Positions 1 through 36,091 of a DNA stretch of 36,091 nucleotides are shown here, piece by piece. How positions within the stretch are numbered: the first letter of the stretch is position 1; each line of letters opens with the position of its first letter. Under the pieces are notes generated by a model. It saw nothing but the letters and a program-made list of their open reading frames with translations, did not search any database and was not told the origin of the DNA. Source of the DNA: an uncultured Myxococcales bacterium. Lineage in GTDB: Bacteria > Myxococcota_A > Polyangia > Palsa-1104 > JAEUJZ01. The stretch is from contig CALMML010000473.1 in assembly GCA_937868485.1 (NCBI GenBank), positions 1-36,091 of the forward strand, read 5' to 3'. The position numbers and the translations under genes are program-made.

Positions 1-691
1 CTTGCAGCCGCAGCAGATATTATGCGCACTGGATGACTCTTATCCGCAGTGCAATCGTTTTGCATATACGCGCGATGAATCGACCTTGCTGGGCGCAACG
101 CCAGAGCTTTTGGTTGGTCGCAGCGGGCGTAGGGTTCGGACCGAAGCGCTGGCCGGAACGCGCGCACGGACCAAAGACAGCGACGATGAAAAGCTGGGTC
201 AGTCGCTCCTTCAGGATGACAAAGAGCGGCGCGAGCATGACCATGTGATTGCCGCGATTGTGGATTCGCTGCATAGCTGCGGGGTCCGTGACGTGCAGGT
301 GGATGCAACGGGTTTGCGTTTGCTGCGCAATGTCATGCACCTGTGTACGCCGATTCAGGGGCAGCTTGCGCACCCGCAACATGTCCTTGATCTGGTGGCG
401 GCGCTGCATCCAACGCCTGCTGTGTGTGGGCTCCCACGCGAGGCCGCTGCACACTTTTTGGCCCAGACAGAGCCGGTGTCACGCGGTGGTTATGCAGCCC
501 CAGTGGGATACTTTGATGCCGACGGCTGCGGCGAGTTTTGGGTGGCGCTCCGATCGGCGCTGATTCGTGCAGAGGAAGCGTGGCTGTATGCCGGAGCCGG
601 TGTGGTCGCAGGATCAGATCCAGCCACCGAGTATGCAGAGACAGAAGCCAAGCTGCGCGCAATGCGAAGTGTGATCGGAGGCGTAGCATGA
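1..691 (+). CDS. menF: Isochorismate synthase (C-terminal part, truncated by window edge)
   Basis: This is the C-terminal catalytic half of a chorismate-binding enzyme; about 229 residues are visible and the reading frame is open to the left edge, so the true start lies outside. Family signatures seen are LLGATPELLV (visible residues 29-38), TEALAGTRAR (47-56), HPTPAVCGLP (136-145), the Y-x-AP-x-GY segment near 164 and GAGVVAGSDP (198-207), with the E-Y-x-ETEAKLRAM tail. Known family role: conversion of chorismate to isochorismate, an Mg-dependent cytosolic reaction. These motifs are shared with salicylate, anthranilate and aminodeoxychorismate synthases. The call as MenF rather than EntC rests on the menaquinone genes that follow. 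Its TGA overlaps the menD ATG (ATGA), so it heads or continues a coupled operon. Confidence 0.9.
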   Translation, partial: LQPQQILCALDDSYPQCNRFAYTRDESTLLGATPELLVGRSGRRVRTEALAGTRARTKDSDDEKLGQSLLQDDKERREHDHVIAAIVDSLHSCGVRDVQVDATGLRLLRNVMHLCTPIQGQLAHPQHVLDLVAALHPTPAVCGLPREAAAHFLAQTEPVSRGGYAAPVGYFDADGCGEFWVALRSALIRAEEAWLYAGAGVVAGSDPATEYAETEAKLRAMRSVIGGVA

Positions 692-3363
692 GCGGCGATC
701 TACACAGCGCGTGGGCTCGACTGTTTGCGGTGTCTTTGGCCAAAGCCGGAGTCCGCAGTGTGGTGATCAGTCCGGGCTCTCGATCGACGCCACTGGCCTT
801 GGCCTTTGCTGCGCAGCCTACGCTGACCACGCATGTGATTGTGGATGAGCGCGTGGCCGGATTTTTTGCGCTGGGACAGGCGCGAGCAAGCGGTCTTCCT
901 ACCGTGCTGCTCTGCACGTCAGGAACGGCGGGTGCGCACTACCTTCCTGCGCTGATCGAAGCGTCGCAGAGCCACATTCCGCTCGTGGTCGTGACGGCAG
1001 ATCGTCCGTGGGAAGACTATGACTGTGCGGCGGCGCAGACCATCGATCAGGTCAAGCTGTTTGGTGATGTGGTGCGTCACTATGCAGAGCTGGGGCTTCC
1101 TGATTCCCATCCCGCTGCGCTGGCTGCGGTGGTGCGAATTGCGACGCAAGCGGTGTTCACCGCGCAACATCTGACGCCCGGTCCGGTTCACATCAATGCG
1201 CGCTTCCGCAAGCCACTGGAGCCAAGTGTGGTGGTGGAGGATGCGCCTTATCTGACGCAGATCGATGCGCTGACTGCACAGCCTGCTCCGACGGTGATTC
1301 CTGCCGGTGATGATGTTCCTGTGTCCGCGATTGACGCGCTGTATGCACGCTGCAAACGTGCGCAGCGTGGTGTGATTGTCTGTGGTCCTGCCAGCAGTCA
1401 GACCGATCTGGCTGCACTGCGGGAGTCGGTCCAGAAGCTGTCTCTGCGGACTGGCTTTCCGATCTGGGCAGAGTCCACAAGTGGGGTGCGATTTGGTTCG
1501 CAGGCAGCCATCTGTGGCGGCTTTGATGTCGCGCTACGGAGTCCTGATTTCCGTCGAGAACTTCGCCCCGATCTGCTGATCGAGCTGGGCGGTCCGGTGG
1601 TGTCTTCCGCGTATGCGCAGCTGGTCGGTTCCCTTTCCGCGTGTGATCGTGTGGTGATTGCGCCGCATGGCTGGAATGATCCGCACGGAAGCGCTGCGCT
1701 GCTGCTGATGTGTTGTCCTTCGCGACTCCTTGATGCGGTGGCCGATCGGATGGCTGCGCATGATCTTGCATCGGACCAAGATGCAAGCTGGTCGTCGCTG
1801 CACAAGGAGACAGAGCGGACCGTTCGCAGCATCGTGACCCAGTCTGTGCAGACCGAGGACTTTCAGGAAGGACAGCTGGTCCGCGCGGTGGTGGATGCGC
1901 TTCCTTTCGGTGCTGCGCTGCTGGTTGGGAACTCGCTGCCGGTGCGTGATCTCGATCTGTTCTGCGAGCCATCGGATAAGCCGCTGCGTGTATTTCATCA
2001 GCGGGGCGCGAGCGGAATTGACGGACTCATCTCCGGTGCGGCGGGTGCGCGCAGTGTGCTGCGTGAGCCGGTTGCGCTGCTGCTGGGAGACGTCAGTGCG
2101 CTGCACGATCTGTGTGGGCTGCAAGCGCTGCAAGCGGTGTCTGTTCCGCTGCCGGTGGTGATTGTTCAAAACGGTGGCGGACGGATCTTTGAGCGGCTTC
2201 CGATCGGTAGCAATGCGATCGCCAAGCCTCACTTTTCGTCGCTGTTTTTGACGCCGCGTGCGGTGGACTTTGGTCACGCCGCTGCCGCGTTTGGGCTTCC
2301 TTTTGTGCGGGTTTCGACCGAAGCCGCGCTCCGTACCGCACTAGCCCACGCGCTGGCTGCGGAGAAGCCGTGGATCATTGAAGCGGTGGTTCCTGGTTCA
2401 GTTGGCGTGACGCTTCGCAAGCAGATCGAACAGCAGGCGGCCAAAGTCCTTGCGCAGTCAAGCAAGTTGTTGTCTGCGCAAAGACCCTTGGTACAAGCGA
2501 AGTCTGTCTGCGATTCCGTTCAGGGCACGTCGGACCCGATTCCGCAGGTGTTCTTGCATGGCTTTCTGGGATCACCCACGCTGTGGCAGCCGATTCAGAG
2601 CCGCTGCGCGGGGCCGACCTTCTGTCCCTATCTGCCCGGTCATGGTCCGTCGCCGTGGCTGATTCCTGATGCAGACTTTGAAGCGGTGGTGGATGCGCTC
2701 GCGCAGCGGATTCCGTTTTCTCGCTTTGCGCTGCATGGCTATTCGCTGGGGGCGCGGCTGGCGCTGGCGCTGGCGCTGCGACATCCTGAGCGTGTCCTGT
2801 CGCTGACCTTGATCGGCGTGGATCCGGGAATCCGTGATCAGCAAGCGCGGATCGAACGACAGAAGTGGGAAGCAGAGCTTGGTCACAAGCTTGCAAGCAG
2901 CGACCTGGCTTCCTTTGTGAAGGAGTGGGAGTCGCTGCCGCTGTTTGCGTCGCAGCAGCATCTTTCCGAACAGGTCCAGCAAGCGCAGCGGAGTGATCGA
3001 CTTGATCATGATCGTGCGGCGCTGGCGTGGTCGCTGCGGGTGCTGGGAACCGGACAGATGCCCAGCTACTGGTCACAGATTCCGTCGCTGTGCATGCCGA
3101 CTCTGGTGCTAACAGGGGCTGAAGATCCCAAGTTCACAGAGATCGGTCGCGCGCTTGCGTCCCTTCATCCTCTGGTTGTGCATCGCATCGCAGCAGGATG
3201 TGGACACAACTTGTTACTGGAAGATCCTTTGTGGGTGTGGTCGCAGCTCTGTATGGGACGCGCTGCCCAACCCGCGTGTGAGACACTTGCGCAAGCAGAA
3301 TCGAGTCAGCGTGCGAGCGCTGGCGCACCTCAAACACCCTTGTCACGGAGCAGAGAGCCATGA
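688..3363 (+). CDS. menD-menH: MenD-MenH fusion: SEPHCHC synthase plus SHCHC synthase
   Basis: A single 891-residue protein with two enzymes in series. Residues 1 to about 575 are MenD, a ThDP enzyme joining isochorismate and 2-oxoglutarate: [12 protein letters not shown] (28-39), [12 protein letters not shown] with the likely catalytic Glu54, [20 protein letters not shown] and the late [12 protein letters not shown] linker of about 40 residues follows. From about 618 comes the alpha/beta hydrolase MenH, which eliminates pyruvate to give [21 protein letters not shown] with nucleophile Ser686, TGAEDP with Asp813, and [11 protein letters not shown] with His840, so the triad is intact. ATG 688 is chosen because it overlaps the menF stop and MenD homology begins there; the longer reading upstream has no MenD character. 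The stop overlaps the menB start. The two activities are consecutive, so the fusion may channel the unstable SEPHCHC intermediate (inference). Confidence 0.95.
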
Positions 3364-4190
3364 GTGAGACCGTGTGGAAGTCAGTCGACAAGTTCGGCTT
3401 CCAAGACATCAAGTACCAGAAGACGGACGACGGAATCGCCAAGATTACGATCAATCGTCCAGAGGTCCGCAATGCCTTCCGACCGCTCACGGTGAAGGAG
3501 CTGTCTACTGCGTTCAACGATGCGCGTGATGACGCGGATGTTGGCGTGGTGATCCTGACTGGCGAAGGCCCCGATGCGTTCTGTTCCGGTGGAGATCAGC
3601 GCGTGCGCGGACACGGTGGTTACGTCGGTGATGATGGCATTCCGCGCCTAAACATTCTGGATGTGCAACGGCAGATTCGCACGATTCCCAAGCCGGTGAT
3701 CGCGATGGTTGCGGGCTACGCAATCGGAGGCGGACACGTCCTGCATCTGCTGTGTGATCTGACGATCGCGGCGGACAACGCGCGGTTTGGACAGACCGGA
3801 CCCAAGGTCGGCAGCTTCGACGGTGGCTACGGTGCTTCCTACATGGCGCGCATCATTGGTCAGAAAAAAGCGCGCGAGATCTGGTTCCTGTGCCGTCAGT
3901 ACGATGCCAAGCAAGCGCTCGAGATGGGGCTTGTGAACACCGTGGTTCCGCTGGCCGAGCTGGAGCAAGAGACGCTGAAGTGGTCGCGTGAGATGCTGCA
4001 AAACAGCCCGACCGCGCTGCGCTTCCTCAAGGCTGCGCTCAATGCAGACTGCGACGGACAGGCGGGTCTTCAGGAGCTGGCCGGAAGCGCAACCCTGCTG
4101 TACTACCTGACCGAAGAAGGCCGCGAAGGAAAGGAAGCGTTTCTCGAAAAGCGCAAGCCCAACTTCCGCAAGTTCAAGCGATTCCCATGA
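3360..4190 (+). CDS. menB: 1,4-dihydroxy-2-naphthoyl-CoA synthase
   Basis: A full-length 276-residue crotonase-family enzyme that cyclises o-succinylbenzoyl-CoA to DHNA-CoA. Seen: the oxyanion-hole region FCSGGDQ (74-80) and [20 protein letters not shown] (121-140), followed by [15 protein letters not shown]. From family knowledge, the QTG version of this last motif, instead of QTD, marks the bicarbonate-dependent type of MenB as in E. coli; that assignment is by memory of the family. Start ATG overlaps the menD-menH stop by 4 bp and its own stop overlaps menA the same way, so translation is probably coupled. No irregularities were seen. Confidence 0.97.
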
Positions 4191-5095
4191 GCCAGCAGAC
4201 AGCGCCGCAAGGCATTGCGAAAGACTCGTTTAAGGCGTGGCTTCTGGCGACTCGTCCGGCTACGCTCACCGTCGGTGTCATTCCGGTGATCATCGGTACT
4301 GCGGTGGCGTACACGATGCATGCAGTTCGGACGCTTCCTGCGCTGGCGGCGCTGTTTGGTGCGATCTTTATTCAGATCGGAACGAACCTCGCAAACGATG
4401 TGTTCGACTATGAAAAGGGCGCAGACACCGCAGAGCGCCTGGGTCCGCTGCGTGTCACCCAAGCGGGTCTGATTGCGCCGCACAATGTCCGGTTGGGAAT
4501 GTACATCAGCTTTGCGCTGGCGACGCTGATGGGCATCTACTTAACGTGGTCTGCTGGTCCTGTGATCCTGCTGATTGGGGTGCTGTCGATCGCATCAGGA
4601 ATCGCGTACACAGGCGGTCCGTATCCGCTGGGATACAACGGACTTGGCGATCTGTTTGTGTTTGTGTTCTTCGGTCTGGTCGCGGTCTGTGGGACTGTCT
4701 TTGTGGAAGCAGGAGGCGTAGGAACGCTGGCTGTCTGGGCTTCCTTTCCCGTCGGTGCGCTTGCAACAGCGGTGCTGGTGGTAAACAACCTGCGCGACCG
4801 TCCCACGGATGTCAAAGCAGGCAAGCGGACGCTGGTTGTTCGCTTCGGTCGTACGTTCGGACTGATCGAGTACTTTGCGCTGGTGGCGCTGGCCTATCTG
4901 GTTCCGGTCTATCTGGTGAGCGCAGGTCTTATCGGTCGCGCGGGACTTCTGCCGCTGCTGTCGATTCCGCTCGCGATTCCGCTGTGCCGATCGGTGCTGC
5001 GAGATCATGGCGCGGTGCTCAACAAGACGCTGGCAGGGACGGCGCGCCTGGTGCTTGTGCATGGCCTGCTGTTTTCGCTGGGAATGGTGCTGTGA
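4187..5095 (+). CDS. menA: 1,4-dihydroxy-2-naphthoate polyprenyltransferase
   Basis: A 302-residue UbiA-family integral membrane protein that attaches the polyprenyl chain to DHNA with loss of CO2. The two aspartate-rich, Mg-pyrophosphate-binding motifs are visible: [14 protein letters not shown] (about 66-79) and [17 protein letters not shown] (about 202-218). Several hydrophobic membrane segments lie around and between them. [20 protein letters not shown] near the N-terminus is typical of MenA. The start ATG overlaps the menB stop (ATGA) and the stop overlaps the GTG of menC (GTGA). Together with menB and menC this places the soluble and membrane steps in one transcript. Confidence 0.95.
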
Positions 5096-6216
5096 TTGGT
5101 GCATTTCCGTCGCTCCGCGCGGGAGAGCTGCGGCTCCGTGGCTGTCGCGTCCAGGTCTGTGGTGGCGATCTGTCGAAGTCCTTTCGCAACGCCAAGCAGT
5201 CGTGGACCGCGCGGAGCGGAGTTGTGCTCGAGCTGTGGGATGAAGACGGTGTCGTCGGGATTGGAGAAGCCTCGCCGCTTCCGGGACACAGTCGCAGCAC
5301 GCTGTCGGACTGCCAGGCTGCGCTGACCGATCTGACGCAGAGAATGTCCGGTTGGGATGCGGAAGGCTGGCCAGTGGTTCCGTCGCTGGCTGGACTTCCT
5401 GAAGCTCGCTTTGCGTTTGAAACGGCGCTGTGTGATCTGCTGGCTCGTCGGCACGGTGTCTCTGTTGCAACGTTTTTGGGGGGACACTCGCTTGCGCAGA
5501 TTCCGCGAAATGCAGTGATCAGCACGATCGAAGAAGCGCATGCAGCGGTGCAGCGAGGCATTACGACGCTCAAGATCAAGGTTGGATCGATGGTCCCGCT
5601 GGATCAGGAATCGCAAAAAGAGGCAGACAAAGAGCTTCTTTTCCTGAAGCAGCTTCGCGACGAGCTGGGTCAGGCTGTGACGCTGCGCTTGGATGCAAAC
5701 GGTGTGTATGATTCAGCGCGTGCGCGCAAGCGGCTGGCGGAGTTTGCTCGCTATGATGTGGCGCTCTTCGAGCAGCCGACTGCTTCTGCGGAGCTGGCGA
5801 GCTTGGGAGTCTGTGCGATTCCCTGGGCTGTCGATGAGTCGCTGTCGGAACCCATGTTGGATGCTGCGAGTGATCCGTGTGACAGGTTCCTGTCCGCGCC
5901 GGGCTGTCGGGCGTGGGTGGTGAAGCCCGCGCTGCATGGTCTGCGCTCGGCTCGACGGCTGGCGCTGCGTGCGATCGCGCATGGACTGGATGTGATCGTG
6001 ACGCATCTGATCGACGGTCCGGTTGCGCTGGCTGCGGCGTGTGAGCTTGCGCTGTCGCTTCCGGTTTCGCCGCTTGCCTGTGGTCTGGATGAGCATGCAG
6101 GACTGGCTGCGTGGCCGCCGGTTGACATTCCGCAGCATCGCCAAGCACAGCACCTGATCACGCCAAGCGGAGGCATCGGACTTGGCTTTGCGCGGCAGGG
6201 TGTGCCGTGGAGCTAA
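5092..6216 (+). CDS. menC: o-Succinylbenzoate synthase
   Basis: An enolase-superfamily enzyme of 374 residues that dehydrates SHCHC to o-succinylbenzoate. The GTG at 5092 is chosen because it overlaps the menA stop (GTGA) and gives a protein beginning with the enolase N-terminal capping domain; an open frame reaching back to 4546 only shadows menA. Catalytic and metal residues of the barrel are all visible: Lys161 and Lys163 in TTLKIKVG, Asp201 in LRLDANG, Glu227 in LFEQPT, Asp248 in AVDESLSEP and Lys278 in WVVKPALHG. The stop overlaps the start of menE by 10 bp. Activity as an N-acylamino acid racemase is possible in this family, but the position in the operon favours MenC. Confidence 0.94.
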   Translation: MIGAFPSLRAGELRLRGCRVQVCGGDLSKSFRNAKQSWTARSGVVLELWDEDGVVGIGEASPLPGHSRSTLSDCQAALTDLTQRMSGWDAEGWPVVPSLAGLPEARFAFETALCDLLARRHGVSVATFLGGHSLAQIPRNAVISTIEEAHAAVQRGITTLKIKVGSMVPLDQESQKEADKELLFLKQLRDELGQAVTLRLDANGVYDSARARKRLAEFARYDVALFEQPTASAELASLGVCAIPWAVDESLSEPMLDAASDPCDRFLSAPGCRAWVVKPALHGLRSARRLALRAIAHGLDVIVTHLIDGPVALAAACELALSLPVSPLACGLDEHAGLAAWPPVDIPQHRQAQHLITPSGGIGLGFARQGVPWS

Positions 6217-7625
6217 GCGTCTTTGCTGCGGCGCGCGAGTGCGGCGACCACATTGCGCTGATTCATTCCGACGAGACGTGGACCTATCGTGCGCTGGCAG
6301 TGCAAGTCCGTTGCATTTGTGCGGGGCTCTGTGCGCGTGGCTTTGATGCGCAGACTGTCGTTGCACTGCGTGCGAGCAATCGTCCGCAAACGGTGATGAC
6401 GATCCTCGCACTGATCTCGCTGGGGATTCCGTTTGTGGCGATTCATCCGCGCTGGACCGATCAGGAAGTGCGCGTGGTGATGGCCGATGCAGCGCCCGCT
6501 GCACTGCTGGATGATGCGCAGATCGAACTGCTGCTCGCGTACTCCGATTCGGACAAGTTTCCGTCGGAAAAAGTGATTGAGAAGACGGCTCCGCTTGCGA
6601 TTCTGTATTCATCGGGCACAAGTGGCGTTCCCAAAGGAGCGATCCTTTCGCGTGCTGCGTTTGTGGCCAGTGCGCAAGGAAGTGCGCAGAACCTGGGCTG
6701 GCAACCGGACGATCGCTGGCTTTTGTGTCTGCCGCTGTGTCACATCGGTGGGCTGTCGATTGTGGTGCGCTGTCTGATGGCGCGAAAGACGGTGGTGCTG
6801 CTTCCGCGCTTTGAGCCAAATGCAGTTCTGTTTCATTTGAAGCAGCATCGCGCAACGCTGGCGTCGGTGGTTCCGGTGATGCTGCATGCGCTGTTGGATG
6901 CGGATCGGGATCATGTGCTGGGCTCTGTGCGCGCGGTGCTGTGTGGTGGCGCGGCGACTCCGCTTCCTTTGGTAGAGCGTGCGCAGCAGCATGGAGTGAA
7001 TGTCCTTCTGACCTACGGACTGACCGAAGCGTGCTCGCAGGTGACGGTTCAGTCGCTGGCAGATCCGCCGCTGCTGCGTACAGGATCGGGAAGACCGATT
7101 GCGGGCATGCAGCTTGAGATTCGGACTGCGGAAGGCGTGGTCTGCTTACCGGGTCACGTCGGAAACATCTGGATCTTGGGCAGCAGCATGATGACGGGCT
7201 ACGTAGGAAAAGCGGCGCTTGGGGATGCGTGGTTTGATACCGGAGACATCGGTGAGCTGTCGCAACAAGGGGTGCTGACGGTTCATGCGCGGCGCATGGA
7301 TCTGATCATCACGGGGGGCGAAAACGTCTATCCGCTGGAAGTAGAACAGGCGCTGCTGGCGTATCCGCAGGTGCGCGCGGCTGTGGTGTTTGGGACTCCG
7401 CATCCGCAGTGGGGAGCGACGGTTTCAGCGGCGCTGGTGGTGCATCCAGACTTTGTGTTTTCCGCGCTGTGGGAATCGCTCTGCGAGCGGCTGGCGGCGT
7501 TCAAGAGACCGAGGCTGTGGGCGAAGGTGTTGGCGATTCCTGAGCTAGCAAATGGCAAGGTAGACCGTCGCCGAGCGGTGGCGGAGTTTACTCCGCTGCT
7601 TGCACAGTCGATGCCGCAGGTGTGA
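6207..7625 (+). CDS. menE: o-Succinylbenzoate-CoA ligase
   Basis: An ANL-superfamily adenylate-forming ligase of 472 residues that activates o-succinylbenzoate with ATP and CoA for MenB. Seen: the phosphate-binding loop SSGTSGVPKG (135-144), LTYGLTEACSQVT, the hinge stretch DTGDIGELSQQGVLTVHAR, GGENVYPLEVE and NGKVDRR with the C-terminal catalytic Lys451. The GTG start at 6207 lies inside the last codons of menC (10-bp overlap), and the first residues align with the start of the family. It is the last plus-strand gene of the menaquinone operon. Its 3' end overlaps by 38 bp with the convergent thioesterase gene. Confidence 0.94.
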   Translation: MELSVFAAARECGDHIALIHSDETWTYRALAVQVRCICAGLCARGFDAQTVVALRASNRPQTVMTILALISLGIPFVAIHPRWTDQEVRVVMADAAPAALLDDAQIELLLAYSDSDKFPSEKVIEKTAPLAILYSSGTSGVPKGAILSRAAFVASAQGSAQNLGWQPDDRWLLCLPLCHIGGLSIVVRCLMARKTVVLLPRFEPNAVLFHLKQHRATLASVVPVMLHALLDADRDHVLGSVRAVLCGGAATPLPLVERAQQHGVNVLLTYGLTEACSQVTVQSLADPPLLRTGSGRPIAGMQLEIRTAEGVVCLPGHVGNIWILGSSMMTGYVGKAALGDAWFDTGDIGELSQQGVLTVHARRMDLIITGGENVYPLEVEQALLAYPQVRAAVVFGTPHPQWGATVSAALVVHPDFVFSALWESLCERLAAFKRPRLWAKVLAIPELANGKVDRRRAVAEFTPLLAQSMPQV

Positions 7626-8028
7626 AGGCACTGCGTAGCGCATCGGGAACCGGACGCGGTCGGAAGGTCTTGCGATCGATGGCTACGTGAATGGTCTTTC
7701 CGACGGCGTGAACGCGACCAGGAACCGTATCAGAGACGATCTGATGATGAATCGTGACAGAGGTGTCACCAATCTCTGCACGAACGATCTCTGCGCGAAC
7801 GGGATCGCCAAAGCGTAGCGGAAACTTGTAGTCGGCTTCCGCATGCGCGAGCGGTGCGCCCCACTCTCCGGCGGAAATCACCTGTGCCAGACTGACTCCG
7901 CGCGAGGACAGATGCGCGACAAAGGCATTGTGAAAGTAGTCAAAGACGCGCGCAAAGAACACGATTCCGGCTGCGTCAATGTCTTGAAAAGGAACAAGCA
8001 TGGGCAGAGAAAACAGCGGCTGGGTCAT
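7588..8028 (-). CDS. menI: Hotdog thioesterase, probable DHNA-CoA thioesterase
   Basis: A 146-residue 4HBT-type hotdog protein. The motif VPFQDIDAAGIVFFARVFDY, with the 4HBT active-site Asp, starts about residue 12, and a HAEADYKFPLRFGDPV strand follows. The ATG at 8028 is chosen: AAGGAAGG lies just upstream and the family starts here; a longer frame running back into the aroDE gene is not protein-like. It lies 52 bp downstream of aroDE on the same strand, so they are probably co-transcribed. Menaquinone synthesis needs a thioesterase that frees DHNA from DHNA-CoA, and no other candidate is in the cluster, so MenI is the natural assignment (inference). Related hotdog proteins such as YbgC and 4-hydroxybenzoyl-CoA thioesterase look alike, so substrate is not proven. 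Confidence 0.78.
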   Translation of the reverse strand: MTQPLFSLPMLVPFQDIDAAGIVFFARVFDYFHNAFVAHLSSRGVSLAQVISAGEWGAPLAHAEADYKFPLRFGDPVRAEIVRAEIGDTSVTIHHQIVSDTVPGRVHAVGKTIHVAIDRKTFRPRPVPDALRSAFTPAASTVQAAE

Positions 8029-8080
8029 CACGGCTTCCTTCCTTCGTGCGTCCGTTCGTTCGGGAGTCTGTACTTCGTGA

Positions 8081-9547
8081 TCAGAGAGATGGGTTTTTCG
8101 TCGCCAAGTGCTGCTTCCAGAAGAGCTGCTGCGCGGCGGCTTGCTGCACAAAGAAGTCGCTTCCGTCTACGTAGTGCGCACCGACCTGCGCGGCAAAGTC
8201 TCGACCGGGTGAGTCCGCTGCGTAGTTGAGATCGAACACCAGGCGCGGACGCAGAAACGACGGCGGATCTTGCTGATGCCGACTGCGACCGACAGACCAG
8301 ATCAGCACCGACGGTGACTCCGCTGGCGATGGGAGTGCGGGAGTTCCTTGCGCGGTGGTGAGCGCTCCGCTGCGGGCCGCGACAAACAAGGCGTGGGGAA
8401 ACACCGCGCGGAGCAGAGACAGCAGTCCGCCTCCACCAAAGACGGCAAGCTGGGGACTCTGTCCGATCACATCTGCGAAGCGGAGTCGTGCGCTATCCCA
8501 CGCTGCGCGAAGGCCCACACCGTCGGTGCTACAGCCAACAATCTGTCCGTCCGGGCCCACCACCAAGGTGTTGCCAGCATCTTGCGAATCGTTTGCAAGA
8601 TGAAGATCGCTGGCTGGAGGGGACTCCCAGTGGCCTCCCAGTGCGCGAACTGCTGAAGGCAGCCACGCTTTGCACGGCGATGTCACCGCTGCGGCACGCA
8701 GACCGAGTAAGAGAAGATCCGAAAGGAGTGTCGCACTTTGAAGATCTTCGTCGCTGACACAGACTTTCAGGACCGGCATTCCGTACTGCGCAAACAGCGC
8801 GGCGTGATGGCTCGGGGTGCGGCTGTGTTCGACCGGATTGCCGATGATCGCAGCAAAGGGAAGGTCATTTCCGTCGGGAACTGGAACTTGGCGGCGAACA
8901 TACCACTCTGCTGCGGATGGCTGATCGGGGACAAGCGGCGCGTCTTCATCCCGCAGAAAGTGTAGAAGCTGAGCGTCACCCAGCAGCAAGCGATAGAAGC
9001 GGAATCGACCGGAGCCGTCGCTGGCAATCGGCAAAAAGACATGACGACGTGGATTGCTGCGCTGCCAGGTGTGACCTTGGACAAGCTCGCGAATGGTGCG
9101 GATGGGAATCGCGGCCTTGATGATCTGATCGGGCGGAGTCTGATCGGACAAGGCCAAGAGCAGCGAAGAGACTTCTTCGGATTCCTGCCGCGCATGCAAA
9201 GAGCGAATCGTTCGCAAGATGGGACGCTGGGTCAGCCAGGCTGTCAGCGACGGTGGAAGCGGTCCCAGTTCGAGCGCGATGTCCAGGAAGTGCGGATTCC
9301 AGGCCGTCACAAAGGCAGACAGATCGCTCCGCTGCCGACGGAGGCTCAGCAAGATATGATGCGCGGGAAAGGACTCTTTACAGTGCGCCAGCGCTTCATC
9401 GGTCAGCAGATCATCGCGCAGCTCGATCAAGCGGAGTCCTTGGGAAAGGAGCGCGTGCCCGAGGGAAATCGTGTCTGAGAGCGATCGGTTGGGAAGCGTG
9501 CGAAGCGTAAAGGTTGCACCGTGAAAGGAGCGCGGTGGCGCTGTCAT
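8081..9547 (-). CDS. aroDE: AroD-AroE fusion: 3-dehydroquinate dehydratase (type I) plus shikimate dehydrogenase
   Basis: A 488-residue fusion catalysing the third and fourth shikimate steps. The N-terminal type I dehydratase shows ELRDD (42-46), His118 in RSLHAR and the Schiff-base Lys144 in QIIKAAIPI. From about residue 231 comes shikimate dehydrogenase: IIGNPVEHSRTPSHH (substrate Ser242/Thr244), VTSPCK with catalytic Lys293, AGNTL, STDGVG with catalytic Asp342, the dinucleotide loop GGGGLLSL (371-378) and a C-terminal FVQQAAAQQLFW. Some usual residues differ: Ala287 where NVT has Asn, and Ser340 where NTD has Asn. The Lys-Asp dyad is intact, so it is probably active. ATG 9547 is chosen by homology; no clear Shine-Dalgarno is visible. 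The same domain order is known from plants and chlamydiae. It is divergent from aroKB. Confidence 0.92.
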   Translation of the reverse strand: MTAPPRSFHGATFTLRTLPNRSLSDTISLGHALLSQGLRLIELRDDLLTDEALAHCKESFPAHHILLSLRRQRSDLSAFVTAWNPHFLDIALELGPLPPSLTAWLTQRPILRTIRSLHARQESEEVSSLLLALSDQTPPDQIIKAAIPIRTIRELVQGHTWQRSNPRRHVFLPIASDGSGRFRFYRLLLGDAQLLHFLRDEDAPLVPDQPSAAEWYVRRQVPVPDGNDLPFAAIIGNPVEHSRTPSHHAALFAQYGMPVLKVCVSDEDLQSATLLSDLLLLGLRAAAVTSPCKAWLPSAVRALGGHWESPPASDLHLANDSQDAGNTLVVGPDGQIVGCSTDGVGLRAAWDSARLRFADVIGQSPQLAVFGGGGLLSLLRAVFPHALFVAARSGALTTAQGTPALPSPAESPSVLIWSVGRSRHQQDPPSFLRPRLVFDLNYAADSPGRDFAAQVGAHYVDGSDFFVQQAAAQQLFWKQHLATKNPSL

Positions 9548-9580
9548 GTGGTGCGAAAATCTAGCAGATCGACGAGTGCA
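9548..9580. promoter_or_regulatory. 33-bp divergent gap between aroDE and aroKB
   Basis: Two divergent start codons are only 33 bp apart. This space is too short for two separate conventional promoters with leaders. No convincing -35/-10 pair was found on either strand; on the minus strand TAGATT lies about 10 bp before the aroDE ATG and could serve as a -10 for a very short leader. Promoters may lie inside the opposite coding sequence, or one of the chosen starts may be too far upstream (an alternative aroKB ATG exists at 9599). Confidence 0.35.
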
Positions 9581-11143
9581 ATGGCAAAATCCGCGCCCAT
9601 GTTGGTTCTGTGTGGGCCTCCTTCGGTCGGGAAAAGTACAATTGGTCGGATGTGCGCACAGCGGTTGGGAGTCCGCTTCATAGACACCGATCAAGTGATT
9701 GCGCAGCAGTTCGGTGGATCGATCGCGGAGCTTGTGTCACAAGAGGGAGAAGCGGCGCTGCGAGACAGAGAGCGGGCGCTCATTGAGCGACTCCCGAGCG
9801 AGCCGTGCGTGGTGGCGGTTGGGGGCGGACTGATGACGGTGGAGCCGGTGCGGAAGCTGCTGCGCGCGCGTGGCTTTGTGGTGGGACTTGATGCTTCGCT
9901 GTCGGTTCTGCTGTCGCGGCTTGCGCAGAGTGAAGAGATCCGTCCACTGCTGCTTCCTGACCCTGCACAGACACTTCCGGGGCTCCTTTCCCGTCGAGAA
10001 TCTGCGTATCGAGATGTCGATGTTCGGATCTGTGTGGATGATCTGTCGGCAGAGCAAGCGGCAGAGTGTGTGAGTCTGCTCTATCGGCAGCGGCATCCGA
10101 CGCTCGGTATGGGAGAGGTTATCTACAGCGAGTCCCTTCCTGATCCGGCGCAGCTTGGGAGTCATTCGATCGTGGTGTCTGATCAAGTGCTGTCGTCGGT
10201 GGCGCGCGGTGCGCTGTGTCCGTGGCTGTCGCGTGTTCCGCTGCGCTATGAAGTGACGGCAGGAGAGTCGCTAAAGGAGCTGTCTGGATTCGCTTCGCAC
10301 GTTGAACAGATCTTGGCGCTGACCCAGCGAGCAGAGACGCCGGTTCAGGTGGTTGCGATCGGGGGTGGATCGGTGGGTGACTTCGCGGGCTTTTTTGCCA
10401 GCGTGTGGAAGCGTGGCGTTCCGCTTGTGCAGATTCCTTCGACGTGGCTGGCTGCGATTGACTCTGCGCACGGAGGAAAGAACGCGCTCAACGTCGGCAA
10501 GATCAAAAACCAGATCGGAACGATCGTCTTTGCGAAGCAGATTTACTTGTGCAAAGAGCTGCTGTTTCTTCAGCCCAAAGAGCGTGCGCGGGAAGCGCTG
10601 GGAGAGCTGCTGAAGATTGCAATCATCGACGGTGGAGAGTGGACGAAGGAGCTGTTTTCCTCCGCGCTGTCTGGAAACGATCTGCTGTGGCGATTTCTAC
10701 CGGATGCGGTGGCTGCGAAGTACAAGGTGGTGCGCGCCGATCCCTATGAAAAGCTGGGCGTGCGACATCACCTAAACCTGGGACATACGCTGGGCCATGT
10801 ACTGGAGTCCGTTCATCAGCTTCCGCATGGGCTCGCAGTTGCACAGGGTTTGCATTTCGCGCTGGTTGTATCAAGGAAGCTTGGCTTTCTAGCTGAAACA
10901 GACTTGCATTACCTACAGACGGTGCTGCGCGATCGATTTGGGCTTGCGGATCGCAGGCGTGAGCTTGCCAAGATTCCGCAGCGGCGCTTTGTGGAGCTGC
11001 TGGGACAAGACAAAAAGCGTACTCCCGATGCGGCGATTCGCTTCGTGGTGGTGGCGCAAGTGGGTCAGGTTCAGACGGTGGCGCTTGGTCTGCCAGCGCT
11101 GTGTGAGCTGGCGATCGAGCAGGGCTATGTTCTTGCGGAGTAA
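9581..11143 (+). CDS. aroKB: AroK-AroB fusion: shikimate kinase plus 3-dehydroquinate synthase
   Basis: A 520-residue two-enzyme protein. Residues 1 to about 165 are shikimate kinase: P-loop GPPSVGKST (12-20, Lys18), FIDTDQVI, the substrate-binding RDRE region and VAVGGGLMT. From about 175 it is dehydroquinate synthase, an NAD- and metal-dependent enzyme: VVAIGGGSVGDFAGFFAS (about 258-275), IPSTWLAAIDSAHGGKNALN, and the zinc-ligand region HHLNLGHTLGH (about 396-406). The two domains act at non-adjacent steps (second and fifth). ATG 9581 gives only six residues before the conserved core; ATG 9599 is an alternative. The frame upstream to 9521 overlaps aroDE and is not needed. aroA follows after 3 bp. 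Confidence 0.93.
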   Translation: MAKSAPMLVLCGPPSVGKSTIGRMCAQRLGVRFIDTDQVIAQQFGGSIAELVSQEGEAALRDRERALIERLPSEPCVVAVGGGLMTVEPVRKLLRARGFVVGLDASLSVLLSRLAQSEEIRPLLLPDPAQTLPGLLSRRESAYRDVDVRICVDDLSAEQAAECVSLLYRQRHPTLGMGEVIYSESLPDPAQLGSHSIVVSDQVLSSVARGALCPWLSRVPLRYEVTAGESLKELSGFASHVEQILALTQRAETPVQVVAIGGGSVGDFAGFFASVWKRGVPLVQIPSTWLAAIDSAHGGKNALNVGKIKNQIGTIVFAKQIYLCKELLFLQPKERAREALGELLKIAIIDGGEWTKELFSSALSGNDLLWRFLPDAVAAKYKVVRADPYEKLGVRHHLNLGHTLGHVLESVHQLPHGLAVAQGLHFALVVSRKLGFLAETDLHYLQTVLRDRFGLADRRRELAKIPQRRFVELLGQDKKRTPDAAIRFVVVAQVGQVQTVALGLPALCELAIEQGYVLAE

Positions 11144-11146
11144 GGA

Positions 11147-12364
11147 GTGAATCAGGTGTTTTCCTTTGCGGGTCCGATTCCGCCGTCGAAGTCGGTGCTG
11201 ATTCGGCAGCTTCTGTTAACGCTGTATCAGCCGCAGCTACAGATTCCGTTTCTGTCGCGCTGTCGGGATGTGGTGGCGATGAGCGGTGCGGTTTGCTCGT
11301 TTCGCAGTGCGCAGCCTGAGACGCCGCTTGATGTGGACTGCGGGGAAGCGGGACTGGTGTTGCGGCTGTGTCTGGGCTATGCATCCCGTCGGGGCGGATC
11401 GTATCTGCTGCATGGATCGCCACGGCTGATTGAGCGTCCACATGAGCCGTTTTTGTCGGTGCTTGCGCAGCTTGGGAGTGTGGTGTCAAAGACAGAGCGC
11501 GCGCTCTGTGTGAAGTCGGAAGGCTGGCATCAGCCTCGGGGGGCGCTGAGTCTGAAAGGGAGTCTGTCGAGTCAGTTTGCCAGCTCGCTGATCTTGAATG
11601 CGTGGGAGCTGCCGTTTCCGCTGGAGATCGTGTGCGATGCAGAGCCGGTATCGGAAGGTTACTTGGCGCTGTCGATGGAGCTTTCCTCACGCTGCGGAAT
11701 GATGATGGAGGTGTCAAAGGAGGAGGCGGCGCTTCGGCTGGTGATTCCGAGCGGACAGCAGGTGAGGCCGATTGCGCTGTCTTCAGAGGCGGATGTTAGC
11801 TCGGCATTTGCCGTCGCTGCGCTGGCTGCGGTGGCGGGCTCTGCGCACATCGTGAACTTTCCGCAGCAGAGTCTTCAGCCCGATGTGCTGTTTGTGAAGC
11901 TGCTTGAGCAGATGGGGGTTCCGATCGCGCGGACAGCCGGTGGTCTGTCTGTGGAAAAGGCCGAGCGACTTGTGCCGATCGATGTGGACCTGGGGGGCGC
12001 GCCGGACCTTACGCCGGTGCTGGCGGTGCTGTGTGCGCTGTGTCCGGGTCGATCACGAATCTTTGGGGCTCCGCAGCTGCGAGGAAAGGAATCGGATCGA
12101 ATTGCGACGACAGGGGCGCTCCTTTCGGTGCTGGGAAGACACGCGACGGCCACAGAAGATGGACTGGAGATTGTAGGAAGACCTGTGGAGGAAGCCGATC
12201 GGCTGCGTCCCGCGCGCTTTGATGCAAGCGGAGATCATCGCTTGGTGATGGCTGCTGCGGTGGCGCGCTGGGCAGGATTTCCCGTCGAGATCGCAGGTCT
12301 GTCCGCAGTGGAAAAGAGCTTTCCAGAGTTTCTGTCGATTGCCCAATTGGGAAAGGAATCCTAA
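11147..12364 (+). CDS. aroA: 3-phosphoshikimate 1-carboxyvinyltransferase (EPSP synthase)
   Basis: A 405-residue EPSP synthase, slightly shorter than the usual 420-440 because the N-terminus begins almost directly at the substrate-binding PPSKSVLIRQLLL. Other signatures: GEAGLVLRL in place of the usual N-A-G-T-A-x-R block, GSLSSQFASSLIL, RGKESDRI, DLTPVLAVLCA with the catalytic Asp, DHRLVM and KSFPEF. The sequence is divergent but all functional blocks are present. The GTG at 11147 begins 3 bp after the aroKB stop. GCGGAG and AAGGA precede it; the latter is too close to be ideal, so the former probably serves. aroC follows after 3 bp. It transfers the enolpyruvyl group from PEP to shikimate-3-phosphate. 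Confidence 0.93.
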   Translation: MNQVFSFAGPIPPSKSVLIRQLLLTLYQPQLQIPFLSRCRDVVAMSGAVCSFRSAQPETPLDVDCGEAGLVLRLCLGYASRRGGSYLLHGSPRLIERPHEPFLSVLAQLGSVVSKTERALCVKSEGWHQPRGALSLKGSLSSQFASSLILNAWELPFPLEIVCDAEPVSEGYLALSMELSSRCGMMMEVSKEEAALRLVIPSGQQVRPIALSSEADVSSAFAVAALAAVAGSAHIVNFPQQSLQPDVLFVKLLEQMGVPIARTAGGLSVEKAERLVPIDVDLGGAPDLTPVLAVLCALCPGRSRIFGAPQLRGKESDRIATTGALLSVLGRHATATEDGLEIVGRPVEEADRLRPARFDASGDHRLVMAAAVARWAGFPVEIAGLSAVEKSFPEFLSIAQLGKES

Positions 12365-12367
12365 GTC

Positions 12368-13432
12368 ATGAGCGCCAGTTCATTTGGTCAGCGCTTTGTG
12401 ATGACGACGTTTGGGGAAAGTCATGGACCGGCGCTGGGTGTGGTCATTGATGGCTGTCCGGCGGGCGTTCCGTTCGATGAAGGGCGCTTGCGTAGTGAGC
12501 TTGCGCGACGACGACCGGGAACGGTGACAGCGAGCGGAGAGAGCATCACCTCCGCGCGCGCGGAGTCCGATGAGCCGGAGATCTTAAGCGGTGTGTATCA
12601 AGGTGTAACGCTTGGGACTCCGATTGCGATGCTGGTGCGGAATCAGGATGCGCGATCGAAGGACTATCAAGAGATCGCGGAAAAGCCGCGCGTGGGACAT
12701 GCGGATGATGTCTGGCGAGGCAAGTTTGGACACACCGATCCGCGTGGTGGAGGGCGCAGCTCGGGACGAGAAACGGTCGCGCGGGTGATGGCGGGAGCGG
12801 TCGCGCAGATGCTGCTTGCGAAGCTGTGTCCGGGTCTTTCTGTGCGAGGCTTTGCGCGACAGATTGGTCCGCTTTTGTTGTCGGATGAGGAGCTGGTTGC
12901 GCTGGATGAAGCGGCGCTGTCTGTGCAGCAGATCGATGCGTTTGCGGCGCGCTTGCCAAGTGCTCGGCTGTCCAAGCAAGTCACGGATCTTCTCGTCGCT
13001 GCGAAGCAGGAAGGGCGCAGCTATGGCGGGATCATTGAGCTGTGGATGGACGGAGTCCCGGCGAGCTTGGGACAGCCGGTGTTTCACAAGCTAAAGGCGG
13101 ATCTAGCGCAGGCGATGCTGAGCGTGGGCGCAACCTCGAGTGTTGAGCTGGGCGACGGTGTAGAGGTGGCTTCCGCCGAAGGAAGTACGTTCCATTCCAA
13201 GGTGGAAAAGCCGCTCCGTTATGGTGGTGTTCGCGGCGGAATCAGCACGGGAGAGCGAATTGTGCTGCGGGTTGCGTGTAAGCCCACGGCGTCGGTGCTT
13301 CACGTTGCGAAGGCGGGACGACACGATCCTTGTATTGTGCCGCGCGCGATTCCGGTGCTGGAAGCGATGGCGCATGTGGTGCTTGCGGATCACGCGCTGT
13401 GGCAGCGTACAGATCGGCTGGGAATCGATTAG
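12368..13432 (+). CDS. aroC: Chorismate synthase
   Basis: A full-length 354-residue chorismate synthase, the FMN-dependent last step of the shikimate pathway, whose product feeds MenF at the other end of this cluster. Seen: FGESHG (15-20), VIDGCPAGVPFDE, the R-R-P-G block, GHTDPRGGGRSSGRETVARV, and RYGGVRGGISTGE. Start ATG 12368 has AAGGA about 10 bp upstream. The last four codons (LGID plus TAG) are the first unit of an 11-bp tandem repeat, so the C-terminal end of the gene has been built from, or seeded, the array. Confidence 0.96.
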   Translation: MSASSFGQRFVMTTFGESHGPALGVVIDGCPAGVPFDEGRLRSELARRRPGTVTASGESITSARAESDEPEILSGVYQGVTLGTPIAMLVRNQDARSKDYQEIAEKPRVGHADDVWRGKFGHTDPRGGGRSSGRETVARVMAGAVAQMLLAKLCPGLSVRGFARQIGPLLLSDEELVALDEAALSVQQIDAFAARLPSARLSKQVTDLLVAAKQEGRSYGGIIELWMDGVPASLGQPVFHKLKADLAQAMLSVGATSSVELGDGVEVASAEGSTFHSKVEKPLRYGGVRGGISTGERIVLRVACKPTASVLHVAKAGRHDPCIVPRAIPVLEAMAHVVLADHALWQRTDRLGID

Positions 13433-13541
13433 GAATCGATTAGGAATCGATTAGGAGTCGGCTGGGAATCGATTAGGAATCGGTTAGGAATCGATTGGGA
13501 ATCGATTAGGAATCGAGCAGGAATCGATTAGGAATCGCTTG
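13421..13541 (+). repeat. 11-bp tandem array, eleven units, overlapping the aroC stop
   Basis: Eleven consecutive 11-bp units with consensus GGAATCGATTA, each with the palindrome AATCGATT. Units 1, 2, 3, 5, 8 and 10 are exact; 4, 6, 7, 9 and 11 differ by one to five bases. A degenerate unit may precede it at 13410-13420. Since 11 is not a multiple of 3 and TAG spans each exact junction, the array closes all three plus-strand frames; TAA in the complement does the same on the minus strand. It fills the gap between convergent aroC and the RNase J gene. No spacers, so it is not CRISPR. Confidence 0.95.
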
Positions 13542-13547
13542 GCAAGC

Positions 13548-15317
13548 TCAGCCGAGCAGATCTTCGCTGGGTGGGGCAGGGGACTCACCGAGCAGACAGA
13601 CGACGGTGGGCTTGATGCCGCGTGCGACGCGGAAGACGCTGCGGACGACTCGGCCAATGGAACGCTCTAGCTCGTAGAGATCGCTGCTGCCGTCGCTCGT
13701 GCGATCGAGGTGTGTGTGAAGGACGCTTTCGGCCTGGCGTGCGGCTTGATCGCAGAGCGCTTGGAGCTTGGGTCCAGCGTCGCTGATCCCGACGGCGCGG
13801 ACGGTCAAGCGACGGGGCTGACCGAGCACGCTGGCGATGAGGACGATGCCGGTGCTGCACAGGAGTCGGCGGGTGCGAAGGGTTTCGCTGCCGACTTCAC
13901 CGACGGTGGTTCCTTCGATGGCGACGGCGGGGCAGGCAATGTGATCGATGACTTCGACGCGGCTACCGATGGAGATGACGTCGCCATTAGACTGACACAG
14001 TGCGGGAATGCCGAGGCTGGCAGCGATCTCGGCGTGGGCGGCAAGCTGACGGGCACCGCCGTGGACGGGCAGAAGTGTCTTGGGCGCAAAGGTCTCGAGC
14101 AGCCAGCGAAGCTCGTCACGATAGCCGTGACCAGAGACGGCGTAGAGCGGGCCTGAGACGACGGAAATTCCGTGCAGCACCAAGCGATCGGCCAGTCGAG
14201 ACACTGCGCGCTCATTGCCGGGAATCGCACGAGCAGCCAGGACGACGGTGTCCCCAGCTTGCAGACGGAGCTTGCCAAATGGTGGGCTGGTATTCGGTTC
14301 CAGCGCAGCGACGAGCTTTCCAAGTGCAGCGACGGACTCGCCTTGGGTTCCGGTACACAGCAGTGCGACCTGATGACGGGGCAGCAGCGCGGCTTCGTCG
14401 GGTGTACACAGCAGCGAGGAGGGAAGCTTGATGGCTCCGACGGACTCTGCAGCATCCATCGCATCGTGAAGACCACGTCCGAGCAGACAGAGCCTTCGAC
14501 CGTGGCGCTCACAGCTCTTGGCAAAGTGACTGATTCGCTCGATGTGCGACGAAAACAGCGTCACAGCGACGCGTCCTTTGTGGCTGGCCAGCACCGCTTG
14601 CAGCGAGTCTTCGACGACCTGTTCATCCCCCGAGTTGCCGTTCGAGAGCGCATTGGTGCTGTCGCCAACCAGCAGATCGATCGGCGGCAGCGGGCGGGGT
14701 CGCGGCTCGAAGCGCACCGTTTCGGCGACGACTTTGTAGTCACCGGTGTGCAGCACCGTCCGTGCATCGTCGGGCAGCGGGTCGGCAAGCTCCAGCTTTC
14801 CGCTCGAATCGGGCACAAGCTGCGACGGACGAAGCGGCCCAGTGATCAGCAGTGAGCACGCCTCGGGAATCGAGTGAGGCACCGCCAGCGGCAGGATCGT
14901 AAGGCCAGGCGCATCAGGTTGTTCGTCGGACAGCGTCGCCGATAGATGCAGGATCTGTCCCGGCACCAGCGGACGCGGATCGAACAGCTTGGCAGCGACT
15001 CCGTTGCGACGGAGCCGGTTGTGACACAGCCTGAGCGCGAGCGGTCGTCCATAGACGGGAATCGGTCGCTCAAGGGTGCGCAGCAGGTGATAGACACCAC
15101 CGACGTGATCTTCGTGTCCGTGCGTCAGAACCACTGCGTGGGGCACCCCAAAGCGAGCGATCAGCGCCGACAGGTCGCAGACGAAGTGATCGATGCCGGG
15201 TGACAGATCGTCGGGCATTTGAATGCCACAGTCGACCAGAACCAGCGTCTCGGCGCAGACGTAGGCGGTTAGGTTTCGGCCAAACTCTCCACAGCCACCG
15301 ACTGGAATGACGAGCAT
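13548..15317 (-). CDS. rnj: Ribonuclease J (metallo-beta-lactamase/beta-CASP RNase)
   Basis: A 589-residue beta-CASP ribonuclease with both endo- and 5'-exonuclease roles in RNA turnover in characterised members. From the chosen start, IPVGGCGEFGRNLTAY matches the RNase J N-terminus. The metal site is LTHGHEDHVGG (His66, His68, Asp70, His71), followed by HTGDYK, GDSTNA, FSSHIERI (a variant of the usual FASNxxRI), CTGTQGE, AARAIPGNE, SGHGYRDEL and PVHGG. ATG 15317 is preferred because family homology starts with the next residue; the frame is open to 15416 without homology. The RNA-5'-end specificity cannot be read from the sequence. It converges on aroC and diverges from the PCD gene across 113 bp. 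Confidence 0.9.
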   Translation of the reverse strand: MLVIPVGGCGEFGRNLTAYVCAETLVLVDCGIQMPDDLSPGIDHFVCDLSALIARFGVPHAVVLTHGHEDHVGGVYHLLRTLERPIPVYGRPLALRLCHNRLRRNGVAAKLFDPRPLVPGQILHLSATLSDEQPDAPGLTILPLAVPHSIPEACSLLITGPLRPSQLVPDSSGKLELADPLPDDARTVLHTGDYKVVAETVRFEPRPRPLPPIDLLVGDSTNALSNGNSGDEQVVEDSLQAVLASHKGRVAVTLFSSHIERISHFAKSCERHGRRLCLLGRGLHDAMDAAESVGAIKLPSSLLCTPDEAALLPRHQVALLCTGTQGESVAALGKLVAALEPNTSPPFGKLRLQAGDTVVLAARAIPGNERAVSRLADRLVLHGISVVSGPLYAVSGHGYRDELRWLLETFAPKTLLPVHGGARQLAAHAEIAASLGIPALCQSNGDVISIGSRVEVIDHIACPAVAIEGTTVGEVGSETLRTRRLLCSTGIVLIASVLGQPRRLTVRAVGISDAGPKLQALCDQAARQAESVLHTHLDRTSDGSSDLYELERSIGRVVRSVFRVARGIKPTVVCLLGESPAPPSEDLLG

Positions 15318-15430
15318 GAGGGCCGGGACACTAGCAGCGGCGAGCCCGAACGTAAAGACCGGCACCAGCTGAGGAATCGCGTCTGGGCTTGCCGACAGAC
15401 CGTGACCTGTGCTCAAAATGCGCCCTAGCG

Positions 15431-15736
15431 ATGAATCAGACTCTCACTGAAGAGCAGTTGACGACGGCGATTCGTGACCCTCAGCTGAAGCGCTGGACCG
15501 TGGTTGGCGGCAAGCTGTTTCGCGAATATCAGTTCACGTCGTTTGTCGAGGCGTTTTCGTTCATGACCGCCGTGGCGCTGCAAGCCGAGGCCATGAACCA
15601 TCATCCCGAGTGGACGAACGTCTATTCGCGCGTCACGGTGTCTTTGTCGACGCACGATGCTCAGGGAATTACCGCGCTGGATGTGCAGCTCGCTCGAATC
15701 TTCGAGAAGCAAGCCGCCGGACGCACCCTGGCGTAG
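15431..15736 (+). CDS. phhB: 4a-hydroxytetrahydrobiopterin dehydratase (pterin carbinolamine dehydratase)
   Basis: A complete 101-residue PCD/DCoH-family protein. The signature is clear: F-x-F-MTAVALQAE, then NHHPEWTNVYSRVTVSLSTH and GITALDVQLA. It regenerates the pterin cofactor after aromatic amino acid hydroxylation; in bacteria lacking such hydroxylases it may serve molybdopterin or other pterin chemistry. No phenylalanine hydroxylase is in the window, so the partner is unknown. ATG 15431 is preferred over an upstream in-frame start at 15389, as the family begins with a similar short helix. The next gene starts 12-30 bp downstream. Confidence 0.93.
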   Translation: MNQTLTEEQLTTAIRDPQLKRWTVVGGKLFREYQFTSFVEAFSFMTAVALQAEAMNHHPEWTNVYSRVTVSLSTHDAQGITALDVQLARIFEKQAAGRTLA

Positions 15737-15766
15737 CGAGGCCGTCACTTGCGCAAACGGCTGGGT

Positions 15767-17974
15767 ATGACGCTGCGACGGCGACTTTGTCGGCTGCTGG
15801 TCTGTTCGAGCCTGCTCATGTCGTCGTGGGCGCAGGCTGGCGACGACGAGCCGTCGGAATCCAGCAAGCCGCGCTCACAGGTTGATGTGGTGGGCTCGGT
15901 GAACCTGTCGCGCAGCACCGTATGGGACAGTCCGCGTGCGACGTCAGCCGTGATGCGAGATGAGCTGCGCGTGCGTCCTCCTCGGATGACCGGCGATACG
16001 CTGGAACTGGAAGACGGCGTGACGGTGCAGCGGCCCAGCTATAACTCGGCGTTACCGTCGCTGCGAGGTCTCGGTGATGCGCGCGTGTTGCTGGTGGTCG
16101 ATGGGATTCGCTTAAATACGACGACAACCAGCAGCTTGCCGTCGGGTCTGTCCAACCTGAACTTGGTCGATCCGTATCTGCTCGAGTCGGTGGAGGTCGT
16201 GCGTGGTCCCGGTCTTTCCTCGTATGGCAGCGACGGACTCGGTGGCACGGTGTCGCTGCGGACTCGGCGTCCGGTCGCGATCGTCGGTGCCAACCTGGAA
16301 ATCAATGCGGGCACGCGGCTAAGCTATTCCAGCTACGACCAAGCGTTCGGCGGGAGCTTGTCCGGTGGCGGTCGCTGGGGTCGCTTTTCCGCCGAGACTG
16401 CGTTTTCCGCGCGTCACTTCAACGACCTCAACGGCGGGTATCGCTCGGGCGCGGTTCCTCTTTCGGCGTACAGCGACGGTGGATTGTATCTTGGTGCCAG
16501 CGCAGACACGGGACGAGGCACGGTGCTGCTCGTCTACCAAGGCAGTCGTCAGTACGACGGTCTGCGCAGCGAACGAAGCCAGCCCCAAGATCTGTATCTG
16601 CTGACGGAGCTGGCGCGCGATCTGACCTACATTCGCTACAACGGCAGCTTCGAGGTCGGCGACTCTTCGGTTGATGTGACAGCGACGGCAGCCTATCAGC
16701 GTCTGAATGAACAAGCGGCGCGCACGCAGGTCAGCGTGGATCGGGTCGATCGGCTGACCAGTCGCGATGATGTGCTGTCGCTGAGCGCCAATGTGCGAGC
16801 GGATCTGGGACGCGGGGGCCGACTGGCGGCTGGTCTCGATGGCTACTTTGACTTTGTGTCGAGCAGCGCCGAGCAAGCATCCATCGGTGGTTTTGCACTC
16901 GGGCGCTCGACGCCAGAGTGGATGCGCTATCCAGGTGGCTCGGCGGCCCACAACTTCGCGCTGTTTGTCGTCGATGAAATCGATCTAGAGCAGCTGTTTC
17001 GTGGCGAGCCAAGCGAGCGTCCCGGACGGATCAAAGCGCTGATCTCTGGCCGCGTCGGTGGAAACGTTCTGATCGTCGGTGCCGATGACCGGCTGAGTCG
17101 TCTGTTTTCGTCGCAGCGAAAAGCGCTGGATCGGCGCGTCGATCCGTCGGTGGTCTACGCCGGTTCGTTCCATCTTCGCTACGAGTTTGTGCCCGGTGCG
17201 ATGCTGGTTGCGGGATTTATGACCGGAACGCGTCCAGTCAGCCTCGATGATCAGGCGCGGCTTGATGCGGGACGTCCTGGTATGCTGCTTCCGACGGAAA
17301 ATCTGCTCCTTGGCGAGTCGGCGTATTCGGGTGAAGCGGGTGTGCGGCTGGCGTATTCGCGGATTGAGACGAGCCTGAACTACGCGGTGACGTATCTAAA
17401 AAATCCGCTGGCACTTACGACGGTGAGCGTTGGTGGTTCGGGCTGTTATCCGACGATGGACGGTCGCTGTGTCGAGCAGCTGCTGGGACGGCGAAACGAA
17501 GACTCGGCGCTGCTTCATTCCGTCGAGGCGAGCTTTCGGCTGAACCTGTTTTCGGACCTGCACATCCTGGGCGCGCTGAACTACACCTACGGCGACGTGA
17601 AGCTGGCGGGAAAGAACGATGCAACTGAGCCGATGTGGCGTGTTCCGCCGCTGATGGGCCTGGGCGCGCTACAGCTTCGACGGCCACGGTCGATCTTGAG
17701 CCTGGCAGAAGTGGGTGCGCGAGCCGCAATGTCGCAGCGTCGGTTGGCCAGTCAAGATCGGCTGGATCCAACGATTTGTCCGACGGGACCGACGCTGTGT
17801 GATGGCTCGCCGTGGTTTGTGATGACGTATCTACGCGGGTCGCTGCGGCTGTCTCGGCAGATCTATCTGTCGGGCGTCCTCGAAAACCTGAGCAACGACA
17901 CCTATCGCATCTACGGATCGGGCGTGCCGGGACCGGGGCTGGGTGCGCACTTGGCGCTCGAAGGAAACCTGTAG
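15767..17974 (+). CDS. TonB-dependent outer-membrane receptor
   Basis: A receptor of about 735 residues with a signal peptide (LCRLLVCSSLLMSSWAQA), an N-terminal plug (VQRPSYNSALPSLRGLGDARVLLVVDG, then ESVEVVRGPGLSSYGSDGLGGTVSLRTRR) and a long barrel of alternating strands. It would import a scarce ligand across the outer membrane with TonB energy; the ligand cannot be inferred. No exbB/tonB genes are here. Two tight cysteine pairs occur in likely surface loops (GCYPTMDGRC and ICPTGPTLC). The C-terminus ends in LALEGNL, not the usual aromatic residue. An upstream TTG at 15749 would add six residues; the ATG at 15767 is preferred, though no Shine-Dalgarno was seen for either. It converges on the deaminase gene with only 2 bp between stops. 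Confidence 0.9.
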   Translation: MTLRRRLCRLLVCSSLLMSSWAQAGDDEPSESSKPRSQVDVVGSVNLSRSTVWDSPRATSAVMRDELRVRPPRMTGDTLELEDGVTVQRPSYNSALPSLRGLGDARVLLVVDGIRLNTTTTSSLPSGLSNLNLVDPYLLESVEVVRGPGLSSYGSDGLGGTVSLRTRRPVAIVGANLEINAGTRLSYSSYDQAFGGSLSGGGRWGRFSAETAFSARHFNDLNGGYRSGAVPLSAYSDGGLYLGASADTGRGTVLLVYQGSRQYDGLRSERSQPQDLYLLTELARDLTYIRYNGSFEVGDSSVDVTATAAYQRLNEQAARTQVSVDRVDRLTSRDDVLSLSANVRADLGRGGRLAAGLDGYFDFVSSSAEQASIGGFALGRSTPEWMRYPGGSAAHNFALFVVDEIDLEQLFRGEPSERPGRIKALISGRVGGNVLIVGADDRLSRLFSSQRKALDRRVDPSVVYAGSFHLRYEFVPGAMLVAGFMTGTRPVSLDDQARLDAGRPGMLLPTENLLLGESAYSGEAGVRLAYSRIETSLNYAVTYLKNPLALTTVSVGGSGCYPTMDGRCVEQLLGRRNEDSALLHSVEASFRLNLFSDLHILGALNYTYGDVKLAGKNDATEPMWRVPPLMGLGALQLRRPRSILSLAEVGARAAMSQRRLASQDRLDPTICPTGPTLCDGSPWFVMTYLRGSLRLSRQIYLSGVLENLSNDTYRIYGSGVPGPGLGAHLALEGNL

Positions 17975-17976
17975 CG

Positions 17977-19422
17977 TCAGTCGGTGATGCCGAGCTTGCG
18001 TCGCGCGTAGCCGGACTTGGAGACGCTGACGTGACGGAGCTTTTCGGCCCAGTCGTCGCCGATAAACTGTAGCTCGAAGCGCTTGACTGCGGCGTCGTAC
18101 TCTCGGAGCAGGCGCTCGCGGATGGGCAGCTCGGCAAACGAAAAGCTGAGGCTGTTGCGACCGATGGTGACGATTTCTTCCCAACTGAGGTTGAAGTTGA
18201 TCACCGCAGCGAAAAACTCGTCGGTCATGTTCGAATCCCATGCGCCGCGATCGTCGGTGTTGAGACAAATCGGGATGCCGATGCGCAGAAACTCGGGGAA
18301 CGGATGAACCTTGATGTCGGGAACGTACTTGAGCAGCTGGTTGCTGAGCAGCGACGTCTCAATCAGGTAGCGGTTGCCTCGCATGAGCAGCAGCGTCCCG
18401 GTATCCGACAGCAGGTTTGCGCCGTGACCGATTCGGTTGGCTCCGAGCAGCAGCGTGTCGCGAACTTGGGTTCCTGGTGCTTCGCTTTCCCCGGCGTGCA
18501 GCGACAGGGGAATCGCGCTATAGCGGGTTCGCATCCGACGGAACACATCAATGAAGCGGAGCGCATGACCTCGACCGTCTTCTTCTCGGCCTGCGAGGTT
18601 GACACCGACGAACAGATCCCGATGCTTCGAGACCAGGTCGTAGGCACGCTCGATCTCAATTTCTGCGTCGGGATGATGTCGAACCACCGTCGCCAAAAAA
18701 CGGACAGTCAGTCCCGTCGCGACGGCATCTGGTGAAACCAAGCGCTCACGCAGGATCTGCACACCGCGCTCGACGGGAATCGGCTGACCATAGATGTCGA
18801 TGAAGCGCGGACCGACGACGAAGACCTCCATGTAGCGCAGGCCTTCTGCCGCAAAGCGACGCATGTTGTCGACCAGCGCAGCGCCAGCGAGGTTGGGATC
18901 TCGTCCCATGTCGCCAATGCGAGAGCCGATTGCGTCAAAGAACTCTTGGCGACCTTCTTCATCGCGATCGAGCTTCAGGCCGGAAATAAACAGGGCCCGT
19001 TCTTCGGCAGTCAGCGCCGACAACGCGACATATTCGTCTTTTTGACAAGGAGGCAGCGCGTCGTAGGCAGACTTTTGGATCGTGGTAAAGCGAGGCGTCA
19101 GCGCGGTCAGGTTCGGACAGTCACGAGGTCGCGCGCGGGTGTAAAAGACGTTGTTGCGGGTGATTTTGGGGTCTGTGGCGAGGAGGAACCACGACTCTGC
19201 GAGGTTGGCGAGATTAAAGTGCTGGTGAATGTCACCACCCTTTGGCATCGCGTAGAGGAGCCGATATAGCTGCTCTCGGGGGGCGACTTGCTTGATCCGC
19301 TCGAACTGTTGCGAAAACGTTCGAGCCGACAAGATGCGCGGCAGGAGCCCAACCACCAGCAAGCACAACCAGGCTAACTGGCGACGATAAATTTTAAAAA
19401 ATGAGCTCTGAAATTTGGTCAT
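17977..19422 (-). CDS. Exported ADA2/ADGF-like adenosine deaminase
   Basis: A metal-dependent adenosine deaminase-superfamily protein of about 481 residues. A basic N-terminus is followed by a hydrophobic segment (LAWLCLLVVGLLPRILSA, about 17-33), so it is exported or membrane-anchored. Catalytic and zinc residues are in place: MPKGGDIHQH (His66, His68), LHAGE (His309, Glu312), RIGHG (His333) and NTDD (Asp390, Asp391). MPKGG-x-H-x-H and the extended region before HAGE are closer to the secreted ADA2/adenosine deaminase growth factor group than to cytosolic Add (family knowledge). It would deaminate extracytoplasmic purine nucleosides; exact substrate is unproven. Start uncertain: ATG 19422 chosen, with other in-frame ATGs at 19452 and a frame open to 19464. 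Confidence 0.85.
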   Translation of the reverse strand: MTKFQSSFFKIYRRQLAWLCLLVVGLLPRILSARTFSQQFERIKQVAPREQLYRLLYAMPKGGDIHQHFNLANLAESWFLLATDPKITRNNVFYTRARPRDCPNLTALTPRFTTIQKSAYDALPPCQKDEYVALSALTAEERALFISGLKLDRDEEGRQEFFDAIGSRIGDMGRDPNLAGAALVDNMRRFAAEGLRYMEVFVVGPRFIDIYGQPIPVERGVQILRERLVSPDAVATGLTVRFLATVVRHHPDAEIEIERAYDLVSKHRDLFVGVNLAGREEDGRGHALRFIDVFRRMRTRYSAIPLSLHAGESEAPGTQVRDTLLLGANRIGHGANLLSDTGTLLLMRGNRYLIETSLLSNQLLKYVPDIKVHPFPEFLRIGIPICLNTDDRGAWDSNMTDEFFAAVINFNLSWEEIVTIGRNSLSFSFAELPIRERLLREYDAAVKRFELQFIGDDWAEKLRHVSVSKSGYARRKLGITD

Positions 19423-19489
19423 GGGTCGCTGTTGGCGCAGCCAAAATAGCATGGGCCAATTCACGTCCCATCAACTAAACACAACCCAC

Positions 19490-19530
19490 GACAAAATAGA
19501 ATCAAAGAGCCGCACTCTCAAGAAGTGCGG
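19490..19530 (-). terminator. Hairpin after tRNA-Glu, likely terminator
   Basis: A perfect 7-bp inverted repeat, CCGCACT / AGTGCGG (19510-19516 and 19524-19530), with a 7-nt loop. Read on the minus strand it lies just after the tRNA and is followed by a T-rich stretch (CTCTTTGATTCTATTTT), as expected for an intrinsic terminator, though the T run is interrupted. Confidence 0.65.
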
Positions 19531-19545
19531 AGAAACAGACAAGTT

Positions 19546-19622
19546 TGGCGACCCCAACGGGGTTTGAACCCGTGTTACCAACGTGAAAGGCTGGTGTCCT
19601 AGGCCGACTGGACGATGGGGTC
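19546..19622 (-). tRNA. tRNA-Glu (UUC anticodon), CCA encoded
   Basis: A complete cloverleaf on the minus strand. Acceptor GACCCCA pairs with TGGGGTC; the D stem is GTCC/GGAC; the anticodon stem CCAGC/GTTGG has one G-U pair and encloses loop CTTTCAC with anticodon TTC; the T stem ACGGG/CCCGT encloses TTCAAAC. A G discriminator is followed by encoded CCA (19546-19548). It reads GAA/GAG. Transcription would come from the 19623-19800 side, where the minus strand has TTGACA at 19706-19701 with a weak AAAATG 17 bp on; this is not a firm promoter. Confidence 0.96.
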
Positions 19623-19796
19623 TAAATCAAAAACAACTGTCAAAGGCGAGTTGCCAACAGCGCCGTTGACGAGCAGGCATTTTCCATGGCGTTTCCGCGA
19701 TGTCAACAATCTATTCTAGGAAAGCTGCTTTTTTTGTGAAAGCTATCCGGTCGTCCGACATCTGATTCGGCAGCTATTCGCGTGCTTCTCCGTCGG

Positions 19797-20582
19797 TCAT
19801 TGGGATCTTCGCAGGGTCAAGATGGCAAGCTCTGCTGGAGCGCCTGCGCGGATCGGAACCGAGCTAGATCCCACCCCAGAGTTTACGTACAGCAGCGAAT
19901 CGCGAACGCGATAGAAGCCGCGCACATAGTGTTGGCCCAGCTTGCGGAAGACCAGATTGGTCAAGCCGGGAATTTGAACGTGTCCTCCGTGGGTGTGCCC
20001 TGCGAGAACCAGTCCAGGTCCAAGCTCGGAGATTGGATCGATCAGCGACGGAACGTGCGATAGGACGATGCGGCTATCGCTTGGGTGTACGCCGGAAAAG
20101 GCCTTGTGGACATCGCTCTGACGGGTGACGGCATCGTCGAGCCCAACGATCGTCAGCGGCGCACCTTTGAGCCAAAGTCGGGTGTTTTGGTTGCGCAGCA
20201 CGGTGTATTGCTCGTGAAGCAGCTCGGCTGCGACGCCGTGTCCGTCGGTCCAGTAGTCATGATTGCCCAGCACGCACACCGTCGGAACGGCAAAGCCACT
20301 CACAAGCTGACCGAGAAGCGGCACAAACTTGGGGCTGTAACAGACGAAGTCGCCGGTCATGAGCACCAGATCGGGGCGCTCCGCTTGGGCCATTTCAACG
20401 GCGCTGCGAATGAACTGATGCGAGGTGAGCGAGCCAACGTGCAGATCGCTCAGATGCGCGATCTTGAGCCCTTCGTGGGCTGGATCGAGTCCAATCACCG
20501 GCACCAGATAACGATGCAGCACCGGAAGCCGAGGTCTGCGCAGGGTTTCCTCGATGGTGGGCATGGTCTTCGCTGTGGCCAT
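19797..20582 (-). CDS. Metallophosphoesterase, YkuE/YaeI-like
   Basis: A 261-residue calcineurin-type phosphoesterase. All metal-binding blocks are visible in order: HLSDLHVG, MTGDFV, LGNHDYW, LSHVP and AGHTHGGHVQIPG. The C-terminal RGFY-x5-LYVNSGVGSS block is typical of the YkuE/YaeI group, which act at the membrane, for example on UDP-sugar or lipid-linked phosphates; the substrate here is unknown. No signal peptide or TM segment is obvious. ATG 20582 is preferred over TTG 20588. It diverges from the polysaccharide export gene, with 51 bp between starts. Confidence 0.88.
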   Translation of the reverse strand: MATAKTMPTIEETLRRPRLPVLHRYLVPVIGLDPAHEGLKIAHLSDLHVGSLTSHQFIRSAVEMAQAERPDLVLMTGDFVCYSPKFVPLLGQLVSGFAVPTVCVLGNHDYWTDGHGVAAELLHEQYTVLRNQNTRLWLKGAPLTIVGLDDAVTRQSDVHKAFSGVHPSDSRIVLSHVPSLIDPISELGPGLVLAGHTHGGHVQIPGLTNLVFRKLGQHYVRGFYRVRDSLLYVNSGVGSSSVPIRAGAPAELAILTLRRSQ

Positions 20583-20633
20583 GTCCAAGTATAGAAGGCG
20601 CTCAGACTGCTTGTGCTAGCATTCGCCGACAAC
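20583..20633. promoter_or_regulatory. Divergent promoter region, metallophosphoesterase / export operon
   Basis: On the minus strand TATACT (20593-20588) is a good -10 hexamer only 5 bp before the ATG of the phosphoesterase, which would give a leaderless or nearly leaderless message; no good -35 was found at the right distance. On the plus strand, TGTGCTAGCAT near 20611-20621 resembles an extended -10 for the export operon. Both are weak, sequence-only suggestions. Confidence 0.3.
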
Positions 20634-21260
20634 ATGCCGATCTTGACCGTGCGCTGGCTCAGAATTGCTGCGCTTGTGACGCTGCCGTGGCTGCTCGCGA
20701 GTGGCTTAGGCTGTACGCCGTTTGTGCCTCGTTATGACTATGAGATCGAGCCAGATCCGACGCGGATGGAGTATGTGATCGGTCCGGGCGACATCATCGA
20801 CATTCGGCAGTGGAAAAATCCCGATGTGTCGGGTCGAGTCCGAGTGCTTCCCGACGGGAATATCTCGGTGCCGCTGCTCGGTCAGATTCAGGCGGCGGGA
20901 CTGACGGCGCGTGCGCTGCGGGAAAAGCTGTCGAAGGGCTTGGAAAAATACATCGCACAAAATGCGGACATGCCGACGCTGACGGTGGCGGTGGACGAGT
21001 TTCAGAGCTACACCGTGAGCATCGTCGGAGAAGTCTCGCAGCCGGGTCACTATCAGCCGGGACATTATGTGTCGGTGCTGGATGCGCTCGGGCTGGCGCA
21101 TGGACTATCGCCGTACGCGAAGGGTGAGCAGATGTTTATCCTGCGACGAACAGCGACGGAACAGCGTAAGATTCCGATCTCGTATCCGGCGCTTTTGACG
21201 GGCAAGCATCCCGAGATGAACCTGCATCTGTTGCGCGGCGACGTGCTGGTTGTGCCATGA
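20634..21260 (+). CDS. Short polysaccharide export protein (OPX/Wza family)
   Basis: A 208-residue protein with a signal peptide (IAALVTLPWLLASGLGC, a loose lipobox with Cys near 26). A Poly_export domain follows (YVIGPGDIIDIRQWKNPDVS, VRVLPDGNISVPLLGQIQAAG), then one SLBB domain (SIVGEVSQPGHYQPGHYVSV). It would form the periplasmic channel for exopolysaccharide export. It lacks the long C-terminal part that builds the outer-membrane helix barrel in E. coli Wza; short OPX proteins in myxobacteria are known to work with separate barrel partners. ATG 20634 is chosen over an upstream in-frame TTG at 20613 because the signal peptide then begins with a normal n-region. Its stop overlaps the next start (ATGA). 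Confidence 0.88.
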   Translation: MPILTVRWLRIAALVTLPWLLASGLGCTPFVPRYDYEIEPDPTRMEYVIGPGDIIDIRQWKNPDVSGRVRVLPDGNISVPLLGQIQAAGLTARALREKLSKGLEKYIAQNADMPTLTVAVDEFQSYTVSIVGEVSQPGHYQPGHYVSVLDALGLAHGLSPYAKGEQMFILRRTATEQRKIPISYPALLTGKHPEMNLHLLRGDVLVVP

Positions 21261-22036
21261 CCGAGACGACGCCCGAGACGGTTGATGTGCTGGGCGTTCG
21301 GTTTCCTCGTCTGTATAGCGAGGAAGCGGTGGCGCTGCTGCTCGGGAAGCTGCGGAGCGGACAGAGCACGGGCGTCTGCTTTCCAGACATGTCGACGCTG
21401 AACATCGCAGCGGAACAGCCAAGCTTTCGACGGCTGCTTCAGCGCAAGATGCTGGTCTTGGCCGACGGTGCGGGGGTGATGTGGGTGGCCAGCTGGTTGG
21501 GCAAGCCGCTGCCCGCGAACCTCAATGGAACCGATCTGGTGCCGCGCTTATTCGCCGCTGCGCCGGATGGAACGACGGTGTTTTTGGTCGGTGGCCACGA
21601 CGGTGTGGCCGATCAGACGAGCCAGCGCTTTGCGACACGGTTTCCTCATCTGCGCTTCGTCGGCAGCTCGCACGGATATTTGAACGACGCGAGCGAACGC
21701 GCGCTGATCGAGCGACTGCGTGTGCTGCGGCCTCAGGTTGTGCTCGTCGGAATGGGCAATCCCAAGCAGGTCGAGTTCATCTGTCGGCATCTCGACGATC
21801 CGGGGCTTGGCGGGACGCTGTGGCTGGCCGTCGGTGGACAGTTTGACTATTACGGCGGAACGCTGCGACGTGCGCCGTCGTGGCTGCGCAAGGTTCGTCT
21901 GGAGTGGCTGTACATCGTCGCGCAGCAGCCTCATAAGCTTCATCGCTATTTCGTCGGAATTCCGCTGTATCTGTCGCGCTGTGCGCTGGCGACGCTGCTT
22001 CACTCGCACGATCTACCGAACGGAGAGCCATCGTGA
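21257..22036 (+). CDS. WecG/TagA/CpsF-family glycosyltransferase
   Basis: A 259-residue GT26-family enzyme, which transfers a sugar (ManNAc, ManNAcA or glucose-type in known members) to a lipid-linked acceptor on the cytoplasmic face of the membrane. Seen: TLN and LADGAGV (68-74), NLNGTDL (89-95), VFLVGG, VLVGMGNPKQ (about 162-171), VGGQFDYYGG, and the C-terminal RAPSWLRKVRLEWLY. The start overlaps the export-protein stop (ATGA) and the stop overlaps the deacetylase GTG (GTGA). It supports an exopolysaccharide or surface-glycan operon. Sugar specificity cannot be read here. Confidence 0.92.
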   Translation: MTETTPETVDVLGVRFPRLYSEEAVALLLGKLRSGQSTGVCFPDMSTLNIAAEQPSFRRLLQRKMLVLADGAGVMWVASWLGKPLPANLNGTDLVPRLFAAAPDGTTVFLVGGHDGVADQTSQRFATRFPHLRFVGSSHGYLNDASERALIERLRVLRPQVVLVGMGNPKQVEFICRHLDDPGLGGTLWLAVGGQFDYYGGTLRRAPSWLRKVRLEWLYIVAQQPHKLHRYFVGIPLYLSRCALATLLHSHDLPNGEPS

Positions 22037-22842
22037 CGGTGAAGTCGCTGGCACGCGGTCTGACCAAGCGAGTGTTGCGCGATGCGGTGGCGACGCTGGG
22101 ACCGCTTCAGCTCGTCGATGACGGTCCGCGTATTCTCTGTTATCACGGGGTGTCCAACGATCCGCCCGACGAGTGGTCGGTCACGCCTGCCCAGCTTTCG
22201 GAGCAGATGAAGATCATCGCTGGCGAAGGCTCACCGGTTTCGCTGCCGCAGATTGTCTCGTGGCTGCTCGACGGAACGCCGCTTCCCGAGCGCGCGATCG
22301 CGGTGACTTTTGACGACGGCTACCAAGATGTCTATCGCTATGCGGCTCCGATCCTGGCGCAGCACCGAGTGAGCGCGACGGCGTTTGTGATAAGCGGGCT
22401 GTGCGACGGGCTGGCTCGGGATGTGAGCTATCAGCCGAGTCGTCCCATGCTCAGCTGGGACGAAGTGCGGGCGCTGGGACAGCTTGGCTGGACGATTGGC
22501 TCGCATACGCTGTCGCACCCGATTTTGTCGCAGCAGAGCGACGATGACTCGCGGCGAGAGCTGGTTGATTCTCGGCGACGGCTGACACAGATGCTCGGGC
22601 ACGAGGTGACGCTGCTGGCGTATCCGTACGGAACCCGTCGCACAGTGTCGTCGAGAGAACATCGTCTGGCCAAAGCGGCAGGTTATCAGGCGGCATTTTT
22701 GGATGCGATTGGCTCGGTATCTCGTCGCTGTGATCGCTTTGCGTTGCCTCGCTGCAAGGTGCTGGGGACGGACTCGCTGCGGGTGTTTCGTTCGTCGCTG
22801 CGTGGTCAGCTGGATCTGTGGCGTCGCGTCGAGGATCGCTAA
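22033..22842 (+). CDS. Polysaccharide deacetylase (NodB/CE4 family)
   Basis: A 269-residue NodB-homology protein. Metal and catalytic blocks: VTFDDGYQD (91-99, Asp94/Asp95), SHTLSHP (157-163, His158/His162) and LAYPYGTRR (195-203). It would remove N-acetyl groups from a growing polysaccharide or oligosaccharide. No signal peptide was seen, so it may act in the cytosol on lipid-linked precursors or be membrane-associated. The GTG start at 22033 overlaps the stop of the glycosyltransferase by 4 bp. An LCYHGVSNDPPDEWSVTP block near 35 is typical of exosortase/PEP-CTERM and EPS-linked deacetylases (family knowledge). Confidence 0.92.
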   Translation: MTVKSLARGLTKRVLRDAVATLGPLQLVDDGPRILCYHGVSNDPPDEWSVTPAQLSEQMKIIAGEGSPVSLPQIVSWLLDGTPLPERAIAVTFDDGYQDVYRYAAPILAQHRVSATAFVISGLCDGLARDVSYQPSRPMLSWDEVRALGQLGWTIGSHTLSHPILSQQSDDDSRRELVDSRRRLTQMLGHEVTLLAYPYGTRRTVSSREHRLAKAAGYQAAFLDAIGSVSRRCDRFALPRCKVLGTDSLRVFRSSLRGQLDLWRRVEDR

Positions 22843-22845
22843 CCG

Positions 22846-24483
22846 ATGACGCAGCCGCTGCTTCAGGTGACGGGACTTTCGCGCAGCGCTGCCGACGTTC
22901 GTCTGCCGGACATGGTGTATGGCGTGCCGGTGCTCTGTCCGCTCGCGTGTGCCGATGTACTGGCGATCGAGGCTGAGCCGCTTGTGAGCCAGCGTGGTGT
23001 GCGCGCCGTTCTGACGGAAGACAGTGTGCTTTCGGGCCACGGCCAGCGGTTTCAGAGGCTGCTTGGGCAGCTTTTGACAAAGCGTGTTCGACGGGCAGGA
23101 CAGGTCGTTGCGCTGGTGCTTGCTGATTCGCCCTGGCTGGCGAAGTCGGTCGCGCGTCAGGTTTCCCTGCGCATCCGAGAGCAAGCCGGGCCGCTTTCGG
23201 TTCAATCTGCGATCGCGATGGGTGGTTCTCAGCAGCCGATTCGTCGCAGCAGCGGACAGCCAGCGGAAGCGTTTGCGGACAGTCGAACCAGGCTGCATCA
23301 GACCTATCGAACCAGCGCGCGTCTGGTCGGCGATGTAGCACACGGCACAGCGACGGCAGTGTGGCGTGGCGATTCCTTGACGGTCTATGCGATCGGTGCG
23401 TCGAAACAGATGCTGGGAACGCAGCTGGGACTGCCCGAAGACAAGCTCCTCGTGGTGTCGTCGGAGCTTGGTGATTCGCGGTCGCTGACATCGTCATCGT
23501 CGCTGCTGGCGGCGATCGCGTCGGCGCACTTGGATCGTCCGGTCTGCGTCGAGCTGCCTGCGCTGTGCATCGCTGGAACCCTGCCGGAGACGATTCAGAC
23601 GCTTCAGCTTGGGCTCCTTGCGGACGACTTGCCGAGCGCGCTGCTGCTTCACGGTGCCGTCGCCGGTTCGTTTTCGGGTCAGCCGTCTGAGCTGAGCGTC
23701 ATGGATCTGGGCAGTGCCTACGGTTTTTCCGCGCGTGAGCTGTCGCTGTTGCCGCTCGCGGTTCATCTACCGACAAGCGATCGCTTCGTCGGTATCGAGC
23801 TTGCGCTGTCGCTGGAAGTGGCGATCGACGAGCTTGCGACGCAGCGCAGTGAAGATCCGCTGCAGCTTCGGCTCCGCTGGCTGTCGGATCGTCCTGAGGG
23901 CGCTCCTCTTCGTCGCTGCTTGACCCAGCTTCAGAAGCTGCTTGGGGATGGAAAGCCCAGTGTGCCGCGTTCGAAGGACGCTTCGTCGGGCAGCTTGCTG
24001 GGACGGAAGATCGGCGTGGGCACGGCGGCGGCGGTGTGGCGATCGGCGTCGGGAACGCTTCAGTTTGGCGCGCACGCGATCGAAGTCGCGGTGTCGTCGG
24101 GACGAATCGAGCTGGTTCGACATGCTTGCGTGCTCGAGACGGACTTGGTTTCCGACGGAGCCGAGTCCGTGGTGCGGAAGAGCCTGGCCTGGGCTCGAAA
24201 GGTGGCGCTTCGTCGGTCCCTTGTTCTAAGCCGTCGCAGTGGTTGGACGTCGTCGTCGCCAGATGAAGCTGCACGCTCGACAACCGTCGCGAACTTGGCG
24301 GTCAGCCTGCTGCCATCAGGAGCCCCCGGATCAGTCAGGACAAATCCCGACGATCTCGCGATGTTGGCGGCATCGGGTGTTGCCGCTGCGATCGCCAACG
24401 CGCTGTCTTCGGCACTTGGTGTTCGTCAGCGCACCGTGTGTCCTTCCGGCGTAGAAGGGACGTCAGGGTCGACGGTCGGGTGA
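22846..24483 (+). CDS. Degenerate xanthine-dehydrogenase-like (molybdopterin subunit) protein
   Basis: A 545-residue protein of unclear function. The N-terminus resembles the a/b-hammerhead domain of xanthine dehydrogenase/aldehyde oxidase large subunits (LPDMVYGVPVLCPLACADVLAI, RGVRAVLTEDSV, RVRRAGQVVALVLADSPW). The middle keeps the order HGTATAVWRGDSLTVYAIGASK then LGLPEDKLLVV. The C-terminus ends AAAIANALSSALGVRQR, like the family's ApAiaNAi-x-AtGvR end. But the usual GGGFGxK loop is LGDSRSLTSS, the catalytic GxGE glutamate is missing, and it is about 200 residues short. It is therefore probably a cofactor-free relative (inference). It starts 3 bp after the deacetylase stop, so it is co-transcribed with the glycan genes. 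No Fe-S or FAD subunit genes lie beside it. Confidence 0.7.
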   Translation: MTQPLLQVTGLSRSAADVRLPDMVYGVPVLCPLACADVLAIEAEPLVSQRGVRAVLTEDSVLSGHGQRFQRLLGQLLTKRVRRAGQVVALVLADSPWLAKSVARQVSLRIREQAGPLSVQSAIAMGGSQQPIRRSSGQPAEAFADSRTRLHQTYRTSARLVGDVAHGTATAVWRGDSLTVYAIGASKQMLGTQLGLPEDKLLVVSSELGDSRSLTSSSSLLAAIASAHLDRPVCVELPALCIAGTLPETIQTLQLGLLADDLPSALLLHGAVAGSFSGQPSELSVMDLGSAYGFSARELSLLPLAVHLPTSDRFVGIELALSLEVAIDELATQRSEDPLQLRLRWLSDRPEGAPLRRCLTQLQKLLGDGKPSVPRSKDASSGSLLGRKIGVGTAAAVWRSASGTLQFGAHAIEVAVSSGRIELVRHACVLETDLVSDGAESVVRKSLAWARKVALRRSLVLSRRSGWTSSSPDEAARSTTVANLAVSLLPSGAPGSVRTNPDDLAMLAASGVAAAIANALSSALGVRQRTVCPSGVEGTSGSTVG

Positions 24484-24602
24484 CGCAGGTAGGCGATGGT
24501 AGGTCTGTCTGCGTAGCGCGGAAAACTGCGTCGCTGAGCATGTGCCATTGAAAGCGAAACCAAGCTGTGGCATCCGTATGGAATAGACAGTTTTTTAAAT
24601 GC

Positions 24603-24609
24603 AAGGAGG
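24603..24609 (+). promoter_or_regulatory. Strong Shine-Dalgarno deciding the start at 24614
   Basis: AAGGAGG lies 4 bp before ATG 24614 and excludes the in-frame ATG at 24599, which has only a poly-T stretch ahead of it. It is the strongest ribosome-binding site seen in the window and suggests high expression of the outer-membrane protein. Confidence 0.8.
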
Positions 24610-24613
24610 CCTC

Positions 24614-25717
24614 ATGCGGTCCTTGTTCGTGAGCACTGAGCGTTGCCGTTTCGGAAAGTCCGCTTCGCTGCGAATGACCTCTGTCGCTGCGCTCTTGTCC
24701 GGCGTTGCGTTGACAAGCTCGCTGGCGGTAGCCGCTGAGCCGGTGGTTTCGTCTGACGAACCACAGTCTACATCGGTGACGCAGTCGACAACCACCACGA
24801 CGGTGACGACCAACACGCCGTCTGTGACCGTTGCGCCGCTTCCGCCGCCGCCGATGGTGAGTGCGACGGTGGTGACGCCGCTTCCCGCTGCACCTCAGCC
24901 GATCGCGCCGACGGTGATTGCGCCGGTTCAGGTTGCTCCTCAGCCGCAGCCGTTCGTCGGTAACCCGGTTCAGGGTCCGATCTACTTCAACGGTCCGGTG
25001 TGGATCATCCCGGCGCAGCCCGGTCAAGCGATGGTGCAGCCCGCACTGCCGCAGCAGCTTCCGCCGCCGCCGGTGTTTGTGCAGCCGCCGCAGCTGTATT
25101 CGCCGCCGCCGCTGGTTCGTCCGATTCGCCCGATGCCGATCGTTCGTCGTCCGGTGGTGGCGCGTCCGGCGCCGCGTGGTCCGGTGTTCGGGATGGGCGT
25201 TCGCTTCACCTCGTACGGCATTCGCTCGCAGGAAGTGTTCGGTGAAAAACCGACGCTGATGGGCGGTGGTGTTCAGCTTCGCTTCCGCAACCAGGGCCAC
25301 TGGGGCTTTGAGCTGGCTCTCGATGCGACGCGCGCCAACATTGCGGACGGTGCGTTTGTGCGGACCTCGTATCCGTTCACGTTCGCGCCGATGCTGTACC
25401 TGTTCCAAAACCGTCCCGATCGCCACTTCAACATCTACGCGACGGCGGGCTTCGGGCTGATGGCGAGCGACATCGCGCTGTATCAGGGCTCGCGTCAGGA
25501 ACGAAACCAGCAGTTCTGGGAAGTGCTCGGTCAGGCGGGCGGTGGTGTGGAGCTTCGCTTTACCCGACTGGCTCTGTTTTCGGATCTGCGCGCGGTCGGA
25601 ACGCTGCTCGATCAGGGCAGCGAGCCCGGCAAGTTCTACGATGGCGTGAACAGCGGTCCGATTGCTCCGTCGACGATTGGCTACAAGCTCAACATCGGCG
25701 CGATGCTGTGGTTCTAG
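24614..25717 (+). CDS. Proline-rich outer-membrane beta-barrel protein
   Basis: A 367-residue exported protein that I do not recognise as a named family. The signal peptide spans about 1-41 (SVAALLSGVALTSSLAVAA). A Thr/Val-rich segment is followed by a long Pro/Gln/Val-rich linker (about 70-190, with PLPPPPM and QQLPPPPVFVQPPQ), then about 170 residues of alternating strands (MGVRFTSYGIRSQEV, LRFRNQGHWGFELALDAT) ending in GAMLWF. The terminal Phe is the usual Omp targeting signal. The linker may span periplasm or peptidoglycan before a small barrel (inference). It stands alone, with a 130-bp upstream gap and a hairpin after the stop. The whole reverse strand is also open, an artefact of composition. 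Confidence 0.8.
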   Translation: MRSLFVSTERCRFGKSASLRMTSVAALLSGVALTSSLAVAAEPVVSSDEPQSTSVTQSTTTTTVTTNTPSVTVAPLPPPPMVSATVVTPLPAAPQPIAPTVIAPVQVAPQPQPFVGNPVQGPIYFNGPVWIIPAQPGQAMVQPALPQQLPPPPVFVQPPQLYSPPPLVRPIRPMPIVRRPVVARPAPRGPVFGMGVRFTSYGIRSQEVFGEKPTLMGGGVQLRFRNQGHWGFELALDATRANIADGAFVRTSYPFTFAPMLYLFQNRPDRHFNIYATAGFGLMASDIALYQGSRQERNQQFWEVLGQAGGGVELRFTRLALFSDLRAVGTLLDQGSEPGKFYDGVNSGPIAPSTIGYKLNIGAMLWF

Positions 25718-25734
25718 CCTCACGCGGCGAACGG

Positions 25735-25754
25735 CTCGGCTGACACAAGCCGAG
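25735..25754 (+). terminator. Hairpin after the proline-rich Omp gene
   Basis: CTCGGCT and AGCCGAG form a perfect 7-bp stem with a 6-nt GACACA loop, 17 bp after the stop codon. There is no T tract, so it may be a Rho-dependent pause or mRNA 3' stabiliser and not a classical intrinsic terminator. Confidence 0.45.
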
Positions 25755-25809
25755 TCAGGACCGTCGGAACGCCCACTCTCAACAGCCGCTGTCGGCGCTG
25801 CTTCTCTTC

Positions 25810-27216
25810 ATGCCAAATCCCGATCATCCTCCGTCGAGCGCCGAGCGCAGTGGCGGCAGTGATTTCCACATTGAGTTCGAGGGTCGCGCGGTCCGGGCCC
25901 GTCACGGTGACACGGTTGCATCGGCGCTGATCGCTGCGGGCGTCCAGGTCTTGAGTCGCTCGCTGAAGTTTCATCGTCCGCGATCGGTGTTTTGTCTGAG
26001 CGGCTCGTGTGGTTCCTGTCTGATGCGCATCGACGGACAGCCCAATACTCGGTCGTGTCAGGTCAAGGCTGAGCCGGGGCTGCGCTGTGAGCGTCAAAAT
26101 GCCTGGCCGTCGGCGGACTACGATCTGCTGTCGGCGGCAGACGCGATGTTTCCGCTTGGGATGGATCACCACACGATGTTTACGTCGCCGCGTCCGCTGA
26201 ATCGGCTGATGCAGAAGGTCGTGCATCAGCTGGGTGGGCTCGGGCGACTTCCCGAAGTGGATGCGGAGCTTGCGAGCGCAGCGTCGGTGGTCTGTCAGCA
26301 CGTCGCGGTTCTGGTGATTGGCGGTGGTCCGGCGGGACTTGCGGCAGCGACGGAAGCAGCCACGGCTCTGGGACAGACGGGGCGAGTGCTGCTCTTGGAG
26401 TCGCAACATTCCGTCGGTGGTAGCTATCTGTGTCATCCCGAGCTAGGCCGGGACAGAGCGCACGCAGCCCTTCAGCTTGCCCAAGAAGCGGGCGTCGAGA
26501 TTCTGACGGGAACCGCTGCGTTTGGTTTCTATCGAGAAGAGCGTCACGCTGCGCAGCCGGGTGCGGAGCTTGGCTTCGTCGCGGCTGCGTCGGATCAAGT
26601 GCTGTATAAGCTGTCGGCTGATCGCTATGTCTACGCGACGGGAGGAGCCGCGCAAAACCTGCTGTTCATCGACAATGATCGGCCTGGTGTGATGTCGGGT
26701 CGTGCCGTCGGAAGATTGCTGGCTTGTCATGGCATTCGCGTCGGAGAAATGCCGCTGGTGGTGGGCTGCGATCCGTTTGCGGATGAGCTGGTGTCAGCGC
26801 TGCGACGGAGTGGTCAGACGGTGATTCACATCGATGGGACGCGCGAAAAGCTGACACGGGCGCTCGGTGGATCGTGGGTCGAAGGCGCGGAAGTCTGCGA
26901 CGAGCGTGGCGTGCATCGAACCGTGCGCTGCGACTTGATTGTGATTGCGACGCCTCCCGCTGCGGCCAGTGAGCTGCTGGTTCAGCACGGAGTCACTGTC
27001 GAGCTTCGTCAGCCAGGTGGCTTTGTGGGCGTGGCCGATGCGCAGGGTCAGACGAATGTTCCGACGGTCTTTGTCTGTGGCGAAGTCAGCGGTGCGATGA
27101 CGGCGCAGGACGCAGCGGATCACGGTGCGCGCGTCGGTCTTTCGGCGGCGCAGGATCGTATCAGCGAGCAAGCGCGTGACGCAGCGGCTCGCAACATCGG
27201 CCAAGATCAGGAATAA
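25810..27216 (+). CDS. [2Fe-2S]/FAD subunit of a sarcosine-oxidase-like dehydrogenase
   Basis: A 468-residue flavoprotein. Residues about 18-100 form a ferredoxin-like Fer2_4 domain with Cys62, Cys67, Cys70 and Cys83 (C-x4-C-x2-C-x12-C). A pyridine nucleotide-disulphide type FAD domain follows (VLVIGGGPAGLAAA, 168-181; YVYATGG; VFVCGEVSGAMTAQDA with the second FAD site). This matches the N-terminal half of SoxA, and HcnA plus HcnB joined. It lacks the folate-binding GcvT-like part of SoxA, so it would not be a tetrahydrofolate-dependent sarcosine oxidase. It probably passes electrons from an amino acid or opine substrate, oxidised by the third gene, to a quinone or other acceptor (inference). 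No clear ribosome-binding site precedes ATG 25810. Confidence 0.87.
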   Translation: MPNPDHPPSSAERSGGSDFHIEFEGRAVRARHGDTVASALIAAGVQVLSRSLKFHRPRSVFCLSGSCGSCLMRIDGQPNTRSCQVKAEPGLRCERQNAWPSADYDLLSAADAMFPLGMDHHTMFTSPRPLNRLMQKVVHQLGGLGRLPEVDAELASAASVVCQHVAVLVIGGGPAGLAAATEAATALGQTGRVLLLESQHSVGGSYLCHPELGRDRAHAALQLAQEAGVEILTGTAAFGFYREERHAAQPGAELGFVAAASDQVLYKLSADRYVYATGGAAQNLLFIDNDRPGVMSGRAVGRLLACHGIRVGEMPLVVGCDPFADELVSALRRSGQTVIHIDGTREKLTRALGGSWVEGAEVCDERGVHRTVRCDLIVIATPPAAASELLVQHGVTVELRQPGGFVGVADAQGQTNVPTVFVCGEVSGAMTAQDAADHGARVGLSAAQDRISEQARDAAARNIGQDQE

Positions 27217-27229
27217 CTGCGAGGGTGTC

Positions 27230-27544
27230 ATGTCCGAAAAGTGCATCGTCTGCCCCTGTGAGGATGTGACGCTGGCCGATGTCGAGCAGGCGATCGGGCT
27301 CGGCTACTTGGATATCGATGAGGTCAAGCGCTTCACCGGGCTGGGAACCGGGTCGTGCCAAGGCAAGCTGTGCATGGTGACGACGTGTCAGCTGCTTCAG
27401 ACGGCGCAGGCTGCGGATCCTCAGCGTGTGCAGCGACAGCCCGAAGCGCAGCGCGTGCCGCATCCGTTTACGCCACGTCCGCCGGTGGTGCCGGTGCCGC
27501 TCGGCGTGCTCGCTGCGGGCAAAGGAGCCGATCGTGAGCGCTAG
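27230..27544 (+). CDS. Stand-alone BFD-like [2Fe-2S] protein
   Basis: A 104-residue small protein. Residues 1-57 are a BFD-like [2Fe-2S] domain: CPCEDVT with Cys8 and Cys10, and GSCQGKLC with Cys43 and Cys48; VKRFTGLGTGSCQG resembles the matching segment in SoxA and HcnB. An extra Cys5 lies just ahead. The C-terminal half is Pro/Gln/Arg-rich and probably disordered. In relatives this domain is normally fused to the flavin subunit; here it is a separate gene 13 bp downstream of it. GAGGGTGTC before ATG 27230 is a plausible ribosome-binding site. It overlaps the next gene by 11 bp. It likely completes the electron path of this enzyme. Confidence 0.88.
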   Translation: MSEKCIVCPCEDVTLADVEQAIGLGYLDIDEVKRFTGLGTGSCQGKLCMVTTCQLLQTAQAADPQRVQRQPEAQRVPHPFTPRPPVVPVPLGVLAAGKGADRER

Positions 27545-28721
27545 GGAACGAATGCCTGCGTCGGCGGCTCAGCTGGCGACGGAAGCCGAGACGGTGATCA
27601 TCGGCGGCGGCATCATGGGCCTGGGCATCGCCTACGAGCTTGGCAAGCGTGGCCGCAGCGACATCCACGTCATCGAGCAGGAATACCTGACAAGCGGCGC
27701 GTCGGGACGCAACGGTGGCGGCGTTCGCATGCAGTGGTCGACGGAGCTAAACATCCGTCTGATGCAAGAATCGATCGAGATCTGTCGCAACTTCGCGTCG
27801 GAGCTTGGGATCAATGTCTGGCTGCGCCAAGGCGGCTATCTGTTTCTGATTCGTAGTCAGCAAGAGCTTTCGCGCTTAGAACAGACGGTGGCGCTGCAAA
27901 ATCGCTGTGGTGTTCCGACGCGGATTCTGACGCCGCAAGAAGCGCTGCGGGTGGTGCCCGAGTTGAATCCCTCTGGCTTTGTCGCCGCTTGCTATAACCC
28001 GCGCGATGGCGTCGTGTTTCCCTGGCCGTTTCTGTGGGGTTACGCGCACGCAGCGTCGGAGCTGGGCGTTCACATTCACACCTACACCAAGGTGACGGCG
28101 ATCGAGGTCCGTGGGCCGCACTCCTTTGTGGTGACGACCAGCAAGGGAACGATTCGCTGTGAGCGCGTCATCAACTGCGCCGGAGCATGGTCGCCCGCGA
28201 TTGCCAAGCTGGTTGGCGTCGAGCTTCCGAATCATCCGCATCGTCACGAGATCTTGGCCACCGAGTCGCTCAAGCCGTTTTTGAACCCGCTCGTGAGCGT
28301 GCTCAGCTCTGGGCTGTACTTTTCGCAGTCGATGCGTGGCGAGATCGTCGGTGGCATCACGGTGCCCGATGTCGATGATGGAACCGTTCGTCTTGGCTCG
28401 CGGCTGCGCTTTTTGGAAGACATGTCGGCAGAGCTTCTGTCGGTCATGCCGTGCCTGTCGTCGGTTCGGGTGCTGCGTCAGTGGGCCGGTCCGTACGACG
28501 TGTCTCCCGATGGCCTTCCGATCTTGGGCGAACCCGACGGAATTCCTGGCTTTTACTTGGTCTGCGGCTTCGTCGGACACGGCTTTATGATGGCGCCGGT
28601 GATCGCTCGCCATTACGCAGAGCTACTGTGCGGAGGCGCGCGTCATCCGGTGTTCGATCGCTGTCGGCTGTCGCGCTTCCAAGATGGCTCCACGGAAAAG
28701 GAAGTGATGATCATCGGTTAG
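27534..28721 (+). CDS. FAD-dependent amino acid/opine dehydrogenase, DAO family (SoxB-like)
   Basis: A 395-residue DAO-family flavoenzyme. Dinucleotide loop VIIGGGIMGLGIAYELGKRG (21-40), then TSGASGRNGGGVRMQWSTEL, typical of sarcosine oxidase beta and related dehydrogenases. Near the C-terminus are RQWAGPYDVSPDGLPILGE and GFVGHGFMMAP. It would oxidise a secondary amine or amino acid such as sarcosine, proline, hydroxyproline, glycine or an opine; the sequence does not decide between them. GTG 27534 is chosen because AAAGGAG lies about 7 bp upstream; a frame open to 27426 lacks homology. It overlaps the BFD gene by 11 bp, so the three genes are one coupled unit and probably one complex. Confidence 0.88.
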   Translation: MSARERMPASAAQLATEAETVIIGGGIMGLGIAYELGKRGRSDIHVIEQEYLTSGASGRNGGGVRMQWSTELNIRLMQESIEICRNFASELGINVWLRQGGYLFLIRSQQELSRLEQTVALQNRCGVPTRILTPQEALRVVPELNPSGFVAACYNPRDGVVFPWPFLWGYAHAASELGVHIHTYTKVTAIEVRGPHSFVVTTSKGTIRCERVINCAGAWSPAIAKLVGVELPNHPHRHEILATESLKPFLNPLVSVLSSGLYFSQSMRGEIVGGITVPDVDDGTVRLGSRLRFLEDMSAELLSVMPCLSSVRVLRQWAGPYDVSPDGLPILGEPDGIPGFYLVCGFVGHGFMMAPVIARHYAELLCGGARHPVFDRCRLSRFQDGSTEKEVMIIG

Positions 28722-28763
28722 GAGCGTGTTGCGGGTTTCTTCGCTCTCGTCGATGATGGCATC

Positions 28764-29537
28764 ATGTTGGACCGTTCGTCATTTCACAGCGCGCTCTGTC
28801 TTGGTTCTCTGCTGGTTTCCATCGAAGGAGCTGCGCTTGCGCAGGGATCGCAGCCGATCGCTCCGGTAGATGATGCCTATCCGCCGTCCTCTCCGTCGCC
28901 GCCACCTCCGCCGGTGTATCGACAGCCGAAGCCGGAGCCGGAGCGCGAGACGATCTCTCGCAGCTATGTCCAGATGTCGATGGGCTTTTTGGCGGGCGGC
29001 AGGCGCTATTCGGACTCGCTGTTTGAAAGCACCAACGGAGTCGCACCAAACCTGAGCGAGCCGTTTGTGAATGCGCCCTTTGATTCTGAGACGGTGCTGG
29101 GTCTGCGCTACGAGCTACACGCGGTCTTTTCCTATGTTCGCGGCACCATCGGTGTGGACTTTCCGTTTTCGACGTTTCGCGCGCGGGATGCGACCGGCGT
29201 CTACTCGCTCGACGGAAAAAACGTCAACGTAGCGATTCAGTCCATGCGTCCGTACGAGCTTCGCTTCGGCATCGGCGGCGAATATCCAGTCTGGGTGTTT
29301 GCTCCGTTTCTGGATCTGATTGGCTATGCGTACTGGACCAACCTGGGCGTCGCAGTCGACGATGCCAAAGCCGAATACCAGGCAAAAGGCTTTGGCTTTT
29401 CCGCGCACGGCGGTGTTCGGATTCACGCCAAGCCCTGGTTCTTTCTTCAAGTCGCTGCCGACGCTGGTTTGTATGGTCCGGTGCGCTGGAATGCAGAGCT
29501 ATCGATCGGATTTTCTGCTCCCGCCAAGCGCTGGTAG
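28764..29537 (+). CDS. Outer-membrane protein with proline-rich linker
   Basis: A 257-residue exported protein of unknown family. A signal peptide (ALCLGSLLVSIEGAALAQG) is followed by a short Pro-rich stretch (about 38-55, PPSSPSPPPPPVY), then roughly 190 residues of alternating hydrophobic strands with aromatic girdles (YVQMSMGFLAGGRRYSD, VLGLRYELHAVFSYVRG, FSAHGGVRIHAKPWFFLQVA). It ends KRW. The layout (signal, Pro linker, barrel) is like that of the protein at 24614, although the sequences are not obviously related. It lies 42 bp after the flavoenzyme operon and converges on a minus-strand barrel gene. No ribosome-binding site stands out before ATG 28764. Confidence 0.75.
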   Translation: MLDRSSFHSALCLGSLLVSIEGAALAQGSQPIAPVDDAYPPSSPSPPPPPVYRQPKPEPERETISRSYVQMSMGFLAGGRRYSDSLFESTNGVAPNLSEPFVNAPFDSETVLGLRYELHAVFSYVRGTIGVDFPFSTFRARDATGVYSLDGKNVNVAIQSMRPYELRFGIGGEYPVWVFAPFLDLIGYAYWTNLGVAVDDAKAEYQAKGFGFSAHGGVRIHAKPWFFLQVAADAGLYGPVRWNAELSIGFSAPAKRW

Positions 29538-29550
29538 TGCGACGCGGCTT

Positions 29551-29616
29551 GCACTCTGTTCGCACTCTGTTCGCACTCTGTTCGCATTCCTTCCGCACAC
29601 CGTTCGCACTCCGAAC
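29551..29616 (+). repeat. Second 11-bp tandem array, six units
   Basis: Six head-to-tail 11-bp units 14 bp after the stop of the barrel gene. Units 1-3 are exactly GCACTCTGTTC; units 4-6 (GCATTCCTTCC, GCACACCGTTC, GCACTCCGAAC) are degenerate. The unit shares its length, but not its sequence, with the array after aroC. It too lies between convergent genes. It has no stop codons and no spacers. Confidence 0.92.
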
Positions 29617-29633
29617 GGACGATCCAGCGCAGC

Positions 29634-30299
29634 CTAGCGTAGATAGAACGTGAGCCCCGCTCCGACGTGAAAGTAGGTCTGAGCGTACGAGGACTGATAG
29701 GGAAACGGCGCGCTTAGCTCCAGATACAGACCGACATGCTCGGAAAAGCGATACGCGAAGTCCAGCTCACCTCCGCTGACCAGCAAGCTGCGCTTGACCG
29801 TGCTGCTACCGTGGATTCCTTCGTTTGCGTACGTCACCGAATAGGAGCTGATCCACTCGTGAAGTCCCGCAAACAGATGAAAGCCCAGCATGACGCGGCG
29901 ACGGACTCCCAAGTGAAAGGAGTGTCCGACGCGAAGCAGCAAGCTGATGCGATGCGTGGACCCCTGAACCTGTTCGGGATCGATCCACGGCGCGAGCCAC
30001 GTTGGTTCATTTCCATACGCAAGCACCAGGCCGCCATCGACGGTTCCGGTGGCCAGTCGCGTGTTCCAGACTGGCATGTATCCGCTCATCTTGAGATCGA
30101 TTCCCAAGTAGCTCTGTCCACCGATTCCGTATGTGGCTGCGGTGTCCAGTCGAACATGAACCGGATGTCCGATCTCGTTTCCGCCGGTCGGGATTCCCAG
30201 GCTGGGTTCTTCGGCATGAACCGTCGCTGCGGAGGTCAGAAAAAGGACTCCACAGAGCGCGGATAAGCTGGCTGCGTAGCGAGTCTGTGCGCGGCTCAT
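29634..30299 (-). CDS. Outer-membrane barrel-like protein
   Basis: A 221-residue exported protein of no recognised family. Signal peptide SALCGVLFLTSAATVHA ends near residue 29. The mature part is alternating hydrophobic strands (VRLDTAATYGIGGQSYLGID, GGELDFAYRFSEHVGLYLEL) and closes with YFHVGAGLTFYLR. Tyr/Phe near the end and Gly-rich strands fit an outer-membrane barrel of about 8-10 strands. Its ATG overlaps the stop of the upstream esterase by 4 bp (ATGA), so they are co-translated. The pairing suggests an outer-membrane partner for the lipoprotein esterase (inference). Confidence 0.75.
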   Translation of the reverse strand: MSRAQTRYAASLSALCGVLFLTSAATVHAEEPSLGIPTGGNEIGHPVHVRLDTAATYGIGGQSYLGIDLKMSGYMPVWNTRLATGTVDGGLVLAYGNEPTWLAPWIDPEQVQGSTHRISLLLRVGHSFHLGVRRRVMLGFHLFAGLHEWISSYSVTYANEGIHGSSTVKRSLLVSGGELDFAYRFSEHVGLYLELSAPFPYQSSYAQTYFHVGAGLTFYLR

Positions 30300-31132
30300 T
30301 TGCTGCCTCCGAAGATGAACGACAGGCCATGGTCAACCGAAGGACGAATCGCGCCGCCGTGATCGGTGTCCAGCGTCTCTTCCGCAAACGACAGACCTTG
30401 ATAGTGACGTCCCGAGATTCGATCAACCAGCGCGCGATAGGTGATCTCTTGTACCGCTCCGTTCCACAGCGCACGCGTTGTAAACAGCTTCATCGGAAGG
30501 GAATTGGTTCGCTCGGCATGCCATCGCTCGACGGTAAAGAATCCTTCTTCAATTCCGTTGTCGGCTGCGATCGCGGCGGAAAACAGCGGCGGTTCCGGTG
30601 GTGCATGTCGGAACGTGATGTAATAAACAGCCGTCGCGCCCGCAGAGTGTCCGATCAGAATGCGCTGGGAAGAGTCGATCCGATACTTCTGTTCCACGTA
30701 CGGCAGAATTTCTTCTTTGAGCACGCGATAAAACAGATCGACGTTCTGTCCTGAAAAGCTCGGAGTCAGCGGCTTGGGAAGCACATAGTCGCGCAGCCGC
30801 GTGTTCGGATCGGCATAGTCTGGACCGACGACAATCGCTTCCGGCCAGCGACCTTCCGCCGCGTATTCCGATACGAGTCCTGCGGTGATATCAAACTGAT
30901 GAAGTCCCACAAACGTCGGATCAAGCTGCACGATCAGCGGATACTTTCGCGTGGTGTCGGAATCGTATCCAGGGGGCAAGCGGACTCGCAACAGATAGTC
31001 ATCACTGACCAGTTGAGAGTGCAGTGATTCAACCGTCACTTGACCGCTTATCGACGGAAGATCGGGCGTACATCCGAGGATGGACAGTCCCAAAACAGAC
31101 AGTGCACACAGTCCGTGCCGGGTGGCTCGCAT
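30296..31132 (-). CDS. Lipoprotein esterase, esterase D/Fes-IroE type alpha/beta hydrolase
   Basis: A 278-residue putative esterase (PF00756 type). ATG 31132 has AAGGAGAG upstream and is followed by a lipoprotein signal (ALSVLGLSILGC, Cys21); the frame open to 31231 is not needed. The catalytic Ser163 is in LIGHSAGATA, RLRDYVLP precedes it, and the likely His is in TDHGG or VDHGL near the C-terminus. The family hydrolyses varied esters, including feruloyl and trilactone siderophore esters and S-formylglutathione; substrate is undetermined. As a lipoprotein it would face the periplasm or the surface. Translationally coupled to the outer-membrane protein downstream. Confidence 0.83.
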   Translation of the reverse strand: MRATRHGLCALSVLGLSILGCTPDLPSISGQVTVESLHSQLVSDDYLLRVRLPPGYDSDTTRKYPLIVQLDPTFVGLHQFDITAGLVSEYAAEGRWPEAIVVGPDYADPNTRLRDYVLPKPLTPSFSGQNVDLFYRVLKEEILPYVEQKYRIDSSQRILIGHSAGATAVYYITFRHAPPEPPLFSAAIAADNGIEEGFFTVERWHAERTNSLPMKLFTTRALWNGAVQEITYRALVDRISGRHYQGLSFAEETLDTDHGGAIRPSVDHGLSFIFGGSK

Positions 31133-31472
31133 CGACTCTCTCCTTGGCTTTTGCAGCCTGTTTGCAGTGATACACCGCAGCTTGTGAGATCTGTTACCGC
31201 GATCGCCTTCCTTCGATGATGGCTGATTCACAGCGGGTCACTTGTGAGAACCACATGGCTCCCTATGATTGCCTATGATTGCCTATGATTGGTAGATGAC
31301 GCCGGTCTGGCTCATGTGTCCTGGCATGTTGGTCACAGTGCGTGCAGTAGTCAAATCAGGAACGTGTCAGCGCGTGCCGCAGGTTCTGCTGCATGCTGTT
31401 TTTCTGAGTCATTTCCGACGGATCCGTGTCGTGCTGGCTTGTACCGAAGTGTGATGCTAGGGTGTTTGTACG
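31133..31472. other. 340-bp intergenic region between divergent genes, with a 10-bp triplet repeat
   Basis: This gap separates the esterase (minus) from the TPR lipoprotein (plus) and should hold both promoters. Besides the three-copy 10-bp repeat at 31261-31290, I see no RNA gene and no convincing -35/-10 pair. An open frame of 110 codons from 31289 overlaps the TPR gene in another frame and is not protein-like. Confidence 0.5.
31261..31290 (+). repeat. 10-bp tandem repeat, three copies
   Basis: Three head-to-tail copies of (C/G)CCTATGATT in the divergent gap. The first copy differs at one base. The period of 10 bp is close to one helical turn, so it could present a binding site on one DNA face to a regulator of either gene (inference). 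Confidence 0.85.
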
Positions 31473-32696
31473 ATGTCACATTCCTACACCTGGCTCAGGT
31501 GTTGGTCTTATGGGGGAGCGATCTCGCTGTGGATGGGCTGTGCAGCCGTGCAGCCCACTGTGAACACGAGCGCTACGCCTCCGAAGGCAACACCTACGAC
31601 TCCTGCTTCATCGACTCCTGATTCATCCGCTGCGGGCACACGCGCGCTCTCTGCGGATGCTGGGGCTCCGCCGCTGGTTGCATGCGTATCCAGCGACATC
31701 ACAGAGAGCAGACTGACCGCGGCAGCTCCGCTTCGTGCGCTCGATGACTGGCCAATCGACGGAAGTGATCCTGTGCCAGGCAGTGACAAGTCGGTTCCGA
31801 TCCTGCGCTGCGGAGCGATGGATAGCTATTCCTTTGTTGCCTCGATCTATCGCTGTGCCGACGGGAGCAATCCACTTCGTGGCAACACGCGCGCGGGCGC
31901 AGGTGCGAGACGCGGAAACGTCGGACCCAACCAGCGCGGTCACATCATCGATCTGTATGAAGTGCCCTGTCCCGGCGGTGCAGAGCGCGTCTTTGTCGAT
32001 ATGTATGAGTGTCCGCGAGACCCTCAAGGCTTACCCAGTGCGAAGGCGATGCGGGTGCGCGAGCCGCTTCCGAAGGAATCCCAAGACCTTCTGGAAGCTG
32101 GTCTGAAGCTCCTTGATGACGAAAAATACAGCGAAGCCATTGATGTGATTCAGAACGCACTCGACATCGCGAGCAGAGAGCTAGATGCCGATCATCCGCA
32201 GCGCGCCACGCTGCTGGATCTGCTGGGAATGCTCTATCTGAATGTCGAAAAGACGCGGCAAGCGGAAAAGGCGCTGGCGTCGGCGTATCAGCTCTGGAAA
32301 GCCTCAGACTGGCCGGAGACTCCTTTGACTGGAAACACCTGTTTCCGGTTGGCGTCCATCTATTCCGAACGTCAGCAGCCTGCACTGACAGCTTGTCTTG
32401 CACAGCAGGCGATTGCCCTGCTAGAGCCGCTCAAGGGAACGTCGGATCTACGACTCCTTAGCGCGATGATGATGCTGGGACAGGCGTATCTACAGCAAGG
32501 ACAGCTCGACGCTGCGGAACGGATTTTACGGCGTGCTGCGCGCTTGTGCGGAGACAGCCGGGGTCGGCGCGATCAAGTCTTCCAAGCGATTTTGAGCGCA
32601 CTGGCTGATGTGTACACACAGCGTGGTGATCAGAGCAAAGTGGACATCCTTCGCAAGCGCATCCAAGCCATTCCGACCCCTCGATTCCAAGACTAA
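31473..32696 (+). CDS. TPR-repeat lipoprotein
   Basis: A 407-residue protein of unknown function. The N-terminus has a hydrophobic stretch ending SLWMGC (Cys23), a possible lipobox, followed by a Thr/Ser/Pro/Ala-rich linker (about 27-65). A middle domain of about 120 residues contains several Cys (for example ILRCG, IYRCAD, VPCPGG, MYECP), possibly disulphide-bonded. From about 205 to 395 come tetratricopeptide-like helix pairs (DLLEAGLKLLDDEKYSEAID, ATLLDLLGMLYLNVEKT, RQAEKALASAYQLWK, AYLQQGQLDAAERILRRA). Likely a periplasmic scaffold. A 9-bp inverted repeat begins at its stop codon. Confidence 0.75.
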   Translation: MSHSYTWLRCWSYGGAISLWMGCAAVQPTVNTSATPPKATPTTPASSTPDSSAAGTRALSADAGAPPLVACVSSDITESRLTAAAPLRALDDWPIDGSDPVPGSDKSVPILRCGAMDSYSFVASIYRCADGSNPLRGNTRAGAGARRGNVGPNQRGHIIDLYEVPCPGGAERVFVDMYECPRDPQGLPSAKAMRVREPLPKESQDLLEAGLKLLDDEKYSEAIDVIQNALDIASRELDADHPQRATLLDLLGMLYLNVEKTRQAEKALASAYQLWKASDWPETPLTGNTCFRLASIYSERQQPALTACLAQQAIALLEPLKGTSDLRLLSAMMMLGQAYLQQGQLDAAERILRRAARLCGDSRGRRDQVFQAILSALADVYTQRGDQSKVDILRKRIQAIPTPRFQD

Positions 32697-32723
32697 CGCA
32701 CGCACGGTGTCGGAGCGTTAGTC
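32691..32723 (+). terminator. Inverted repeat spanning the TPR gene stop
   Basis: GACTAACGC (32691-32699, including the TAA stop) and GCGTTAGTC (32715-32723) form a perfect 9-bp stem with a 15-nt loop. No poly-T follows, only CCCTTT about 13 bp on. It is a terminator-like or mRNA-end hairpin, but a protein-binding dyad between two genes is equally possible. Confidence 0.45.
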
Positions 32724-32812
32724 GCGCATCGACTCCCTTTGCTTGTGCAATCGCACTTCGCTAGCTGCGTTTCTGCGTAGACTTTCGTCCGTTTGCGGTA
32801 AGTTCCCTGCTT

Positions 32813-34081
32813 GTGTCTGGAACGTCTTCGTCGACAAATGCTGTAAATGCGTCCTTTTTTGGCTGGGCGGTGCTGCTCTGTGTCAGCCTTGCGCTATTCG
32901 GTAGCTACTATCTGTACGACGCGCTGGGAATGGTCGCAGACTGGATCTTGAAAGATCATCACCTGAGCGAGTCACAGTACGGACTCCTTTCCGGTACGTA
33001 CGGAATCGCAGGAATGCTGGCGCTGCTCTTTGGCGGACATCTGATTGATCGGCTGGGAACCAAGCGATCGATCTTGCTGTTTGCATCGATCTCGACGCTG
33101 GCTGGAGTGGTCACCGCAGCGACGTCAGGATTCTTCGGACTCCTGCTCGGGCGATTCCTGCTGGGCATGGGATCTGAGCCGCTGAGCATTGCTTCAAGCA
33201 CCGTGCTTGCTCGCTACTGGAAGGGACGTTCGGTGGCCTTTGCATTTGGCCTAAGCCTGACGCTCTGTCGCTTGGGAACCGTTGCTGCGAATCGATCTCC
33301 GCAGTGGGCTCATTCGCTGTATGAAACGGGATCTTCGGCGGCTCCCTTGCGCCTGGCTGCGATCGTTGGCGGAATCTGTCTGCTGGCCGCGCTCGGTAAC
33401 TATCTGGTGGAGCAGCGCGCCGAGCGTCGACTTGCTCTTCCTACCGCCGGAGCCACCGATAAGCTGAGCGTATCCGAGATCCGCAGCTTCGATCGGAACT
33501 ACTGGCTGCTGCTGGGAATCTGCGTGGCGTACTACGCGATGGTGTTTCCGTTTCAGTCGTTCGCGACCAAGCTGCTTATCGAAGGACACGGACTTTCGCG
33601 AGAACATGCGGGCGCGCTGCTGAGCTACTTACCGACTTGCGCGATGATTGCGACACCGCTGTTTGGTGCGCTGGTCGATCGCATCGGACGACGCACGCAG
33701 CTGCTGTTTTTGGGTCTTGTGCTGACGCTTCCGGTGTTTCCGCTGCTGGCCTTTCGCACCGTTTCACCGACGATACCGATCCTGTTTCTGTGTGTGTCCT
33801 TTTCGCTGATTCCTGCGGTGCTATGGCCATCGGTTCCGCTGGTCGTTCCAGAGCGTCGCTTGGCAACAGCCTATTCTTTGATGACCGTGATTCAGCAGTT
33901 TTCGATCTGGGCGATCTCGGCAGGGCTTGGTGCGATGAATGATCTGTCACAAGCGAGCGCGCAGCATCCCGCAGGCTATCAGCCGGGCATGTGGCTGCTG
34001 ACTTCGCTGGCCGGAATTGGTGCGCTGTGTGGTGCGATCCTGCTGATCCGGCATCGCGGTGGCAGTGCAAAGGGTCTGTAG
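32813..34081 (+). CDS. MFS transporter, MFSD1-like
   Basis: A 422-residue major facilitator protein with about 12 membrane segments. The loop 2-3 motif is GGHLIDRLGTKR (74-85); LGRFLLGMGSEPLSIASSTV (112-131) and YWKGRSVAFAFGLSLTLCRL (135-154) resemble the MFSD1 group, characterised in animals as lysosomal dipeptide carriers. That resemblance is from memory of the family and suggests a peptide-type or other small solute; the substrate is open. The GTG at 32813 is chosen because it gives a short cytosolic N-terminus before helix 1. It has its own 116-bp upstream gap and converges on the DUF72 gene. Confidence 0.88.
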   Translation: MSGTSSSTNAVNASFFGWAVLLCVSLALFGSYYLYDALGMVADWILKDHHLSESQYGLLSGTYGIAGMLALLFGGHLIDRLGTKRSILLFASISTLAGVVTAATSGFFGLLLGRFLLGMGSEPLSIASSTVLARYWKGRSVAFAFGLSLTLCRLGTVAANRSPQWAHSLYETGSSAAPLRLAAIVGGICLLAALGNYLVEQRAERRLALPTAGATDKLSVSEIRSFDRNYWLLLGICVAYYAMVFPFQSFATKLLIEGHGLSREHAGALLSYLPTCAMIATPLFGALVDRIGRRTQLLFLGLVLTLPVFPLLAFRTVSPTIPILFLCVSFSLIPAVLWPSVPLVVPERRLATAYSLMTVIQQFSIWAISAGLGAMNDLSQASAQHPAGYQPGMWLLTSLAGIGALCGAILLIRHRGGSAKGL

Positions 34082-34127
34082 AAAATCAGACTCAGTCCAA
34101 GCACTGCTGGTGCGTACGAGCGGCTTG

Positions 34128-35135
34128 CTAATACAGCGCGGCTTGAAGTTCTGCGACGGTGGTTGGCGCGTGTCCTTCCAAGTGATTGTTGACAAGGACA
34201 TACGCTCTCTGTTCGATCGGGAGACTCCGCAGCACGGTCAAGATGTCGTTTCGTGCATCGGTTGCGCGCTGCTGCAAGCGATCGTAGGGAGCCCACTTGG
34301 ACGCCTCTGCATAGCGCATCCCAAAGCGAAGCAGCGCACGAATCACATACACCGGCCAGTGTGGTGAAGCCTTCAGCATCAGCGCAAACTGATCCGCGAT
34401 CGATGGCATCTTGGTCCACGCGTTTAGGACATGCGATGCACCATGCGCAGACAGGATCGAAAAGTAGCGCTGGGTCAGGTGAAAATCGGTGCGAAGCTCG
34501 ACGGTGATTTCCCCTGAAAAGGACTTCCGAACCTCTGTCAAAAAGTGATCAAGAAGACGACAGAACTCGGGCTCTGTCATGTCGCTTTCCTGAAGTTCCA
34601 GAATCAGTGGACCGAGCAGATCACCCAGCTCATCTTGCAGCGGCTGCGCGACTTCTTCCAGAAAGCGAGCTGGATCCAGATAGTGCGAGTTCAGCGGATC
34701 GGAAAGTCGCCACTCTTGCTGCTGTTGCGGGGTGTAGCGACTGACGGTTAGCTCGTGAAAGACCTTTGGACACAGTCTGACTGGCTCAGGAATCGCGCGC
34801 AGCATCGCGGCATACTTTCGCAGTAGTGACCGTCGAGAAGCTGGCTTCACATAGTACATGTTGTCCGCGCCCGCGCAGCGAAAGTGCGGATCGCGAGCGT
34901 ACTCTGCCAAGCACAGATCCGTGAAGCGACTGCTGGATCCGTACGCTTTCACATCGCGATACACACCGCCATCCCAGCCGGGATACGCCCACGAGCTGGT
35001 TCCGAAACAGCGGGTGCTCGGACCCAGCTTGGGCGGCGAGGGCAGCGTGCTCGGATCGAACAAATGGCTGGCTCTTCCTTCCGGCTTGGGAGGAGCGGAC
35101 ACAGACTCTGCAAACAGCGAAAACTGCTGCGCCAT
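34128..35135 (-). CDS. DUF72 (YecE-like) protein
   Basis: A 335-residue DUF72 family member, a TIM-barrel-like family with no settled function. Signatures: CFGTSSWAYPGWDGGVY (43-59), then FTDLCLAEYARD, YYVKPA, CPKVFHELT, LQESD, VELRTDF, and the C-terminal YVLVNNHLEGHAPTTV, all in the expected order. An N-terminal extension of about 40 residues rich in Pro/Ser precedes it. ATG 35135 is preferred to TTG 35201, which would run towards the divergent gene at 35211. No clear ribosome-binding site is seen. Confidence 0.88.
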   Translation of the reverse strand: MAQQFSLFAESVSAPPKPEGRASHLFDPSTLPSPPKLGPSTRCFGTSSWAYPGWDGGVYRDVKAYGSSSRFTDLCLAEYARDPHFRCAGADNMYYVKPASRRSLLRKYAAMLRAIPEPVRLCPKVFHELTVSRYTPQQQQEWRLSDPLNSHYLDPARFLEEVAQPLQDELGDLLGPLILELQESDMTEPEFCRLLDHFLTEVRKSFSGEITVELRTDFHLTQRYFSILSAHGASHVLNAWTKMPSIADQFALMLKASPHWPVYVIRALLRFGMRYAEASKWAPYDRLQQRATDARNDILTVLRSLPIEQRAYVLVNNHLEGHAPTTVAELQAALY

Positions 35136-35210
35136 GCGCAAGGGAATGCCACAGCGTACGGCCTTGCGACAAGCGTTGACTGACTGCGGAGGTTGTGACA
35201 ATTCCAGAGC

Positions 35211-35837
35211 GTGCGTTTCCGACGAAAACTACTGCTCCTGCTGGTGATTCTGCTTTCGACCCGTACGGCGCGGGCTGACATTCCCAAAGAAGCGGACTTT
35301 CGCAAAGTGACCGACTGGCTGTGGCTGCTGGCCGGTGCGGCATCGGGACTTGTCCTGCACGAAGGTGGCCATGTGCTGCTGGATGTTGCGACGGGAAGTG
35401 AGCCCGAGCTACGCAAGGTTGCGCTGGGACCGTTTCCGTTTTTTGCGATTCAACCGACGAAGGTGCAGTCGCCGCAGCAGATTTACGCGATCTCGATGAT
35501 GGGCTTTGCGACGCAGGGCCTGTATTCCGAGCTGATCTTGGGCATCGACCCGAGGCTGCGCGAGCATCACAGACCGTTTCTCAAGGGACTGCTTGGCTTT
35601 CACGTTGTGCTGTCGGTGGGCTACGCGGTGACGGGACTGGCTGGCATTGGTCCACCGCAGAGCGACGTCAACAGCATGGCGCGCGCACTGCGTGTTCCGT
35701 CGTGGGGCACTGGGCTCCTGGTGCTGGTACCAGCGGCGTGTGACCTGTATCGCTACTTTGTGCCGGACTCTCGCTGGGCGCCGTGGGTCAGCCTCGGAGG
35801 CAAGCTGACGATGGTCGGTGCGGCAGCGGCGTTCTGA
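35211..35837 (+). CDS. Small membrane protein with an HEGGH motif
   Basis: A 208-residue protein I do not recognise. A signal-like N-terminus (LLLLLVILLSTRTARA) precedes a hydrophobic segment that carries LHEGGHVLLD (His50, Glu51, His54), an HExxH zinc-site pattern placed in a membrane helix as in M50 site-2 proteases or M48-like proteins. Further membrane segments are at about 115-145 and 160-180. The second conserved motif of M50 proteases (N-x2-P-x3-DG) was not found, so protease activity is doubtful. GTG 35211 is the only sensible start; GGAGG lies too far upstream (about 17 bp) to be a typical site. Divergent from the DUF72 gene. Confidence 0.72.
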   Translation: MRFRRKLLLLLVILLSTRTARADIPKEADFRKVTDWLWLLAGAASGLVLHEGGHVLLDVATGSEPELRKVALGPFPFFAIQPTKVQSPQQIYAISMMGFATQGLYSELILGIDPRLREHHRPFLKGLLGFHVVLSVGYAVTGLAGIGPPQSDVNSMARALRVPSWGTGLLVLVPAACDLYRYFVPDSRWAPWVSLGGKLTMVGAAAAF

Positions 35838-35899
35838 TCGCGCGCGCTTCGACTCGGCACACCTCGCGATGTTGGCTGCGTTCCGAGCAGGCGCAACCC

Positions 35900-35929
35900 T
35901 TGGTCTTTATTACATTTATTGTATATATT
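35900..35929 (+). promoter_or_regulatory. AT-rich putative promoter of the Ser/Thr kinase gene
   Basis: A markedly AT-rich island in GC-rich surroundings. TTGGTC (35900-35905) and TATATT (35924-35929) are separated by 18 bp and could be -35 and -10 elements; the -35 match is poor. The start codon is 50 bp downstream of the -10. Confidence 0.35.
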
Positions 35930-35978
35930 GTGATTCAAGATACGAAATGATAGCCTGATCATCGAGGTTCTAGCGCCC

Positions 35979-36091
35979 ATGTCCGAGCCTAGGCTTGGTC
36001 CCTACCGACTGATACGTAAGCTCAGCCAAGGTGGCATGGGCGCGGTCTATGAGGGATTTCACGACGCGGTCGAGCGCCCCGTCGCGATCAA
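35979..36091 (+). CDS. Hanks-type Ser/Thr protein kinase (5' end, truncated by window edge)
   Basis: Only the first 37 codons are in the window. From ATG 35979 the protein reads into YRLIRKLSQGGMGAVYEGF and then VAI, with the expected catalytic Lys cut off at the edge. The glycine-rich loop SQGGMGAVYEG is the standard PknB/Stk pattern with Gln where many members have Gly-x-Gly. Such kinases signal in the cytosol, often with membrane or sensor domains C-terminal to the kinase; those are beyond the window. The frame is too short for most ORF scans. Confidence 0.88.
   Translation, partial: MSEPRLGPYRLIRKLSQGGMGAVYEGFHDAVERPVAI

Follow-up and report, generated by a model that had tools for sequence, protein, structure and literature searches.

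A PaoC-like pseudoenzyme gene in a glycan operon of an uncultured Myxococcales bacterium suggests a periplasmic iron-sulphur complex that lost its molybdenum site

Why would an operon with genes for polysaccharide export and glycosyl transfer carry what resembles the large subunit of a molybdenum hydroxylase? This question is raised by positions 22,846 to 24,483 of the window, i.e., the whole stretch of 36,091 nucleotides analysed here (contig CALMML010000473.1, assembly GCA_937868485.1). The original prediction, made from the letters of this DNA, described the product as xanthine-dehydrogenase-like, devoid of cofactor motifs and possibly repurposed as a fold for polysaccharide assembly.

Family and active-site motifs of the window protein

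Pfam assignments of the three upstream genes agreed with the predicted export/glycosyltransferase operon, and the stop codon of the deacetylase gene lies 3 bp before the start of the gene of interest, referred to here as pseudo-PaoC:

20613..21260, + strand: outer-membrane polysaccharide export protein OPX (PF02563, Poly_export, 3.8e-21; TIGR03027)
21257..22036, + strand: WecG/TagA/CpsF glycosyltransferase (PF03808, 3.8e-48)
22033..22842, + strand: CE4 polysaccharide deacetylase with TFDDG and HTLSHP motifs (PF01522, 2.7e-27)
22846..24483, + strand: pseudo-PaoC, 545 aa (family matches, orthologs, selection)
24599..25717, + strand: outer-membrane beta-barrel-like protein (PF13505, below its cut-off; adjoins the gene in three of three genomes)

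The beta-barrel-like gene starts 115 bp downstream of pseudo-PaoC and is probably its own transcription unit. An ORF at 20085-20594 (+) was rejected as the operon start, being antisense to a metallophosphoesterase gene at 19797-20588 (-). This ORF is a shadow with an apparent dN/dS of 1.35, while the minus strand holds the conserved gene (PF00149), which puts the start of the OPX operon at about 20613. Elsewhere in the window, we observed a fused menaquinone biosynthesis gene (MenD-MenH) followed by MenB-like (enoyl-CoA hydratase) and MenA-like (UbiA) genes (538-3363), and a fused shikimate kinase/3-dehydroquinate synthase gene (AroK-AroB) followed by EPSP synthase and chorismate synthase genes (9521-11143). 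At 25810-28721, a fused 2Fe-2S/pyridine-nucleotide-disulphide oxidoreductase is paired with a DAO-type flavoprotein; the pair resembles sarcosine oxidase alpha/beta, is conserved in G002, and is presumably HcnABC-like.

Judged by its sequence, the window protein falls within the xanthine-oxidase family, on its PaoC branch. It matched PaoC in NCBIfam (5.5e-30) and in the PDB (chains 5g5g/5g5h, 6e-21), and profile-profile comparison with intact PaoC gave a probability of 99% (E 4e-19). Pfam matches were found to Ald_Xan_dh_C (8.5e-10) and MoCoBD_1 (2.2e-4); for the latter (PF02738), the window protein scored 20.9 bits, below the cut-off of 27, and the G002 ortholog 29.4 bits, above it. Homology to the molybdenum hydroxylase large subunit spans the hammerhead and Moco domains, and the original prediction was confirmed on this point. 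Its comparison with XdhB/AOX proteins holds for the superfamily and fails for the closest branch, since PaoC is nearer by score and by tree. No signal peptide was seen in the 545-aa protein, and no carbohydrate-binding family matched it in Pfam or NCBIfam. AlphaFold2 models were unusable, with a pLDDT of 33 from the single sequence and 32 from a two-sequence alignment.

Compared with intact PaoC (722-738 aa), the window protein lacks 177-193 residues, close to the predicted deficit of about 200. Alignment with intact relatives placed what is kept and what is lost as follows:

22888..23175, + strand: a/b hammerhead domain (Ald_Xan_dh_C), residues 15-110 (PF01315, 8.5e-10, above cut-off)
23248..23880, + strand: remains of Moco-binding domain 1, residues 135-345 (PF02738, window copy and G002 ortholog)
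23464..23484, + strand: site of the lost GGGFGxK Moco loop, reading ELGDSRS with three residues deleted (alignment with intact relatives; three of three orthologs)
23782..23799, + strand: site of the lost RAPGE loop, reading RFVGIE (alignment)
24052..24057, + strand: deletion junction G403/T404, where about 150 residues with QDIGTGT, GDT and GGS are gone (alignment; three of three orthologs)
24361..24363, + strand: position of the catalytic Glu of KGxGE, occupied by Met506 (alignment)

We take GGGFGxK, RAPGE and the QDIGTGT/GDT/GGS block to be the Moco-contact segments of the xanthine-oxidase family, and the KGxGE glutamate to be its base catalyst. The loss of the GGGFGxK loop and of the catalytic glutamate, as originally predicted, was evident from the alignment. 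Across the three orthologs, the RAPGE (RxxG) loop reads RFVGIE, RFVGVE or a divergent stretch, and the catalytic Glu column holds Met in the window protein and Ala and Arg in the other two. Pseudo-PaoC has kept its hammerhead domain along with the core of the Moco domains. To go by these motifs, the window protein is almost certainly a catalytically inactive relative of PaoC.

Conservation within the genus and an orphan PaoA-PaoB pair

The comparison covered three draft genomes of one genus (G000, G001, and G002). Intact orthologs with 69% and 49% identity to the window protein occur in both other genomes with the same neighbours, including the CE4 gene beside which the original prediction had suggested looking for them. 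In all three genomes, the order is CE4 deacetylase, pseudo-PaoC, outer-membrane protein gene, and the 3 bp gap to CE4 is kept. Values of dN/dS were 0.29-0.32 at a dS of 0.8-1.7, with changes mostly at third codon positions, and no stop codon was observed where neutral simulation (0.4-0.8 changes per site) yielded 13-19 on average. Synteny, third-position changes, dN/dS and the absence of stops together show that the frame is not a chance ORF. A decaying window copy with intact relatives, which the original prediction had named as a possible outcome, was rejected: no ortholog has intact cofactor motifs, and all are under selection. Because the motif losses are common to all three intact orthologs and these are under purifying selection, the window protein is, on this comparative evidence, a stable, conserved pseudoenzyme and not a decaying gene. 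Pseudo-PaoC has changed faster than the other genes of the operon (69% identity vs. 81-93%), the dN/dS values of OPX, WecG, and CE4 are lower (0.11-0.16), and its C-terminal third is least constrained (pN about 0.3). A phylum-wide profile search (379 genomes) revealed no short members outside the genus; among the matches listed, all frames elsewhere had at least 724 aa. Viral contigs scanned with the orthologs and with intact PaoC yielded no further relatives.

We then counted large (PF02738), 2Fe-2S (PF01799) and FAD (PF00941) subunits of molybdenum hydroxylases in the three genomes. Each genome holds exactly one PaoA-PaoB pair without a large subunit (G000:C14, G002:C99, and G001:C731) and one pseudo-large subunit without partners; the orphan pair is the only PaoAB pair, and pseudo-PaoC is the only partnerless large subunit. 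G001 also has a fragment of a large subunit (C863), a partial gene that leaves the tally undisturbed, and the window protein's own genome has separate intact large subunits on other contigs. Pseudo-PaoC and paoAB occupy separate loci on different contigs in all three genomes and share no operon. The orphan pair is preceded directly by an LppC-like lipoprotein gene and followed by dapD; on L152, orphan PaoA is encoded at 8708-9322 (-) and orphan PaoB at 7721-8704 (-). This LppC/periplasmic-binding-type gene (L152:9319-11169 (-); also L153 and L154) overlaps orphan paoA by 4 bp in three of three genomes, which suggests that it is translationally coupled to the pair. Elsewhere in the family, other genera have the LppC-like gene without PaoAB after it, and neither pseudo-PaoC nor PaoAB was found at the corresponding loci.

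Orphan PaoA keeps a twin-arginine (Tat) motif and all eight Fe-S cluster cysteines, and in orphan PaoB all four cysteines that align with the [4Fe-4S] loop of PaoB are still present (three of three genomes in each case). The FAD motifs of PaoB are changed in all three (GGT to GGG, GGN to GGE, DRxSY lost), although Pfam FAD_binding_5 still matches at 4e-32; given these changes, erosion may affect the entire complex, or flavin may be missing from it as well. Both genes are under purifying selection, with dN/dS of 0.14-0.29 for PaoA and 0.14-0.24 for PaoB.

The closest relatives of these genes outside the genus converge on two intact operons, G007:C335 and G031:C7, with the gene order paoA-paoB-paoC followed by XdhC/PaoD-type genes. 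Orphan PaoB matched their PaoB at 188 and 167 bits (next best, 114), the best matches of the window protein were their PaoC proteins, and orphan PaoA matched best in G007:C335. In the large-subunit tree, the window protein branches with PaoC-type proteins (support 94/93), and the PaoB tree (SH-aLRT 88) agrees. The simplest history would be one paoABC-type set that was split to two loci in the genus and whose large subunit was gutted.

Possible roles of pseudo-PaoC

Our leading reading, to which we give about an even chance, is that a split, molybdenum-free derivative of the periplasmic aldehyde oxidoreductase PaoABC has the product of the window gene as its large subunit, in which case pseudo-PaoC would be structural. 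The ancestral complex would have comprised PaoA with two [2Fe-2S] clusters and a Tat signal, PaoB with FAD, and PaoC with Moco. In the genus, PaoA and PaoB are encoded behind the LppC-like gene and the presumed PaoC descendant behind CE4 in the OPX-WecG operon; the three proteins may still associate. Pseudo-PaoC would then let PaoA-PaoB fold and pass Tat quality control, complete the complex and reach the periplasm by hitchhiking, where the assembly may serve as an iron-sulphur electron-transfer or redox-sensing module of the cell envelope without molybdenum chemistry. In E. coli, PaoB and PaoC depend on Tat-tagged PaoA to carry them into the periplasm, and export of PaoA is blocked without PaoB or without PaoC (PMC4273604). 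Such a dependence would give a reason to keep a dead PaoC: by completing the trimer, it would stay as long as the Fe-S module of PaoA-PaoB is useful. Only tentatively do we go further and propose a complex without molybdenum site, and perhaps without flavin, that keeps three Fe-S clusters, Tat export and the pseudo-large subunit as a clamp, and that now acts in the periplasm as a redox relay or sensor, tied to operons for envelope polysaccharide and for lipoprotein.

The three Pao-type genes could instead be what is left of an aldehyde oxidase that the genus has lost, held by a weak remaining constraint and bound to disappear. The fast evolution of pseudo-PaoC relative to its neighbours, its poorly constrained C-terminal third and the altered FAD motifs of PaoB fit such a relic, yet frames have stayed intact in three species over distances at which neutral drift would bring 13-19 stops, dN/dS lies at 0.14-0.32 across all three genes, and the Fe-S cysteines and Tat motif are kept throughout; we consider this reading unlikely.

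More doubtful still is the role first proposed, i.e., a stand-alone PaoC-like scaffold or regulator of the OPX/WecG/CE4 glycan pathway to which the orphan PaoA-PaoB pair is unrelated. The invariant 3 bp coupling to CE4, the absence of paoAB beside the gene and its conservation together with the operon speak for it. Against it, in each genome the sole partnerless PaoAB pair is of the same PaoABC branch, and carbohydrate-binding matches are lacking in the families searched. Furthermore, another genus of the family, g3 (G004), has OPX and WecG orthologs, located at contig ends, without pseudo-PaoC; in place of CE4 and pseudo-PaoC, an unrelated TPR gene follows WecG there. A role of pseudo-PaoC in glycan assembly or modification is read from gene position and is the weakest step of the argument, and we did not uphold this part of the original prediction. 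A split PaoABC-type complex explains more, because the nearest relatives of the orphan PaoA-PaoB pair adjoin the nearest PaoC genes. Least probable is an enzyme that is still active, with another cofactor or another chemistry in its remodelled large subunit, which would feed the Fe-S chain of PaoA-PaoB or be fed by it. The Fe-S ligands kept in both partner subunits would be sensible if electrons still flow, but the sequences show no evident new conserved motif for metal or nucleotide, the residue at the catalytic position varies, and much of the active-site region has been deleted.

In the literature searched, no inactive or pseudoenzyme member of the molybdenum-hydroxylase family is described. 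If the proposed split complex is real, the Fe-S half of these enzymes can outlast a dead catalytic half, and the ternary Tat hitchhiker rule, under which export fails without PaoC, would be a reason for keeping the dead subunit.

Comparison with known molybdenum hydroxylases

E. coli PaoC (YagR; PDB 5g5g/5g5h) is the best NCBIfam and PDB match of the window protein and shares with it the order of hammerhead and Moco domains, the lack of a signal peptide and the presence of PaoA- and PaoB-type partners in the genome. It differs in length (732 aa vs. 545 aa) and in possessing GGGFGxK, RAPGE, the QDIGTGT-to-GGS block and the catalytic Glu, all absent from the window protein. Unlike E. coli paoC, the window gene lies apart from paoAB, and no paoD adjoins it. 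The large subunits XdhB and AOX belong to the same superfamily, but form a more distant branch by score and tree. The intact operons of G007:C335 and G031:C7 hold the closest relatives of pseudo-PaoC and orphan PaoB, and in G007 also of PaoA; in contrast to the split loci, they are contiguous, have full cofactor motifs and are followed by XdhC/PaoD-type and MobA-like genes. In their PaoA proteins (L175:5692-6720 (-) and L176:5370-6464 (-)), about 150 additional N-terminal residues precede the twin-arginine motif, which sets them apart from orphan PaoA.
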